Of a stretch of DNA of 64,000 nt, positions 1-64,000 are shown piece after piece (the first letter of the stretch is position 1; each line of letters starts with the position of its first letter). Position numbers and translations under genes: made by a program. The notes below the pieces were generated by a model. It saw only the letters and a list, made by a program, of their open reading frames with translations. It had not been told where the DNA came from and did not search any database. The stretch lies in NCBI RefSeq assembly GCF_030252345.1, contig NZ_CP126980.1, positions 8,565,501 through 8,629,500 of the forward strand, written 5' to 3'. Origin of the DNA: Actinoplanes oblitus (GTDB taxonomy: Bacteria; Actinomycetota; Actinomycetes; Mycobacteriales; Micromonosporaceae).

Positions 1-98
1 CAGCCCCAACCCCGAACAGGCCGTTACCGGCAGCGGGCCGGGGCCCGGACAACGACCGGCAACCCGTCACTTCGGAAGGGACGGCAGGGCGGGCCGGC

Positions 99-941
99 TC
101 AGCGGGGCCGGGGTTGGCAGCGGGGGCAGCTGAACGACGACCGGTTCATGAAGCTCTCGCGGCGGATCGGGGCGCCGCAGCGGTGGCACGGCTCCCCTTC
201 GCGGCCGTAGGCGTTCAGTGAGCGGTCGAAGTAGCCGCTCTCCCCGTTCACGTTGACGTAGAGCTCGTCGAAGCTGGTCCCGCCCGCGCGGATCGCCTCG
301 GCGAGCACGTCGCGTACGTGTCCGAGAACCCGGCCCACGGCGGGCCGGGTCAGTTTGTCGGTCGGGCGGGTGCCGTGCAGCTTGGCCCGCCACAGTGCCT
401 CGTCGGCGTAGATGTTGCCCACCCCGGAGATCAGGCTCTGGTCGAGCAGGGCCCGTTTGATCTCGGTGTGCCGGCCCCGCAGCCGGGCCGAGAACGCGTC
501 GTCGTCGAAGAGCGGGTCCATCGGGTCGCGGGCGATGTGCGAGATCTCACCGGGCAGCTCGGCGCCGCCCTCGGAGACCGACAGCCCGCCGAAGGTCCGC
601 TGGTCGACGAAGCGCAGCTGCGGGCCGCCGTCGGTGAAGGTGAACCGGACCCGCAGGTGTTTCTCGTCCTCGGCGGTGGCCGGCTGCATCAGCAGCTGGC
701 CGCTCATCCCGAGGTGGGCGATGATCGCGTCCCCGGAGTCGAGCGGCAGCCACAGGTATTTGCCGCGGCGGGACACGTCGAGGATGGTGCGGCCGGTGAG
801 CACGGCGTTGAAGTGGACGTCACCGGGCAGGTGCCGGCGGATCGCCCGCGGGTGGTGCACCTCGGCGGTGGCGATGGTGCGGCCGGTCACCCACTTGGCC
901 AGTCCGATCCGGACGGTCTCGACCTCGGGCAGCTCAGGCAA
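99..941 (-). CDS. mutM: formamidopyrimidine-DNA glycosylase (Fpg/MutM)
   Basis: Base-excision repair glycosylase/AP lyase that removes 8-oxoguanine and ring-opened purines. The 280-residue protein starts MPELPEVE, giving the family's catalytic N-terminal Pro and Glu after Met removal. A helix-two-turn-helix segment reads [16 protein letters not shown] near residues 168-183. The C-terminus carries a CHRC...CPRC zinc finger that ends about six residues before the stop. Length is normal for the family (270-290). It is the last gene of a leftward operon that includes rnc, as in Mycobacterium where fpg follows rnc; here a membrane glycosyltransferase gene lies between them. The 98 bases between its stop and the window edge show no gene. 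The identification is secure. Confidence 0.97.
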
Positions 942-950
942 GGGGGGTCC

Positions 951-2144
951 TCACATCGTGTAGGGCCAGACGGTGATCAGGTAGGCGCCGTACCAGAGAC
1001 CGAAGAGCGCCCAGGCGCCGATCGCCAGGATCGCCACCCGGGGGCGGGCGCGGGCCGCGGCGACGACACCGGGCAGGAGCGTCAACAGTACGGGCAGCAG
1101 CAGCCGTGGCTTGGAATGGTAGAAGCCGGCCTGCCCGTAGACCAGGATCATCGCGATCACCCCGTAGACGGCGAGCGGCAGCCACGGTTTGCCGGCCAGC
1201 GCCACGCCGGCGGCGGCGAGCGCGGCCAGCAGGATCAGCGCCACGCTGATCTGCACCCAGCCGTCGCCGGAGGTGAACGCGTCGTCGAGGAACTTCAGCG
1301 TGCTGCTGCCGTAGTCGAACGAGGTGCCCCAGCCAGCCGTCTGGATCTTGAACCAGGCCGGCCAGTCGCCGACCCGCCAGCCGACCCAGCCGAGGAAGAG
1401 CGGGACGCCGGCGAGCGCGGTGGCCGCCGCGGCCAGCGGTTTGATCTTGTTGCCGGGCTCGCGGAGCGCCATCAGCGCGGCGACCGCCAGGGCGATGGCG
1501 GCGGCCGCTCCGGTCGGGCGGGTCAGCGCCGCGCCGAGACCGAGCAGACCGGCCGGCAGCCACGCCTTGCGGTGCGCCGCGGCCAGCATGCCCGCGACCA
1601 TGGCGAGGAAAAGGCTTTCCGAGTACGCCATGGAGAGCACCACGGAGACCGGCGCCGAGCAGCAGATCGCCACCAGCGCCCAGCCGGCCCGCTTGCCGTA
1701 AAGGCTGGTCCCGAGCAGGTGCAGGGCGACCGCCGCGCCGATCGAGGCGATCCAGGCCACCCCGATCGCGGCGTTGCCGGGGGTCGCGCCGAGCAGCGTG
1801 ACACCGCGGATCAGCATCGGGTAGAGCGGGAAGAAGGCCAGTTCGTTGGCCTGCAGGACGTGGTTGGCGTCGTACGTGTAGCCGTGCGGGTACCCGTCCA
1901 TCGCGACCCGCAGGAACCAGCCGCCGTCCCAGACCAGCAGTCGCTGGAAGACGCCGTTGTCCGACGCCGAGGCGCCGCCCAGCCACCAGATCATCAGCAG
2001 CTGGGCGACCCGGGTCAGGGCGAGCAGGCCGACCGCGACGGCGATCCCGCGACCACCGCCGGCCTTCTCCCAGAGGGACTCCCCGGGCTCGCTCTCCCGG
2101 TCCGCGGCCACCGGCGCGGCCTCACTCGGGCTTGTCGTCGCCAT
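951..2144 (-). CDS. polytopic membrane mannosyltransferase-like protein (PIG-V/GT-C type)
   Basis: About 397 residues starting MATTSPSE. I prefer this ATG, which overlaps the rnc stop by 23 bp, to an upstream ATG at 2192 that would overlap further. After a short cytoplasmic tail there are about eight hydrophobic segments, with the loop motif [16 protein letters not shown] and later FFPLYPML, typical of PIG-V-like GT-C glycosyltransferases that use polyprenyl-phosphate sugars. GT-C enzymes use loop acidic residues, and the WDGGW Asp is the likely one. The role is inferred to be mannosylation of lipids or cell-wall glycans on the outer face of the membrane; donor and acceptor cannot be told from sequence. 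It sits inside the rnc-fpg operon, where Mycobacterium has no such gene. Confidence 0.75.
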
Positions 2145-2859
2145 CGGCCTCGGTCCGCTCGCTGAGGGTCCGCCAGGCAGCCGCGGCGGCACGCTGTTCG
2201 GCTTGCTTCTTGCTGCGTCCTTCGGAGCCGCCGTACCGGACGCCGGCCACCACCACCCAGGCGGTGAACGTCTTGGCGTGGTCCGGGCCGGAGTCCTCGA
2301 TCACGTAGTCCGGCACACCCAGCCCGAGCGCCGCGGTCAGCTCCTGCAGGCTGGTCTTCCAGTCCAGCGCCGCGCCCCGGCCGGCCGACTCGGCCATCAG
2401 CGGGTCGAACAGCCGGTGGATCACCTCGCCGGCCGTCTCCAGGCCGTGCTCCAGGTAGATCGCGCCGAGCAGCGCCTCCAGGGTGTCGGCCAGGATGCTG
2501 GCCTTGTCCCGGCCGCCGGTGGTCTCCTCGCCCTTGCCGAGCAGCAGGTGCGGGCCCAGCCCCTCGTCGCCCAGGCCGCGGGCCACGTCGGCGAGCGCGT
2601 GCATGTTGACCACGCTGGCCCGCAGCTTGGCGAGCTGCCCCTCGGGCAGGTCGGGGTGGTTGTGGAACAGCGCGGAGGTGATCACCACGCCGAGGACCGA
2701 GTCGCCGAGGAACTCCAGGCGCTCGTTGGTGGGCAGGCCGCCGTTCTCGTACGCGTACGAGCGGTGGGTCAGCGCACGTTCCAGCAGGTCTGCCTCGAAC
2801 GGGACACCAAAGGCCTCTTCCAGGGGGAGGGTGGGGGGACGGCGGCGCTTGTCATTCAT
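2122..2859 (-). CDS. rnc: ribonuclease III
   Basis: Double-strand-specific endoribonuclease for rRNA precursor processing and mRNA decay. The 245-residue protein has the RNase III signature [13 protein letters not shown] at about residues 46-58. A second acidic motif, [13 protein letters not shown], near residue 127 supplies the remaining metal ligands. A double-stranded RNA-binding domain follows (about residues 165-235, DWKTSLQEL ... [16 protein letters not shown]). Its start codon overlaps the plsX stop by 4 bp (ATGA), so the two are probably translationally coupled. A plsX-rnc order is common in bacteria. Confidence 0.97.
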
Positions 2860-3770
2860 GCGATACCTCGTTGTACGACATCAATCCGGCGATGGCGGTG
2901 CAGGTCGGCGGCGAAGGCGATGCCCCTGGCGAGGTCGGGGCCGGTGGCGGCGCCGTGGCAGACCACCACGATGCCGCCGACGCCGAGCAGGACGGCCGCG
3001 CGAGTTTCGTCAGTGTTCTTGGCCACGTGGGCCGCTTCCAGGGCCTTCAGAAGGACATTTCCGGTGAAACCGTCGGTGACCACGACGTCGGCGGCCGCAC
3101 CCAGCACCACGTCGCTGCCCTCGACCAGGCCGACGTAGCGAAGGGGCAGGTCCTCCAGGAGCCGCGCGGCGGCACGGCGCAGCTGGTCGCCCTTGCCACG
3201 CTCGGTGCCGATGGTGAGCAGGCCGACCCGGGGCTCGGGGAGATCGTGGATCGCGGCGGCGTAGGCGGCGCCCAGCCGGGCGTGCGTGGCGAGCGTCTGC
3301 TCGTCCGGGTCGACCGTCGAACCCACGTCGAGCAGGACGAGGCGGCCGGCGGCGGTGGGCAGCACGGCGGCGAGCGGCGGGCGGCGGACGCCGGGCCAGC
3401 GGCCCAGGGCACGTGCGGCGGAGAGCACCGTCACGGCGGTGTCGCCGGCGGAGACCAGGGCGTCGGCCCGGCCGGCGGCGACGGCTTCGGCGGCGGTGCC
3501 GCCGAGCACTGTGGTGAGGCGATGGCGCTGCGCCGGATGAACGGCAGCGAGCACCGCGTCGGCGGCTTCGGCCGGGCCGACGAGAGTCAGGTGCAGGGAC
3601 GGGTCGTCGTCGACGGCACGCAGAGCGCCGTCAACCACGACGGCGGGAGCATGGTCCCCGCCGAGGAGGTCGACGGCGATCCGCGCGGTGCCCGGCTCCC
3701 TGTGGGGAGCCGGGACACCGGTGGGACGCCACTGCTCGGGAACGACCCGCCCGATGATCGGGCGCGTCAC
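2856..3770 (-). CDS. plsX: phosphate acyltransferase PlsX
   Basis: Converts acyl-ACP to acyl-phosphate, the first step of the PlsX/PlsY route to phosphatidic acid. The 304-residue sequence begins the conserved core at [15 protein letters not shown] and contains [32 protein letters not shown] and [16 protein letters not shown], all characteristic PlsX segments. The GTG start at 3770 lies 9 bp after the rpmF stop and adds about 27 residues before the usual N-terminus; no better start is obvious. It is slightly shorter than typical PlsX (330-350). rpmF-plsX is a classic gene pair. With gpsA and plsC near 19-21 kb, the window holds three phospholipid-precursor genes. Confidence 0.92.
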
Positions 3771-3779
3771 TCGGCGACG

Positions 3780-3953
3780 TCAGACCTCGAGGACCTGACG
3801 GCCGTTGTAGGTGCCGCAGACCGAGCAGGCGGCGTGCGGCAGCTTCGGCGACTTGCACTGGGGGCAGGCCACGGTCGAGACCGCGGTCGCCTTCCAGTTC
3901 GCCCGGCGCGAGCGGGTGTTGCTGCGCGACATCTTGCGCTTGGGGACGGCCAC
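3780..3953 (-). CDS. rpmF: 50S ribosomal protein L32
   Basis: A 57-residue protein with a GTG start: MAVPKRKMSRSNTRSRRANW, then a zinc ribbon with two CxxC pairs (CPQC and CSVC), ending RQVLEV. This is full-length L32, with all four cysteines kept, so it is the zinc-binding form. It lies 5 bp after the DUF177 gene and 9 bp before plsX. The DUF177-rpmF-plsX order is one of the most conserved neighbourhoods in bacteria. Confidence 0.97.
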   Translation of the reverse strand: MAVPKRKMSRSNTRSRRANWKATAVSTVACPQCKSPKLPHAACSVCGTYNGRQVLEV

Positions 3954-3958
3954 GGTTC

Positions 3959-4525
3959 CTACTCCTCGTTTTTCGGTAGATTGCGCAAAGCGGCCCAGCG
4001 GGGGTCGACTTCCTCGTGGCTGTGCTCAGCCGGAAGATCGTCGAAGTGCACCCCGCAGTCGGGGCACAGCCCTGGGCAGTCCGGCCGGCAGAGCGGGTTG
4101 GTCGGCAGGGTCAGCACCACCGCGTCCCGCACCACCGGCTCCAGGTCGATCAGGTCGCCCTGCATCCGGCCCACCTCGTCCTCGTCGGTGGTCTCCTCCG
4201 TGGTGCTGTCCTCGTAGGCGAACATCTCCCCGAGGGACACCTCGAACGACTCGTCGATCTCGTTGAGGCACCGGCCGCACTCGCCCTTGAGCGAACCACG
4301 CACGGTGCCGCTGACATAGACCCCCTCGGAGACCGACGTCAGGCTCAGATCGAGCTCGAGGTCGGAACCCTCAGGGACCGAGATCAACTCCAGGCCGAGG
4401 TCCGCCGGCGCCGGGGCCACCCGTTTCAGGGCACGCGTCGCACCGGGCTGCCGGGGTAGTTTCGTCGTGTCGACGACCAGCGGCTGCCTGGGGTCCAGGT
4501 GACTCTGCGGTGACTTGGGCATCAT
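3959..4525 (-). CDS. DUF177/YceD family protein
   Basis: 188 residues beginning MMPKSPQSHLDPRQPLVVDT. The family (YceD in E. coli) is linked to 23S rRNA accumulation and ribosome assembly and is almost always next to rpmF, as here. Visible family features are the CGRCL motif in the middle and the C-terminal cluster CRPDCPGLCPDCG, which looks like a small metal-binding site, followed by DPRWAALRNL, the usual family ending. Two tandem Met codons begin the ORF and either could be used. Assignment to the family is firm; the biochemical role is not settled. Confidence 0.9.
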   Translation of the reverse strand: MMPKSPQSHLDPRQPLVVDTTKLPRQPGATRALKRVAPAPADLGLELISVPEGSDLELDLSLTSVSEGVYVSGTVRGSLKGECGRCLNEIDESFEVSLGEMFAYEDSTTEETTDEDEVGRMQGDLIDLEPVVRDAVVLTLPTNPLCRPDCPGLCPDCGVHFDDLPAEHSHEEVDPRWAALRNLPKNEE

Positions 4526-4593
4526 GATCCTCAGCCATGGGTAGGCCGACCGAAAACATTACCTGAGCTTGCGGGACGTCGTCGAATCGGGCT

Positions 4594-5100
4594 CTAGAAC
4601 GGGAGGGGCCTCTCGGCGTCCTCACCCTGGAAGGTGCCGATCTCCCGGAGCGCGTGCATCTTGTCACGGCCACGTTCGATCGACGCCAGCGCCCGGGTCA
4701 GGAACTGCTCGAAGTTGGCCAGGGCGGTGTCGACGTAGTCGTCGACCTCCTCGCGCAGCCGCTGCGCCTCGGTCCGCGCCTCGGCGATGATCCGGGCACC
4801 CTCGTGCTCGGACGAGACGGTGATCTCGTTCACCGAGACCAGGCGGGCGTGCTCGGCCTCACCCTCGCTGACGATCCGGTCGGCCTCGCGGCGGCCGGCC
4901 TCGACGATCCGGTCCCGCTCGTCCAGGACCGCTGCCGCCTTGCGCAACTCGGAGGGGAGCTCGGCACGGAGTTCCTCGAGTCGCTCGATCATCTCGCCGC
5001 GGTCGAACATGAAGTTCGTCCGCGACATCGGCACGGAGCGCGCGTCCTGGACGAGCTCGATGAGCTCGTCGATACGGTCGAGCGGATCCACCGGTGTCAC
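4594..5100 (-). CDS. DivIVA-like septation protein (SepIVA homologue)
   Basis: 168 residues, GTG start, mostly alpha-helical and strongly charged. It has an N-terminal MTPVDPLDRIDELIELVQDARSV segment and a long heptad-rich coiled coil (about residues 30-140: LEELRAEL, EAGRREADRIVSE, EARTEAQRLREEVDDYVD). The position directly upstream of the DUF177 gene and downstream of coaD matches mycobacterial SepIVA (Rv2927c), an essential DivIVA-domain protein of the divisome; that protein is longer. Annotation pipelines also call such proteins ATP synthase F0 subunit B-like because of the coiled coil. The role in septation or polar growth is inferred from synteny and architecture. Confidence 0.75.
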   Translation of the reverse strand: MTPVDPLDRIDELIELVQDARSVPMSRTNFMFDRGEMIERLEELRAELPSELRKAAAVLDERDRIVEAGRREADRIVSEGEAEHARLVSVNEITVSSEHEGARIIAEARTEAQRLREEVDDYVDTALANFEQFLTRALASIERGRDKMHALREIGTFQGEDAERPLPF

Positions 5101-5183
5101 TCCCGTCGTCGAACCGCCACCCAGCGTGGTGCGATCACGTTACTGTGCCGCCGCCCGGCCGGATCCCGGCGCGCCGGTGGCTC

Positions 5184-5663
5184 CTAATTCTGCTTCAACC
5201 GGCTCACCAGCCGGGCCAGCACCGGGTCCGGGAGGTACGCCGAGGCGTCGCCACCCCACTTGACCACGTCTTTGACCAGGCTGGAGGAGAGGAACGAATA
5301 GAGCGGGTTGGTCGGCATGAACAACGTCTCCACAGCGGAGAGCCCGATGTTCATCTGCGCCATCTGCAACTCGTAGTCGAAGTCGCTCACCGCGCGGATG
5401 CCCTTGACCACGACCTCGGCGCCCTGATCCCGGCAGAAGTCGACCAGCAGCCCGTGGAAGGCCATCACGCGCACGTTCCGGTACGGGGCCGTCACCTCAC
5501 TGAGCATCTCGAGGCGCTCGTCGATGGTGAACAGCCCGGACTTCGACTGGTTGATCAGGACTCCGACGATCACCTCGTCGAACAATCGGCTGGCCCGCCC
5601 GACGATGTCGAGGTGACCGTTGGTGACCGGGTCGAAGGAGCCGGGACACACCGCTCGTCTCAT
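5184..5663 (-). CDS. coaD: phosphopantetheine adenylyltransferase
   Basis: Penultimate enzyme of coenzyme A synthesis (4'-phosphopantetheine + ATP to dephospho-CoA). I start it at MRRAVCPGSFDP (ATG at 5663, overlapping the rsmD stop as ATGA), giving 159 residues. The nucleotidyltransferase motif PGSFDPVTNGH lies at residues 7-17. The family segments VVKGIRAVSDFDYELQMAQMN and SSSLVKDVVKWGG are present. An upstream in-frame ATG exists but would lengthen the overlap and adds non-conserved residues. rsmD-coaD is a conserved pair. Confidence 0.96.
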   Translation of the reverse strand: MRRAVCPGSFDPVTNGHLDIVGRASRLFDEVIVGVLINQSKSGLFTIDERLEMLSEVTAPYRNVRVMAFHGLLVDFCRDQGAEVVVKGIRAVSDFDYELQMAQMNIGLSAVETLFMPTNPLYSFLSSSLVKDVVKWGGDASAYLPDPVLARLVSRLKQN

Positions 5664-6223
5664 GATCGGCGACCGTACCAAAGTGTGGTCTCGCCATACC
5701 GCCGGGTGCGGTCCTCGGCGAGCCCATCCACCCAGCTCAGGCGTCCTGTCCGGGTGGATCGCTCGAACACCACCACGGCGTCCGGGGACAGCCAGCCGTT
5801 GGCCAGCAGTTCCTGTTGCACAGTGTCGACCTCCTCACTACCCAGCGCGTACGGCGGATCGGCGAAGACCACGTCGTACGGTCCACCGTCCGGGGGATCG
5901 GCGAGCACCTGCAGCACCTTCGCGGTCACCAGGCGTGCCGATGTGCCTACTTTGAGCATCGCGATGTTGTCGCGCACGACGCGGCTCGCCCGGGCGTCCG
6001 ATTCGACCAGGAGCGCGTGCTCCGCCCCGCGGGACAGGGCCTCCAGGCCGATCGCCCCGGACCCGGCGTACAGGTCGGCGAACCTGGCGCCGGCCAGCTC
6101 GGTCATCGAATCCAGCGCACTGAAGAACGCCTCACGCACCCGGTCCGATGTGGGCCTGGTCTGCGCGCCGGACGGAGCGGACAGGCGCCGCCCGCCGTGC
6201 ACTCCGGCGATAATCCTGGTCAT
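5660..6223 (-). CDS. rsmD: 16S rRNA (guanine(966)-N2)-methyltransferase
   Basis: Methylates G966 of 16S rRNA using SAM. 187 residues from the ATG at 6223 (MTRIIAGVHGGRRL); a GTG directly before it is an alternative. The SAM-binding loop ADLYAGSGAIGLEALSRGA and the catalytic DPPYAL motif (FADPPYALG) mark the N2-guanine methyltransferase family. It is the first gene of the leftward operon; the next coding start upstream is 315 bp away on the other strand. Confidence 0.95.
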   Translation of the reverse strand: MTRIIAGVHGGRRLSAPSGAQTRPTSDRVREAFFSALDSMTELAGARFADLYAGSGAIGLEALSRGAEHALLVESDARASRVVRDNIAMLKVGTSARLVTAKVLQVLADPPDGGPYDVVFADPPYALGSEEVDTVQQELLANGWLSPDAVVVFERSTRTGRLSWVDGLAEDRTRRYGETTLWYGRRS

Positions 6224-6226
6224 CAC

Positions 6227-6541
6227 CCCTGACGCTACTTGACTCCACCTGATCGACTACGAGCGCGTGAACAATTCCCTCGTCACGGGCACTACGCGCG
6301 ACGGGACCGTTTCGTTGCGGTAATGGAAGATCACAGATTGATATCAACAGGCTTAGGTCTCGCTGAGACGTTTCTTTGCCGAGTCGGAATGGCTAGTGTC
6401 GGGCGGCGTTGCGGGTGTCCCAGTGGGACGGTCCGCAGACGACGTGGGGAGGCGTCGTCGCAGCTCTCGCTTGTTTCCCGGCGAAAGCCGCGTGGCTTCC
6501 TCGCGCTCTTTTCTCCTTGACCCCCGTTCCCAGGAGTAGGC
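6227..6541. promoter_or_regulatory. divergent intergenic region before rsmD and the first surface-protein gene
   Basis: 315 bp without a gene. It is clearly more AT-rich than the surroundings around 6300-6370 and holds a perfect 10-bp palindrome TTGATATCAA (6338-6347). Two small inverted repeats lie further right: GTCCC-agt-GGGAC near 6417 and GACGACG ... CGTCGTC near 6438-6460. The rightward gene has a canonical AGGAG six bases before its GTG start. If transcription starts near the AT-rich part, the surface protein would have a leader of about 180 nt. I see no recognised riboswitch. Confidence 0.5.
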
Positions 6542-7486
6542 GTGAAACTGTCCAAGTCCCCGCTCCGTCGTGTGGCCACCGTCGCCGCCGGCGCGGCCCT
6601 CGGCCTGGGCGGCCTCGCGGTGTTCGCGGCGCCCGCGTCGGCCCACCACAGCGACATCGAGGCCGGCACGACGTGTGACACCGAGACCGGCAACTGGACG
6701 GTGAAGTGGACCGTCTTCGGCTACGCCCCCGAGGGCGTCCCGACCTACCACTTCGAGACCCTGGAAACCGCCGCCATCGGCGGCAAGGCGGGCGAGCTCG
6801 TCGGTCTCCACAAGGGTGAGGAATACAAGACCAACACCCCGACCGAGGGCACCCAGGCGCTCTCCGCCGACGTCACCTCGATCACCCTGACCGAGACCGT
6901 CCGGTTCTCGAACAACGTCGGCGACACGATCCACACCAAGACGGTGTCCCGCCCGGAGGACTGCAAGAAGGTCGAAGAGACCAAGTCGCCGTCGCCGACC
7001 CCGACGACGACCGCGCCGTCCAGCCCGACCGTGACCCCCAGCACCACCGCCAGCGCTCCGGAGGAGCCGCTGCCGGACGACCTGCCGGGTGAGCCCACCC
7101 CGATCTACAAGGTCACCTGCGACAGCATGACCTTCGGCTTCGACAACCCGGCCGACGGTGTCGAGATCAAGCTGCACTTCAAGCCCAGCTCGGGCGCCGA
7201 GAAGGACCTGGTCATCGCGCCGGGCGAGAAGAAGAGCATCACCCTCGACGCCAAGGCGGGCTTCACCGTCGACGTGACTATCACCCTGAACTACAAGGGC
7301 AAGACCTACACCGACACCGAGACCGTCAAGTTCGACGACGAGGCCCCGGCCGACTGTGACAAGGACAGCCTCCCGGTCACCGGTGCCGCCGCGGGCAGCA
7401 TCGCGGGTGGCGCGGCCGTCCTGCTGATCGGTGGTGGCGCCCTGTTCGTCATGGCTCGCCGTCGCAAGCTCCGCTTCACCGCCTGA
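6542..7486 (+). CDS. sortase-anchored cell-surface protein (LPVTG)
   Basis: 314 residues, GTG start behind AGGAG. A signal peptide (residues 1-35, basic start, then AAGAALGLGGLAVFAAPASA) precedes a mature region with two domains separated by a Ser/Pro/Thr linker (SPSPTPTTTAPSS, about residues 149-175). Each domain has a pair of Cys residues and beta-sheet-like composition. The C-terminus is a sortase signal: LPVTG, a hydrophobic stretch AGSIAGGAAVLLIGGGALFVMA, and a basic tail RRRKLRFTA. The function of the domains is unknown; wall anchoring is inferred from the signal. It is a tandem partner of the next gene, which shares the same tail layout. Confidence 0.85.
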   Translation: MKLSKSPLRRVATVAAGAALGLGGLAVFAAPASAHHSDIEAGTTCDTETGNWTVKWTVFGYAPEGVPTYHFETLETAAIGGKAGELVGLHKGEEYKTNTPTEGTQALSADVTSITLTETVRFSNNVGDTIHTKTVSRPEDCKKVEETKSPSPTPTTTAPSSPTVTPSTTASAPEEPLPDDLPGEPTPIYKVTCDSMTFGFDNPADGVEIKLHFKPSSGAEKDLVIAPGEKKSITLDAKAGFTVDVTITLNYKGKTYTDTETVKFDDEAPADCDKDSLPVTGAAAGSIAGGAAVLLIGGGALFVMARRRKLRFTA

Positions 7487-7502
7487 TAACAGCAGCACCT
7501 AG

Positions 7503-7537
7503 GGCGCGCCGACTCACATGGGTCGGCGCGCCTTTTT
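7503..7537 (+). terminator. intrinsic terminator between the two surface-protein genes
   Basis: Perfect 11-bp stem GGCGCGCCGAC / GTCGGCGCGCC with an 8-nt loop, followed directly by five T residues. It should separate the two surface-protein genes into distinct transcripts, although the second gene begins only 28 bp later. Confidence 0.9.
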
Positions 7538-7565
7538 CACCCCCCACCCTTTTCCAGGAGCACCC

Positions 7566-8813
7566 ATGAAGAAAGCGCGTTTCCTTCGCGCGGCCGTCGT
7601 GCTCGCCAGCGCCCTCCTCGGCGCCGGCGTCATGGCCACCCCGAGCTACGCCGACGAGCCCAACACCGGCGGCACCGGCACGACGAACAACTGCAAGGCG
7701 ACGGACTTCGACAACGCCGGCTGGGACTTCAAGTCCGAGCCGGGCAAGGCCAAGATCACGGCCAGCCTGAAGAGCACCAGCACCTGTGAGAACGACGTCA
7801 CGCTGGTCAGCTACCTCGCGCCGCGGCCGGACTTCGCCGTCCCGCAGTACCTCTTCGCGCAGGAGACGTACCACTTCGACGGCAAGCACACCAGCCACGA
7901 GTTCGTGGTCGACGTGCCGGACTGCAACACCCAGGTCGACCTCTTCGTGGGCGGCAAGGACGTGGTCATCCCGGAGCTCAAGGAAGGCGGCTCCCGGTAC
8001 AACGACCTGAAGATCAACTGGAAGAACTTCGGCACCAGCAAGTGCGTCCAGCCGGCCGTGCAGCACACCGAGGCCTGCAACGGTGACGTCACCCTGAACC
8101 TGAGCAACAACGGCAAGCTGAGCGGTTACGACGTCACGTTCGTCGTCCGGTACGGCTACCAGACCAAGATGGTCACCGTCGGCAAGGGCAAGAGCGAGGA
8201 CCTGCTCGTCCCGGCCGGCAGCGGCGCGATCACGGTGACCGCCGACAAGCTCGCCGAGACGAAGATCGAGTGGTCGCGGCCGGCCGAGTGCAAGCCCACC
8301 GCCACCGCCACCAACGACTGCAAGACCACCGTCGTCACGGTCAACAACCCCAAGGGCAACGGCGAGGTCCCGGCCAAGGTGACCTACAACGGCGAGACCC
8401 AGACCGTCACCGTGCCGGCCGGCAGCTCGAAGGACGTCACCTTCAAGTCCGCCGACGCCACCGTCGACGCCAAGGTCGAGTTCCCGGACACCAGCCTCGA
8501 GGGCATCACCGTCCAGGTCGAGCTGGGCAAGTGCTCCACCCCGGAGGAGCCCACCACCCCGGTGACCACCAGCCCGGCGGCCACCCCGTCGGCCACCACC
8601 TCGGCGACCCCGTCGCAGACCGCGTCGGCCTCGGCCTCGGCCTCGACGAGCCCGGCCGCCGCGACCCCGAGCACCAGCGAGACCGAGGGCGGCGCCCTGG
8701 CGCTGACCGGTTCGAACTCCAGCACCATCGCCGGTGGCGCGGTCGTGCTGCTGCTGGTCGGCGCCGGCCTGTTCTTCATGGCCCGTCGCCGGAAGCTGAA
8801 CTTCAAGGCCTGA
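7566..8813 (+). CDS. sortase-anchored cell-surface protein (LALTG)
   Basis: 415 residues from the ATG at 7566, which has CAGGAG five bases upstream; an in-frame upstream Met falls in the terminator hairpin and is rejected. Signal peptide MKKARFLRAAVVLASALLGAGVMATPSYA; the mature part begins DEPNTGG. It contains eight Cys residues in three beta-rich repeats (VTLVSYLAPR..., VTLNLSNNGKLSGYDVTFVVRYGY..., VTVNNPKGNGEVPAKVTYNGE...), then a Thr/Ser/Ala/Pro stalk (about residues 335-375) and the sorting signal LALTG, a hydrophobic segment, and ARRRKLNFKA. LAxTG signals are typically used by class E sortases in actinobacteria. No sortase gene is in the window. Repeat function is unknown. Confidence 0.85.
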   Translation: MKKARFLRAAVVLASALLGAGVMATPSYADEPNTGGTGTTNNCKATDFDNAGWDFKSEPGKAKITASLKSTSTCENDVTLVSYLAPRPDFAVPQYLFAQETYHFDGKHTSHEFVVDVPDCNTQVDLFVGGKDVVIPELKEGGSRYNDLKINWKNFGTSKCVQPAVQHTEACNGDVTLNLSNNGKLSGYDVTFVVRYGYQTKMVTVGKGKSEDLLVPAGSGAITVTADKLAETKIEWSRPAECKPTATATNDCKTTVVTVNNPKGNGEVPAKVTYNGETQTVTVPAGSSKDVTFKSADATVDAKVEFPDTSLEGITVQVELGKCSTPEEPTTPVTTSPAATPSATTSATPSQTASASASASTSPAAATPSTSETEGGALALTGSNSSTIAGGAVVLLLVGAGLFFMARRRKLNFKA

Positions 8814-8832
8814 TCACCACCGGGCCCTGAGT

Positions 8833-8866
8833 GAGGGGGCGTCGGCCTAACGGCCGGCGCCCCCTC
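8833..8866. terminator. bidirectional terminator hairpin between convergent genes
   Basis: 15-bp stem GAGGGGGCGTCGGCC / GGCCGGCGCCCCCTC with a 4-nt loop (TAAC) and one G-U-type mismatch. The stop codon of the leftward DUF952 gene lies inside the hairpin loop region. It serves the surface-protein gene from the left and probably DUF952 from the right, though neither side has a long T tract. Confidence 0.75.
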
Positions 8867-9194
8867 TCCATGGGGCGAAGGAGCCGTCGGGCAGCGGCGG
8901 GAACTCGTGGACGGCGACCACCGCGGAGACCGGCAGAGGGCCGTACACATGGGGGAACTGCCGGCCCGAAGGGTCGGGTGGGCTGCCGTCCTCCCAGACC
9001 ACCGGGACGTCGACAGCGGTCTCGTCGATCTCCAGGAGCACGAGGTCGGTCCGGCCGCGGAACCGCAGCGTGGCCGGCACGTGCACCCACTCCGGATCGG
9101 AGCAGTGGAGGAACCCCTCGCTCGCCAGCGTGTCGCCCCGGTAACTGTCCGAAACCGACTCCCACACGGAACGTGGGCAGAGGTGCAGGATCAT
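8847..9194 (-). CDS. DUF952 family protein
   Basis: 115 residues, MILHLCPRSVWESVSDSYRGD ... EGFLHCSDPEWV. The motif of a Trp-containing start, GFLHCS and LVLLEID is the DUF952 signature; structures of the family resemble a small barrel with a conserved His, but no activity is established. Its ATG overlaps the recG stop by 4 bp, so it is the last gene of the DAK-recG-DUF952 unit. A longer ORF reading through this frame is an artefact of frame openness opposite recG. Confidence 0.85.
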   Translation of the reverse strand: MILHLCPRSVWESVSDSYRGDTLASEGFLHCSDPEWVHVPATLRFRGRTDLVLLEIDETAVDVPVVWEDGSPPDPSGRQFPHVYGPLPVSAVVAVHEFPPLPDGSFAPWRGGAGR

Positions 9195-11368
9195 CCCTTC
9201 TCCAAATACTCGGCGCGGTCCTCGTCGACCAGCGCGGCCACCGAGGCGGCCAGCGCCGGGTGCCCGGTCAGATCGGGGTCGTCGCCGACCAGCTCGGCCG
9301 CCTCGACCCGGGCTTCCTTGATCAGTTTCTCGTCCCGCAGCAGCGAGAGCAGCCGCAGGTGCGAGTGCTTGCCGGACTGCGAGGCGCCCAGCACGTCGCC
9401 CTCCCGGCGCTGCTCCAGGTCGATCTCGGAGAGCTTGAAGCCGTCGGTGGTGGAGGCCACCGCGTCGAGCCGCTCGCGGGCCGCCGAGCCCTCCACCGCC
9501 TCGGTGTGCAGCAGGCAGATGCCCGGCGCCGAGCCCCGGCCCACCCGGCCGCGCAGCTGGTGCAACTGGGACACTCCGAACCGGTCGGCGTCCATGATGA
9601 TCATGACGGTGGAGTTCGGCACGTCCACGCCGACCTCGATCACCGTGGTGGCCACCAGCACGTCCACGTCGCCGGCGGCGAACCGGCGCATCACCGCGTC
9701 CTTGTCCTCCGGTGGCATCCTGCCGTGCAGCATCTCGATCCGCAGGCCCTTGAGATATTCCTGCTGGAGCGCGGGGAGCACCTCGGTCACCGCCAGCGGC
9801 GGACGGCGGGCGGACTCCCCCTCGTCCTTCTCCGGCGAGGAGTCCTCGTCGCCGATCCGGGGACACACGACGTACGCCTGATGGCCCGCCGCGACCTCCT
9901 CCCGCACCCGTTTCCAGGCACGATCGAGGTAGGCGGGTTTCTCCAGGGCCGGCACCACGTGCGAGGCGATCGGCGACCTGCCCCGCGGCAGCTGGGAGAG
10001 CACCGACGTCTCCAGGTCGCCGTAGACGGTCATCGCCACCGTGCGCGGGATCGGGGTCGCCGTCATCACCAGCACGTGCGGCGGGCGCGCCGCCTTGGCC
10101 CGCAACGCGTCCCGCTGCTCGACGCCGAACCGGTGCTGCTCGTCCACGACCACCAGGCCGAGGTCCCGGAAGTCGACACCCTCGTACAGCAGGGCGTGCG
10201 TGCCCACCACGATGCCGGCGGTCCCGTCGGCGACCTTGGCCAGCGCCGCACGCCGGGCCGCCGCGCCCAGCGAACCGGTGATCAGGGTCAGCTGCGTCCC
10301 GGCCGGGTCGCCGTCCAGCTCGCCGGCCCGGCCCAGCGGGCCGAGCTGCGCACCGATCCCGCGGTAGTGCTGGGTGGCGAGCACCTCGGTGGGCGCGAGC
10401 AGCGCGGCCTGCCCGCCGGCGTCCACCACCTGGAGCATGGCCCGCACCGAGACCAGCGTCTTGCCGGAGCCGACCTCGCCCTGCAGCAGCCGGTGCATCG
10501 GGTGCGCCCGGGCCAGGTCGGCGGCGATCTCCTCGCCCACCGAGGCCTGGCCCTCGGTCAGCTCATAGGGCAGGGTGGCGTCGAACTTGTCCAGCAGGCC
10601 GCCCTCGACGCGCGGCCGGGCGGTGCCCGGCGCTGCCGCGGCCCGGGCCCGGCGCTGCGCCAGGGTGAGCTGCACGGCGAACGCCTCGTCCCATTTCAGC
10701 CGGTGTTTCGCCGAGTAGAGCGCGGCCTCGGAGCTGGGCCGGTGGATCTCCCGCAGGGCGGTGCCGATGCCGACCAGGTTCCGCGCGGCCCGGACCGAGG
10801 CGGGCATCGGGTCGGTCGGCGGCTGGAAGGTGTCCAGCAGCGTCCGCACGCATTTGGCGATCACCCAGGTGGGCACCGCCTGGGCGGCCGGGTAGACCGG
10901 GATCAGCGCACCGGCGAACTCCTCGATCTCCTCGGCCGCCTCGTCCTGCGTGGCGTCCGCCTTGAGCAGCTGATAGGCCGGGCCGTTGAGCTGACGCTTG
11001 CCGCGGAACTCGGTCACCTTGCCGGCGAACAGCCCCCACCGGCCGCGCAGCAGCTCCCGCTCGCGCCAGGCCTGGTTGAAGAACGTGCAGGTGAGGGTGG
11101 CCCCGGAGCCGTCCCCGATGGTCACCTCGAGCATGTTGCCCTTGCGCGCCCGCATCGGTTTGACGCCGATCCCCCGCACCTGGGCCAGCACGGTGACCTG
11201 CTCGCCGACCTGCAACTGGCGCAGGTCGGTGTGCTCGCCGCGCTCGTCGTAGCGCCGCGGGAAGTGGTAGATCAGGTCACCCGCGGTGTGCAGGTCCAGG
11301 TGCTCGGCGAGAGCCTTCGCCGTCTTGGCGCCGAGCACCTTGTCCAACGGGGTGTCGGTCGTGGTCAT
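9191..11368 (-). CDS. recG: ATP-dependent DNA helicase RecG
   Basis: Branch-migrating helicase that rescues stalled replication forks. 725 residues from MTTTDTPLDKVLGAKTAKAL (ATG at 11368, overlapping the upstream gene's stop as ATGA). An N-terminal wedge/OB domain is followed by Walker A GEVGSGKT, the DEQH box (VVVDEQHRFG), motif III TATPIPRT and the C-terminal motif VGRGSAPGICLL; QLHQLRGRVGRG is the usual RecG/PriA-like motif VI. Length and motif order are normal. The GTG/ATG further upstream in frame is disfavoured because it would lie within the DAK gene. Confidence 0.97.
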   Translation of the reverse strand: MTTTDTPLDKVLGAKTAKALAEHLDLHTAGDLIYHFPRRYDERGEHTDLRQLQVGEQVTVLAQVRGIGVKPMRARKGNMLEVTIGDGSGATLTCTFFNQAWRERELLRGRWGLFAGKVTEFRGKRQLNGPAYQLLKADATQDEAAEEIEEFAGALIPVYPAAQAVPTWVIAKCVRTLLDTFQPPTDPMPASVRAARNLVGIGTALREIHRPSSEAALYSAKHRLKWDEAFAVQLTLAQRRARAAAAPGTARPRVEGGLLDKFDATLPYELTEGQASVGEEIAADLARAHPMHRLLQGEVGSGKTLVSVRAMLQVVDAGGQAALLAPTEVLATQHYRGIGAQLGPLGRAGELDGDPAGTQLTLITGSLGAAARRAALAKVADGTAGIVVGTHALLYEGVDFRDLGLVVVDEQHRFGVEQRDALRAKAARPPHVLVMTATPIPRTVAMTVYGDLETSVLSQLPRGRSPIASHVVPALEKPAYLDRAWKRVREEVAAGHQAYVVCPRIGDEDSSPEKDEGESARRPPLAVTEVLPALQQEYLKGLRIEMLHGRMPPEDKDAVMRRFAAGDVDVLVATTVIEVGVDVPNSTVMIIMDADRFGVSQLHQLRGRVGRGSAPGICLLHTEAVEGSAARERLDAVASTTDGFKLSEIDLEQRREGDVLGASQSGKHSHLRLLSLLRDEKLIKEARVEAAELVGDDPDLTGHPALAASVAALVDEDRAEYLEKG

Positions 11369-12933
11369 TCGACTCCTGCCAACAGGTGGTAACGGGGCTG
11401 GCCGCCGGCGTAACACTGCAACTCGATGAACGGCCAGGTGCGGTGCACGTGACCACGCAGGTCGTCCTCCAGCTCGGGGGACGCGTCGGCGCCGAGGACC
11501 AGGGTGACCAGCTCGCCGCCGCCGCCGAGCATCCGGTCGAGCAGGCGGTGGCTGACGTCGGCGAGGTCGGTGCCGATCACGTGCACCTCGCCGTCGACCA
11601 GGCCGAGCAGGTCACCGGCGCGGCACGGGCCGGCCACGGTGAGGGCGTCGCGCTGGGCGGTGCAGACCTCGCCGTACCGGCACGCGCCGGCCGCCTCGGC
11701 CATCGCGATCACGTCATCGGCGAACGGGCGGCCGTGGTCGCGCACCGCGAGCGCGGCCAGCGCCTGCACCGGCGAGCGGGTGGGCACCACGCTGACGTGC
11801 ATACCCGCCGCCTCCGCCTCGCGGGCCGCGGACACGGCGACGGCGTGGGTGTTCGCGTCGTTGGGCAGCAGGACGACCGAGGCGGCGCCGCAGGCGTGCA
11901 CGGCGGCCAGCATCTCGGCGGTGGACGGGTTACGGCCGACCACGACGGCGCCCTCGGCCTCGAAGAGCGCGGTCAGCCCGTCGCCGGCGGCGACCACGAC
12001 AGCGCCGCGGTTGCCGGGGTCGGGGCGTCTCTCGCCGAGCGGGGTGACCCGGATCTGGTAGGGGCGGCCGGCCTCGATGCCCGCCTCGATCGCCGGGCCG
12101 ATCTCGGTGACGTGAATGTGCACGTTCCAGGTGGGCGGGTCGCCGACCACGACCAGGGAGTCGCCCAGGCCGGCCAGCTCGCCGCGCAGTCGCTCCACCG
12201 ACTCGGGGGTGGCGTCCAGCAGATACTGCACCTCGTAGCCATACCCCTCGCAGGGCTCGGCCGCCCGGTCCGGCCGCTCCGGGACGGCCAGCGGGGGCGG
12301 CGGCTCGAACTCGCTCTCCTCCACCGTGTCGACCAGGGCGTCCAGCAGCAGGCAGAGCCCGCGACCGCCGGCGTCCACCACGCCGGCGCGCGCCAGCACC
12401 GGCAACTGCTGCGGCGTCCGGTCGAGAGCCTCGGCGGCGGCCCTGGCCGCCGCCCGGGCGACGGTCACCAGGTTGTCCGACTTGATCCGGCCGGCCCCCT
12501 CGGCAGCGGCCGCGACCACCGAGAGCACGGTGCCCTCCACCGGCCGGGCCACCGCCGCATAGGCCGCGTCGGTGGCCTCGCGCAGCGCGCGGGCCAGCTC
12601 GGCGCCGCGGACCGCCACCGCGCTGGCGAACGAGTCGGCCATGCCGCGCAGGATCTGCGACACGATCACCCCCGAGTTGCCCCGGGCGCCGAGCAGGGCG
12701 CCACGGGCCATCCGGGCCATCAGCCGGCCGAGCGGGGTGCGCGGCTCCTCGTGCAGCGCCGACTCGACCGCCTCCTGGGCGGCGGCCAGGGTCAGCACCA
12801 GGTTGGTGCCGGTGTCGCCGTCGGGAACGGGGTAGACGTTCAGGTCGTCGATCTCACGCTGGTGGGCACGGAGCGCCTCCAGCCCACCGTCGCACCAGCG
12901 GTGCACAGCGGCGGCATCGAGGGTCTCCAGCAC
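11365..12933 (-). CDS. DAK2 domain protein, FakA-like fatty acid kinase subunit
   Basis: 522 residues. The N-terminal DhaL/DAK2 domain (about residues 1-200) carries DGDTGTN, the ADP/Mg-binding aspartates of the dihydroxyacetone-kinase L family. A middle region and a C-terminal DegV-associated domain (about residues 250-520, ending GQPRYHLLAGVE) match the FakA/YloV architecture. FakA phosphorylates fatty acids bound by a DegV-family FakB partner; no FakB gene is nearby, so partner and substrate are inferred from family. The recG neighbour matches Mycobacterium, where the DAK gene also adjoins recG. Confidence 0.85.
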   Translation of the reverse strand: MLETLDAAAVHRWCDGGLEALRAHQREIDDLNVYPVPDGDTGTNLVLTLAAAQEAVESALHEEPRTPLGRLMARMARGALLGARGNSGVIVSQILRGMADSFASAVAVRGAELARALREATDAAYAAVARPVEGTVLSVVAAAAEGAGRIKSDNLVTVARAAARAAAEALDRTPQQLPVLARAGVVDAGGRGLCLLLDALVDTVEESEFEPPPPLAVPERPDRAAEPCEGYGYEVQYLLDATPESVERLRGELAGLGDSLVVVGDPPTWNVHIHVTEIGPAIEAGIEAGRPYQIRVTPLGERRPDPGNRGAVVVAAGDGLTALFEAEGAVVVGRNPSTAEMLAAVHACGAASVVLLPNDANTHAVAVSAAREAEAAGMHVSVVPTRSPVQALAALAVRDHGRPFADDVIAMAEAAGACRYGEVCTAQRDALTVAGPCRAGDLLGLVDGEVHVIGTDLADVSHRLLDRMLGGGGELVTLVLGADASPELEDDLRGHVHRTWPFIELQCYAGGQPRYHLLAGVE

Positions 12934-13090
12934 GCGAAAATCGTACTAACCACCCCCGACAATCGCCGGGCACGCACCCTGACCGGGGGCGATTGGCTGT
13001 CCCCGGGTCTGATCGGGTAAGCTCGCCGGGTTGCCTGGGCGGTTCTTCCCTGGGCGCCATCAAGTTTTTCTTCAAACCCAGGAGTATCCC
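12934..13090. promoter_or_regulatory. divergent promoter region of the DAK operon and rpmB
   Basis: 157 bp separate the two divergent starts. rpmB begins at a GTG preceded by AGGAGTATCCC, a good ribosome-binding site. No perfect promoter boxes were identified with confidence. Confidence 0.4.
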
Positions 13091-13282
13091 GTGGCTAGCG
13101 TGTGCGACGTCTGTGGCAAGGGACCGGGCTTCGGCCACAACGTGTCCTTCTCGCACCGGCGGACCAACCGCCGCTGGAACCCGAACATCCAGTCGGTGCG
13201 CACGCCGGCCGGTGGCGGGACGACCAAGAAGCTCAAGGTCTGCACCTCGTGCATCAAGGCCGGCAAGGTTACCCGCGCCTGA
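13091..13282 (+). CDS. rpmB: 50S ribosomal protein L28
   Basis: 63-residue L28 with a GTG start after [25 protein letters not shown], then [17 protein letters not shown], and a second CxxC (CTSC). All four zinc-ligand Cys are kept, so this is the zinc-binding form. It is monocistronic, with a strong terminator 15 bp after the stop, and divergent from the DAK-recG unit. Confidence 0.96.
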
Positions 13283-13296
13283 TCTTCTCAACGAGG

Positions 13297-13326
13297 AGCC
13301 GCCGAGTCGCTGACTCGGCGGCTTTT
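13297..13326 (+). terminator. intrinsic terminator of rpmB
   Basis: 12-bp perfect stem AGCCGCCGAGTC / GACTCGGCGGCT with a 3-nt loop, ending in TTTT. It also lies a few bases beyond the stop of the convergent GNAT gene and may act in both directions. Confidence 0.9.
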
Positions 13327-13331
13327 CGTCG

Positions 13332-13796
13332 TCAGATCTCCTTGGCGTACGACAGCACGCCCGGGTGCCCCTTGTAGTACCCGAAGTCCGCGATCCGCCG
13401 GTATCCCGCGGACTCGTAGAGCGCGATGGCCTCCGGCTGCTTGTCACCCGTCTCCAGGATGACCCGGGCACAGCCGGCCGCCCGCGCCGACTCCTCGATC
13501 GCGGTCAGCATCCGCCGGGCCAGTCCCCGGCCCCGCGCCTCGGCCAGCGTGAACATCCGCTTCAGCTCGGCGTCCGGGCCGTGCCGCCGCCAGCCCGCAC
13601 TGGCCACCAGGCGGCCGTCGGCGACCCGGACGGCCACCAGGAAGTCGCCGTCCGGTGGCCGGAAGTCGGCAGCCTCGATCGGGGTGTCGTCGCCGGTGCC
13701 GCCGTATCGCTCGGAGAGGTCGCGCATGTTGTGCGCGACCAGCTCCCTCACCTCCGGCTCGTCGAACCGAGCCGATCTGATCTTGAACTCAACCAC
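13332..13796 (-). CDS. GNAT family N-acetyltransferase
   Basis: 154 residues if started at the GTG at 13796 (VVEFKIRSARFDEPE). The acetyl-CoA-binding motif A is RMFTLAEARGRGLARRMLTAIEESAR, with the R/Q-x-x-G-x-G/A pattern, followed by motif B ALYESAGYRRIADFGYYKG. This is a complete GCN5-type fold. The substrate is unknown; similar proteins act on amines or amino acids. It follows thiL with a 29-bp gap and probably shares its transcript. The much longer reading frame upstream is the opposite-frame shadow of thiL. Confidence 0.85.
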   Translation of the reverse strand: MVEFKIRSARFDEPEVRELVAHNMRDLSERYGGTGDDTPIEAADFRPPDGDFLVAVRVADGRLVASAGWRRHGPDAELKRMFTLAEARGRGLARRMLTAIEESARAAGCARVILETGDKQPEAIALYESAGYRRIADFGYYKGHPGVLSYAKEI

Positions 13797-13825
13797 GCGG
13801 CCAGCGTAATCAGCGACGGTGCCGG

Positions 13826-14770
13826 CTAACGAAAGTGATCCCAGCCCATCGGACCGCTCCACGGCTTGCGGTCCACCGTCACCCCGGCGCCGTCGTGCAC
13901 CGAGCCGATCTCGGTCCAGCCGTCCGGCAGCCGCGTCCCGGCCGGGAAGGTGGCGGCCAGTGGGTGATCGTCGCCACCGGCGAAGATCCACTGGTACGGG
14001 TCGACGCCGAGCGCGGTGGCCGCGTCCCGCATCTGATCGGGCACCTCGAAGGCGTCCGACCGGATGTCGATCCCGACCACGCTGGCCGCCGCCAGGTGCC
14101 CGACGTCCTGCAGCAAGCCGTCCGAAACGTCGATCATGGCGGTGGCGCCGAGCCGGGCCGCCTCCGGTCCGGCGGCATACCTGACGGCCGGCCGCCGGTA
14201 CGCCTCGACCAGCATCTTCGGCGTCCGGAAGCCCCGGGACAGCACGGTGTACCCGGCCGCCGCGTAACCGATCCGCCCGGCGAGCGCGAGGATGTCCCCC
14301 GGCTGGGCGCCGGTCCGGCGGACCGGGTCGAGGCCGCCCAGGTCCCCCAGCGCGGTGACCGCGACGGTGAGCGTCGGGCTGGCCGACATGTCGCCGCCGA
14401 CCACGCCGGCCCCGCACCGCGCGGCCTCCGCGGTCAGCCCGTCGGCCAGGCCCTCGGCCCAGGACGCGTCCAGGTTCGCCGGGACGCAGAGGGCGACCAG
14501 CAGCGCGGTCGGGGTGGCGCCCATCGCCGCGATGTCGGCCAGGTTCGCCGCGGCGGCCCGGTGCCCGACGTCGGCCGGCCCGCACCAGTCCCGGCGGAAA
14601 TGGCGCCCCTCGACCAGCACGTCGGTGGAGGCCACCACCCGTCCGTCGGCGGCCCGGACCAGCGCGGCGTCGTCACCGGGGCCCAGCAAGGTCGCCGAAC
14701 CCGCGTCGAGCCGTGACACGATTCGACCTATCAGTCCGAATTCACCGGACTCTGCGATACTCACGTCCAC
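13826..14770 (-). CDS. thiL: thiamine-monophosphate kinase
   Basis: Phosphorylates thiamine monophosphate to the active cofactor thiamine diphosphate. 314 residues with the PurM/ThiL-fold motifs LLGPGDDAALV (nucleotide/Mg loop), STDVLVEGRHF, ANLADIAAMGATP, VGGDMS and AMIDVSDGLLQDVGHL. GTG start at 14770; a second GTG six bases downstream is also possible. Divergent from the Lrp-like gene. Thiamine diphosphate is the cofactor of the acetolactate synthase encoded at 52-54 kb, though nothing suggests direct co-regulation. Confidence 0.95.
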   Translation of the reverse strand: MDVSIAESGEFGLIGRIVSRLDAGSATLLGPGDDAALVRAADGRVVASTDVLVEGRHFRRDWCGPADVGHRAAAANLADIAAMGATPTALLVALCVPANLDASWAEGLADGLTAEAARCGAGVVGGDMSASPTLTVAVTALGDLGGLDPVRRTGAQPGDILALAGRIGYAAAGYTVLSRGFRTPKMLVEAYRRPAVRYAAGPEAARLGATAMIDVSDGLLQDVGHLAAASVVGIDIRSDAFEVPDQMRDAATALGVDPYQWIFAGGDDHPLAATFPAGTRLPDGWTEIGSVHDGAGVTVDRKPWSGPMGWDHFR

Positions 14771-14864
14771 GCCCTTCGATGGTGGCGTCCCGCTGCCGGG
14801 CTGCTTCGTACGGTAGTTTCACTTTTCGGGGATCACCGACGCGGTGGCGGATAGGAGTCGGATC

Positions 14865-15098
14865 GTGGTCCAGGCATACATCCTTATTCAAACGGAGGTC
14901 GGGAAGGCCCGTGACGTGGCCGCCGCGATCGAGAAAATACCGGGAGTGGTCCGGGTCGACGCGGTGACCGGGCCGTACGACGTCGTCGTGCTCACCGAGG
15001 CACACACCGTCGACGAGCTCGGCAGCCTGATTGTGAGCAAGGTCCAGTACGTGCCGGGTATCACCCGGACACTCACCTGCTCCGTGGTAAACCTCTGA
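14865..15098 (+). CDS. Lrp/AsnC ligand-binding (RAM) domain protein
   Basis: 77 residues if started at the GTG at 14865, which has AGGAG seven bases upstream; an in-frame GTG at 14844 lacks a site. The sequence VVQAYILIQTEVGKARDVAAAIEKIPGVV is the amino-acid-binding RAM domain of Lrp/AsnC regulators, without any helix-turn-helix. Such stand-alone domains form oligomers and may bind amino acids or pair with full-length regulators. It is followed after 3 bp by the DUF3515 gene and is probably co-transcribed with it. thiL-Lrp-DUF3515-ddl order is common in actinomycetes. Confidence 0.88.
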   Translation: MVQAYILIQTEVGKARDVAAAIEKIPGVVRVDAVTGPYDVVVLTEAHTVDELGSLIVSKVQYVPGITRTLTCSVVNL

Positions 15099-15101
15099 AC
15101 C

Positions 15102-15740
15102 ATGGTCGACGTCGACAACCCGCCGAAACCAGCCACCGAGCCGGACAACACCACACGGATCGCCGCCATCTGGGCGACAGCTGTGGCCGTGCCGGTGGTG
15201 GTGATCGTGGGTCTTGTCGCCTTCCTCATGGTCAAGCCGGAGCCGGCGGCCGACCCGGCACCGGCCGCGAGTGGCCCGATCGCCGTGCCCGGCACGGCGG
15301 TCGAGGTCGCCGCGCCCGCACTCGGCGAGCGCTCCGCCCGGGTCTGCCTGGCGGTCACCTCGCAGCTGCCCACCCAGGTGCGTAACCTGCCGGCCCGCAA
15401 GGTCAGTGCCGGCCCGGAGCAGAACGCGGCGTACGGCGAGCCGCCGATCACCCTCTCCTGCGGTGTCCCGCAGCCCACCATGTGCGCCACCGCCGACGAC
15501 ACGTCGGGGACGTGCGTGCCGCTGGTCGCCGACCTGCTGCTGATGAACAGGGTGTGCTGGTACTCCGCGGAGTCCGCCGGGCAGACCACGTTCACCACGA
15601 TGGACCGTGAGGTGCCGGTGCGGGTCGTCGTGCCGACGGCCTACCAGAACCGGGCACAGTGGGCCAACGAGTTCTCCGACATCGTCGTGGAGACCGACAA
15701 GTCGATCACCAAGGGCGTGCCGAGCGGCTGCCGGCCCTAG
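15102..15740 (+). CDS. DUF3515 family membrane-anchored protein
   Basis: 212 residues: a short cytoplasmic tail, one transmembrane helix (about residues 24-44, IWATAVAVPVVVIVGLVAFL), an Ala/Pro linker, and an extracytoplasmic domain with about six Cys residues. The DUF3515 family is actinobacterial and uncharacterised, and usually lies by ddl, which suggests a link to the envelope. It ends TAG inside a short (GCCTAG)3 tract that also contains the stop of the convergent ddl gene. Confidence 0.8.
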   Translation: MVDVDNPPKPATEPDNTTRIAAIWATAVAVPVVVIVGLVAFLMVKPEPAADPAPAASGPIAVPGTAVEVAAPALGERSARVCLAVTSQLPTQVRNLPARKVSAGPEQNAAYGEPPITLSCGVPQPTMCATADDTSGTCVPLVADLLLMNRVCWYSAESAGQTTFTTMDREVPVRVVVPTAYQNRAQWANEFSDIVVETDKSITKGVPSGCRP

Positions 15741-15748
15741 GCCTAGGC

Positions 15749-16843
15749 CTAGTGGAGCCCGGTCCCGCGCCGCAGGGCGGTGCGGATCAGCCGGTCCACC
15801 ACCTTCGGGTACTCCAGCCCGGTGGCCGCCCACATCTGCGGGAACATCGAGGTCGGCGTCATCCCCGGCATGGTGTTGATCTCGTTGAGGAAGATCTCGC
15901 CGGCGGCGGTGACGAAGAAGTCGACCCGGGCCAGGCCGGCGCAGTCCAGCGCGGTGAAGGTGCGCAGCGCGTACTCGCGGACCTGCCTGGTCAGCTCCGG
16001 GGAGAGCTCGGCCGGGATGGTGTAGCGGCTGCCCACCAGGTATTTCGTCTCGAAGTCGTACCAGTCGGCGTCGTCCATGTGGATCTCGGCGAGCAGCGAC
16101 GCCTCGGGCGTGCCGCCGGCCTCCCCCTCGAGCACCCCGCACTCGATCTCGCGACCCACGATCGCCGCCTCGACCAGCACCTTCGGGTCGATCTGCCGGG
16201 CCTTGGCGATCGCCGCGTCCAGGTCGGCCCAGTCGGTGACCTTGCTGATGCCGGTGGACGAGCCGGCCCGCGACGGCTTCACGAAGACCGGCAGCCCGAG
16301 CCGCTCCTTGTCCTCCTCGGCGAGCTCGGCGCCGGCCCGCAGGACCGCGTACGGCCCGACCGGGATGCCCTCGGCGGCGGCCAGCTTCTTGGTGAACTCC
16401 TTGTCCATCGCGGCCGCCGAGGCGAAGACGTTGGCGCCGACGTACGGAATCCCGGCCATCTCCAGCATCCCCTGGATGGTGCCGTCCTCACCGTAGGCGC
16501 CGTGCAGCACCGGGAAGACCACGTCCACCCCGGCCAGCTCGGAGACGCCCTCGGCCGGGTCGCGCACGATCAGCTCGGTGGTGGTCGGGTCGGCCGCCAG
16601 CACCACCGAGTTGCCGGAGTTGGCGGTGATCTCGGGCAGCCGCGAGTCGGCGATGGCGAGCTGCGCGGGGTCGCCCGCGGCCAGCACCCAGCGACCCTCC
16701 CGGGTGATTCCCACCGGGACGGTCTCGTACTGGTCGGGGTCCAGCGCACCCAGGATGGCCCCCGCGCTCACGCAGGAAATGGCGTGCTCAGTGCTGCGAC
16801 CGCCGAACACGATCGCCACGCGGGTCTTCCGGGGGGTTGTCAC
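15749..16843 (-). CDS. ddl: D-alanine--D-alanine ligase
   Basis: Makes the D-Ala-D-Ala dipeptide for peptidoglycan. 364 residues from the GTG at 16843 (MTTPRKTRVAIVFGGRSTEHAISCVSA). ATP-grasp features are present: HGAYGEDGTIQGMLEMAGIPYVG, VKPSRAGSSTGISKV, and the metal-binding motif FFVTAAGEIFLNEINTMPGMTPTSMFP. The longer in-frame extension upstream to 17014 lies opposite the next gene and is not conserved. Length is normal for Ddl. Confidence 0.96.
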   Translation of the reverse strand: MTTPRKTRVAIVFGGRSTEHAISCVSAGAILGALDPDQYETVPVGITREGRWVLAAGDPAQLAIADSRLPEITANSGNSVVLAADPTTTELIVRDPAEGVSELAGVDVVFPVLHGAYGEDGTIQGMLEMAGIPYVGANVFASAAAMDKEFTKKLAAAEGIPVGPYAVLRAGAELAEEDKERLGLPVFVKPSRAGSSTGISKVTDWADLDAAIAKARQIDPKVLVEAAIVGREIECGVLEGEAGGTPEASLLAEIHMDDADWYDFETKYLVGSRYTIPAELSPELTRQVREYALRTFTALDCAGLARVDFFVTAAGEIFLNEINTMPGMTPTSMFPQMWAATGLEYPKVVDRLIRTALRRGTGLH

Positions 16844-16951
16844 TCTTCTTGCGCCTCTCGCTAGCGGGTTTGCCGGGGGTGACCCTACTCTGCGTAAGCC
16901 AGATATGGGATCGCGGCGGCCGCTGCCATGGCAGGGGGAGACGAACAGTTC

Positions 16952-17398
16952 ATGGGTCCAGCACTCCACGTGATCGCGGGTCCGGGACCGGGCCAATTGG
17001 CCACGATGGCCCACCCTCGCGACGAGCCGTGGTCACCGCAGGAGTTGGGCGCGCTGGCCCGCGCCGGCGTGCAGATCCTGGTGTGCAGCGAGCGGCACCA
17101 TCCGGGCACACCGGACAGCTCCGGGATCGAGCTGGTCGCCTACCCCGATCCGGACGAGACGGCCCCGCGCAAGGAGGCCACCGAGATGGTCGCCCTGGCC
17201 GCCCGGCTGGCCCGGGAGGTCCGTTCCGGTCGTTTCGTCGTCACCCAGTCGAGCGCCGAACTCGGCCGCACGACCCTGCTCGCCACCATGACCCTGGCGC
17301 TGCTCGGCATCCGTCCGGGTGAGGCCCTGCGCCGCATCGGCGCCGCGCCCACCCAACCGGTCCCGCGGAACTGGCTGCACGACTTCGTCGCCCGCTGA
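16952..17398 (+). CDS. dual-specificity phosphatase-like protein lacking the catalytic Cys
   Basis: 148 residues from the ATG at 16952, with GGGGGAG about 11 bases upstream (an ATG at 16928 is possible). The fold pattern is that of small cysteine phosphatases: a general-acid-loop equivalent YPDPDETAP (residues 64-72), then a P-loop equivalent and the helix TTLLATMTLALLGIRPGEALRRI. Where active enzymes read HCxAGxGRT this one reads QSSAELGRT (residues 99-107). The His, the nucleophilic Cys (now Ser100) and the loop Gly are changed, while Arg106 and Thr107 are kept. It is therefore probably a pseudophosphatase that binds rather than hydrolyses phospho-ligands. Divergent from ddl. Confidence 0.7.
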   Translation: MGPALHVIAGPGPGQLATMAHPRDEPWSPQELGALARAGVQILVCSERHHPGTPDSSGIELVAYPDPDETAPRKEATEMVALAARLAREVRSGRFVVTQSSAELGRTTLLATMTLALLGIRPGEALRRIGAAPTQPVPRNWLHDFVAR

Positions 17399-17445
17399 GC
17401 GGACCATCCTCGCTGCCGCGATGCCGCCGGTCCGCTTCCGGTTCG

Positions 17446-17531
17446 TTTTCCGGTACGACCCGCGGCACCGTGGCAGTCGGCCCGCGAGGCCCGGCCCCCG
17501 CACGACCGCTGCGCGTGTCGTGCGGGCCCGC
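17446..17531 (+). repeat. dispersed 3' intergenic element, copy 1 (TTTTCCGGTACG)
   Basis: Begins with TTTTCCGGTACG (17446-17457) 48 bp after the pseudophosphatase stop and runs to about 17531. By eye it aligns over about 85 bp with 35343-35430, sharing CGGTACGAC, GTCGGC, GCCCGGCCCC and GCGTGTCGTGCGGG. It lies between convergent genes. No coding sequence is present in 17399-17553. Confidence 0.6.
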
Positions 17532-17553
17532 TCCCCCGCACGGCGGCAACCGG

Positions 17554-17913
17554 TCAGGCGGCGAAGGTCTGCGGCAGGACCCCGGTGTCCCAGAGCCGGT
17601 CCAGGTGGGCGAGGAAGCCGGTCAGGCTGCGCTCCAGCTCGCGGCGTTCGGCGGCGGGCAGGGCGGCCAGCGGGTCGGCGAAGATCAGGCCCTCCGGGTG
17701 CCTGGCCCGGGTGCCGACGAACTTGCCGCAGGCGGTGCACCAGACGTAGCTGACCAGGGTGGGGCGTCGCGCGGTGGCCGGCGCGGTGAAGTACGCGCGC
17801 AGCCGCCGCTCCCCGCAGGCCGGGCAGTCCCGCTCGCCGGGCGCGGCGAAGAAGCTCTCGCCGCGGGTCAGGGCCGCCACCTCGTCCGCGCTGAAGGTGT
17901 CCCAGGAGGTCAC
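17554..17913 (-). CDS. zinc-ribbon conserved hypothetical protein
   Basis: 119 residues, MTSWDTFSADEVAALTRGESFF. Two CxxC pairs (CPAC near residue 30 and CTAC near residue 60) separated by about 28 residues form a likely zinc ribbon, followed by a helical C-terminus. I do not recognise a functional family. It is 40 bp upstream of the PLP-lyase gene end on the same strand, but that gene is transcribed towards it only in the sense that both read leftward; operon membership is possible. Confidence 0.65.
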   Translation of the reverse strand: MTSWDTFSADEVAALTRGESFFAAPGERDCPACGERRLRAYFTAPATARRPTLVSYVWCTACGKFVGTRARHPEGLIFADPLAALPAAERRELERSLTGFLAHLDRLWDTGVLPQTFAA

Positions 17914-17953
17914 GAGCGGCCGCCCGCCGCGCCGCCGGAGCCGGGCCGGGCGG

Positions 17954-19057
17954 TCACTTCGAGGCGTCCAGGGCGCGGGTGACGTCCTCGACCAGGTCCG
18001 CGGTGTCCTCGATGCCGCAGGAGAAGCGGACGAAGCCCGGGGCGGTGTCGTCGCCGAACTGGGCCCGCCGGTCGGCGGTGGTGTGCACGCCGCCGAACGA
18101 GGTGGCGGCGAACACCAGTTTCGCCGTCGCCAGGAAACGGGCCACCCGCTCGGCGCTGCCCAGGTCGAACGCGACGATGCCGGGGATGCGGCGCATCTGC
18201 CTGCTCGCGACCGGATAGGACGGGTCGGTGGGCAGCCCCGGCCAGCGCAGGCCGGTCACGTCGGGACGGCCGGCCAGCAGCTCGGCGAGGGCCGCCGCGT
18301 TCTGGGTCTGCCGGGCGAGCCGCAGGTCCATGGTGGCCATCGAGCGGTGCGCCAGCCAGCAGTCGAACGCGCCGGGCACGCCGCCGGTCAGCTTCCGCCA
18401 GTTCTCGATCCTGTCGAGAAGCTCGGGATCGCGGGCCGCCACGTAGCCGAGCAGCAGGTCGGAGTGCCCGGTCAGGGCCTTGGTCCCGGACGCCACGACC
18501 AGGTCGGCGCCGAGGGCGAGCGGGTTCTGCCCGAGCGGGGTGGCAGCGGTGTTGTCGACGGCCAGCAGCGCGCCGGCGGCGTGCGCGGCCGCCGCCAGGG
18601 CGGCGATGTCGGCCACGTCCAGGCCGGGGTTGGCCGGGGTCTCCAGCATCACCAGCCGCAGCCCGGTGAGGTCCGGGTACGGCCCGGCGGTGGGTACCAG
18701 GACGCTCTCCACGCCGAGGTCGGCCAGGGCGCCGCGGGCGAACGCGCGTACCGGGAAATAGCCGTCACCGGGGAGCGCCACCCGATCCCCGGCCTTGACC
18801 AGCGCGAGCAGCATCGCGCTGATGGCCGCCTGCCCGCTGGCGAAGGCCAGCGCGGGCCCACCCTCCAGCTCGCCGATCGCGGCCTCCAGGGCTTCCCGGG
18901 TGGGCTGCTCGGTGCGGGCGTAACCATGGGTGCCGGGCCCGGTCACCGGGTCCAGGTGGTAGGGCGCGGCGAAGACCGGCCCGGGCAGGAACGGCTGCCC
19001 GACCTCGGGCTCCGGCAGGCCGGCGTGAACGGATCGGGTCCCGTCGGAATAGCTCAC
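17954..19057 (-). CDS. cystathionine gamma-lyase/synthase-type PLP enzyme
   Basis: 367 residues, GTG start overlapping the gpsA stop by 4 bp. Cys/Met-metabolism PLP enzymes are recognised by [23 protein letters not shown], the SGQAAIS phosphate-binding turn, the VDNTAATP Asp that binds the pyridine N, and the Schiff-base Lys in [18 protein letters not shown]. The C-terminus [21 protein letters not shown] is typical of gamma-lyases. Substrate direction (lyase or synthase) cannot be settled from sequence. The coupling to gpsA is positional, not metabolic in any obvious way. Confidence 0.88.
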
Positions 19058-20046
19058 TCGGGTTTCATCTCTCGTGTCATCAGCAGTTTCACCGCGACTC
19101 GCGGGTCGGCGCCCTCGTGGCACACCTTCTCCACCTGCTCGACGATCGGCATCTCGACGCCGTGCGCGCGGGCCAGGTCGCGGATGGACAGGCAGCTCTT
19201 CACACCCTCGGCGGTCTGCCGGGTCGCCGCCTGGGCCTGCTCCAGGCTCTCGCCGCGACCCAGGTGCTCGCCGAAGGTGCGGTTGCGGGACAGCCGGGAG
19301 GAGCAGGAGGCCACCAGGTCGCCGAGACCGGCCAGGCCGGCGAAGGTCAGCGGGTCGGCGCCGAGCGCCACCCCGAGCCGGGACGTCTCGGCCAGGCCGC
19401 GGGTGATCAGCGAGGCCTTGGTGTTGTCGCCGAGGCCGATCGCCGAGGCCATCCCGTAGGCCAGGGCGATCACGTTCTTCACCGCGCCGCCGAGTTCGCA
19501 GCCGAGCACGTCGTCGCTGGTGTAGGGGCGGAAATAGGGGGTGGCCAGGGCGTGCTGGACCTGCCGGGCGCGGTCCTCGTCGGTGCACGCCACCACGGTC
19601 GCGGTGGGCTGGTCGGCGGCGATCTCCGGAGCCAGGTTGGGCCCGGAGACGACCACCACCCGCTCCGGGGCGACACCGGCGGTCTCCACGATCACCTCGC
19701 TCATCCGCTTCAGCGTGCCGAGCTCGATGCCCTTCATCAGGGAGACCACCGTGGCGTCGCGCGGGAAGAAGCCGGACCAGTCGGCCAGGTTGCCGCGCAG
19801 CGTCTGGGACGGCACCGCGATCGCGATCAGCTCGGCGCCGTCGACCGCCTCGGCCAGGTCGGTGGTCGCGGTGACCAGTTTCGACAGCCGGACGCCGGGC
19901 AGCGAGCCCTCGTTGCCGTGCTGGTCGCGGATCTCCGCGGCGACCGTCTCCCGGCGCGCCCGGATGGTCACCTCCGAGCCCGCGTCGCCGAGCACCTTGG
20001 CGAACGCGGTACCCCAGGCGCCGGATCCGATGACGGCCGCTTTCAT
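19054..20046 (-). CDS. gpsA: glycerol-3-phosphate dehydrogenase [NAD(P)+]
   Basis: Makes sn-glycerol 3-phosphate for phospholipids. 330 residues: the Rossmann motif [16 protein letters not shown] at the start, [18 protein letters not shown], the catalytic Lys region [25 protein letters not shown], and [18 protein letters not shown]. Normal length. It overlaps plsC upstream by 4 bp and the PLP-lyase gene downstream by 4 bp, so plsC-gpsA-lyase is a tight operon. Confidence 0.96.
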
Positions 20047-20798
20047 GACGCGTCCTCCGAGGTCGAGGCCCGCCGGGCGGGCCAGTCGTAGAGCGCCGGC
20101 GGTTCGCCGTCGCGGATCGTGCCGAGCAGGTCACGGATGGCCAGCATGATCTGCTCGGTCATGTCGTCGAGCACCTGGCGGGTCGGCTCGGCGCCGGCCC
20201 AGCGGCTCAGGTCGACCGGATCGCCGGTGGTGACGGTGACCGCCGCCCGGGTCGCCTTGAGCCGGTTGGTCCGCGGGTCGAAGACCGTCTGCGCGCCCCA
20301 GTTCGCGATCGGGATCACCGGGGCGCCGGTGAGCAGGGCCAGCCGGGCCGCGCCGGTCTTGCCACGCATCGGCCACAGGTCGGGGCTGCGGGTGGTGGTG
20401 CCCTCCGGGTAGATCACCACGGCGCCGCCCTCCCGCAGGGCCTGGACCAGGGTCTCCAGCGATTTCACCGCCTCGACGCTGCCCCGTTCGACGGGGACCT
20501 GCTTGGTCCTGACCAACAGGGGCCCGATGATCGGCACCCGCCAGATGCTGGCCTTGCCGAGGAACCGGGGCCAGCGGCCGGCCTTGTAGATGTAGTGCGC
20601 CACGACCAGCGGGTCGAAGTGCGACACGTGGTTGGGGACGAGGATCACACCACCCGACTGCGGGAGCTTCTCCATCCCGAGCCAGGTCCGCTTCGTCCAG
20701 CAGGTCATGACGGGGACCACCAGCATCACCGCGAAACGCTGCCAGAACCCGAGCCTGTGCTGCGCCACGGCATCCCCCGTCCCTCGATCGGCGACCAT
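20043..20798 (-). CDS. plsC: 1-acyl-sn-glycerol-3-phosphate acyltransferase
   Basis: Second acylation of phosphatidic acid synthesis. 251 residues with the acyltransferase motifs [10 protein letters not shown] (catalytic His-x4-Asp, about residues 58-67), the middle motif around FLGKASIW and PVERGS, and [10 protein letters not shown] hydrophobic N-terminal segment ([13 protein letters not shown]) should associate it with the membrane. The ATG at 20798 is used; an alternative downstream GTG would shorten it by about 11 residues. It heads the plsC-gpsA-lyase operon, divergent from cofC. Confidence 0.93.
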
Positions 20799-20922
20799 GT
20801 CGCCGGTGCACCTGCGACGAAATCATGCCCCCTCCCAGCCCGCCGTACCAGGTAGGGGTATTTCCAGTGGTACCGCGAACCGCCGGAGCGGGGCGGGCCC
20901 GGGTGTGCGGCAGACTTGCGGG

Positions 20923-21576
20923 GTGGCAGTGCGGAATTGGATGACGGTTATCCCGGTCAAGCGGCTGGACGCGGCAAAGAGCCGGCTGCGCGGCGCGGTG
21001 GCGCGGGACAGGCATCCGGAGCTCGTGCTGGCCATGGTGTGCGACACCGCCGCCGCCGTGCTGAACGCCAGCACGGTGGCCGGGCTGATCGTGGTCACCG
21101 ACGACCCGGTGGTGGCCGGGGCCGTACGCGACCTGGGTGCCAAGGTGGCGCCGGACCCGGGCGCCGGGCTGAACGCGGCGCTGCGGTCCGGCGCCGAGGA
21201 GATCGCCGGGCTCGGCACGCATCGCGCGGTGCTCACCGGTGACCTGCCGGCCCTGCGGTCCGGGCAGCTGGACGCGGCCCTCGCCGCGGTGTCCGGGCGG
21301 GGCTTCGTGCCGGACGCCGCCGGGACCGGCACCGTGCTGCTGGCCGCGGCGCCCCGGGTGCCGCTCGACCCGCGGTTCGGCCCCGGCTCGGCGGCCGCCC
21401 ACCTGGCCTCCGGCGCGGCCCCGCTGACCGGTGACTGGCCGGGCCTGCGGCAGGACGTGGACACCGCCGCCGACCTGGACGTCGTGCTCCGCCTGGGCGC
21501 GGGTGACCGGACGCACACCCTGCTGCGTGATGTCGGACTCAGCCAGGCGTGCACACCGGCCGGCTGCGCCAGGTAG
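20923..21576 (+). CDS. cofC: 2-phospho-L-lactate (phosphoenolpyruvate) guanylyltransferase
   Basis: Nucleotidyltransferase of coenzyme F420 synthesis (CofC/FbiD), activating phospholactate or phosphoenolpyruvate with GTP. 217 residues from the GTG at 20923 (VAVRNWMTVIPVKRLDAAKSRL). An ATG at 20941 is the alternative. Visible motifs are IPVKRLDAAKSRLRG (GTP-binding Lys/Arg), ALTDDP-like VVTDDPVVAGAVRDLG, DPGAGLNAAL, LTGDLPAL and the C-terminal RQDVDTAADLDVV. The gpsA-fbiD-ppk-mutT1 order matches Mycobacterium exactly. Confidence 0.93.
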   Translation: MAVRNWMTVIPVKRLDAAKSRLRGAVARDRHPELVLAMVCDTAAAVLNASTVAGLIVVTDDPVVAGAVRDLGAKVAPDPGAGLNAALRSGAEEIAGLGTHRAVLTGDLPALRSGQLDAALAAVSGRGFVPDAAGTGTVLLAAAPRVPLDPRFGPGSAAAHLASGAAPLTGDWPGLRQDVDTAADLDVVLRLGAGDRTHTLLRDVGLSQACTPAGCAR

Positions 21577-21586
21577 CGTCTCTGGC

Positions 21587-21784
21587 ATGCAGGGCACCAT
21601 CGCCACCTTCGACCCCGGCACCCGCAGTGGCACGCTGCTCCTCGACGATGGCTCTGAGCTGGCCTTCGGGGCGGACGCGTTCGCCCGCTCCGGGCTGCGG
21701 CTGCTCCGGCTGGGTCAGCGGGTCTCGATCGAGGCCGAACCCGGCGGCGAGGTTCACCGCGTGGTAATTCCTGGAATCGCCTAA
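21587..21784 (+). CDS. cold-shock-domain-like small protein
   Basis: 65 residues, MQGTIATFDPGTRSGTLLLDDGSELAF. It has the cold-shock fold pattern G-T-I/V-x-x-F-D-x-x-x-x-x-G-x-L/F and a hydrophobic core, but the RNP1/RNP2 aromatic residues of true CspA proteins are mostly missing, so nucleic-acid binding is uncertain. It begins 10 bp after the cofC stop and is probably in the same transcript as cofC and perhaps ppk. Confidence 0.75.
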   Translation: MQGTIATFDPGTRSGTLLLDDGSELAFGADAFARSGLRLLRLGQRVSIEAEPGGEVHRVVIPGIA

Positions 21785-21839
21785 GTTGATCATTGGGTAG
21801 TTCGTTTCACGTTCCGCTCGAAGCGGCAATGATGGACCC

Positions 21840-24101
21840 ATGCACACCCCGCCCCGGACCCCCGAGACCCGCCGGCGTGGCCCGAACGGCCGCTTTCTCC
21901 CGCAGACGCCCGCCGACGTCGTCGCTGTAACTGAACCGGTCAAGCCTGTGGTGGAGGATGCGGTGCCGAAATCGAAGCCGGTGGCCCTGCCGGTCGAGCC
22001 CCGACCCGTCTTCGAGGAGGATCCGGACCAGGGCTACTACCTCCCCGACGACCGCTTCGCGAACCGCGAGCTGTCCTGGCTCGATTTCAACGCGCGGGTG
22101 CTGGCGCTCGCCGAGGATCCGGGCACCCCGCTGCTGGAACGGGCGAAATTCCTGGCGATCTTCGCGAGCAATCTGGACGAGTTCTACATGGTCCGGGTCG
22201 CCGGGCTGAAACGCCGGTTGAGCGCCGGCCTGCCGGTGCGCGGCGGTGACCGTTCCCCGCTGCGGCAGCAGATCGAGATGATCACCGAGCGCACCGCCGA
22301 CCTGGTGACCCGGCACGCCGCCTGCTTCGCCGACGAGGTCCGGCCGAAACTGGCCGCCGAGGGCATCGAGCTGGTCAGCTGGAAGGAGCTGGACGAGCCG
22401 GAGCGGGGCCGGCTGCGCGGCTTCTTCCGGGAGCAGGTCTTCCCGGTGCTCACCCCGCTGGCGGTGGACCCGGCCCACCCGTTCCCGTACATCTCGAGTC
22501 GCTCGCTCAACCTGGCGGTGGCGCTGCGCTACCCGGACGGCGACAACCCGGAGCTGTTCGCCCGGATCAAGGTGCCGAACAACGTGCCCCGCTTCGTGAC
22601 GGTGCAGAACGACAGCCGCGGGGTCCGGTTCCTGCCCATCGAGGACCTGATCGCGAACCACCTGGACCAGCTGTTCCCGGGCATGCAGATCCTGGAGACG
22701 CACGCGTTCCGGGTGACCCGCAACGCCGAGCTGGAGGTCGACGAGGACCGCGACGAGGACCTGCTGCAGGCGCTGGAGCGGGAGCTGGCCCAGCGCCGGT
22801 TCGGCCCGCCGGTCCGGCTCGAGGTGGCCGCCTCGATCAGCGACCACGTGCTCGACCTGCTGGTCCGCGAGCTCGACATGGACAGCCACGACGTGCTGCG
22901 GGTGCCCGGCGTGCTCGACCTGTCGGCGCTCTGGCAGGTCTTCGGCGAGTGCGACAGGGACGACCTCAAGGACCGCCCTTTCGTCCCGGCGACCCACCCG
23001 CAGCTGGCCGACGGGGAGGTGCCGCGGAGCGTGTTCAATCGGCTGCGCGAGTCGGACATCCTGGTGCACCACCCCTACCACTCCTTCTCGACCAGCGTGC
23101 AGCGCTTCATCGAGCAGGCGGCCGCCGACCCGAACGTGCTGGCCATCAAGCAGACCCTCTACCGCACCTCGGGTGACTCGCCGATCGTCGACGCGCTGGT
23201 GGACGCCGCCGCGGCCGGCAAGCAGGTGGTGGTGCTGGTCGAGGTGAAAGCCCGGTTCGACGAGGTGGCCAACATCGCCTGGGCTCGCACCCTGGAGCGG
23301 GCCGGCTGCCACGTGGTCTACGGCCTGGTCGGGCTCAAGACGCACTGCAAGACCGCGCTGGTGGTCCGGCAGGAGGGCAACCAGCTGCGGCGGTACTGCC
23401 ACATCGGCACCGGCAACTACCACCCGAAGACCGCCCGGCTCTACGAGGACTTCGGCATGCTGACCGCCGACCCCGAGGTGGGCGCGGACGTCACCGACCT
23501 GTTCAACGTGCTCACCGGGTACAGCCGGCAGACCACCTTCCGGCGGCTGCTGGTCGCCCCGCACGGGGTGCGCCGCGGCCTGCTGGACCGGCTGGCGGAG
23601 CAGGCCAAGATCGCCCGGGCCGGCGGCGACGCGCTGGTCCAGATCAAGGTGAACTCGATGGTCGACGAGGAGACCGCCGACGCGTTGTACCGCGCCTCGC
23701 AGGACGGCGTGAAGATCGACCTGGTGATCCGCGGGATGTGCACGCTGCGCCCGGGCGTCCCCGGCCTGTCGGAGAACATCCGGGTCCGCTCGATCGTCGG
23801 CCGGTTCCTGGAGCACTCCCGGGTCTTCCGGTTCGGCAGCGGTGACGACGCGGAGTACTGGATCGGCTCGGCCGACCTGATGCACCGCAACCTGGACCGC
23901 CGGGTGGAGGCGCTGGTCAAGGTGACCATGCCGTCCGCCCGCGAGGAGTTGCGCAACGTGCTGGAGCTGTCGATGGCCGAGGGCACCGAGGCTTGGGACC
24001 TGGGTGGCGACGGCGTCTGGCGGCGCAACACCGGCGAGCCGACCGGCAAGCAGGTGCATCTCCAGGAGGCCCTGCTGCGGCGGGTCATCAAGGCCGGCTG
24101 A
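21840..24101 (+). CDS. ppk1: polyphosphate kinase 1
   Basis: Reversible synthesis of polyphosphate from ATP, membrane-associated. 753 residues. After a divergent N-terminal extension, the core starts [48 protein letters not shown] and the autophosphorylation region [43 protein letters not shown] are typical PPK1. A TP-rich start ([13 protein letters not shown]) adds about 60 residues before the core. The gene ends with a 1-bp overlap (TGATG) into mutT1. Confidence 0.97.
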
Positions 24102-24979
24102 TGCCGGCTCCGGCACACGCCGCGGGCGGCGTCCTCTACCGCCCGGGCCCGGACGGCGCACCCGAGGTGTGCCTGGTGCATCGCCCGCGGTACGACGACT
24201 GGAGCCTGCCCAAGGGCACCGTCAAGCGCGGCGAGCCGGCCCTGGCCGCGGCGATCCGCGAGGTGGCCGAGGAGACCGGCGCGCAGGGCATCCCGGAGTT
24301 CGGCCTGCCCGAGGTGGCCTACCGGCTGCCCGACGGCCGGCCGAAGACCGTGCGGTTCTGGCTGATGCGGGCCGCCACCGGCGGCCCGGTCCGGGACACC
24401 GGCGAGGTCGACAAGCTGACCTGGCTGCCGGTGCCGGAGGCCGCCGAGCGGCTGACCTATCCGGACGAGCGCCCGCTGCTCGACCTGGTGGCCGGCCTGC
24501 CGCCGATCACCTCGGTGGTGGCGCTGGTCCGGCACGCGCACGCCGGCGAGCGGAAACACTGGTCCGGCCCGGACTCACTGCGCCCGATCAGCGCGAAGGG
24601 GCAGCGGCAGGCCGGCCGGGTCGCCGAGCGCCTGGCCACCTTCCGGCCGCAGCGGATGGTCGCGGCCACCCCGTTGCGCTGCTCGCAGACCCTGCAGCCG
24701 CTGGTCGCGGCGACCGGGCTGCCGCTGGTGGTGGACGCCGCGTTCGCCGAGCCGGACGAGCCGTCCGAGCTGCCGGCCACACTGCGGGCCGCCCGGGAGC
24801 GGCTGGCCGAGCTGCGGGCCGCCGGGCGGGTGGTGGTGTGCAGTCAGGGCAAGGTGATGCCGCCGCTGCTGGCGCAGCTCACCGGGGCGGCGGACGCCGA
24901 GCCGTACCGGACGCGCAAGGGTGACGGCTGGCTGCTCACCTGGTCCGGCGCGACGCTACTAGGGGCCTCGCGCTGGTGA
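24101..24979 (+). CDS. mutT1: Nudix hydrolase-histidine phosphatase fusion, MutT1-like
   Basis: 292 residues. The N-terminal Nudix domain has the full box (G-x5-E-x7-REVAEETG, about residues 44-66), and the C-terminal histidine-phosphatase domain begins LVRHAHAGER (RHA motif). This is the MutT1 architecture known from Mycobacterium, which hydrolyses 8-oxo-dGTP/GTP derivatives and diadenosine polyphosphates. It is coupled to ppk by a 1-bp overlap. Its 3' end overlaps the convergent small membrane-protein ORF by 44 bp. Confidence 0.94.
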   Translation: MPAPAHAAGGVLYRPGPDGAPEVCLVHRPRYDDWSLPKGTVKRGEPALAAAIREVAEETGAQGIPEFGLPEVAYRLPDGRPKTVRFWLMRAATGGPVRDTGEVDKLTWLPVPEAAERLTYPDERPLLDLVAGLPPITSVVALVRHAHAGERKHWSGPDSLRPISAKGQRQAGRVAERLATFRPQRMVAATPLRCSQTLQPLVAATGLPLVVDAAFAEPDEPSELPATLRAARERLAELRAAGRVVVCSQGKVMPPLLAQLTGAADAEPYRTRKGDGWLLTWSGATLLGASRW

Positions 24980-25346
24980 CCGGCTCGATCCGCCAGTGCC
25001 CGACCAGGTCGCCGGTGAGCCAGCGGGCCCGCCACAGCTCGTCGCGGCGGGGCTCCCAGTCGCGGTAGGGCAGGAGCGCCAGCCGCCAGCTCAGCACCCC
25101 GGCCAGGTACCAGCCGTACAGCGGGACGGCGCCGGCCAGGCCATCCCGGACGCGATAGGAGGTTCCGGGGGCGTACCCGGCCACCGCCAGGCCGCACCAG
25201 CCGCAGGTGACCAGCCAGTCCAGCGCCGGCCAGCCGGTGGCCTGCTCGGCCAGGTCGCCGAGCGTCCACCCGGGCACGACAGCCAGCGCGAACAGGCCCG
25301 CGGCCAGGCTCGCGCGGGCCGTCAAACCTCTCGGTCTGCGTTCCAT
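24936..25346 (-). CDS. small hypothetical membrane protein
   Basis: 136 residues, MERRPRGLTARASLAAGLFALAV. Three to four hydrophobic segments (LAAGLFALAVVPGWTL, WLVTCGWCGLAVAGY, AVPLYGWYLAGVLSWRLALL), several Trp, and a basic C-terminus. I recognise no family. The 44-bp antisense overlap with mutT1 makes the 3' end doubtful, and the ORF is not supported by a clear ribosome-binding site. Hydrophobic pattern and codon use favour a real gene, but only moderately. Confidence 0.5.
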   Translation of the reverse strand: MERRPRGLTARASLAAGLFALAVVPGWTLGDLAEQATGWPALDWLVTCGWCGLAVAGYAPGTSYRVRDGLAGAVPLYGWYLAGVLSWRLALLPYRDWEPRRDELWRARWLTGDLVGHWRIEPVTSARPLVASRRTR

Positions 25347-25393
25347 GCCCGGACGGTAGGCCCGGGGCTCGGTCTGCTCGCGGCAAACGAAAA

Positions 25394-25417
25394 GGCGTCC
25401 ACCGTACGGTGGACGCC
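25394..25417 (-). terminator. intrinsic terminator of hupB
   Basis: A perfect 24-bp palindrome (GGCGTCCACCGT / ACGGTGGACGCC) 19 bp beyond the hupB stop; on the leftward strand it is followed by TTTTCG. As RNA the tip must open to form a loop, leaving a stem of about 10 bp. This fits a terminator for the abundant hupB transcript. Confidence 0.85.
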
Positions 25418-25435
25418 CCTGTCGCCGTCGTGAGC

Positions 25436-26197
25436 TCAGCGTGCCTTGCGGTTGGCCGCCGCCTTGGCCGTCGCGGCGCCCTTGGCCCGGGCCGGAGCCG
25501 CGGCCGGGGTGGCGGTCTTGCGCGCCGTGGTCTTCTTGGCCGCGGCGGTCTTGGTCGTCGCCTTCTTGGCCGGCGCGGTCTTCGCCGCCGTCTTCTTCGC
25601 CGTCGCCGCCTTCGTCGCCGGCGCGGTCTTCGCCGCCGTCTTCTTCGCGGTAGCGGCCTTGGTCGCGGCCTTCGTGGCGGTCGCGGCCTTGGTGCCGGTC
25701 GCGGCCTTGGTGGCGGTCGTGGCCTTGGTCGCCGGCGCGGTCTTCGCCGCCGTGGCCTTCTTGGTCGCGGCCGTCGTCGCGGTCTTCTTCGCCGTGGCGG
25801 TGGCCTTGGTGGCTGTCGCCTTGGCCGCCGTCTTGGTGGCCGTCGTCTTCTTCGCCGGCGCCGCCTTGGTCACCGCGGTCTTGGCGACAGCGGTCTTCTT
25901 GGCGCCGGCCGCCTTCGCCGGTTTCCCGCTGGCGACCAGTTCCCGGAAGGTGTTTCCGGGCCGGAATGCGGCGACTGACGTCTTCTTCACCTTCACCGGC
26001 TCGCCGGTTCGCGGATTCCGCGCTGTTCGCGCATTGCGCGACCGCTTCTCCCACGATCCGAAGCCGGTGAGGGACACCTTGTCACCCTTGGCGACGGCGT
26101 TCTGCACCTCACTGATGAACGCGTCCAGCGCAATCGTCGCCGTCTTCTTGTCGCCCAGCTTGACGGCGAGCGCCTCAATGAGCTCGGCCTTGTTCAC
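25436..26197 (-). CDS. hupB: HU-family nucleoid protein with long Lys/Ala tail
   Basis: 253 residues from the GTG at 26197, which follows GGGAGGAAACC; the longer in-frame ORF upstream is rejected. Residues 1-90 are a complete HU fold: VNKAELIEALAVKLGDKKTATIAL, then GFGSWEKRSRNARTARNPRTGEPVKVK and FRPGN, the DNA-binding arm. From about residue 95 the protein is a histone-H1-like tail made of degenerate AAKK/ATKA/PAKK units, as in mycobacterial HupB/HLP. The tail's DNA is locally repetitive (25440-25930), so its length may vary between strains. Expected role: nucleoid compaction and DNA protection. Confidence 0.95.
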   Translation of the reverse strand: MNKAELIEALAVKLGDKKTATIALDAFISEVQNAVAKGDKVSLTGFGSWEKRSRNARTARNPRTGEPVKVKKTSVAAFRPGNTFRELVASGKPAKAAGAKKTAVAKTAVTKAAPAKKTTATKTAAKATATKATATAKKTATTAATKKATAAKTAPATKATTATKAATGTKAATATKAATKAATAKKTAAKTAPATKAATAKKTAAKTAPAKKATTKTAAAKKTTARKTATPAAAPARAKGAATAKAAANRKAR

Positions 26198-26310
26198 GGT
26201 TTCCTCCCGGACGTGAGAACTGGCCCGTCGCAGGCCATTCTGCGCGCACGGTATGCCCTCTGACCTGGAGACACAAACATTCGGGGCAAAAATCCGTTGT
26301 GTCCCAACGA

Positions 26311-26347
26311 AATTCGCCCCCATCGGCGACACCGACGGGGGCGAATT
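26311..26347 (-). terminator. intrinsic terminator of the leuCD operon
   Basis: 11-bp perfect stem AATTCGCCCCC / GGGGGCGAATT with an inner TCGG/CCGA pairing and a loop of about 5 nt, ending in TTTCGTT on the leftward strand. It sits 12 bp after the leuD stop, in the 162-bp gap before hupB. Confidence 0.85.
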
Positions 26348-26359
26348 CCTGACCTCGAG

Positions 26360-26950
26360 TTAAAGAGTGACCACCGGCTTGAAAGCCGGACGACCCTTCT
26401 CGTACGCGCTAATCGCGTCCTCGTGGCGCAACGTCAGTCCGATGTCGTCGAGCCCCTCCATGAGGCGCCAACGGCTGAAATCGTCGATCGGGAACGAGTA
26501 CGCCGCGTCGTCCACCCGGACCACCCGGTCGGCCAGGTCGACGGTGATCTGCTTCTCCGGCTCGCTCTCGGCGAGATCCCAGAGGCTCTCCACCACCTTC
26601 TGGTCGAGCTGGACCGGCAGCAGGCCCTCCTTGAGCGCGTTGCCCCGGAAGATGTCGCCGAACCGGGCCGCGATCACCGCCTTGAAGCCCCAGTCGCGCA
26701 GCGCCCAGACGGCGTGCTGGCGGGACGAGCCGGTGCCGAAGTTCGGCCCGGCCACCAGGATGGTGGCGCCGGCGTGCGCCGGGTTGTGCAGCACGAAATC
26801 CGGGTCCTCGCGCCAGGCGCTGAAGAGACCGTCCTCGAAGCCGGTGCGGGTGACCCGCTTCAGGTAGACCGCCGGGATGATCTGGTCGGTGTCCACATCG
26901 GAACGGCGGAGCGGCATGACCTTGCCGCTGTGCGTGACGAACTTGTCCAT
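26360..26950 (-). CDS. leuD: 3-isopropylmalate dehydratase small subunit
   Basis: 196 residues starting [30 protein letters not shown]. Swivel-domain signature motifs are [19 protein letters not shown] and [22 protein letters not shown]. It works with LeuC to isomerise 2- to 3-isopropylmalate in leucine synthesis. It lies 17 bp after leuC and shares its transcript. The C-terminus ([15 protein letters not shown]) is the normal one. Confidence 0.97.
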
Positions 26951-26967
26951 GAGTTGATATCCCCTAC

Positions 26968-28422
26968 TCAGAGGTCGGCGGGGGCGGCCAGCTTGCCGAC
27001 CACAGCGGTGGCGGCGGCGACCTGCGGCGAGACCAGGTGGGTACGCCCGCCCTTGCCCTGCCGGCCCTCGAAGTTGCGGTTGGAGGTGGACGCCGCGCGC
27101 TGCCCGGGGCTCAGCGTGTCCGGGTTCATGCCCAGGCACATCGAGCAGCCGGCGAACCGCCACTCGGCGCCCGCGTCCGTGAAGATCTTGTCCAGGCCCT
27201 CGGCCTCGGCCTGCTCCCGCACGACGTAGGAGCCCGGCACGATCATCATCCGGACGCCGTCGGCGACCTTGCGACCGCGGATCACGTCGGCGGCGGCCCG
27301 CAGGTCCTCCAGCCGGCCGTTGGTGCACGAGCCGACGAAGACCACGTCCACCGGCACGTCCCGGAACGGCGTGCCCGGCGTCAGGTCCATGTACGCCAGG
27401 GCCCGCTCGGCGGCCCCGCGCTCGACCTCGTCCAGGAAGTCGTCGGGGTTCGGCACCACGCCGTCGAGGGCCGCGCCCTGTCCGGGGTTGGTGCCCCAGG
27501 TGATGAACGGGCTGATCGCCGACGCGTCCAGGATGATCTCGGTGTCGTACTCGGCGTCCTCGTCGGTGGCGAGGGTCCGCCAGTACGCGACGGCGGCATC
27601 CCAGTCGGCACCCCGCGGGGCGTGCTCGCGGCCCTTCAGGTACGCGAACGTGGTCTCGTCCGGCGCGATCATGCCGGCCTTGGCGCCCCACTCGATCGAC
27701 ATGTTGCAGATGGTCATCCGGCCCTCCATGGAGAGCTTGCGGATCGCCTCGCCGCGGTACTCCACGATGTGGCCGTTGCCGCCGCCGGTGCCGGTCTGCG
27801 TGATCAGCGCGAGGATCAGGTCCTTCGCGCTCACGCCCGGGCGCAGCTCGCCGACGACGGTGACGGCCATCGTCTTCGGCTTCGACTGCGGCAGCGTCTG
27901 GGTGGCGAGCACGTGCTCGACCTCGCTGGTGCCGATGCCGAAGGCCAGCGCGCCGAACGCGCCGTGGGTCGCGGTGTGCGAGTCGCCGCAGACGATGGTC
28001 ATGCCCGGCTGGGTCAGGCCCAGCTGCGGGCCGATCACGTGCACGATGCCCTGGTTCACGTCACCGAGCGGGCGGATCTCGACGCCGAACTCCGCGCAGT
28101 TCTTCCGCAGCGTCTCGATCTGGGTGCGGGAGACCGTGTCGGCGATGGTCAGCAGCTCGCCACGGCGGGTGTTGAACGACGGGTCCGCGTAACCGGTCGG
28201 GGTGTTGTGGTCCTCCGTCGCGAGCGTGAGGTCGGTCCGGCGCACCGGCCGGCCGGCCATCCGCAGCCCGTCGAACGCCTGCGGGCTGGTGACCTCGTGC
28301 AGCAGGTGCAGGTCGATGAAGAGCAGGTCGGGCTCGCCCTCGGCCGTGCGCACCACGTGGTCATCCCAGACCTTCTCGGCCAGGGTCCTGGGTTTCCCGC
28401 TGTCGGGAGTGACTCCCACCAT
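26968..28422 (-). CDS. leuC: 3-isopropylmalate dehydratase large subunit
   Basis: 484 residues, an aconitase-family [4Fe-4S] enzyme. Start [24 protein letters not shown]. Iron-sulfur ligand regions: [14 protein letters not shown] and [40 protein letters not shown] is the usual substrate region. The ATG lies only 6 nt downstream of a TAGGAT -10 box, so the mRNA may be leaderless. Divergent from ndgR, a regulator of leuCD in Streptomyces. Confidence 0.97.
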
Positions 28423-28471
28423 CTGGACATCCTAAATTCTGGAATGTATGTTTCGGCTTGTGGGACACAGT
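28423..28471. promoter_or_regulatory. overlapping divergent promoters of leuC and ndgR
   Basis: Rightward (ndgR): -35 TGGACA (28424-28429), 17-bp spacer, -10 TATGTT (28447-28452). Leftward (leuC): -10 TAGGAT (28429-28434, complement), six bases before the leuC ATG. The two promoters overlap. Between them lies ATTCTGGAAT (28436-28445, arms ATTC/GAAT), and a second small inverted repeat TGTG-gga-CACA lies near 28459-28470. Either is a candidate operator for the IclR-family regulator; the assignment is inference. Confidence 0.7.
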
Positions 28472-29158
28472 ATGAGCGGTGTAGGCGTTCTCGACAAGGC
28501 GGTTGTCATCCTCGCCGCATGTGTCGACGGCGCCAGCCTGGCCGAGTTGGTCGAACGCACGAAGCTTCCCCGGGCGACCGCACATCGCCTGGCCCAGGCT
28601 CTGGAGATTCATCGGATGCTGGTCCGGGACACTCAAGGAAGATGGCGCCCCGGACCTCGCCTGGGCGAGCTGGCGAACGCCGCGCCGGACGTTCTGCTGA
28701 CCGCCGCCGAGCCCCTGCTTTCCGCATTGCGGGACGCGACCGGCGAGAGCGCGCAGCTTTACTTGCGCCGCGCGGACGAGCGGATCTGCGTCGCCGCCGC
28801 CGAGCGGGCGAGTGGCCTTCGCGACACCGTCCCGGTCGGCTCGGTGCTGCCGATGGTGGCCGGCTCCGCCGCCCAGATCCTGCTCGCCTGGGAGCCGCCG
28901 GAAGCGGTCATGCCGCTGCTGCCCCGCTGCAAGTTCACCGGCCGCACCCTGGCCGAGGTGCGCCGCCGCGGCTGGGCGCAGAGCGTCGCCGAGCGCGAGC
29001 CGGGTGTGGCGAGCGTCTCCGCCCCGATCCGCGACCGCACCGGACGGGTCATCGCCGCCATCTCGATAAGCGGTCCGATCGAACGCCTCGGCCGCCGCCC
29101 CGGCGAGCGCCACGCCATGGCCGTCGTCCGCGCCGGCCAGCGCCTCTCCGGCCTCTGA
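28472..29158 (+). CDS. ndgR: IclR-family transcriptional regulator, NdgR-like
   Basis: 228 residues from the ATG at 28472 (MSGVGVLDKAVVILAACVDG), matching the usual N-terminus GVGVLDKA. An upstream ATG at 28448 lies within the -10 box and is rejected. A winged helix-turn-helix (about residues 8-65, LAELVERTKLPRATAHRLAQALE) is followed by the IclR effector domain (GSVLPMVAGSAAQILLA, GVASVSAPIRD). NdgR-type regulators control leucine and other amino-acid genes in Streptomyces, and in Mycobacterium the homologue also faces leuCD. Confidence 0.9.
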   Translation: MSGVGVLDKAVVILAACVDGASLAELVERTKLPRATAHRLAQALEIHRMLVRDTQGRWRPGPRLGELANAAPDVLLTAAEPLLSALRDATGESAQLYLRRADERICVAAAERASGLRDTVPVGSVLPMVAGSAAQILLAWEPPEAVMPLLPRCKFTGRTLAEVRRRGWAQSVAEREPGVASVSAPIRDRTGRVIAAISISGPIERLGRRPGERHAMAVVRAGQRLSGL

Positions 29159-29234
29159 CCCCGTCCGCACCCCTCGCGCCCGATGGCCGCTCCGCGCCAT
29201 CGGGCGCGCCTCATTTCCGAGGCCCACCACCTGA

Positions 29235-29244
29235 TTTCGGTACG
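29235..29244 (+). repeat. TTTCGGTACG 3' motif after ndgR
   Basis: TTTCGGTACG, 77 bp after the ndgR stop and in the same sense. It precedes the first hairpin-repeat array. Confidence 0.55.
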
Positions 29245-29398
29245 CCCAGCAACCGCACCGCCGCTCCGACCTCGATCGGAGCCCCGGGTCCGGCGAGGTC
29301 GCAATCCGCGAATGGCCGTAAAAGCCCCACCAAGCCCACAGCCGGCCACCACGGCGCCCTCCAGCCCACCGACACCACCCCCAGCACCAGCCCGAACC

Positions 29399-29990
29399 CG
29401 CAGCTGGCCACCACGGTGGTGTCCAAGCCGCTGAGACCACCATGAGCGCCAGCCCACCCCGCGGCTGGCCACCACGGTGGTCTCCAGACCGCTGAAACCA
29501 CCACCAGCACCAGCCCGGAACCGGCGGCTGGTCACGGCGGTGGTCTCCAAGCCGCCGAGACCACCATGGGCGCCAGCCCAGCGCGCGGCTGGTCACCACG
29601 GTGGTGTCCAGACCGCTGAGACCACCACCGACACCAGCCCGGAACCGGCGGCTGGTCACGGCGGTGGTCTCCAAGCCGCCGAGACCACCATGAGCGCCAG
29701 CCCACCCCGCGGCTGGTCACCACGGTGGTGTCCAGACCGCTGAGACCACCACCAGCACCAGCCCGGGACCGGCGGCTGGTCACGGCGGTGGTCTCCGAGC
29801 CGCTGAGACCACCATGAGCGCCAGCCCGGCGCGCGGCTGGTCACCACGGTGGTCTCCAGACCGCTGAGACCACCACCAGCACCAGCCCGGAACCGGCGGC
29901 TGGTCACGGCGGTGGTCTCCGAGCCGCCGAGACCACCATGAGCGCCAGCCTGGGCCTGCGGCTGGTCACGGCGGTGGTGTCGCTGCCACG
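29399..29990. repeat. array 1: ten ~62-bp hairpin repeats
   Basis: The core GGTGGT recurs at 29415, 29476, 29539, 29600, 29663, 29724, 29787, 29848, 29911 and 29973. Spacings alternate 61, 63, 61, 63 ..., so the array is built from a 124-bp dimer with two variant units (ACCACGGTGGT and CACGGCGGTGGT). Each unit contains GGTGGTCTC ... GAGACCACC arms and outer CTGGT ... CCAG arms, so each can fold as a long hairpin. The array fills the space between ndgR and the convergent tRNA-Glu. ORFs through it are repeat artefacts. Confidence 0.85.
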
Positions 29991-30070
29991 GGACACGTGG
30001 ATGGGGCGGACTCTTGGTGGGTGGCGAGCGGGTTAGCGGGGCGGCTGAGCCGGAGACGGGCGGTAGACGA

Positions 30071-30104
30071 AAGTGGCCCGCACCGTAATCGGTGCGGGCC
30101 ACTT
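30071..30104 (-). terminator. terminator of the leftward tRNA-Glu
   Basis: 14-bp perfect stem AAGTGGCCCGCACC / GGTGCGGGCCACTT with a 6-nt loop, five bases downstream of the encoded CCA. The stem's own 3' end (CACTT, then TCGTC) supplies the U-rich side. Confidence 0.85.
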
Positions 30105-30111
30105 CTCCTGG

Positions 30112-30184
30112 TAGTCCCGAAGGGATTCGAACCCTCGCTACCGCCTTGAGAGGGCGGCGTCCTAGGCCGCTAGACGACGGGACC
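30112..30184 (-). tRNA. tRNA-Glu (anticodon CTC), copy 1
   Basis: 73 nt. Acceptor GGTCCCG pairs with CGGGACT (first pair G-U), D arm GTC ... GAC, anticodon stem CCGCC-CTCTCAA-GGCGG with anticodon CTC, T arm GAGGG-TTCGAAT-CCCTT, discriminator A. CCA follows directly (30109-30111). The gene is identical, base for base as far as I can read, to the rightward tRNA-Glu at 35215. Confidence 0.95.
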
Positions 30185-30824
30185 AGAACTTGCCTTGCAC
30201 CGCCCGTTCCTGCGGCGGCGCGGTGAACTCTATCAGCACCTTTGACGAATCCCCGCATCGGCTGCCCCGCCCCGAACCGGCTCGTGACCGGCCCCACAAC
30301 GACGGCGGAAGCAGGGCGGGCGAATCAGGACGGACGGGTCACCCGGCTGCGCGACGAAACGCCGGCGGCTGACTGGCCCGGTGAGCACGGCGCCCCGGCT
30401 GGACAGCGAACGCGGCCTGCGGAACGCCGAGTGGCACGGCACATCGCCGGCGGCGGGCACAAGCGACCCCGGCCGGGCGGAGGGCCGCAGCGGCGGGTTG
30501 GTGCGGCGGGAAAGTGCGGCGGCGAGGTGCAGCGGGCCGCCGGGCAGCGGGGATGCGCGGCAGGCCGCGGGGCGGGGAGGTGCGGCAGGCCGCCAGGCGG
30601 CGGGATGCGCGGCAGGCCGCGGGGCGGGGAGGTGCGGCGGGTCGCTGGACGGCGGGGAGGTGCGGCAGGCCGCCGGGCGGCGGGGAGGTGCGGCTTGGCG
30701 GGGCGGGGCGCGGGGGCTTCGCTGGGCGGCTGGGCTCCGGGCGTACCGAAAGGGTGACGCAGCGGCCCGGAAGGGGCGGCGGACACCGGGAGTGCGGCGG
30801 ATCCGGCGTTTCCCGGAAAACCGG
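30185..30824. repeat. intergenic region with a ~27-bp GC-rich minisatellite
   Basis: 640 bp without a credible gene. From about 30545 to 30700 units like GGGGAGGTGCGGCAGGCCGC recur every 26-28 bp, about six copies, in two alternating variants (GGGATGCGCGGC and GGGAGGTGCGGC). Open frames here give only Arg/Gly/Ala-rich low-complexity peptides. The rest (30185-30540) is GC-rich and shows nothing I recognise. Confidence 0.7.
30742..30752 (-). repeat. TTTCGGTACG 3' motif after the glycosylase-like gene
   Basis: Leftward-sense CTTTCGGTACG, 73 bp after the stop of the gene at 30825. Confidence 0.55.
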
Positions 30825-31766
30825 TCAGCGGTGATTGAACGGGGCGACGGCCTCACGGTTGCGCGCGGCGTCCTCCGGACCGAGCAGCGCCTCGCACACC
30901 CGGATCAGGCGGCTGCGCAGGCCCGCGGCGCGGCGGGCGAGCTCACGCTGGCGGGCCACGTACTCCGCCTTGCCCTCCGGGGTTTCGATCTTCACCGGGG
31001 GGTGGCCGTAGGACTCCAAGTCGTAGGGGCTGGCCTGCATGTCCAGCAGGCGGATCTCGCCGGCCAGGGCGAAGCAGTCCAGGGCCAGCGCGCCGGGGAC
31101 GGCCGGACCGAGTTTCTGCGCCCACTTGTGCACGTCCATCGCGGCGTGCAGGCAGCCGGGCTGGTCCAGGTCGACCTGGGTGGCCCGGGTCGGCTGCAGG
31201 CGGTTGAGCCCGACGGCCTCCGGGGTGAAGAAGCGGAACGCGTCGAAGTGGGTGCAGCGGATGGTGTGCTGCTCGACCACCTTGTCGGTCTCGGACTGGC
31301 CGAGGCGCAGCGGCAGCGGGTGCCGGTGCTCCGGGTCGCGGTAGACCATCGCCCACTCGTGCAGGCCGAAGCAGCCGGAGAAGACCGGGCGGGACGCGGT
31401 GGCGGTGAGCAGGCCGTGGATGTACCGCACGCTCTCGCCCCGGGCGTGCAGGAACGCGTCCTCGTCCAGCGAGACGATGCCGTCCTGGCTGGTCGCGTAG
31501 AACTTCCAGCCGGCGTGCTCGGCCAGGCCGTCCGGCGCCGGGGCGAGGCCCGCGCCGACGCCCGGGTGCCAGCGGCGCAGCATCGCCGGGCGGGTGCCGT
31601 AGTAGTCGTAGAGGAAGTCCTCGATGGCGTGTTTCTCACCCGTCGCCCGGCGGGCACGGTGGCCCGCGGTCATCTGGTCGGCGCGCTCGGCGTGCGCCCG
31701 GGCGAGGGGTATCCAGGTGACCGAGGGCAGCGTGGTGGTGAGTGCCCTCACCTGCTTGATCCCCAT
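30825..31766 (-). CDS. actinobacterial protein often annotated 3-methyladenine DNA glycosylase
   Basis: 313 residues from MGIKQVRALTTTLPSVTW (ATG at 31766; an upstream ATG at 31805 is possible). The sequence has a GHRARRATGEKHAIEDFLYDYYGTRPAMLRRWHPG segment, GCFGLHEWAMVYR, CTHFDAFRFFTPEA and VDLDQPGCLHAAMDVHKWA. Close relatives in Streptomyces are usually called 3-methyladenine DNA glycosylase, but I cannot see a helix-hairpin-helix or an AlkA/Tag/AAG signature, so the enzymatic label should be treated with caution. Conserved Cys, His and Asp residues suggest a metal or catalytic site. It is monocistronic and leftward. Confidence 0.65.
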   Translation of the reverse strand: MGIKQVRALTTTLPSVTWIPLARAHAERADQMTAGHRARRATGEKHAIEDFLYDYYGTRPAMLRRWHPGVGAGLAPAPDGLAEHAGWKFYATSQDGIVSLDEDAFLHARGESVRYIHGLLTATASRPVFSGCFGLHEWAMVYRDPEHRHPLPLRLGQSETDKVVEQHTIRCTHFDAFRFFTPEAVGLNRLQPTRATQVDLDQPGCLHAAMDVHKWAQKLGPAVPGALALDCFALAGEIRLLDMQASPYDLESYGHPPVKIETPEGKAEYVARQRELARRAAGLRSRLIRVCEALLGPEDAARNREAVAPFNHR

Positions 31767-31996
31767 CGCACCAATGTATCTAGCCGAAGCGATCAACACG
31801 ATCACCGTTAGGCGCGAATGAGGTCCGCCACGGCGTGTTCTTCCGGCTCGGCCGGGGCGCCATCTCGGGTTTCACCAGATTTGAGTGGTTTGTGGAGCGT
31901 CCGGGGCCAGCCGAGCCCGGGCGCGCCGGGCAGCGCGAACCCCCACCGGGGTCCGAGCCCCAGCGTCAGGGAAACGACAGAAGCCATACGAAGCAA

Positions 31997-32014
31997 TGTA
32001 GTACACCTACTACA
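31997..32014 (+). promoter_or_regulatory. inverted repeat TGTAGT-N6-ACTACA before the ABC operon
   Basis: A perfect 6-bp inverted repeat with a 6-bp spacer (ACACCT), ending 20 bp before the ATG of the ABC ATPase gene, in an otherwise uncommon AT-rich stretch. Its position overlaps the expected promoter. It is a candidate operator for the Xre regulator encoded as the last gene of this operon. Confidence 0.6.
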
Positions 32015-32034
32015 AGTTTGATAGCGTGGTAGAC

Positions 32035-32958
32035 ATGGCGGAGGCGGTATTGCAGAGCACCGGCACGGACCCGCTGGTCGGCGAGCCGGTCATCGAGGTT
32101 CGTGACCTGCGGATGCGCTACGGGCCCAAGGAGGTCCTGGACGGCATCGGCTTCTCCGCCCGCCCCGGCGAGGTGATCGCGCTGCTCGGGCCGAACGGGG
32201 CGGGCAAGACCACCACCATCGAGATCCTGGAGGGCTTCCGGCGCCGGTCAGCCGGTCACGTCCGGGTGCTCGGCAGCGACCCGGAGCACGGCGACGAGCG
32301 CTGGCGGGCCCGGCTCGGCGTGGTCCTGCAGTCCTGGCGGGACCACGGTAAGTGGCGGGTGCGCGAGCTGCTGGAGCACATCGGCGGGCACTACGCGCCG
32401 TTCGGCACCGCCCGCACGCCCCGGCCGTGGCCGGTCGACGAGCTGCTCGCCGCGGTCGGCCTGACCGCCGCCGCGCGGACCCGGGTCAGCCGGCTCTCCG
32501 GTGGCCAGCGGCGCCGGCTGGACGTGGCGATGGGCATCGTGGGCCGGCCCGAGTTGCTCTTCCTGGACGAGCCGACGGTCGGCTTCGACCCGGCCGCGCG
32601 GCGCGAGTTCCACGACCTGATCCACGAGCTGACCGACATGGCCGACACCACAGTGCTGCTCACCACGCACGACCTGGACGAGGCGGAGAAACTCGCCGAC
32701 CGGATCCTGATCCTCTCGGCCGGGCGGATCATCGCGAGCGGCTCGGCCGACGAGCTGTCCCGGCAGGTGGCCGGCGAGACCGAGATCCGCTGGACCCGTG
32801 ACGGGCAGCGGTTCGTGCACGCCACCGCGGACGCGACGGCCTATGTGCACCGGCTCTTCCTGCAGCACGGCACCGCCATCGGCGACCTGGAGGTGCGCCG
32901 CTCCAGCCTGGAGGACACGTACATGAAGCTGGTGCACGAGACGGAGGGCCCGCGATGA
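32035..32958 (+). CDS. ABC transporter ATP-binding protein
   Basis: 307 residues from the ATG at 32035 (a GTG at 32026 is possible). Walker A GPNGAGKTT, Q-loop region VVLQSW, signature LSGGQRRRLDVAMGI, Walker B ELLFLDEPTVGFDP and switch His (LLTTHDLDEAEKLAD) are all present. The C-terminal extension (ETEIRWTRDGQRFVH...) is the DrrA/NodI-type domain. It powers the ABC-2 permease that follows. Substrate unknown; this exporter class moves drugs, polysaccharides or peptides. Confidence 0.93.
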   Translation: MAEAVLQSTGTDPLVGEPVIEVRDLRMRYGPKEVLDGIGFSARPGEVIALLGPNGAGKTTTIEILEGFRRRSAGHVRVLGSDPEHGDERWRARLGVVLQSWRDHGKWRVRELLEHIGGHYAPFGTARTPRPWPVDELLAAVGLTAAARTRVSRLSGGQRRRLDVAMGIVGRPELLFLDEPTVGFDPAARREFHDLIHELTDMADTTVLLTTHDLDEAEKLADRILILSAGRIIASGSADELSRQVAGETEIRWTRDGQRFVHATADATAYVHRLFLQHGTAIGDLEVRRSSLEDTYMKLVHETEGPR

Positions 32959-33035
32959 ACCAGCTTGCGAGCGAATCCATGAGCCCGGTCGTCGAGTCAT
33001 CGCGGCGCCGGAGCGCAGCGGAGGTGACGCGATGA
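32955..33035 (+). CDS. 26-residue ORF bridging the ABC genes
   Basis: MNQLASESMSPVVESSRRRS then AAEVTR. Its ATG overlaps the ATPase stop (ATGA) and its stop overlaps the permease ATG (ATGA), so ribosomes could pass from one gene to the next without leaving. It has no hydrophobic segment. It may be a coupling relay or the coding fragment of a short interspersed repeat; I cannot show that the peptide is made. Confidence 0.4.
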   Translation: MNQLASESMSPVVESSRRRSAAEVTR

Positions 33036-33871
33036 CCCCGATCACGATGGGCCTGCGGCGCGGCTGGACCGAGCTCCGGCACACCTGGACCACCCCGATG
33101 GACCTGTGGGCCTACCTGTTCCCGGCGATCCTGCTGCTCGGCACGGTCTTCTTCATGCGCGGCTCGACGGTGCCCGGCACCTCGTTCTCGCTCGGCGCCC
33201 GCACGCTGCCCAGCGTCTTCGGCATGGGCCTGGTGATGGGCGGCCTGATGACCACGGCACAGCAGCTGATCGTGGACCGGGAGGACGGCACCCTGCTGCG
33301 CGCCAAGGCCGTGCCGAACGGGATGACCAGCTACCTGTCCGGCAAGGTGGTGCTGGTCGGCGGGATGACGCTGATCGGCTTCCTGCTCCAGCTGATCCCC
33401 GGGCTGTTCCTGGTGGACGGCCTCGCGGTGGACGGCGGCGGCTGGCTCACCCTGGCCTGGCTGGTGCCGGTCGGGTTCGTGGCCACCCTGCCGCTGGGCG
33501 CGGCGATCGGCGCGCTCTTCGACGACCCGCGCAACATGGGCCTGGTGATGATGCCGCTCTTCGGGCTGATCGCGGTCTCCGGCATCTTCTACCCGATCGG
33601 CGGCATGCCCGGCTGGCTGCAGGGTCTGGCGCAGCTCTTCCCGCTGTACTGGCTAGGGTTGGGCATGCGCTCGGTCTTCCTGCCCGACTCCCTGGCGGCC
33701 GTGGAGATCGGGCATTCCTGGCGGCACCTGGAGACGTTCGGGGTGCTGGTCGTCTGGGCGGCGATCGGGATGGTGCTGGCTCCGGTGCTGCTGCGCCGGA
33801 TGGCCCGGCGGGAGTCCGGCTCGGCGGTGGCCGCCCGGCGGGAGCGGGCCCTGACCCGGATCGGGCGCTGA
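33032..33871 (+). CDS. ABC-2 type transporter permease
   Basis: 279 residues with six hydrophobic segments, beginning MTPITMGLRRGWTELRHTWTTPMDLWAYLFPAILLLGTVFFM. The ABC-2 pattern is clear: MGGLMTTAQQLIVDREDGTLLRAKAVPNGM, then helices to LFGLIAVSGIFYPIGGMPGWLQGLAQLFPLYWLGLGMR, the conserved last loop. It has a good GGAGGTGACGCG upstream, so it need not depend on coupling. It forms a homodimer with two ATPase subunits by family analogy. Confidence 0.9.
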   Translation: MTPITMGLRRGWTELRHTWTTPMDLWAYLFPAILLLGTVFFMRGSTVPGTSFSLGARTLPSVFGMGLVMGGLMTTAQQLIVDREDGTLLRAKAVPNGMTSYLSGKVVLVGGMTLIGFLLQLIPGLFLVDGLAVDGGGWLTLAWLVPVGFVATLPLGAAIGALFDDPRNMGLVMMPLFGLIAVSGIFYPIGGMPGWLQGLAQLFPLYWLGLGMRSVFLPDSLAAVEIGHSWRHLETFGVLVVWAAIGMVLAPVLLRRMARRESGSAVAARRERALTRIGR

Positions 33872-33878
33872 GGGAGCG

Positions 33879-34121
33879 ATGGCAACCGAGATCACGTACA
33901 ACCGGATCGCGATGCTCCGCGCCGAGCGGGGCATCTCGCGGCGGCAGCTGGCCGACGCCCTCGGCGTGCACTATCAGACAGTGGGCTACCTGGAGCGCGG
34001 CGAGTTCAGCCCGAGCCTGCACCTGGCCCTGCGCATCTGTCAGTACTTCGAGGTTCCGGTCGAGGTGGTGTTCGCCCTGGAGCCGTTCCCGCGACTCGGT
34101 GCCACCTCCCAATCGGCGTAG
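33879..34121 (+). CDS. Xre-family helix-turn-helix regulator
   Basis: 80 residues, MATEITYNRIAMLRAERGIS. The helix-turn-helix is RRQLADALGVHYQTVGYLERGEFSPSLHLALRICQYFEVPVEVVF, a compact single-domain Xre/YgzD-type protein with no effector domain. It begins 7 bp after the permease stop and is the last gene of the ABC operon, so autoregulation of the exporter is the simplest role. The inverted repeat at 31997-32014 is the candidate site. Confidence 0.85.
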   Translation: MATEITYNRIAMLRAERGISRRQLADALGVHYQTVGYLERGEFSPSLHLALRICQYFEVPVEVVFALEPFPRLGATSQSA

Positions 34122-34160
34122 ATTTCAGGGGTCCGTCCATTACGAAGATGGGGATTACCC

Positions 34161-34955
34161 GTGCGCTTCGCCCGTTTTGTTCATGCCGCTGGAGTGTCGT
34201 TCGGCGTCGTCGAGGGTGACGGCGCCTCCGGCCTCACGGTGGCCGAGATCAGCAGCCTGCCCTTCGAGAAGGTCGTCCGCACCGGCCAGCGGTGGGCCCT
34301 CCCGGACGTCCGGCTGCTCGCGCCGATCTTCTCCAGCAAGGTGATCGGTGTCGGCCGCAACTACGCCGAGCACGCCGCCGAGCTGGGTAACGAGGTGCCC
34401 AAGGAACCGCTGATCTTCATCAAGCCGTCCACCTCGGTGATCGGCCCCGGCGACGCGATCCGGATCCCCTCGGTCACCACTCAGGTCGAGGAGGAGGCCG
34501 AGCTCGCCGTGGTGATCGGCGCGACCGGCGCCCGCCGGGTCGACCGGGCCGGCGCCGCGAAAGCGATCTTCGGCTACACCTGCGCCAACGACGTCACCGC
34601 CCGCGACCTGCAGCGCAAGGACCCGCAGTGGACCAGGGCCAAGGGCTTCGACTCGTTCTGCCCGCTCGGCCCGTGGATCGAGACCGAGCTCGACGTCAGC
34701 GACCTGGAGGTGCGCTGCGAGGTGGGGCGCAACCCGGAGAGCATGGAGGTCCGGCAGATCGGCCGGACCAAGGACATGGTGTTCGACATCCCGGGCCTGG
34801 TCTCGTATGTGTCGCACGTCATGACGCTGCTGCCGGGCGACGTGATCCTCACCGGAACGCCGGCCGGGGTGAGCCAGATCGTGCCCGGCGACACGGTGTC
34901 GGTGAGCGTGCAGGGCATCGGCGAGCTGCGCAACACCGTGGTCGCGCAGGACTGA
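34161..34955 (+). CDS. fumarylacetoacetate hydrolase family protein
   Basis: 264 residues, GTG start (VRFARFVHAAGVSFGVVEGD). FAH-fold signature: VIGVGRNYAEHAAELGNEVP, FIKPSTSVIGPGDAI, VEEEAELAVVIG (metal-binding E-x-E), GYTCANDVTARDLQRKDPQWTRAKGFDSFCPLGPWIE, and LLPGDVILTGTPAGV. The family includes 2-hydroxyhepta-2,4-dienedioate isomerases, oxaloacetate decarboxylases and acylpyruvases, so the exact substrate is unresolved. In Mycobacterium the homologue lies next to gltX; here tRNA-Gln and tRNA-Glu follow and gltX is not seen. Confidence 0.88.
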   Translation: MRFARFVHAAGVSFGVVEGDGASGLTVAEISSLPFEKVVRTGQRWALPDVRLLAPIFSSKVIGVGRNYAEHAAELGNEVPKEPLIFIKPSTSVIGPGDAIRIPSVTTQVEEEAELAVVIGATGARRVDRAGAAKAIFGYTCANDVTARDLQRKDPQWTRAKGFDSFCPLGPWIETELDVSDLEVRCEVGRNPESMEVRQIGRTKDMVFDIPGLVSYVSHVMTLLPGDVILTGTPAGVSQIVPGDTVSVSVQGIGELRNTVVAQD

Positions 34956-35087
34956 GCGCCGGACGCTCGCTTCCGGCCACCGCCGGTGAGCTGCGCCGAC
35001 GCCGGCGGGGAGCAGTTTGGGTAACCCGATTTGGCGGCCGGGGAGGGCTCGGGTAAAGTTCTCTCCGGCGCGGCAAGCCGGGCCAAA

Positions 35088-35159
35088 TGGGGTATGGGGT
35101 AATTGGCAGCCCGACTGATTCTGGTTCAGTTAGTCTAGGTTCGAGTCCTGGTACCCCAG
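35088..35159 (+). tRNA. tRNA-Gln (anticodon CTG)
   Basis: 72 nt. Acceptor TGGGGTA pairs with TACCCCA (U1-A72, typical for Gln), anticodon stem ACTGA-TTCTGGT-TCAGT with anticodon CTG, T arm with GTTCGAGTC, discriminator G. CCA is not encoded. A small hairpin ACCAACC-tcc-GGGTTGGT follows before the next tRNA. Confidence 0.93.
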
Positions 35160-35214
35160 CGTTACCAACCTCCGGGTTGGTGCCGCTGGAGCGCTTCGGC
35201 GCAGCAGCAGTTCT

Positions 35215-35287
35215 GGTCCCGTCGTCTAGCGGCCTAGGACGCCGCCCTCTCAAGGCGGTAGCGAGGGTTCGAATCCCTTCGGGACTA
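35215..35287 (+). tRNA. tRNA-Glu (anticodon CTC), copy 2
   Basis: Same 73-nt sequence as the leftward tRNA-Glu at 30112-30184, with anticodon CTC and G1-U72. Here CCA is not encoded (CTTC follows the discriminator A). It is 55 bp after tRNA-Gln and probably cotranscribed with it. Confidence 0.95.
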
Positions 35288-35297
35288 CTTCAGAGCA

Positions 35298-35329
35298 ACG
35301 GCTCGCATCCATCGGATGCGGGCCGTTTC
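35298..35329 (+). terminator. terminator of the tRNA-Gln/tRNA-Glu transcript
   Basis: 13-bp stem ACGGCTCGCATCC / GGATGCGGGCCGT with a 3-nt loop and one G-U-type mismatch, followed by TTTCG, 10 bp after the tRNA. Confidence 0.85.
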
Positions 35330-35342
35330 GCGTTTCCGCGGC

Positions 35343-35430
35343 TTTTTTCGGTACGACTGGGAGCCCCGTGGTGGTCGGCTCGCGATGCCCGGCCCCCTAG
35401 CGGCCGCGGCGCGTGTCGTGCGGGTCCGCC
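35343..35430 (+). repeat. dispersed 3' intergenic element, copy 2 (TTTTTTCGGTACG)
   Basis: Begins with TTTTTTCGGTACG 56 bp after tRNA-Glu and resembles 17446-17531 over about 85 bp. Both copies lie just 3' of a rightward transcription unit. Confidence 0.6.
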
Positions 35431-35509
35431 TGCGTGTCGCGCGGGGCCGCCCCGGCCCGTGTGCGTCACCACGGCTGGCCTTGACGGTGGTGTCCCGGCC
35501 GACGGCCCT

Positions 35510-36150
35510 GGGCTGGTGCTCACGGTGGTCTCCGGGGCCCGGAGACCACCGTCACGACCAGCCGCCATCCCCCGGCTGGCGCCCACGGTGGCATCGCCAG
35601 GCCGGAGACCACCGTCACGACCAGCCGCAGACCCGGGCTGGTGGTCACGGTGGTATCCCGCGGCCGGACACCACCACCACGACCAGCCGGCAAACCCCGG
35701 GCTGGTAGTCACGGTGGTATCCCGCGACCGGACACCACCACCACGACCAGCCCCAGACCCGGGCTGGTAGTCACGGTGGTATCCCGCGACCGGACACCAC
35801 CACCACGACCAGCCCCAGACCCGGGCTGGTAGTCACGGTGGTATCCCGCGACCGGACACCACCACCACGACCAGCCCCAGACCCGGGCTGGTAGTCACGG
35901 TGGTATCCCGCGACCGGACACCACCACCACGACCAGCCCCAGACCCGGGCTGGTAGTCACGGTGGTATCCCGCGGCCGGACACCACCACCACGACCAGCC
36001 CCAGACCCGGGCTGGTAGTCACGGTGGTATCCCGCGACCGGAGACCACCACCACGACCAGCCGCAGGCCCGGGCTGGTGGTCACGGTGGTGTCGCGCGGC
36101 TGGAGGCCACCACCACGACCAGCCGGCGAGCCCCGGCTGGTGGTCGCGGG
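35510..36150. repeat. array 2: eleven ~62-bp hairpin repeats
   Basis: The core CACGGTGGT (with small changes) starts at 35521, 35583, 35646, 35710, 35772, 35834, 35896, 35958, 36020 and 36082, with a degenerate last unit at 36145. The central copies are 62 bp and almost identical. Each has GGTGGTATCC ... GGACACCACC arms and ACCAGCCC ... GGGCTGGT arms. It occupies the space between tRNA-Glu and the convergent arfB. No gene is credible here. Confidence 0.88.
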
Positions 36151-36163
36151 GGTGCGGGGTGGG

Positions 36164-36177
36164 CGTACCGGAAAGGG
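36164..36177 (-). repeat. TTTCCGGTACG 3' motif after arfB
   Basis: Leftward-sense CCCTTTCCGGTACG, 8 bp after the arfB stop; it closes array 2 on the right while the copy at 35343 opens it on the left in the opposite orientation. Confidence 0.6.
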
Positions 36178-36184
36178 TGGGTGG

Positions 36185-36613
36185 TCAGTCGGTGGGGAAG
36201 GAGCGGCGGTTGCGCTTGGTCTGGGCGCGCTGCTTCTTGGCGGTGATGCGGCGTTCGACGGAGCCCTTCGTCGGGCGGGTGGCCCGGCGGGCCCGGGGTG
36301 GGGCGGCGACGGCCGAGGCGACCAGGTTGCCCAGGCGGGCCGCGGCGGCCTCGCGATTGCGCAGCTGGGAGCGGTGTTCGGAGGCGGTGACGGTGAGCAC
36401 CCCGGACACCAGGCGGGTGCCGAGGCGCTCGGCGGCGCGCTCCTTCAGCGTGGTGGGCAGCAGGTCGGAGCCGAGCAGGTCCCAGGACAGCTCGACCCGG
36501 GAATCGGTCGTGTTGACGCCCTGACCACCGGGGCCGCCGGAACGGGAGAAGCGCCAGGCGAGCTCCGCCGCCGGAATGGTCAGGCGATCGTTCACCCGTA
36601 CGTCCTCAAGCAC
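36185..36613 (-). CDS. arfB: peptidyl-tRNA hydrolase ArfB (YaeJ)
   Basis: Rescue factor that releases peptides from stalled ribosomes. 142 residues from the GTG at 36613 (VLEDVRVNDRLTIP). The catalytic GGQ loop is FSRSGGPGGQGVNTTDSRVEL, and the family's basic C-terminal tail is TKGSVERRITAKKQRAQTKR, which enters the empty mRNA channel. The longer open frame upstream is a shadow of the M16 gene. Confidence 0.92.
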   Translation of the reverse strand: MLEDVRVNDRLTIPAAELAWRFSRSGGPGGQGVNTTDSRVELSWDLLGSDLLPTTLKERAAERLGTRLVSGVLTVTASEHRSQLRNREAAAARLGNLVASAVAAPPRARRATRPTKGSVERRITAKKQRAQTKRNRRSFPTD

Positions 36614-36707
36614 GCGGCAAGCATGGCACCCGGACGGCAAGCGCGCCACGGGGTTGTCAATCGATCCGGACCTGGGTGCCCGGGCGGTTTTCGAAACGGG
36701 AAGGGGC

Positions 36708-38033
36708 ATGATGGTTCGGGTGACGTCCCCATCCGCACCGGTCGCCACGACCGGGTATCCGTGGCCCATCGAAACCACGCGGCTGGCGAACGGCCTCCGG
36801 GTCGTCGTCAGCGAGGACCGGACCGCACCGGTCGTCTGCGTCAATCTCTGGTACGACGTCGGCTCCCGGCACGAACCGCCCGGCCAGACCGGTTTCGCCC
36901 ACCTCTTCGAGCACCTGATGTTCGAGGGTTCGCAACACGTGAAGAAGACCGAGCACATGAAGCTCGTGCAGGGCAACGGCGGCTCGCTGAACGCCACCAC
37001 CAACCCGGACCGGACGAACTACTTCGAGAGCATGCCGGCCGAGCACCTGGAGCTGGCGCTGTGGCTGGAGGCCGACCGGATGGGCGGCCTGGTCCCGGCG
37101 CTCACCCAGGAGACCCTGGACAACCAGCGCGAGGTGGTGAAGAACGAGCGCCGCCAGCGGTACGACAACGTGCCGTACGGTGACGCGTGGTTGCGCCTGT
37201 TGCCGCTGCTCTACCCCGCCGGGCATCCGTACCACCACGCCACGATCGGGTCGATGGAGGATCTGAACGCGGCCGGCCTGGACACCTTCAAGGCGTTCCA
37301 CCAGCAGTACTACGCGCCGAACAACTGCGTGCTCACGGTCACCGGGGACGCCTCGCCGGCCGAGGTGTTCGCGCTGGCCGAGAAGTACTTCGGGGCGATC
37401 GACCCGGTGCCCGACATCCCGGCGGCGCCGCCCGGGCACCTGGCCGGTCCGGCCACCGAGCCGGTGCGGGAGACGGTCACCGCCGCGGTGCCGGCCGCGC
37501 GGCTCTACGTGTCGCACCGGACGTACCCGTTCGGCACGGCCGGGTACGACGCGGTCACCGTGCTCGCCACCGTGCTGGGCAGCGGCCGTGGCAGCCGGCT
37601 CTACCAGCGGCTGGCCGACGGCAAGCGGATCGCCCAGCCGGACTACATCGGGGCGTACGGGGTCGACCTGGCGCACGCCCCGGCGCCGCTGATCGTCACC
37701 GCCACCGCCAAGGACGGCGTCCCGGTGGAGACCCTGGAGGACGGGCTGACCGAGGTGCTGCAGAGCCTCCTCGACGAGCCGGTCACCGACGACGAGCTGA
37801 ACCGGGCCAAGGCGCTGCTGACCACCAGCTGGTGGCGGCAGGTGTCGACGGTCGGCGGGCGGGCCGACACGCTCGGGCGCTACGCCACCCAGTTCGGTGA
37901 TCCGGCGACTGCCGGGTACCGGCTGCCGGCCTGGCAGGCGGTGACCGCCGACGACATCGCCGAGGCGGCCGCGCGCACGCTGCAGCCCTCGTCCCGCGTC
38001 ACGCTGACCTACCTGCCAGGGGAAGAGAAATGA
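36708..38033 (+). CDS. M16-family zinc peptidase, catalytic subunit
   Basis: 441 residues from the ATG at 36708 (an ATG directly after it at 36711 has better spacing to GGAAGGGG). The inverted zinc motif HLFEH (GFAHLFEHLMFEG, about residue 68) is intact, with the downstream acidic residues in LWLEADRMGGLVPALTQETLDNQREVVKNERRQRYD. Insulinase-like peptidases of this size act as heterodimers with an inactive partner, which is the next gene, overlapping by 4 bp. Substrates are unknown; some family members degrade peptides or process precursors. Confidence 0.92.
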   Translation: MMVRVTSPSAPVATTGYPWPIETTRLANGLRVVVSEDRTAPVVCVNLWYDVGSRHEPPGQTGFAHLFEHLMFEGSQHVKKTEHMKLVQGNGGSLNATTNPDRTNYFESMPAEHLELALWLEADRMGGLVPALTQETLDNQREVVKNERRQRYDNVPYGDAWLRLLPLLYPAGHPYHHATIGSMEDLNAAGLDTFKAFHQQYYAPNNCVLTVTGDASPAEVFALAEKYFGAIDPVPDIPAAPPGHLAGPATEPVRETVTAAVPAARLYVSHRTYPFGTAGYDAVTVLATVLGSGRGSRLYQRLADGKRIAQPDYIGAYGVDLAHAPAPLIVTATAKDGVPVETLEDGLTEVLQSLLDEPVTDDELNRAKALLTTSWWRQVSTVGGRADTLGRYATQFGDPATAGYRLPAWQAVTADDIAEAAARTLQPSSRVTLTYLPGEEK

Positions 38034-39370
38034 GCCTCGTCACCACCCGCCCGGAGCCCGGCACCGCCCGGCCGTACGCGTTCCCGGCCGTCCGCCGGGT
38101 CACCGCGCACGGTGGCACGGTGATCGCCGCGCACCTGCCCGGCCAGGTCCTGGCCACCGCGATGCTGCTGCTGGACGCGAGCGCCGCCCGGGAGGCCGAG
38201 GGCCGCGAGGGCACCGCCACCGTGCTGGCCAAGTGCCTGGAGGAGGGCACCGAGAAACGGGACTCGGCGGCGTACGCGCTGGCGCTGGAGGGGCTCGGCG
38301 CCGAGCTCGTCCCGTCGGTGGACTGGGACACGTTCCGGGTCGGCGTCTCCGCCCCGGCGCCGCGGCTGGCCGGCGCGGTCCGGCTGGCCGCCGAGGCCGC
38401 CCGCACCCCGAAACTGGATCCGGCCGACGTGTCCCGGGTCCGCGACGACGAGGTGACAGCGCTGCGGATGGACTGGGCGCAGCCCGGCCCGCGGGCCGAC
38501 GCCGCGCTGCGCGCCGACCTGTTCGGCGCGGACGGGCGGTACCGCCGCCCGCTGCACGGCGATCCCACCTCGCTGGCCGCGGTGACCGTCGACGACGTGC
38601 TCGCCTTCCATCGGGAGTGGATGCTCCGGCCGGGCGTGCTGCTGGTCGCCGGTGACCTGGACGGGCTGGACCTGGCCGAGCTGGCCGAGGCGGCGTTCGC
38701 CGGCACCACCGGGCAGGCGCTGGCGCTGGACGCGCCGCTGGGCCTGGCGATCCCGGAGCGCCCGCACGTGATCCTCGTCGACCGGCCCGGGTCGGTGCAG
38801 TCCACGCTGCGGATCGGGCACCGCTCGCCGGAGCGCGCCACCCCCGACTACGTGCCGATGACGCTGGCGGCCACGGTGCTCGGCGGGGCGTTCACCTCCC
38901 GGCTGAACCATTTGATCCGGGAGGTGAAGGGGTACACGTACGGCATCCGCGGGTCGTACGCGATGACCCGCCGGGCCGGGCGGTTCGAGGTGGCGGCCGG
39001 GGTGCAGACGGCGGTGACCGCCCCGGCGATCCGGGACACCCTCGGCGAGATCCGGCGTACCCAGCAGGACGGGGTCACCGAGGCGGAGCTGGCGGTGGCG
39101 CGGTCCTGGCGGGCCGGGCAGCTGTCGGTGGAGATGCAGACCCCGGGCGCGATCGTCGGCGCCCTGGCCACCCTGGTGGTGCACGGCCTGCCGGACGACT
39201 ACTACGAGACGCTGCGCCGGGAGTACCTGGGGGCGACCGTCGAGCAGGTCTCCGCGGCCGCCGCCCGGCACCTCGCCGTCGACGGCCTGAGCCTGGTCGT
39301 GGAGGGCGACGGCGCCGCGATCCGGGACGAGCTGGCCGAGTTCGGCGAGGTGACCGAGGGCCGCGTCTAG
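38030..39370 (+). CDS. M16-family subunit lacking the zinc motif
   Basis: 446 residues, MSLVTTRPEPGTARPYAFPAV. It has the M16 fold throughout, with KGYTYGIRGSYAM near residue 305, the Arg/Tyr segment that completes the partner's active site, but the position of HxxEH reads TVLAKCLEEGT, so it cannot bind zinc by the usual motif. Together with the preceding gene it forms the active/inactive pair known from mitochondrial MPP and from bacterial two-gene M16 systems. The two are coupled by ATGA. Confidence 0.9.
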   Translation: MSLVTTRPEPGTARPYAFPAVRRVTAHGGTVIAAHLPGQVLATAMLLLDASAAREAEGREGTATVLAKCLEEGTEKRDSAAYALALEGLGAELVPSVDWDTFRVGVSAPAPRLAGAVRLAAEAARTPKLDPADVSRVRDDEVTALRMDWAQPGPRADAALRADLFGADGRYRRPLHGDPTSLAAVTVDDVLAFHREWMLRPGVLLVAGDLDGLDLAELAEAAFAGTTGQALALDAPLGLAIPERPHVILVDRPGSVQSTLRIGHRSPERATPDYVPMTLAATVLGGAFTSRLNHLIREVKGYTYGIRGSYAMTRRAGRFEVAAGVQTAVTAPAIRDTLGEIRRTQQDGVTEAELAVARSWRAGQLSVEMQTPGAIVGALATLVVHGLPDDYYETLRREYLGATVEQVSAAAARHLAVDGLSLVVEGDGAAIRDELAEFGEVTEGRV

Positions 39371-39433
39371 GTACTGGTGTGAGCTGGGCCGCGTCTCCGC
39401 CTGCCGGTGGCGCGGCCCGGCTAACGTCGCCGC

Positions 39434-40429
39434 ATGACGATCACCGACGAGCCGGTCGAGACGCGGCCGGCCCGCCGCGGAGTCGGCACGGTTCTGCTCT
39501 GGCTGCTGCTGATCCCGGCGCTCTGCTGGGCGGTGCTCCGGCTCGGCGGGTGGGATCGGGGGCCGCTGATCCCGCTGATGGCCTTCACGCCGTACGTCGC
39601 GGTCTGGTCCCTGGTTCCGCTGCTCCTGACCTTGGTCCTCCGGCGCCGGGCGGCGGCAGCGGTGGCTGCCGTGGTCGCCGCGACGCTCGCGGCGTGCGTG
39701 CTGCCGCGCGCCCTGCCGGACCTCGACAGGGGTGCCACCCGGGGTGTCACGCTGCACGTGATGACGTCGAACCTGCTGTTCGGCGGCGCCGACGCGAGCG
39801 AGGTCGTCCGGCTGGTGCGGGAGAACGACGTGGCGGTGCTGGCCGTGCAGGAGTTCGCGCCGCGGGCGGAGACGTCGCTGGCCGCGGCCGGTCTCGGCGA
39901 GCTGCTCCCCTACCACCAGCTGGCGCCCGAGGAGGGGGCCAGCGGCACCGGGCTGTACTCGCGGTACCCGTTGGCCGGGCCGGACGCGAAACGCAACAGC
40001 GGCGGCTTCCAGCAGACCTGGGGGACGATCCAGCCGCCCGGCGCGGTCCCGGTCCAGATCGAGTCGGTGCATCCGCTCGCACCGTCCGCTCCGGACACCT
40101 ACCACGGCTGGCGCACCGACCTGGCGAACGAGCCGAGGTCGGACGGCGACAACCCGCGGCGGGTCCTGCTCGGCGACTTCAACGCGACGCTCGACCACGG
40201 CCCGCTGCGTGAACTGATCTCGCACGGGTACCGCGACGCGGCGGACACCGTCGGCAAGGGCCTGATCGGTACCTGGGGACCCTACGACGGGGACCCGATT
40301 CCGCCGGTGACCATCGATCATGTACTGGTCGACGAAGAGATCGGGGTACGAGACGTGTCGGTGCACGACGTACGGAACTCCGACCACCGCGCGGTGGTCG
40401 CCGAACTGACCCTGCCGGCGGCGTCATGA
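39434..40429 (+). CDS. membrane-anchored endonuclease/exonuclease/phosphatase protein
   Basis: 331 residues, start MTITDEPVETRPARR. Three hydrophobic segments (about residues 18-95: TVLLWLLLIPALCWAVLRLGG, LIPLMAFTPYVAVWSLVPLLLTLVL, AVAAVVAATLAACVLP) anchor it, and the EEP domain follows outside: HVMTSNLLFGG, LAVQEFAP, LLGDFNATLDH, VTIDHVLVDE and NSDHRAVVAELTL. All metal and catalytic residues of the fold seem present. The substrate may be a phosphodiester in a lipid or nucleic acid; it cannot be named. Confidence 0.85.
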   Translation: MTITDEPVETRPARRGVGTVLLWLLLIPALCWAVLRLGGWDRGPLIPLMAFTPYVAVWSLVPLLLTLVLRRRAAAAVAAVVAATLAACVLPRALPDLDRGATRGVTLHVMTSNLLFGGADASEVVRLVRENDVAVLAVQEFAPRAETSLAAAGLGELLPYHQLAPEEGASGTGLYSRYPLAGPDAKRNSGGFQQTWGTIQPPGAVPVQIESVHPLAPSAPDTYHGWRTDLANEPRSDGDNPRRVLLGDFNATLDHGPLRELISHGYRDAADTVGKGLIGTWGPYDGDPIPPVTIDHVLVDEEIGVRDVSVHDVRNSDHRAVVAELTLPAAS

Positions 40430-40962
40430 CCGCCGTCGTCCGCGCGCTGACCCTGGAGGACGTGCCGGAGCTGACCGCGGTGCTGGTCGGCACCCGGGAC
40501 TACCTGGCGCCCTGGGACCCGATCCGGGACGAGAGCTTCTACACCGAGGCGGGCCAGCGCCAGGTGATCACCGACCTGCTGCGCGCCGGCAACGCGCTGC
40601 CGCACGTGATCCTCGACGAGGGCCGGATCGCCGGCCGGATCAACCTGAACAGCATCATCCGCGGCCCGTTCCAGTCGGCCAGCCTCGGGTACTGGGTGGC
40701 GGAGCGGCACGCCGGGCGGGGGCTCGCCTCGGCCGCCGTCGCCGAGGTGCTGCGGCTCGCGTTCACCGAGTACGGGCTGCACCGGGTGGAGGCGGGCACG
40801 CTGCTGCACAACGAGCGGTCGCAGCGGGTGCTGCTGAAGAACGGGTTCGAGCGGTTCGGGATGGCGCCCCGCTACCTCCACATCGCCGGTGAGTGGCAGG
40901 ACCACTACCTGTACCAGATCGTCGCGGAAAACTGGTTGGCCGCCAAAAACCGTGCCGTCTAG
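40426..40962 (+). CDS. RimJ/RimL-like GNAT acetyltransferase
   Basis: 178 residues, coupled to the preceding gene by ATGA. The RimJ pattern is clear: LGYWVAERHAGRGLASAAVAEVLRLAFTEYGLHRVEAGTLLHNERSQRVLLKNGFERFGMAPRYLHIAGEWQDH. RimJ acetylates ribosomal protein S5 in E. coli; related proteins act on other amines. Its last codons contain the promoter of the thrS leader (40936-40965). Confidence 0.88.
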   Translation: MTAVVRALTLEDVPELTAVLVGTRDYLAPWDPIRDESFYTEAGQRQVITDLLRAGNALPHVILDEGRIAGRINLNSIIRGPFQSASLGYWVAERHAGRGLASAAVAEVLRLAFTEYGLHRVEAGTLLHNERSQRVLLKNGFERFGMAPRYLHIAGEWQDHYLYQIVAENWLAAKNRAV

Positions 40963-40965
40963 TCT
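40936..40965 (+). promoter_or_regulatory. promoter of the thrS-like leader
   Basis: -35 TTGGCC (40936-40941), 18-bp spacer, -10 TAGTCT (40960-40965), lying inside the end of the acetyltransferase gene. The leader ATG at 40973 is only 7 nt downstream of the -10 box, so transcript and ORF should start together (leaderless). Confidence 0.65.
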
Positions 40966-40972
40966 CTGCGGC

Positions 40973-41029
40973 ATGCACAGCAGCGTGAACACGACCACGC
41001 CGGGACACCCCGGCGTCGAGTCGCGCTGA
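40973..41029 (+). CDS. thrS leader peptide with three consecutive Thr codons
   Basis: 18 codons: MHSSVNTTTPGHPGVESR. The run ACG ACC ACG (40991-40999) lies just before the first hairpin of the attenuator. There is no ribosome-binding site, as expected for a leaderless start. This is the layout of a ribosome-mediated attenuator that senses charged tRNA-Thr: poor charging stalls the ribosome on the Thr codons. Confidence 0.75.
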   Translation: MHSSVNTTTPGHPGVESR

Positions 41030-41060
41030 CTTCACGACCCCGGGCGATCCGCTCGGGGTC
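40997..41060 (+). terminator. thrS attenuator hairpins
   Basis: Hairpin 1: ACGCCGGG / CCCGGCGT, loop ACAC (40997-41016), overlapping the last Thr codon. Hairpin 2 (terminator-like): GACCCCGGGC / GCTCGGGGTC, loop GATCC (41036-41060), followed by TTCT. The 3' arm of hairpin 1 (CCCGG, 41009-41013) can instead pair with CCGGG (41040-41044) and would then disrupt hairpin 2. The weak T run after hairpin 2 is the least convincing part. Confidence 0.65.
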
Positions 41061-41100
41061 TTCTGGGTCGATCGCGCGGGGCCTCACCAAGGAGACCCTG

Positions 41101-42303
41101 ATGATCGACCATCGCCGGCTCGGCCGCGAACTGGACCTCTTCGACTCCGATCCGCTGATCGGCGCCGGCCTGCCGTTCTGGCTGCCGGCCGGCGCGGCGG
41201 CCCGCCACGAGGTGGAGTCCTATCTCCACGAGCTGGAGCGCCGCAACGGCTACCAGCACGTCTACTCCCCCGTCATGGGGAAACGGCAGATGTACGAGTT
41301 GTCCGGCCACTGGGCGAACTTCGCCGACGACATGTTCCCGCCGATGCCGGTCGGCGACGACGAGCTGGTGCTGCGGCCCAGCATGTGCCCGCATCACGCG
41401 CTGATCTTCAAGGCCCGCCAGCGGTCGTACCGGGACCTGCCGTTACGCGTCGCCGAGCTGGGCCAGATGTACCGGCAGGAGCGCTCCGGCGTGCTCGGCG
41501 GGCTGTCCCGGGTCCGTTCGATAGCGCTCAACGACGCGCACCTGTTCTGTGCTCCCGAGCAGGCCGCCGCGGAGGTCGCCGGGGTGCTGCGGCTGATGCG
41601 GGAGGCGCACGCGGCGCTCGGCCTGCGGCCGGCCTCCTACCGGCTGTCGCTGCGCGGGCCGGGGAAGGACTACGGCGGTTCGGAGCAGGGGTGGGCGGCA
41701 TCGGAACGGTTGCTGCGGGGCGCGCTCGCTGACGAGGGCTTCGCGTACGCGGTGGCGCCCGGTGAAGCCGCCTTCTACGGTCCGAAGATCGACGTACAGG
41801 TACGGGACGCGGCCGGCCGGGAGTGGACCATCGCCACCGTCCAGATCGATGACCACCAGCCGCAGCGGTTCGGGCTGTCGTACATCGACGCGTCGGGGGC
41901 GAAGGCAAGGCCGGTGATGGTGCACCGGAGCCTGGCGGGATCGATGGAGCGCCTGTTCGGGCAGCTGATCGAGGAGCACGGCGGGGCGTTCCCGGTCTGG
42001 TACGCCCCGGTCCAGGTGGCCGTGCTGCCGGTCGGCGCCGAGTCGTCGTTCGCCGCGTCGGCCGTCGCCGCGGGACTGCGCGCCGCGGAGTTGCGGGACG
42101 GCTCGCTCGGTGCCCGGATCAGGGCGGCGGCGAAGGTGCCGTACCTCGCGGTGATCGGCGCCCGGGAGGCCGAGGCGGGCCTGGTGTCGCTGCGGCTGCG
42201 GGACGGACGGCGGCTGGACCCGATGCCGGAGGCGGCGGCGATCGCCCTGATCAGCGCGGTCGCCGCCGCCCGGAAACCGGATCAGCTCCTGCTCAACCCG
42301 TAG
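41101..42303 (+). CDS. thrS: short threonyl-tRNA synthetase without TGS and editing domains
   Basis: 400 residues against about 640-690 for standard ThrRS. The protein begins at the catalytic core (residues 1-290), and the anticodon-binding domain follows (about 297-400). Zn ligands are kept: Cys96 in LRPSMCPHH, His147 in NDAHLFC and His275 in PVMVHRSLAGSMERL. Motif 2 is PLRVAELGQMYRQERSG. Position Gln253 aligns without gaps to E. coli Leu489, a borrelidin-contacting residue, and the neighbour F487 is Asp251. With an attenuator in front, this is a catalytically intact second ThrRS, likely for drug resistance or low threonine; the standard thrS is expected elsewhere in the genome. RBS AAGGAG lies 7 bases before the ATG. 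Confidence 0.85.
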   Translation: MIDHRRLGRELDLFDSDPLIGAGLPFWLPAGAAARHEVESYLHELERRNGYQHVYSPVMGKRQMYELSGHWANFADDMFPPMPVGDDELVLRPSMCPHHALIFKARQRSYRDLPLRVAELGQMYRQERSGVLGGLSRVRSIALNDAHLFCAPEQAAAEVAGVLRLMREAHAALGLRPASYRLSLRGPGKDYGGSEQGWAASERLLRGALADEGFAYAVAPGEAAFYGPKIDVQVRDAAGREWTIATVQIDDHQPQRFGLSYIDASGAKARPVMVHRSLAGSMERLFGQLIEEHGGAFPVWYAPVQVAVLPVGAESSFAASAVAAGLRAAELRDGSLGARIRAAAKVPYLAVIGAREAEAGLVSLRLRDGRRLDPMPEAAAIALISAVAAARKPDQLLLNP

Positions 42304-43856
42304 GTAAGCGCGTCCACGAGGGCGGTCCAGCTCGCCTCGACGACGTTCTCGTGGACGCCGACGGTGGTCCACTCGCGGGCGTGGTCGCCGGTCTCCACCA
42401 GCACCCGGGTGATCGCGTTGGTGCCGTGGCTGCCCTCCAGGATCCGCACCTTGTAGTCGTTGAGCTCGAACGACTTCAGGGCCGGGTAGTGGTTGGCGAG
42501 CGCGGTGCGCAGCGCCTCGTCCAGGGCGTTGACCGGGCCGTTCCCCTCCGCGGTGGCGATCACCCGCTCGCCCTTGACCCGGACCTTGACGGTCGCCTCG
42601 GAGATCACCTTGCCGTCCTCGCGGTGCTCGACCAGCACCCGGTACGACTCCAGCTCGAACGGCCTGGCGACGTCGGCGCCCGGCAGCTCGCCGCGGACCA
42701 GCAGCTCGAACGAGGCGTCGGCGGCCTCGAACGACCAGCCGACCGCTTCCAGGTCCTTCACCTTCCGGGTGACGGCGGAGAGGGTGTCCGGATGGCCGGC
42801 CAGGTCGATGCCGAGCTCGCGACTCTTGAGCTCGATGCTGGCCCGGCCGGCCATCTCGGTGACCAGGATCCGCATGTCGTTGCCGACAACCGACGGGTCG
42901 ACGTGGTTGTACAGCAGCGGATCCACCTTGATCGCGCTCGCGTGCAGGCCCGCCTTGTGGGCGAACGCCGCGGCCCCGACATAGGCCTGGTGGGTGTCGG
43001 GGGCGATGTTGGCGATCTCGGCGAGCGCGGTGGAGACCCGCGTCGCCTTCTCCAGGCATCCGTCCGGTAGGACCTTCAGCCCGAGCTTGAGTTGCAGGTT
43101 GCTGACCGTGGCGAACAGGTCGGCGTTGCCGGGGCGCTCGCCGTACCCGTTCGCGGTGCACTGGAAGTGGCGTACGCCGGCCTCCACCGCGGCGACCGTG
43201 TTGGCGACCGCGCAGGCGGTGTCGTTCTGGCAGTGGATGCCGAGCCGGTCCGCGCTCACCCCGGTACGCTCGACGACCTCGGTGATCGCCTTGGTGACCA
43301 TCGAGGGGAGCATGCCGCCGTTGGTGTCGCACATGACCACCCGCTCGGCGCCGGCGTCGATGGCGGTCTTCACCACGCTCGCCGTGTAATCCGGGTCGAA
43401 GCGGAAACCGTCGAAGAAGTGCTCACAGTCGACGAACGCCCGGCGCCCGCTGGCGACCAGGTGCCGCACCGTGTCCCGGACCATCGCCAGGTTCTCCTCG
43501 CCGGTGGTGCGCAGCGCCCGCTCCACGTGCCTGATGTCCGACTTGGCCACCACGCAGACCACCGGGGTGCCGGCGTCCAGCAGCGCCTGGACCTGCGGGT
43601 CGGCGGCCACGTCCACGCCGGCCTTGCGGGTCGCGCCGAAGGCGACCAGCACCGCGTGCTTGAGGTCGAGCTCGGTCTTCGCCCGTTCGAAGAACTCGGT
43701 GTCCTTGGGCATGGCCCCCGGCCAGCCGCCCTCGATGAAGCCCACACCGAACTCGTCCAGCAGGCGCGCGACCGCGAGCTTGTCGGCGACCGTGTAACTG
43801 ATTCCCTCGCGCTGCCCACCGTCGCGCAGCGTCGTGTCGAACACCTGGTAGTCCAT
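42282..43856 (-). CDS. cimA: (R)-citramalate synthase
   Basis: Condenses pyruvate and acetyl-CoA to citramalate, the threonine-independent route to isoleucine. 524 residues from MDYQVFDTTLRDGGQREGISYT (ATG at 43856 with AGGA seven bases upstream). DTTLRDG, VDCEHFFDGF, HCQNDTACAVANTVAAVEAG and the C-terminal LeuA dimer regulatory domain (about residues 400-520) mark the CimA branch. TIM-barrel residues for metal and acyl-CoA are intact. The 3' end overlaps the convergent thrS-like gene by 22 bp. Its leader has an attenuator (see 43897-43983). Confidence 0.93.
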   Translation of the reverse strand: MDYQVFDTTLRDGGQREGISYTVADKLAVARLLDEFGVGFIEGGWPGAMPKDTEFFERAKTELDLKHAVLVAFGATRKAGVDVAADPQVQALLDAGTPVVCVVAKSDIRHVERALRTTGEENLAMVRDTVRHLVASGRRAFVDCEHFFDGFRFDPDYTASVVKTAIDAGAERVVMCDTNGGMLPSMVTKAITEVVERTGVSADRLGIHCQNDTACAVANTVAAVEAGVRHFQCTANGYGERPGNADLFATVSNLQLKLGLKVLPDGCLEKATRVSTALAEIANIAPDTHQAYVGAAAFAHKAGLHASAIKVDPLLYNHVDPSVVGNDMRILVTEMAGRASIELKSRELGIDLAGHPDTLSAVTRKVKDLEAVGWSFEAADASFELLVRGELPGADVARPFELESYRVLVEHREDGKVISEATVKVRVKGERVIATAEGNGPVNALDEALRTALANHYPALKSFELNDYKVRILEGSHGTNAITRVLVETGDHAREWTTVGVHENVVEASWTALVDALTYGLSRS

Positions 43857-43896
43857 GGGGGAGTCCTTTCCGTCGGTCACCCACACAACAACAAAA

Positions 43897-43922
43897 AGAC
43901 CCCCCGCGGATGCGGGAGGTCT
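43897..43922 (-). terminator. attenuator terminator in the cimA leader
   Basis: 11-bp stem (leftward strand AGACCTCCCGC / GCGGGGGGTCT) with one mismatch and a 4-nt loop, followed by TTTTTGTTG. It stands 41 bp before the cimA ATG, so it must be read through for cimA expression. Confidence 0.85.
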
Positions 43923-43950
43923 GCGCGTCGGCGAGGAGTCAGCCGGCGCG

Positions 43951-43983
43951 CTAGGTGCGAATAATCAGCACGAGGTGGGTCAC
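43951..43983 (-). CDS. cimA leader peptide MTHLVLIIRT
   Basis: GTG start; codons CTC GTG CTG ATT ATT encode Leu-Val-Leu-Ile-Ile, half of the ten residues. The -10 box CATGCT (complement of 43990-43995) lies 6 nt before the GTG, so the mRNA should be leaderless; the -35 region is weak. A first hairpin (GCGCGCCGGC ... GCCGACGCGC) lies between the stop and the terminator. This fits attenuation of isoleucine synthesis by branched-chain tRNA charging. Confidence 0.8.
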   Translation of the reverse strand: MTHLVLIIRT

Positions 43984-44105
43984 GGTTGCAGCATGCCACG
44001 CGCACGCCGCGTGAGACGGGAAAACCCAAAACCTGGGACGGTACGGCGAGCCGCTGTGCCCGAGGCCACGGCCGGACGATCGACGGCGGAAGATAGGTTG
44101 GGCAC

Positions 44106-44849
44106 GTGGTTGCCGAACAGTACTCGCGAAACCTGGGCTTCTCCGCGACCTACAACTTCCGCGACGTCGGCGGATACCGCGGCCTCGACGGCCGCCGGGT
44201 GCGCTGGCGCCGGCTGTTCCGGGCCGACTCGCTGCACCGCATCGGCGAGGAGGACGCGGCGGCGTTCACCGCTCTCGGCGTCCGGACCGTGATCGACCTG
44301 CGCCGTCCCACCGAGGTGGAACGCTTCGGCCGGGTGCACGACAGGTACGGCGTCGACTACCGGAACCTGGTGCTCAAACACATCGACTGGGAAGAGGTCG
44401 AGCACCCGGAGGGCACGGCGCACGAGCGCTGGCTGGCCGACCGCTACCTGAACTTCGCCGAGGACGGCCGGGAGGCGATCCTCGACTCGCTGCGCCTGAT
44501 CGCCGACCCGGTCGCCGCGCCGGTGGTGGTGCACTGCATGGCCGGCAAGGACCGGACCGGCACCATCTGCGCGCTGACCCTGTCCCTGCTGGGCGTCTCC
44601 GACGAGGACATCGCCGCGGACTACGCGCTGACCACCGAGGCGATGGCCCCGCTCACCGCCTACCTGCTGAAGACCAGCCCGGAGGCGGTGCGGGGCAACG
44701 AGCACATGTTCGACTCCCCGCCCGCGGCCATGCTGATGTTCCTCGACGACTTGCGCGCCCTGCACGGCTCGGTCGAGGGTTACGTCCGCGAGATCGGCCT
44801 GACCGGCACCGAGATCGCCGCCCTGCGCCGCCACCTGCTGGAGGACTGA
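44106..44849 (+). CDS. tyrosine-protein phosphatase (Y_phosphatase3 type)
   Basis: 247 residues, GTG start. NFRDVGGYRGLDGRRVRWRRLFRADSL is the family's N-terminal motif and VVHCMAGKDRTGT is the intact HCxxGKDR active loop with Cys and Arg. The general acid lies in the RNLVLKHIDWEEVEHPEG segment. Related enzymes act on phosphotyrosine or phosphoinositides (MptpB-like). It stands in clear contrast to the pseudophosphatase at 16952. Divergent from cimA. Confidence 0.88.
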   Translation: MVAEQYSRNLGFSATYNFRDVGGYRGLDGRRVRWRRLFRADSLHRIGEEDAAAFTALGVRTVIDLRRPTEVERFGRVHDRYGVDYRNLVLKHIDWEEVEHPEGTAHERWLADRYLNFAEDGREAILDSLRLIADPVAAPVVVHCMAGKDRTGTICALTLSLLGVSDEDIAADYALTTEAMAPLTAYLLKTSPEAVRGNEHMFDSPPAAMLMFLDDLRALHGSVEGYVREIGLTGTEIAALRRHLLED

Positions 44850-45061
44850 GCGCGGCTGAGCAGACCGCCACCACCCTGCTGGCGGACCGAGCGCGGCTGC
44901 GCAGACCGCCAGGACGAGCGGGCCGGGGCGCCGGTGGTCGCGCGGGGCGGGCCGCTCGTACCGGAAATCGGGCGGACCGGGAGGACCGGCGGCCGGAAAG
45001 GCAGAAGCCTGCCGCGACCGCTGGTGGGCGGCCGGGGCAGGCTCCGGCGGGAAAGGGCGGG
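44850..45061. repeat. convergent gap with a short direct repeat and a 3' motif
   Basis: 212 bp between convergent genes. GAGCGCGGCTGAGCAGACCG occurs twice with one change, about 42 bp apart (near 44850 and 44889). A leftward-sense TTTCCGGTACG lies at about 44956-44966, roughly 95 bp after the ilvE stop. No gene. Confidence 0.55.
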
Positions 45062-46159
<1,098 letters not shown>

Positions 46160-46218
46160 GACAACAGGACCTGCTTTCTGCGGAAACGATGAAGAGGGGC
46201 ACCCGTAGTGCGCCCATG

Positions 46219-46246
46219 AATGTACCCCGAACGGTCGTTAACACAA
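46219..46246 (-). promoter_or_regulatory. ilvE promoter
   Basis: Leftward -35 TTGTGT (complement of 46241-46246), 16-bp spacer, -10 TACATT (complement of 46219-46224). Transcription should start about 53 nt before the ilvE ATG. Confidence 0.55.
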
Positions 46247-46260
46247 CGGCCGCGAGGTTG

Positions 46261-46288
46261 ACGCCCGAGTAACCAGAGACTCGGGCGT
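46261..46288 (-). terminator. terminator of leuB
   Basis: 10-bp perfect stem ACGCCCGAGT / ACTCGGGCGT with an 8-nt loop, 15 bp after the leuB stop. No long T tract follows. Confidence 0.7.
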
Positions 46289-46303
46289 TCCAGGGAGAAG
46301 GCG

Positions 46304-47335
46304 TCAGAGCGCGGCGGCGACCCGGTCGCCGACCTCGGCGGTCCGCAGCGGCGCACCCGGCACCCGGGACGCGACCTCGGCCGCGACCGCCTCGGTCACC
46401 CGGGCCGCCTCGGCGTGCCTGCCCAGGTGCTCCAGCAGCAGCGCGCCGGAGAGGATGGCGGCGGCCGGGTCGGCGATGCCCTTGCCGGCGATGTCCGGGG
46501 CGGAGCCGTGCACCGGCTCGAAGGTCGACGGGAACTTGCGCTCCGGGTTGACCGAGCCGCTGGCCGCCATGCCGATGCCACCGGTGACGGCGGCGGCGAT
46601 GTCGGTGAGGATGTCGCCGAACAGGTTGTCGGTGACGATCACGTCGTAGCGCTGCGGGTTGCTGACCATGAACATGCTGGCCGCGTCGATGTGCTGGTAC
46701 TCCGTGGTGACCTCGGGGTACTCGGCGGCGACAGCGGCGAACGTGCGGGCCCACAGGTTGCCGGCGTGGGTCAGCACGTTGGTCTTGTGCACCCAGGTGA
46801 GGTGACGGCGGTCGCGGCGCTGGGCGCGCTCGAACGCGTCCCGGATCACCCGCTCGACGCCGTGCCGGGTGTTCAGGCTCTCCTCGGTGGCGATCTCGGC
46901 GGGGGTGTCCCGGTGCAGGACGCCGCCGGCGCCGACGTAGAGACCCTCGGTGCCCTCGCGGACCACCACCATGTCGATCTCGCCGGGCTTCACGCCGGCG
47001 AGCGGGCTGACGGTGCCGGGCCAGAGCTTGGACGGGCGCAGGTTCACATACTGGTCGAACTCGAAGCGGAGCTTGAGCAGCAGGCCGCGCTCCAGGATGC
47101 CCGGCGGGACGCTCGGGTCGCCGATCGCGCCGAGCAGGATGGCGTCGTGGCCGGCCAGCTCGGTCTGGACCGAGGCGGGCAGCACCTCGCCGGTGCGGTT
47201 GTAGAGCCGGGCGCCCAGGTCGTACTCCTGGTAGTCGACGCCGGGGAGGACGGCGTCAATGACCTTGCGGGCCTGCGCGGTCACCTCGGTACCGATGCCG
47301 TCGCCGGCCACCACCGCGATCCGCGCCACGCTCAC
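46304..47335 (-). CDS. leuB: 3-isopropylmalate dehydrogenase
   Basis: 343 residues from the GTG at 47335 ([27 protein letters not shown]), which has AGGGAG six bases upstream. An in-frame GTG upstream at 47374 would add 13 residues of no conservation. Isocitrate/isopropylmalate dehydrogenase motifs: [54 protein letters not shown] and [19 protein letters not shown]. Oxidative decarboxylation step of leucine synthesis, using products of LeuCD encoded 20 kb away. Confidence 0.95.
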
Positions 47336-47715
47336 GTTCGTCTCCCTGCACACGTCCGGATAATCAGCACTCACGGTAACGCTTTATCCCGAAGCCCGGA
47401 ACGATGGTCCCAGCTTTTGAGCGGCGGCGACGTTTTCGCTGGAGGTGCCCGGGCGTTCCCCGCAAAGGGCCCGGACGCGAACAACCCCCGGACCGCGGCA
47501 AACGGTCACGGGGGTTGATGCGACGAGTACGCGTGGCTCGGTCCCGCCGGAACGCGCGACCCGACGGCGGACTTCGTCACCCGAAGACGTGCCCACCCGG
47601 GACGCGCGGCTGGGGACAACGCTAGCGATGCGGACTAAAGACGCGCAAGACGCATCCCCGCGTGTCGGCCCACGGGTTCGCACTCCGGGGGCGGCGGTGA
47701 TGGCACCATGCGCCG
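47336..47715. promoter_or_regulatory. divergent region with a large hairpin before leuB
   Basis: 380 bp between leuB and the rightward hypothetical gene. A long hairpin, CAACCCCCGGACCG / CGGTCACGGGGGTTG with one bulge and a 7-nt loop, lies at 47482-47517, about 150 nt upstream of the leuB start. It could act on leuB mRNA, but there is no clear leader peptide rich in branched-chain codons and no T tract, so its role is open. Confidence 0.5.
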
Positions 47716-48078
47716 GTGAGTTTCGACCTAGTGGTGTGGGCGATGGCCCCCGCGGCGGCGCCGGATCAGGTGCGGGCCGCCAACGCGCGGTGCGCCGAGG
47801 GCGTCCACCCGCAACGCCCGGCCGACCCCCGCGTCGTCGCCTTCTACGACGCACTGACCAGCAGTTACCCGGATCGTGGCCCGCGCGCGACGGGGCCCGG
47901 CTCGCCGTGGGCGAGCGCGCCGCTGCACGCCGCCGCGGACCACATCCAGATGCGGCTGGACGAGAACTGCCCGGACGTGGTGCTGGAGACGATCGAGCGG
48001 CTCGCCGCCGAGCTGAACCTCGACCTGCTGGACCTCCAGGACGGCACGGTCTACCCGCCGCCGGTCCGCGCCCACTGA
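47716..48078 (+). CDS. conserved hypothetical protein
   Basis: 120 residues, GTG start (VSFDLVVWAMAPAAAPDQVRAANARCAEG). The pattern FDLVVWA ... VVAFYDALTSSYPD ... SPWASAPLHAAADHIQMRL ... VLETIERLAAELNLDLLDLQDG occurs in many actinobacterial proteins of unknown role, often near immunity-like genes. No catalytic motif, signal peptide or membrane segment is visible. It is followed by the third hairpin-repeat region. Confidence 0.75.
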   Translation: MSFDLVVWAMAPAAAPDQVRAANARCAEGVHPQRPADPRVVAFYDALTSSYPDRGPRATGPGSPWASAPLHAAADHIQMRLDENCPDVVLETIERLAAELNLDLLDLQDGTVYPPPVRAH

Positions 48079-48333
48079 CGGCCCGCGGCCGGGGCCCACG
48101 GTGGTCGTCCGGCGCCGGCCGCCGGTCCGGGCCACCGGCAGCCCACGAGCCGGGCCCCACGGTGGTCATCGGGTGGCGACCGCCGGTCCGGGCCCGCAGG
48201 CAGGCCACGGGCTGGTCCGTACGGTGCCATCGGGTGGCGACCGCCGGTCCGGGCCCGGAGGCAGGCCACGGGCTGGTCCGTACGGTGGTCTCGGGCGCCG
48301 GGACACCACCGTGCGGACCAGCCGCTGAGGGGG
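48079..48333. repeat. array 3: degenerate hairpin repeats between convergent genes
   Basis: Four degenerate units of the ~62-bp family with the core ACGGTGGT or ACGGTGCCAT. The last (48271-48323) is the clearest: GGCTGGTCCG and ACGGTGGTCTC on the left face GACACCACCGT and CGGACCAGCC on the right, a stem of about 22 bp with two mismatches, ending 10 bp before the serA stop. Between convergent genes, like arrays 1 and 2. Confidence 0.75.
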
Positions 48334-49908
48334 TCAGACGGTGCGCAGGTCGACGGCGGCGGAGTTCGAGGAGCCGATCTCGGCGGCGACCGTGGCGAGC
48401 AGGTCCGGGTCGACCGACGAGTCGATGGTCAGCGTCATCAGCGCGTCGCCGCCGGCCGCCCGCCGGGAGACCCGCATCGCGCCGATGTTGACGCCGGCCC
48501 GGCCGAGCGTGGTGCCGATCCGGCCGACCACGCCCGGGTGGTCCCGGTAGCGGAACAGCAGCAGCACGCCGTCGGCCGGCAGGTCCAGCTCGAAGCCGTC
48601 CACCTCGACCAGCTTGCCCGCGGCGCCGGCCACCGCGACCCGGCGGCCGTCCGGCAGGGCACCCCGTACGGTGATCAGGCTGGAGTGTTCGCCGGCGTCC
48701 TCCGACGTCGCCAGCTCCACCTCGACGCCCCGGTCGGCGGCCAGCTGCGGGGCGTTCACGTACGTCACCCGCTCCGCCACCACCGACGCGAAGAGCCCCT
48801 TCGTGACGGCCAGCCGCAGCACCGTGACGTCGTGCGCGGCGAGTTCCCCGGCCACCTCGACGGTCACCCCGGCGGCCACTCCCCCGGCGACCGCGGTGAA
48901 CACCCGGCCGAGCTTCTCGGCGAGCGGCAGCAGCGGCGTGACCTCCTCGTCGACCGCCCCGCCGGCCCGCACGTTCACCGCCTCCGGGACGAACTCGCCG
49001 CGCAGCGCCAGCCGTACGCTGCGGGCCACCGCGAGCCCGGCCTTGTCCTGCGCCTCGACGGTGGACGCGCCCAGGTGCGGGGTGACGGTGACGGTGTCGA
49101 AGGCGAACAGCGGCGACTCGGTGAGCGGCTCGGTCGCGAACACGTCCAGCCCGGCACCGGCCACCCGGCCGTCGGCGAGCGCCTCGGCCAGCGCCCGCTC
49201 GTCGACCAGGCCGCCGCGGGCCGCGTTCACGATCCGTACCCCGGGTTTGACCTCGGCCAGCTCCTTCTCACCGATCAGGCCGACCGTCTCCGGGGTACGC
49301 GGCAGGTGCACCGAGATGAAGTCGCTCTCCCGGATCAGCTCGGGCAGGGTGACCAGGCGGACGCCGAGCTGGGCGGCACGGGCCGGCTGCACGTACGGGT
49401 CGTAGGCGATCAGGGTGGCACCGAACGCGGCCATCCGCTGCGCCACCAGGACGCCGATCCGGCCGAGGCCGACCACGCCGACGGTCTTGCCGTAGATCTC
49501 CACGCCGGTGTAGGCGGAGCGCCGCCACTGTCCGGCCTTGAGCGCGGCGCTGGCGCCGGCGGTGTGCCGGGCGGTGCAGAGCAGCAGCGCCACCGCCTGC
49601 TCGGCGGCCGAGATGATGTTGCTGGTCGGGGCGTTCACCACCAGGACCCCGCGGGCGGTGGCGGCCGGGATGTCGACGTTGTCCAGGCCGACCCCGGCCC
49701 GCGCCACGACGCGCAGGTAGGGAGCGGCTCGCAGGGCCTCGGCGTCGATCCGGGTGGCGCTCCGGACGATCACCGCCTCGGCCTCGTGCAGGGCGTTCAG
49801 CAGCGCGGGCCGGTCGGTGCCGTTCACCGTGCGAACCTCGTGTTCGGCGGTGAGCACCTCGATCGCGGCGGGCGCCAATTCCTCAGTTACCAGGACGACG
49901 GAAGTCAT
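48334..49908 (-). CDS. serA: D-3-phosphoglycerate dehydrogenase
   Basis: First committed step of serine synthesis. 524 residues from the ATG at 49908 (MTSVVLVTEELAPAAIEVL), with GGAGAG upstream; an in-frame Met 21 nt upstream (49929) is possible. Rossmann motif GVVGLGRIGVLVAQRM, catalytic ARGGLVDE, HLGASTVEAQDKA, then the intervening allosteric domain and a C-terminal ACT domain (HPGVVGRIGTTLGRAGVNIGAMRVSR). This is the long, actinobacterial type I SerA with the ASB and ACT domains for serine feedback. It lies in the ilv/leu region but is transcribed separately. Confidence 0.95.
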   Translation of the reverse strand: MTSVVLVTEELAPAAIEVLTAEHEVRTVNGTDRPALLNALHEAEAVIVRSATRIDAEALRAAPYLRVVARAGVGLDNVDIPAATARGVLVVNAPTSNIISAAEQAVALLLCTARHTAGASAALKAGQWRRSAYTGVEIYGKTVGVVGLGRIGVLVAQRMAAFGATLIAYDPYVQPARAAQLGVRLVTLPELIRESDFISVHLPRTPETVGLIGEKELAEVKPGVRIVNAARGGLVDERALAEALADGRVAGAGLDVFATEPLTESPLFAFDTVTVTPHLGASTVEAQDKAGLAVARSVRLALRGEFVPEAVNVRAGGAVDEEVTPLLPLAEKLGRVFTAVAGGVAAGVTVEVAGELAAHDVTVLRLAVTKGLFASVVAERVTYVNAPQLAADRGVEVELATSEDAGEHSSLITVRGALPDGRRVAVAGAAGKLVEVDGFELDLPADGVLLLFRYRDHPGVVGRIGTTLGRAGVNIGAMRVSRRAAGGDALMTLTIDSSVDPDLLATVAAEIGSSNSAAVDLRTV

Positions 49909-50197
49909 CGACTCTCCATCCGGGTTCATCGGATCGACGGACTCAAATGGTACGAAGATTCCCGGATGCCGGTTCAGTTCACTCACGTGACCGGGTTTCG
50001 ATCTCCGGAACCACCCGCGGGCAGTGCAGGGTCCGGCGATCGCTTTGGACGCGCCAGCGGCCAGATCGGCGGGCCCGGCCCGCGCGGGAGCATGCGGTCC
50101 GCACCCCGCAGGGCCCGCGTACAGGAAGAATGTGACCTTGATTTTGGGTACGAAAAAGCGCCCGGTCACGATCGACCGGACGCTATTTCCAAAGAAA
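49909..50197. terminator. serA promoter gap and ilvC terminator
   Basis: 289 bp. On the ilvC side a hairpin AGCGCCCGGTC / GACCGGACGCT (50157-50184, one mismatch, 6-nt loop), followed on the leftward strand by TTTTTCG, terminates the ilvBNC operon 14 bp after the ilvC stop. The remaining 240 bp should hold the serA promoter; I did not find strong boxes. Confidence 0.8.
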
Positions 50198-51238
<1,041 letters not shown>

Positions 51239-51757
51239 CTAGGCGGCACGGAGGGCGGGGCCCGTGGTGATGGAACGGGAACCGCGGCCGATGGCCACCA
51301 GACCCGACTGAACCATCTCTTTGATGCCGTACGGCTCGAGGTCGCGCAGCAGCGCATCCAGTTTGTCGGGGTTACCGGTGGCCTCGATCGTCAGGGTGTC
51401 CGGAGCGACGTCGATCACGCGCGCCCGGAACAGCTCGACGGTCTCCAGCACCTGGCCACGCTGCGCCCGATCAGCACGCACCTTGACCAGCAGGAGTTCA
51501 CGCTGGACCGACTGCGCCGGGTCCAGCTCCACGATCTTCAGGACATTGACCAGCTTGTTGAGCTGTTTGGTGACCTGCTCCAGCGGGGACGACTCGGCGT
51601 CCACCACGATCGTGATGCGGCTGACGTCCGGGTTCTCCGTCTCGCCGACCGCCAGGGAGTCGATGTTGAAGCTCCGCCGGGAGAACAGGCCGCTGACCCG
51701 GGCCAGCACACCGGGCTTGTTCTCGACCAGCACGCTGAGCGTGTGCTTGCTCGTCAA
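51239..51757 (-). CDS. ilvN: acetolactate synthase small (regulatory) subunit
   Basis: 172 residues; the start is read as TTG after AAGGAG, giving MTSKHTLSVLVENKPGVLARVSGLFSRRSFNIDSLAVGETENPDVSRITIVVD. N-terminal ACT domain with the Gly that binds valine, then the C-terminal IlvN/IlvH activation domain ending GRGSRSITTGPALRAA. It stimulates IlvB and confers feedback inhibition by valine. Lies 91 bp after ilvB. Confidence 0.95.
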   Translation of the reverse strand: MTSKHTLSVLVENKPGVLARVSGLFSRRSFNIDSLAVGETENPDVSRITIVVDAESSPLEQVTKQLNKLVNVLKIVELDPAQSVQRELLLVKVRADRAQRGQVLETVELFRARVIDVAPDTLTIEATGNPDKLDALLRDLEPYGIKEMVQSGLVAIGRGSRSITTGPALRAA

Positions 51758-51848
51758 CTGAGTTCTCCTTCGTCATGTCCTTCTGGCCCTCGCGCGCAAG
51801 GCCGTTCGTCCGCCGCGGGTGGGTACGGCTCGGTGCGGGCGGCCATGA

Positions 51849-53678
51849 CTAGAGGTCGTCCTCATCGAACGTGGGACGCACGTCCCGGGCGAACATGATC
51901 TCGTCGTTGCTGGTGCCGGCCGCGACCATCGGCCACACCATGGCGTCCTTGCCGACGGTGAAGTCGATGACCACCGGGGCGTCGTTGATCTCCATGGCCT
52001 GCTGGATGACCTTGTCGACGTCGTCCTTCGACTCGCAGCGCAGGCCGATGCAGCCGAGTGCCTCGGCCAGCTTCACGAAGTCCGGGATGCGGTGCTTGTG
52101 CGTGCCCAGCTCGGTGTTGGAGTACCGGCCGTCGTAGAACAGGGTCTGCCACTGCCGGACCATGCCCAGGTTGCCGTTGTTGATCACGGCGACCTTGATC
52201 GGGATGCCCTCCAGGGCACAGGTGGCCAGCTCCTGGTTGGTCATCTGGAAGCAGCCGTCACCGTCGATCGCCCAGACCTGGGTGTCCGGCTGGGCCACCT
52301 TGGCGCCCATCGCGGCCGGGACGGCGTACCCCATGGTCCCGGCGCCGCCCGAGTTGAGCCAGGTGCCCGGCTTCTCGTACTTGATGAACTGGGACGCCCA
52401 CATCTGGTGCTGGCCGACGCCGGCACAGTAGATCGCGTCCGGGCCGACCAGCGCGCCGATCCGCTCGATCACGTACTGCGGGGCGAGGGTGCCGTCGGTC
52501 GGCTCCTCGTAGCCCAGCGGGTAGCGCTCGCGGATGTCGTTGAGCGTGTTCCACCAGGTCGGGTACTGCTCGACGCCGCCGGCGGTGGAGGACACCGCGG
52601 CGATCAGCTCGTCGATCACGTGCCGGGCGTCACCGACGATCGGGACGTCGGCGTGCCGGTTCTTGCCGATCTCGGCCGGGTCGATGTCGGCGTGCACGAC
52701 CTTGGCGTCCGGCGCGAACGAGTCCAGCTTGCCGGTGACCCGGTCGTCGAAGCGGGCACCCAGGGTGACCAGCAGGTCCGCCTTCTGCAGCGCGTAGACG
52801 GCGGGCACCGTGCCGTGCATGCCGGGCATGCCCAGGTGCTGCGGGTGCGAGTCGGGGAACGCGCCGATGCCCATCAGCGTGGTGACCACCGGCATGCCGG
52901 TCAGCTCGGCCAGCTTGCGCAGGCCGTCGGTGGCGCCGGCCTTGAGGACGCCGCCGCCGACGTAGAGCACCGGGCGTTTGGCCGCCGCGATCAGCCGGGC
53001 CGCCTCGCGGATCTGCTTGCCGTGCGGGTGCAGGGTCGGGCGGTAACCCGGCAGGTCCAGGGTCGGCGGCCAGGAGAACGTGGTCTGCGCCTGCAGCACG
53101 TCCTTCGGGATGTCGACCAGGACCGGGCCGGGCCGGCCGGTGGCCGCCAGGTGGAACGCCTCGGCGACGATCCGGGGCAGCTCCTCGGCCGTCTGGACCA
53201 GGAAGTTGTGCTTGGTGATCGGCAGCGTGATGCCCTGGATGTCCGCCTCCTGGAAGGCGTCGGTGCCGATCGCCGGGCGGGCCACCTGGCCGGTGATCGC
53301 CACGATCGGGACCGAGTCCATGTAGGCGTCGGCGATCGGGGTGACCAGGTTCGTCGCGCCCGGGCCGCTGGTCGCGATGCAGACCCCGACCTTGCCGGTG
53401 GCCTGCGCGTACCCGGTGGCCGCGTGCCCCGCGCCCTGCTCGTGCCGGACCAGGATGTGCCGGACCTTCGAGTCGTACAGCGGGTCGTACGCCGGCAGGA
53501 TGGCCCCGCCCGGGATGCCGAACGCGACCTCGACGCCGAGCGCCTCGAGCGAGCGGACGAGCGCGCCGGCACCCGTGGTGGCTACCGGCGTCGTGACGGC
53601 CGGAGCGGTGTTCACGGCCGCCGCGACGGTGGCCGGAGTGGCTCGATGGGCGAGGGTTTCAGGCGTGGGTCTCGTCAT
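51849..53678 (-). CDS. ilvB: acetolactate synthase large (catalytic) subunit
   Basis: 609 residues, ATG at 53678. A long N-terminal extension (about 40 residues, Ala/Thr/Val-rich) precedes [29 protein letters not shown]. ThDP enzyme features: catalytic Glu in [16 protein letters not shown], and the cofactor motif [19 protein letters not shown] ... [14 protein letters not shown]-domain motif [18 protein letters not shown]. It starts the ilvBNC operon and is preceded by an attenuated leader (53723-53819). Confidence 0.97.
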
Positions 53679-53722
53679 GGCAGTTCAGACCTTTTCGGGT
53701 TGGCGTCCAGCACTTGAGCAAC

Positions 53723-53789
53723 AAAAAAGGCCCACGTGCAGAAAGCACGGGACCTAGCGCACCCTCCTGGTGGTCAGGAGCGGTGCGCT
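53723..53789 (-). terminator. ilvB attenuator: antiterminator and terminator hairpins
   Basis: Two strong hairpins in the leader. Hairpin 1: AGCGCACCGCTCCTG / CAGGAGGGTGCGCT on the leftward strand (53756-53789), directly after the leader stop. Hairpin 2 (terminator): GGTCCCGTGC / GCACGTGGGCC with a 5-nt loop (53729-53754), followed by TTTTTT (53723-53728). The ilvB ATG is 45 nt further. This is a normal arrangement for ribosome-mediated attenuation. Confidence 0.85.
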
Positions 53790-53819
53790 TTAGATAAGTA
53801 CTCGGGACGCGAAGCACAT
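53790..53819 (-). CDS. ilvB leader peptide MCFASRVLI
   Basis: ATG start; the last three codons before TAA are GTA CTT ATC (Val-Leu-Ile), two of which (GTA and CTT) are rare in this GC-rich genome and so good sensors. The ATG lies 6 nt after the -10 box, so the mRNA should be leaderless. It stands 5 bp after the stop of the GGDEF-EAL gene, whose 3' end contains the promoter. Confidence 0.8.
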   Translation of the reverse strand: MCFASRVLI

Positions 53820-53823
53820 GCGG

Positions 53824-56193
53824 CTAACCTTGCCTCATCTCACGGTCCGAGTCAACTGATCCCACATTTTGATCACCAGCCGGCGCGGTGAATCCCGGAT
53901 CGGTCGGCAGCAACGCTCTGAGCTGCCGCATTCCGGGACCGAGCCGCACCAGCTGACTGCGGGCCGGCGCGGTGGCGGTGGGCGCCGGGCGCGGCGCCGG
54001 GAGCGGCCGCGGGCCGGTCGGGCGCAGCGCTCTCAGGCGGGACTCGAGGTGCTCGGCCGGGACGCCCCAGCCGAACAGCGAACCCTGCCCGAGCCGGCAG
54101 CCCGCCTCCTCGACCACCCCGCGCTGGGCAGGCGTGCCGATCCCCTCGGCCAGCACCTCCAGCCCGAGCCGGTGACCCAGCCGGACCACCACGTCGACCA
54201 GCGGGGCGGCGGTACCGGTCCGGGACTCCGGCTCGGCCACCAGGGCGTGATCGATCTTGAGAATGTCCACCGGAAGAGTGCGCAACTGGGTGAGCGACGA
54301 ATAGCCGGCGCCGAAGTCGTCGAGCGCGATCCGCACCCCGGTCTCGCGCAGCTCGGCCAGCCGGCGGACCAGCTCCTCCATGTCGGTGGCGACCGCGTGC
54401 TCGGTCACCTCCAGCACCAGCCGCTGCGGCGGGACGCCCAGCTCGGTGAGGATGTCGGCGACCTGGGCGGCGTAGTCGGCGTTGTGCAGCTCCTTGGGCG
54501 ACAGGTTCACCGACATCCAGATGTCGTGACCGGCCGCCAGCCAGTCGGCGAGCTGCCGGCAGGCGTTCTCCAGCACCCAGGCGCCGATCCGGTTGATCAG
54601 GCCGGACTCCTCGGCCACCGGGATGAACTCGTCGGGCCGGACCGGGCCCAGCTCCGGGTGGGTCCAGCGGAGCAGCGCCTCGCAGCCCACCGGGCGCATC
54701 GACGGCAGCGCCACCACCGGCTGGAAGACCAGGCGCAGCTGGTCGCGGTCGATCGCGTGGCGCAGCTCGCCGGTCAGCGTGCCGCGGCGGCGCAGCAGCT
54801 CGTCGTAGCCCGCCTGGTACTGCTCGACGCGGTTCTTGCCGCGCTGTTTCGCGTAGCGCAGCGCCAGGTCGGCGTCGTGCAGCAGCTCACCGGTGGAGGC
54901 CACGCCGACGCTGGCGGAGAGGAAGATCTGGCCGCCGTCCACCTCGTAGGGCTCGCCCAGCACGGCGAGCAGCCGGTGCGCGGCCAGCACCGCCTCGTCG
55001 TCGTCGCCGTGCATCAGCACCGCGAACTCGTCGCCGCCGAGCCGGGCCGCCACGTCGCCGGCCAGCAGGTTGCGCCGGAGCCGGGCGCCCACCTCGGCCA
55101 GGACCGCGTCGCCGACGTCGTGGCCGCGCAGGTCGTTGACGGTCTTGAAGCCGTCCATGTCGATGCCGATCAGCGCCCGCGGTCCGCCGTCGGCCTTCAG
55201 CGCGAGTTGCAGGCCGCGCCGGTTCGCCAGGCCGGTGAGCGGGTCGGTGTGCGCCAGGTCGCGGAAGTGCTTCTCGCGCTGGCGCAGCTGGACCGTGTAG
55301 CGCCGGACGTCGTCCAGGGCGAGGAACTGCCGGGCCACCAGGGCCAGCCCTTCCACGCTGATCCCGAAGTATCCGTACGCGTCGAGCGTCCCGCCCCGCG
55401 CCAGATGCCAGCCGAGCGCGGCGACCACGCCGAGCATCGGGACCACCGCGTACGCCCCGCCGCGCTCCAGCACGTCGCCGGTGACCTGGACCGGCCGGTC
55501 GGCGGCGCGCACCGCCCAGGCCACCAGGATCAGCCCGGCGCCGAGCAGCAGCACCGAGGTGAGCACCAGCTCGTCGCCCCGCCGGCAGATGCCGCCGGAC
55601 ACCCCCGCCGAGGCGATCGCGGTCAGGCTCACGCCGGCGCCGACGCGGACGCTGTGCCGCCGCGGCCGGTGCCCGTGCAGCGCCAGCACCCCGGTCAGGC
55701 CCAGCCCGACCACGGCGAGCAGGGCCGGCAGGATCACCGCCGCGCACTGGTACGGCGTGGCCGAGCCGAGGATCCGGATCGGCCGGGCCAGCAGCACCCA
55801 GCCGACGAACCAGATCGCCGCGGCGATGACCAGCCCGTCCAGCACGTGCCGGAGCGCGGCGGCCGGGCCGCGGGCCGCACCGGGCAGCGCGACCGTGCCG
55901 GCCAGCAGCGTGACGGTGCCGAACGCCATGCCGACCGCCATCAGCGTGGCCAGCGTCCGGCTGCCCGTGACCAGGTCGTCGTGGTGGTGGTGCGCGGTGA
56001 GCAGTGCGGTGGCCAGGCCGGCCAGCGCGGCCGCGGTGACCAGCGCCCCACCGGCCGCCAGCAGCAGGTGGGCGCGGCGGGCGGCGCCGGTATGCCGGCG
56101 TCCCGACTGCCCGAGCAGGGCGACCGCCGGGACGGCGGCGAGCAGGCCGGCGAGGCCCGCAAGCTCCATACCGGACGGTGAGTGCACGGACAC
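53824..56193 (-). CDS. membrane diguanylate cyclase/phosphodiesterase (GGDEF-EAL)
   Basis: 789 residues from the GTG at 56193, or 781 from the Met at 56169 ([12 protein letters not shown]). Eight hydrophobic segments (about residues 10-260) form a membrane sensor of unknown signal. The GGDEF domain (about 300-450) has an intact [11 protein letters not shown]; the usual inhibitory I-site RxxD five residues before it is absent (LAGDVAARL). The EAL domain (about 460-710) has [24 protein letters not shown] and AEGIGT, so both activities look possible. A Pro/Ala tail follows. It makes or removes cyclic di-GMP; it leads directly into the ilvB leader on the same strand. Confidence 0.9.
53826..53855 (-). 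promoter_or_regulatory. ilvB leader promoter
   Basis: Leftward -35 TTGACT (complement of 53850-53855), 18-bp spacer, -10 AAGGTT (complement of 53826-53831), 6 nt before the leader ATG. It lies inside the last codons of the GGDEF-EAL gene. Confidence 0.7.
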
Positions 56194-56288
56194 ACTTTGC
56201 CGGATCTCCCTCGATCGCGAAACCCTTCGCGTCCCGCGCTGTGGACGTCCCTGGCTATCGACGCCCTGGCCGGTGGCACTATGGGGAA

Positions 56289-58136
56289 ATGCCTGAGCTG
56301 CGCTCCCGGACCTCGACCCACGGTCGAACGATGGCCGGTGCCCGCGCCCTGTGGCGCGCCACCGGCATGACAGACGACGACTTCGGCAAGCCGATCGTCG
56401 CCATCGCCAACAGCTACACCCAGTTCGTACCGGGGCACGTGCACCTCAAGGACCTCGGCGGCCTGGTCGCCGAGTCGATCGCCGCGGCCGGCGGCGTCGG
56501 GCGCGAGTTCAACACCATCGCCGTCGACGACGGCATCGCGATGGGTCACGGCGGCATGCTCTACTCGCTGCCCAGCCGCGAGCTGATCGCCGACGCGGTG
56601 GAGTACATGGTGAACGCGCACTGCGCCGACGCCCTGGTCTGCATCTCGAACTGCGACAAGATCACCCCGGGCATGCTGATCGCCGCGCTGCGGCTGAACA
56701 TCCCGACGGTCTTCGTCTCCGGCGGCCCGATGGAGGCCGGCAAGACCGTCGCCATCGAGGGCATCGTCCACGAGAAGCTGGACCTGGTCGACGCGATGAG
56801 CGCCGCGGCCAACGACAACGTGACCGACGCCCAGCTGGACACCATCGAGCGTTCGGCGTGCCCGACCTGCGGTTCCTGCTCCGGCATGTTCACCGCCAAC
56901 TCGATGAACTGCCTGACCGAGGCGATCGGCCTGTCGCTGCCCGGCAACGGCTCGACGCTGGCCACGCACGCCTCCCGCAAGGCGCTCTTCACCGAGGCCG
57001 GCCGGCTGATCGTGGAGATCGCCAAGGAGTACTACGAGAAGAACGACGAGTCGGTGCTGCCGCGCTCGATCGCCAATCGGGACGCCTTCGAGAACGCGGT
57101 GGCCCTGGACGTGGCGATGGGCGGCTCCACCAACACGGTGCTGCACCTGCTGGCCGCGGCCCGCGAGGCCGGCCTGGACTTCAGCGTCGCCGACATCGAC
57201 GCGATCTCCCGCCGGGTGCCCTGCCTGTCCAAGGTCGCGCCGAACAGCCCGAAGTACCACATGGAGGACGTGCACCGGGCCGGCGGCATCCCCGCCCTGC
57301 TCGGTGAGCTGCACCGCGGCGGGTCGCTGCGCCCCGGCGTGCGCGCGGTGCACGCACCGTCGCTGGACGCCTGGCTGGCCAAGTGGGACATCCGGGGCGG
57401 TTCGCCCTCGGAGGAGGCTCTGGAGCTCTTCCACGCCGCGCCCGGCGGGGTGCGCACCACCGAGCCGTTCAGCACCACCAACCGGTGGGCGAAACTGGAC
57501 ACCGACGCCGCCGAGGGCTGCATCCGGTCCGTCGAGCACGCGTACACCGTCGACGGCGGCCTGGCCATCCTGTTCGGCAACCTCGCCCCGGACGGCTGCG
57601 TGGTCAAGACCGCCGGCGTCGACGAGTCGATCTGGAAGTTCACCGGGCCGGCCCGGGTCTACGAGTCCCAGGACGACGCGGTCACCGGCATCCTCGGCAA
57701 GGAGGTCGTCGAGGGCGACGTGGTGGTCATCCGCTACGAGGGCCCCAAGGGCGGGCCCGGCATGCAGGAGATGCTCTACCCGACCTCGTTCCTCAAGGGC
57801 CGCGGCCTGGGCAAGGCGTGCGCGCTGATCACCGACGGCCGCTTCTCCGGCGGGACGTCCGGGCTGTCCATCGGGCACGTCTCCCCCGAGGCGGCGGGCG
57901 GTGGCCTGATCGCCCTGGTCGAGACGGGTGACGAGATCACCATCGACATCCCGGGGCGGAGCATCACGCTGAACGTGCACGACGACGTGCTGGCCCAGCG
58001 GCGGCACGAGCAGGAGCGGCGGCCCAAGCCGTACTCGCCGGCCAACCGGCAGCGGCCCGTGTCGGCGGCGCTGCGGGCCTACGCGTCGATGGCGACCAGC
58101 GCGAGCGACGGGGCGTACCGGCGGGTTCCCGAGTAA
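56289..58136 (+). CDS. ilvD: dihydroxy-acid dehydratase
   Basis: 615 residues, [27 protein letters not shown]. Dehydratase of the Ile and Val branches with an Fe-S cluster: Cys in [13 protein letters not shown], then [19 protein letters not shown], and the substrate/metal loops of [11 protein letters not shown] and [22 protein letters not shown]. Length equals the E. coli enzyme. The ATG is 6 nt after a CACTAT -10 box (56277-56282), which suggests another leaderless start, although GGGGAA is also present and the -35 region is weak. It is divergent from the GGDEF-EAL gene. Confidence 0.96.
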
Positions 58137-58157
58137 GGATCGGTTCCGGTTCTTCGC

Positions 58158-58212
58158 GGCCGGTGCCGGGCAGGGTGGGATTTCGGTTCCGCGCCGCTGC
58201 CCGGCACCGGCC
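58158..58212 (+). terminator. terminator of ilvD
   Basis: 16-bp perfect stem GGCCGGTGCCGGGCAG / CTGCCCGGCACCGGCC with a 23-nt loop, followed by GCTGTCTTTTGCTTTC. Confidence 0.85.
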
Positions 58213-58224
58213 GCTGTCTTTTGC

Positions 58225-58234
58225 TTTCGGTACG
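58225..58234 (+). repeat. TTTCGGTACG 3' motif after ilvD
   Basis: TTTCGGTACG, 89 bp after the ilvD stop, in the same sense and directly after the ilvD terminator. Confidence 0.55.
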
Positions 58235-58250
58235 GCCGGGGCGCCCGCCG

Positions 58251-58395
58251 CCCGGCTGGTCACAGTCCCGGGCGGCTGGTCAGAGTCCCGGGTGTCCGGG
58301 CACAGGCCTCGCCCAGTTGGTCGCGGTCTCGCCCGCCTCGTCGCAGTCCCGCCCACCTCGTCGCAGTCCCGGCCACCCAGTCGCAGTCCCACCCA
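58251..58395. repeat. 20-bp tandem repeats (GTCGCAGTCCC type)
   Basis: The core CAGTCCC recurs every 20 bp: 58260, 58280, a degenerate one near 58300, then 58321, 58341, 58361 and 58381. About seven units with the consensus CTCGTCGCAGTCCCG. The first two begin GGCTGGTCAC, as do the ~62-bp repeats. The rest of 58137-58608 contains no gene. Confidence 0.75.
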
Positions 58396-58556
58396 CCCAG
58401 GGGGTAGCCCCCGTTGGCCAGTGTGGCGGAAATGCGCCGGGCCGACCGGGCAGCCTGTGGACAAGTCGCCGCTGTGGAAAAGCCCCCAGGGGCGAAACGG
58501 AGCCAGCGCCCGAAACCCAGAACACCACCGGCTCGAGGTGCACAGATGCGAAAGAG

Positions 58557-58591
58557 GTGATGCCGGCACCTCCGAGGAGGGCCGGCATCAC
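58557..58591 (-). terminator. terminator of the peroxidase gene
   Basis: 11-bp perfect stem GTGATGCCGGC / GCCGGCATCAC with a 13-nt loop, 17 bp after the stop; leftward-strand sequence after it is CTCTTTCGC. Confidence 0.75.
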
Positions 58592-58608
58592 GAGGCGGTT
58601 CGGTCGGG

Positions 58609-61600
58609 TCAGCGGACCGTGGCGGTGCCGGATCGCGACGGACCGGCGCCGGCCGCGCCGACGGCCCGCAGCGTGAAGCGGTACCTGGTGTTCGACCGGA
58701 CGCCGGCGGGCGCGACGAACTTCGCGGACCGGGTCCCGGCGGAGAAGGCCAGGACCAGCGGAGCTCCGGCGGCCTTGCCCGTTGCGGTGAGGCGCTGGGC
58801 GGTCAGGCGGTAGGCGGTGATCGCAAGGCCGCCGGAGGTGGCGGGGGCGGTCCAGCTCAGGGTGGCGGTCAGGGCGCCGCCGACACGGCCGGAGGTGGCC
58901 GTGAGGGAGCGCGGGGCGGACGGGGTGGTGTGCGGGGTGACCGGCCTGCTCGAGGCCGACCAGGAGGCGGCGCCGATCCGGTTCACGGCGCGGACCTGGA
59001 AGTGGTAGGCGGTGCCGTTGGTCAGGCGGGTCACGGTCTGGGCCGAGGCCGCGCCGGGGGCGGTGCGGAGCGGACCGACCTGGTGGTTCCTGGCATCCAG
59101 GACTCGGATCTCATAGCGCAGGATCGGCGAGCCGCCGTTGCCGGCCGGGGCGGTCCAGCGGACCACGGCCAGGGACTTGCCGGCTGCCGGGGTGCCGATG
59201 CGGGCGACGCCGGGGACGGTTCGCACGGTGGCCGGCGGGCTGGTCGGACCGGTGGGATGCCGCGGGAAGGGCGGAGTCGGGCCAGCGGTCGGCGAGGTCG
59301 CCGGGGAGCCGGTGGACGGGGGCTTGGCAGGCGTCGCGGCCGGGCCGCCGGTCGGGGACGCCGTGGGGACGCCGGTGCCGGGGGTCACCCCCGAGCCGCC
59401 GGAACCAACGCCGGTCCCGGAACCAACGCCCGTCCCGGAGCCGGAGGACGGCGGCGGGTTGGTGCCGGCGACGGCCGGGGCGGGGATGACACGGTTCGAG
59501 ATCGCGGAGAACTCGCTGGCCCCGGCCGCGTTGACGGCGCGGACCCAGAAGGCGTACGGCAGGCCGTTGGTCAAGCCCGTGAAGGTCAGCTCGGTGGCGT
59601 CCGGCCCGGCCGCGTCCACGCCCACCACGATGCCGGTCTCGTCGTCGAGCACCTGCACCTCGTAGCCGTAGATCGGGCTGCCGCCGTCACCGGCCGGCCC
59701 GGTCCAGCGGACCACGGCGCTCTCGTCCCGAGCGGTGGCCACGCCGATGACCGGCGCGCCCGGCGCCACCGGGGCCACCGGCGTGGTCGGCGCCGCCGTC
59801 GGAACAGCGATCGTGGGCCCACCGGTAGCGGGCGGAACCGTCGTCGGACCGGCGATCACCGGCGAAACGGTCGTCGGACCAGGGATCGTCGGCGGAACGG
59901 TCGTCGGACCGGCAATCACCGGCGGAACGGTCGTCGGATCGACGGCCACCGGCGGCACGGTCGTCGGATCGGCGGTGACCGGCGGGTTGGTGGCCGTCGT
60001 GCCGCCGTCGCCCGGTTCGGTCGTGGCCGCCACCGGGGTCACCGGCTCGGACGGCTCGCTGTAGACCCCCGGCCCGGCCGCCGTCTCGCCGCGGACCCGG
60101 AAGGTGTACGCCACCCCGTTGCTCAGCCCGGCCACCTCGACGCTGCGGGTGCCGGCCGGCAGCGTGGTGGTCACGGTCCCAGCCACGCTGACGCGCTGCA
60201 GGGTCAGGCCGGTAAGCCCGGCGCCGTCCGGCACGGTGATCAGCACGGTCGCCGAGGCGTCGCCGGGGAACGCCGACACACCGAGGAAGGCGGAGAGGCC
60301 GGTCACGTCCACCGTCTGGTCGTCGAACCGGAGCAGTTCGACGTTGCGCACGGTGTCGGTGCCGTCCGGCCCGGCCACCTGGACGCCGCCGGCGATCGGT
60401 GTGATCGCGTACGCCGCCCGGTTCCCCGCGAAGACCGCCGTGTCGGTGCCCGGGGTCACCGACGTGACGATCTCCCGTACCGTACTGATGTCCTTGGGGT
60501 TGATCTTGCCGGCGAAGACGTCGGCTCGCAGCTCGGTGAGGCTCCGGGCCGAGCGGATCTCGTTGCCGTCCGCGTCGCGGACGCTGAGGCGGACGGTGAG
60601 CCAGCGGTCGCCGTCCAGGATGTCGTCGCCGCCACGCCCGCGCAGGATGTCGTCGCCCGGCCCGCCGAGCAGGATGTTGCCCGCGCCCCAGACGTTCCCG
60701 TGCAGGTCACAGGGCCGGCCGGTCTGGTTGCCGACCGCCGAGACCGGTGTGGTCAGCGACGTGACGACCTGGTCCAGGCCGTGGATCCGGGCGACGCCCG
60801 CGGCGTCCAGGGCGTCGCAGCCGAGGAAGCCGCCACCGCCCACGTCCGACGGGGTGACGTCGTCGCCGCTGAGGACGTCGTCCTGGGTGCCGCCGGAGAG
60901 GGCCTCGACCTCGTTGTAGCGGTCCCGGACGCCGATCGTGAGGTTGTTCAGCGGCGCGAGCGGCAGGGCCAGATCGGAGTCGGCCTTCTCCGAGGCGGCG
61001 ATCGACCAGTCGTAACCCGAGCCGCCGGCGTTCTTCTCGATGCCGGGGCCCTGCACGCCGATGTCGTCGCCGCCCTCCATGTCGTAGTCGTCGTCGCCGC
61101 CCTGGCCGATCAGCACGTCGTTGCCGGGCTTGTTGGCGTCGTCCAGGAAGAACAGGTTGCCGCTGTCGCCCTGGAGCAGGTCGGGCGAGTTGCCGCCCTC
61201 CTGCCAGTCGTCGCCGGAGTCACCCCAGACGCTGTCCTCGCCGTCCCCGGCGATCACGAAGTCGTCGCCCTCGCCGGCGAACGTCTCGTTGGCGTTGGCG
61301 CCGCCGTCGGTGAAGTCGTCGCCGTCGCCGGCCAGCACGATGTCCAGGCCCGGACCGCCGTCGATGGCGTCGTTGCCGGGGCCGCCGCGGGGCAGGTCGT
61401 CGCCGCCGGCGTCGGTCAGCACGTCGTCGCCCTCACCGCCGATCACCGAGTCGTTGCCGGGGCCGCCCTCCAGCACGTCGTCGCCCTCGGCGCCCCAGAC
61501 GGTGTCGTCGTCGTTGCCGGCGCCGACCCGGTCGGTCCCCTCGGTGCCGAGCCACACCGTCTGCGGGTTGGCGACGGACCGGTCCCGCTGCTTGACCGTG

Positions 61601-63939
61601 CCGTCGGCGAGGCGGAGCAGCTGCGCCGACTCGTCGCATCCGGAGAGCGGGTCGTCGAGGACGCGGTTGCCGGAGAAGTGCAGGCGGGACAGGTCGTAGA
61701 CGCAGTCGGCGGTGGCGAACACGTCGGCACGCAAGCCCTGGACGCCGGTGTTCCGCGTGATCAGCTCGGCGAACGTGCCGCCCTCCAGCTGGGTGCGCAG
61801 GTTCATGCCGGGCGTCCGGGCCAGGTAGTAGAACCGGTCGCCGTTCTGCAGCGCGGTCAGCTGGGTCTCGAAGACGTAGTCGAAGGTGCTGCCGAGCAGG
61901 CCGCCGAACGGGTCGTTGGCCTCGGCGAGCCCGCCGATCCACAGGTCGATGTCGTCGACGCCGGAGTTCGCCGCGGGTGCGTTCAGGAAGGCGGCGCCGG
62001 CCGGGGTGTCGAGCAGCTCCTGGGCCGCCGCGCGCTTCGCCGCCACCCCCGGGGCGGCCAGGATCGACGGGTCGGTTCCGTAGGCGGCCACGAAGTTCAC
62101 CAGCGAGGCCGGGTGCTTCAGGTGCTCGCCGAAATCGACCCAGCTGACGTACGGCCTGAGCCGCCCGTCGTTCGTCGTGTCGTGCAGCGCCCGGCGGAAC
62201 ACGTTGAGCGGCGGGACCCCCTCGGACCGGCCCCGGGCGATGTTGATCGCGGCCAGGTCGGTGGGCAGGCCGAGCAGCTTGTTGCGCAGCGTGTCGGTGA
62301 CGAACTCGTCGATGTCGTTGCCGACCTGACCGGACATCCCGGCGACCACCTCGCCGGCGGCCTGCTCCGGGCCGAGCGTGCCGTCGTTGGTGAACGCGGC
62401 CGGGTCGAGGAAGCCGTCGAGCAGCGGCAGCGAGTCGTCGGTGCCGTCGGCGGCGGTCCGGGCGATCGTCTCGGTCAGCATCGAGTGGCCGAACCGGTAG
62501 ACGGCGTGCGCGAACTCCGCGTAGATCGCCGGGTTGATCTCGGTCTGGGTGAACGCGAACGGCTGGAACGGGTTGATCGCCGGCTGGATCTTGCGGGCGA
62601 ACTCCTCGAAGACGAGGTGCTGGTACTCCATCTCGTTGATGAACTTGGCGCCCTGGAAGAGGCGCTCGCCGGTCCAGTCGGCGGTGACGCCGGCTTCCTC
62701 GGCGACCCGCTGCAGGTCGCCGACCAGGCGGTTGTGCTCGGAGTGGAAGATCTGGTGCACCGCGGTGAGGCCGATGTTCTCGTTGACCCGGCCGTCGCCG
62801 GCCACGTAGTGCCGGTCGAGCAGGGCGGCGTCGTAGCCCGGCTTCGACGGGTCGGCGGCGTGCGCGATGTCGGTGAGGAACGGCGTGTCGAAGCGCAGCA
62901 CCCCGGCGGGCACCGCGACCGGGGCGGCGGTGTCGCCCTCGACCAGGCCGGTCGCGGTGACGAACTGCGGCAGGCCGCGGGCCGGGCCGGGGACGAAGTC
63001 GCCGTACGCGTCGGCCAGCACCGTCGGCACGCTCAGCGCGTCGGCGTCGGTGAGCCGCAGGCCGAGGGTGGTGGCCGCCTGCCGCTTCACGTCGGCCCAG
63101 GTGGGCAGCCCGCCGTCGGCGCCGGTCAGCAGCCGGCCGGTGTCCTGTGCCCGCGCGTCGTATTCGCGCAGGAAGACCTGGTGCGCGGCGTGCGACGTGT
63201 AGGTCTGCGAGTTGTCGACGTACGGGGTGTCGGTGTTCTTGGCGTTCGCGCCGCCGGCTGCCCGGCTGAGCACCATGAACCGCAGCGACGGCGGCAGGTG
63301 CTCGCTGATCACCAGCGGGTCGTCGGCGGCGAGCGGGATGATCACCGCGGTGTTCCCCTTGACCGTCTGGTCGACGCCGTGGTCGAAGAACTGGCCGAAC
63401 AGGGTGAACCAGGAGTTGTAGGGCGCGGAGAGCCCGGCGTCCGGAGTGACGTTCGGGATGCCGGCGGCCGGGTCACCACCGTGCGCCGCCGCCACCGCGG
63501 CCGGATTCGCCGCGCTCTGGTCGGCGATCAGGTTGCTGATCGTCCGGGGCTGCGCGTCGGTGGCGTTCGCGCCGGTGTAGCCGGTCCGGTACCGCGCCGG
63601 GACCAGGCGCGGGAAGGTCTGGTCGGCCGCGCCGTCACTCTGCTGGCCGGCGGTCAGGTGGTTGCAGCTGCCGTCGACGGTCCGCAGGCCCATCGAGAGC
63701 AGCGGGCTGGCCAGCTGGTGGGGTCCGGTGCCGAGCAGCGCGCCGCACGGGCCGGTCGCGCTGGTCGTGTTCGCTACGTGTGCCTCAGCGATCTTGATCT
63801 GCTTGAGGAGGTAGGCCAGGTCGGCGGCGGTGACGGTGAATCCCTGACCGATCGGGGCGGCGCGCCCGGCGGCGGGCGCGACGAGGACCGCGGTGACCAG
63901 TACGGCCACCATGGCGACGACGGAACGGAGCTTCGGCAA
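58609..63939 (-). CDS. secreted haem peroxidase with RTX and fibronectin-III domains (peroxicin-like)
   Basis: 1776 residues. The TTG start at 63939 follows GGGAGG. Signal peptide residues 1-28. The peroxidase domain (about 110-690) belongs to the animal-haem-peroxidase superfamily: GQFFDH (182-187) supplies distal His187 and the Asp, R384 lies in GRVNENIGLTAVHQIFHSEHNR, and proximal His485 in AVYRFGHSML; INIARGRSEGVPPLN follows. Calcium-binding RTX nonapeptides (GGxGxD-type) lie at about 798-915 and near 1085. Then four fibronectin-III modules (about 1215-1290, 1390-1480, 1590-1680, 1690-1776) are joined by linkers rich in Thr, Pro and Gly. There is no wall-anchor signal. Secreted oxidase or halogenating role inferred; no maturation gene nearby. 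Confidence 0.88.
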   Translation of the reverse strand: MPKLRSVVAMVAVLVTAVLVAPAAGRAAPIGQGFTVTAADLAYLLKQIKIAEAHVANTTSATGPCGALLGTGPHQLASPLLSMGLRTVDGSCNHLTAGQQSDGAADQTFPRLVPARYRTGYTGANATDAQPRTISNLIADQSAANPAAVAAAHGGDPAAGIPNVTPDAGLSAPYNSWFTLFGQFFDHGVDQTVKGNTAVIIPLAADDPLVISEHLPPSLRFMVLSRAAGGANAKNTDTPYVDNSQTYTSHAAHQVFLREYDARAQDTGRLLTGADGGLPTWADVKRQAATTLGLRLTDADALSVPTVLADAYGDFVPGPARGLPQFVTATGLVEGDTAAPVAVPAGVLRFDTPFLTDIAHAADPSKPGYDAALLDRHYVAGDGRVNENIGLTAVHQIFHSEHNRLVGDLQRVAEEAGVTADWTGERLFQGAKFINEMEYQHLVFEEFARKIQPAINPFQPFAFTQTEINPAIYAEFAHAVYRFGHSMLTETIARTAADGTDDSLPLLDGFLDPAAFTNDGTLGPEQAAGEVVAGMSGQVGNDIDEFVTDTLRNKLLGLPTDLAAINIARGRSEGVPPLNVFRRALHDTTNDGRLRPYVSWVDFGEHLKHPASLVNFVAAYGTDPSILAAPGVAAKRAAAQELLDTPAGAAFLNAPAANSGVDDIDLWIGGLAEANDPFGGLLGSTFDYVFETQLTALQNGDRFYYLARTPGMNLRTQLEGGTFAELITRNTGVQGLRADVFATADCVYDLSRLHFSGNRVLDDPLSGCDESAQLLRLADGTVKQRDRSVANPQTVWLGTEGTDRVGAGNDDDTVWGAEGDDVLEGGPGNDSVIGGEGDDVLTDAGGDDLPRGGPGNDAIDGGPGLDIVLAGDGDDFTDGGANANETFAGEGDDFVIAGDGEDSVWGDSGDDWQEGGNSPDLLQGDSGNLFFLDDANKPGNDVLIGQGGDDDYDMEGGDDIGVQGPGIEKNAGGSGYDWSIAASEKADSDLALPLAPLNNLTIGVRDRYNEVEALSGGTQDDVLSGDDVTPSDVGGGGFLGCDALDAAGVARIHGLDQVVTSLTTPVSAVGNQTGRPCDLHGNVWGAGNILLGGPGDDILRGRGGDDILDGDRWLTVRLSVRDADGNEIRSARSLTELRADVFAGKINPKDISTVREIVTSVTPGTDTAVFAGNRAAYAITPIAGGVQVAGPDGTDTVRNVELLRFDDQTVDVTGLSAFLGVSAFPGDASATVLITVPDGAGLTGLTLQRVSVAGTVTTTLPAGTRSVEVAGLSNGVAYTFRVRGETAAGPGVYSEPSEPVTPVAATTEPGDGGTTATNPPVTADPTTVPPVAVDPTTVPPVIAGPTTVPPTIPGPTTVSPVIAGPTTVPPATGGPTIAVPTAAPTTPVAPVAPGAPVIGVATARDESAVVRWTGPAGDGGSPIYGYEVQVLDDETGIVVGVDAAGPDATELTFTGLTNGLPYAFWVRAVNAAGASEFSAISNRVIPAPAVAGTNPPPSSGSGTGVGSGTGVGSGGSGVTPGTGVPTASPTGGPAATPAKPPSTGSPATSPTAGPTPPFPRHPTGPTSPPATVRTVPGVARIGTPAAGKSLAVVRWTAPAGNGGSPILRYEIRVLDARNHQVGPLRTAPGAASAQTVTRLTNGTAYHFQVRAVNRIGAASWSASSRPVTPHTTPSAPRSLTATSGRVGGALTATLSWTAPATSGGLAITAYRLTAQRLTATGKAAGAPLVLAFSAGTRSAKFVAPAGVRSNTRYRFTLRAVGAAGAGPSRSGTATVR

Positions 63940-64000
63940 CGGACGCCCTCCCAGGACGACGCGAGATGCCCGTTTAGCACGGGTATTTCGTACATGTTGG
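63940..64000. promoter_or_regulatory. upstream of the peroxidase gene, window edge
   Basis: The last 61 bases hold the GGGAGG ribosome-binding site and a small inverted repeat CCCGTTTAGCACGGG (63972-63986). The promoter is probably beyond the window. Confidence 0.4.

Follow-up and report, generated by a model that had tools for sequence, protein, structure and literature searches.

Genes and features of the locus

The window, the whole 64,000-nt stretch of Actinoplanes oblitus DNA analysed here, contains a short thrS gene at 41101..42303, on the forward strand like all the leader features described below. According to profile and domain comparison, its 400-aa product is composed of the class II core and the anticodon-binding domain of threonyl-tRNA synthetase (ThrRS). 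It aligns to positions 172-553 of 565 in the ThrRS family profile, and the TGS and editing domains were absent from it in the domain comparison. The Cys and two His that we take to be the zinc ligands of ThrRS are retained in an alignment with S. aureus ThrRS. A second ThrRS, of 669 aa, is encoded elsewhere in the same genome. The short gene was found in 57 of the 67 genomes of the genus, and 261 of 354 genomes of the family matched the short ThrRS at E <= 1e-110, a cut-off more stringent than the E-values reached by the full-length paralogue.

Upstream of thrS are located an ORF of the endonuclease/exonuclease/phosphatase family (39434-40429), with a weak, sub-cutoff resemblance to VanJ, and a GNAT ORF (40426-40962). 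A -35-like TTGGCC (40936..40941) lies within the 3' end of the GNAT ORF and is followed, after an 18-nt spacer, by a -10-like TAGTCT (40960..40965), 7 nt before an ATG at 40973. The TAG of this box is also the stop codon of the GNAT ORF, an overlap seemingly present in near relatives too. The ATG opens a leader ORF of 18 codons, MHSSVNTTTPGHPGVESR plus stop (40973..41029, stop codon at 41027-41029), in which three Thr codons, ACG ACC ACG (40991..40999), were designated as the putative sensor from codon counts across leaders.

Folding predicted hairpin 1 (40997..41016), with an 8-bp stem between segment 1 (ACGCCGGG, 40997-41004) and segment 2 (CCCGGCGT, 41009-41016). The second hairpin, the terminator-like hairpin T (41036..41060), has a 10-bp stem between segment 3 (GACCCCGGGC, 41036-41045) and segment 4 (GCTCGGGGTC, 41051-41060), and comes from both folding and covariation. 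TTCT stands directly 3' of hairpin T, with 4 T in 8 nt. When re-read from the sequence, the positions that an earlier sequence-only reading of this DNA had assigned to the promoter-like boxes, the ATG, the 18-codon ORF, the three Thr codons and both hairpins were all correct.

Conservation of the leader peptide

One hundred upstream regions were picked by ThrRS homology: 57 from the genus, 40 from other members of the family and three outsiders (one Amycolatopsis and two Streptomyces). All 100 of these short-thrS upstream regions contained an in-frame leader, 97 recognized by script and three by hand anchors (L162, L167 and L182, with variant codons or stem). In 155 leaders a -10-like box precedes the start by 6-8 nt, a spacing that is partly by construction, since the script required a -10-like box and an in-frame start and the set of 155 was likewise assembled by demanding such a box. 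Strictly box-linked starts numbered 100 in 95 homology-chosen leaders, 98 in frame and two out of frame.

Thr occupied all three sensor positions in 94 of the 100 leaders, two positions in five and one position in one. Repeated Thr codons in a conserved frame, as in a leader-peptide attenuator, are present at the sequence level, with the translation being predicted. At the first two positions, both outside hairpin 1, ACG made up 149 of the 195 Thr codons, compared with 27 of 101 Thr codons in five neighbouring genes of the window, where ACC is used more; ACG is perhaps the more sensitive codon for sensing. Four leaders (L034, L066, L071 and L026) have one or two Thr codons only, and these are possibly decaying or retuned sensors.

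Distribution of the leader

Of 394 genomes of the class, 69 contained a core pattern, ACGACGACGCCGG-N4-8-CCCGGCG, and 2 contained the reversed pattern, so that a chance origin was rejected. There were 71 pattern places, of which 70 were taken further (G496:C36 was left out). Fifty-six of them passed the leader script and 13 were not leaders; the remaining one, L114, is also a leader, but its start region is longer, so that it was lost to the length limit of the script and excluded from all counts. Ten of the 13 rejected places (L077-L079, L084, L088, L089 and L102-L105) adjoin no ThrRS, and L115, L128 and L146 were unlike a leader by eye. All 20 accepted leaders among the first 30 pattern loci adjoin a ThrRS.

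A covariance model was built from 31 leaders, in part from the genus. All 57 genus genomes that carry the short gene scored E <= 1.7e-16 with this model; in the ten that lack the gene the best E was 1.8e-7 to 1.7e-3, at background level. Second matches within the genus were as strong as E 7.5e-10 (G004), so the model score alone is no proof below that strength. In another family, 33 of 61 genomes matched at E <= 1e-9. Thirty loci of that family were kept: 20 had a short ThrRS, eight a full-length ThrRS and one a short partial match (L251), and at the shorter locus L245 no ThrRS was found. The leader precedes a full-length ThrRS in place of the short one at L253 and L256-L262; L143 coincides with L258, and L145 is similar by eye. 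A search of the phylum gave weak matches at E <= 0.001 in 124 of 296, which were judged mostly background, as only 8 of the 30 kept loci adjoin a ThrRS, the window among the eight. Two loci of this search, L209 and L210, have the leader adjoining a ThrRS of 49% and 53% identity, and the hairpin-1 stem of L210 deviates yet stays complementary by eye. Judged from sequence, the leader arrangement is present in many actinobacteria, and the leaderless-looking leader and its Thr codons, first proposed for the window, recur well outside the genus.

In E. coli, ThrRS binds its own thrS mRNA and represses it by feedback, and the hairpins of the present leader might be such an operator in place of an attenuator. 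The position of the leader before both short and full-length ThrRS genes would suit this explanation. An operator has no need of the conserved frame and Thr codons, however, and the short enzyme is without the N-terminal domains, so we consider operator feedback scarcely credible. T-box control was searched for with Rfam, which returned no relevant match and no T-box, only two sub-threshold matches to P13 (E 6 and 8.8).

RNA structures of the leader

Folding of the 140 nt that start at the leader ATG gave -79.4 kcal/mol (z -6.5), and none of 200 dinucleotide shuffles was as stable. The first eight apex-side pairs of hairpin T are canonical in 142 to 155 of the 155 leaders, with several pair types. 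The sequence-only reading named compensatory changes in both hairpins as support; they are clear for T across the 155 leaders, while hairpin 1 is nearly invariant and scarcely informative, providing hardly any covariation evidence.

The same reading proposed that segment 2, the 3' arm of hairpin 1, could pair with segment 3, the 5' arm of hairpin T (2:3). In the window this pairing is possible over 5 bp (41009-41013 with 41040-41044), and it recurs beyond the genus; it is GC-rich, could arise by chance at this length, and both arms hardly vary. When segment 4 was not yet made, the 2:3 probability exceeded 0.5 in 150 of 155 leaders with the ribosome on the Thr codons and in 19 of 155 on empty RNA; a ribosome at the stop codon covers segment 2, which makes the value zero by construction. 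Of the 100 homology-chosen leaders, 99 have a segment 2 that opens with CCC, and the first C is retained in 24 of the 25 whose hairpin 1 offers it no G, a retention that predicted pairing with the GGG of T would explain. Of the mutually exclusive 1:2, 2:3 and 3:4 pairings expected of an attenuator, 3:4 covaries, and 2:3 is favoured in co-transcriptional snapshots, nearly invariant and absent at equilibrium. The sequence-only reading had allowed that the Thr run and the pairing might not be conserved in orthologues; we found that the leader, the Thr codons, the hairpins and the arm pairing all recur.

As an intrinsic terminator, hairpin T has a strong stem and mostly poor U-tracts. At least 5 T in the 8 nt from the end of the T stem were found in only 8 of 155 leaders, and a looser test (at least 5 T in any 8-nt window within 18 nt) raised this to 28 of 155. 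U-runs are present in some leaders, for example L008 and L009.

Predicted pairing beyond hairpin T and closure of the thrS start

Between hairpin T and the thrS start we found elements absent from the sequence-only reading. K (41042..41050, GGGCGATCC), composed of the GGGC of segment 3 and the T loop, was recognized by covariation. Its partner P (41066..41075) can pair through 41070-41075 with K 41044-41049, and in the minimum-energy fold 41066-41074 pairs instead with the thrS start at 41102-41110. The Shine-Dalgarno sequence AGGAGA (41090..41095) is paired at 41092-41094 in this fold, and 41096-41100 is paired as well, so that the thrS start would be closed by default.

K and P of the same leader paired better than the swapped mean in 131 of 151 leaders (p 6e-21), and the control pairing of K with the spacer before T was null (p 0.84). 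Runs of at least 8 K:P pairs were present in 93 of 155 leaders, compared with 13% after swapping. With one leader for each distinct K (39 versions), 20 draws of 2000 permutations each gave no value that reached the observed K:P mean. When the leaders were grouped, none of 5000 permutations reached it in the genus of the window, and for other families it was again none of 5000. Among the remaining genera of the window's own family the permutation share was 0.056, and K:P alone misses significance there. The swap and permutation tests lessen but do not remove the effects of relatedness, and in the permutation test K was mis-registered in L063 and L074, both of which were kept in the counts. A compensatory pair is seen in L009, which has GGGCGACCT with GGGTCGCCC, compared with GGGCAACCT with GGGTTGCCC in the close L017. 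In the window itself K:P is just 6 bp, with -12.6 kcal/mol against a swapped mean of -11.5 kcal/mol.

The Shine-Dalgarno region paired with the upstream segment better than swapped pairs in 112 and 108 of 155 leaders in two tests, and the targets of K and of the Shine-Dalgarno region overlap by at least 2 nt in 148 of 155. Although the window folds so, the upstream segment gained nothing over swapping against thrS codons 1-6 (82 of 155, p 0.18). At the level of sequence and fold, an upstream segment closes the start while a second partner competes for it, and a switch between the two pairings is predicted.

Because the T-to-P helix covaries and P is made after T, the decision would fall after RNA polymerase has passed T. 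The sequence-only reading had described the full logic of attenuation, meaning termination of transcription, and this part is not supported, given the poor U-tracts and a covarying helix from T to a later segment. Classical transcription attenuation alone would make T an intrinsic terminator and 2:3 the antiterminator, with the downstream pairing incidental or serving RNA stability. It agrees with the invariant 1-2-3-4 layout, with 2:3 in the co-transcriptional snapshots, with a very stable and covarying T and with the U-runs of leaders such as L008 and L009. Nevertheless, most leaders have poor U-tracts and the covariation of K with a segment made after T would be without reason, and we regard this explanation as unlikely. 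The conserved output probably lies in the initiation of translation, whether or not T terminates transcription as well, as suggested by the covariation of K with P, the overlap of P with the start-closing segment and the mostly poor U-tracts.

With the ribosome placed at four positions in turn, equilibrium folding gave 0.93-0.96 for T, 0.00-0.03 for K:P and 0.29-0.31 for openness of the Shine-Dalgarno sequence throughout. Since the equilibrium is identical at all ribosome positions, a switch must be kinetic. The same result would be expected if the leader were translated constitutively, merely feeding ribosomes or shaping mRNA stability and sensing no Thr; this is highly improbable in view of the Thr run, the codon skew and the conserved alternative helices.

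Proposed mechanism

Considering the conserved in-frame leaders, their co-occurrence with the short gene in the genus and the leader before full-length thrS, attenuation by the supply of Thr-tRNA is very likely. That the leader is a ribosome-mediated attenuator which senses how much charged tRNA-Thr is available and governs an auxiliary, truncated ThrRS is, from the sequence comparisons, the reading we consider likely for the locus as a whole.

The transcript would begin at or beside the leader ATG, and ribosomes would load without a Shine-Dalgarno sequence. When Thr-tRNA is ample, the folds suggest that the ribosome would reach the stop codon, T (3:4) would form, and the P segment would cover the Shine-Dalgarno sequence and the thrS start, leaving the gene off. 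When Thr-tRNA is short, a ribosome stalled on the Thr codons would cover segment 1, and segment 2 would be free for the emerging segment 3. The 2:3 pairing would then delay T and, by a predicted hand-over from 2:3 to K:P, leave K for P, so that the thrS start is freed and the gene is on. A hairpin T with a usable U-tract may terminate transcription as well. Because the signal would be uncharged tRNA-Thr, failure of the main ThrRS should also trigger the response, which fits a backup enzyme.

In a bolder reading, which we judge slightly less likely than not, T is mainly not a terminator but a lock hiding K, a Shine-Dalgarno-like decoy; the stalled leaderless ribosome would keep the lock open, K would capture the start-closing P, and the auxiliary ThrRS would be translated. 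If this is true, such leaders would be widespread leaderless sensors for the charging of tRNA, with translation as their output, and would act on short and full-length ThrRS genes alike. The leader provides a well-covarying case of leader-peptide control in which the decision is seemingly made at translation initiation and not at a U-tract terminator. In many actinobacteria it would also link an auxiliary ThrRS that has no editing domain to the sensing of Thr-tRNA charging, and the role of the enzyme becomes testable.

Comparison with known systems

In Streptomyces, an auxiliary TrpRS is controlled by attenuation. The inducible auxiliary TrpRS of Streptomyces, involved in indolmycin resistance (PMC6804068), resembles the short ThrRS as an auxiliary synthetase serving as backup, with Trp there.

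The closest case is a leaderless thrL before thrS in Streptomyces lividans TK24, described in 2021 with unclear termination (PMC8079986). There, a leaderless leader peptide of 18 aa containing a Thr pair (MKRVRPFLETTPGFVPAR) precedes a thrS and is very like L121 (MKRAQPFLTTTPDSVPAR), a resemblance at the level of the peptides. RNA-seq support for a leaderless start concerns this S. lividans counterpart only, and the paper reports two Thr, one hairpin and no switch structure, unlike the leaders described here. In our literature search PMC8079986 was the only source to report a leader peptide before thrS in this group; Wolf 2017 on Actinoplanes, cited there for attenuators, may contain the present leader. 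The excerpts of PMC2965389 and PMC4833913 mention no actinobacterial thrS leader, and in that of PMC1262725 no conserved structures are given for pathways besides Trp, Cys, Leu and the ileS T-boxes. Within the literature searched, the kind of system is known and one member is already in print; what is new is how widely it occurs, the switch helix and the connection with a truncated enzyme.

The trp attenuators of Streptomyces and Corynebacterium (PMC1262725) similarly have runs of the sensed codon and antiterminator and terminator arms, but their terminators are described as followed by poly-U tracts, whereas here poor U-tracts prevail, along with an additional helix beyond T. The Cys-rich leaderless small ORFs of mycobacteria (PMC4633059) are also actinobacterial upstream ORFs with a run of the sensed codon and proposed attenuation, differing in having Cys instead of Thr and other target genes. 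For the enzyme, the parallel is ThrRS T2 of Anabaena (PMC4787780), a second ThrRS with impaired proofreading that is induced when T1 fails in low zinc; the trigger there is low zinc, and the excerpt consulted mentions no leader peptide. Use of a second ThrRS on failure of the first in low zinc is also described in PMC9437257.
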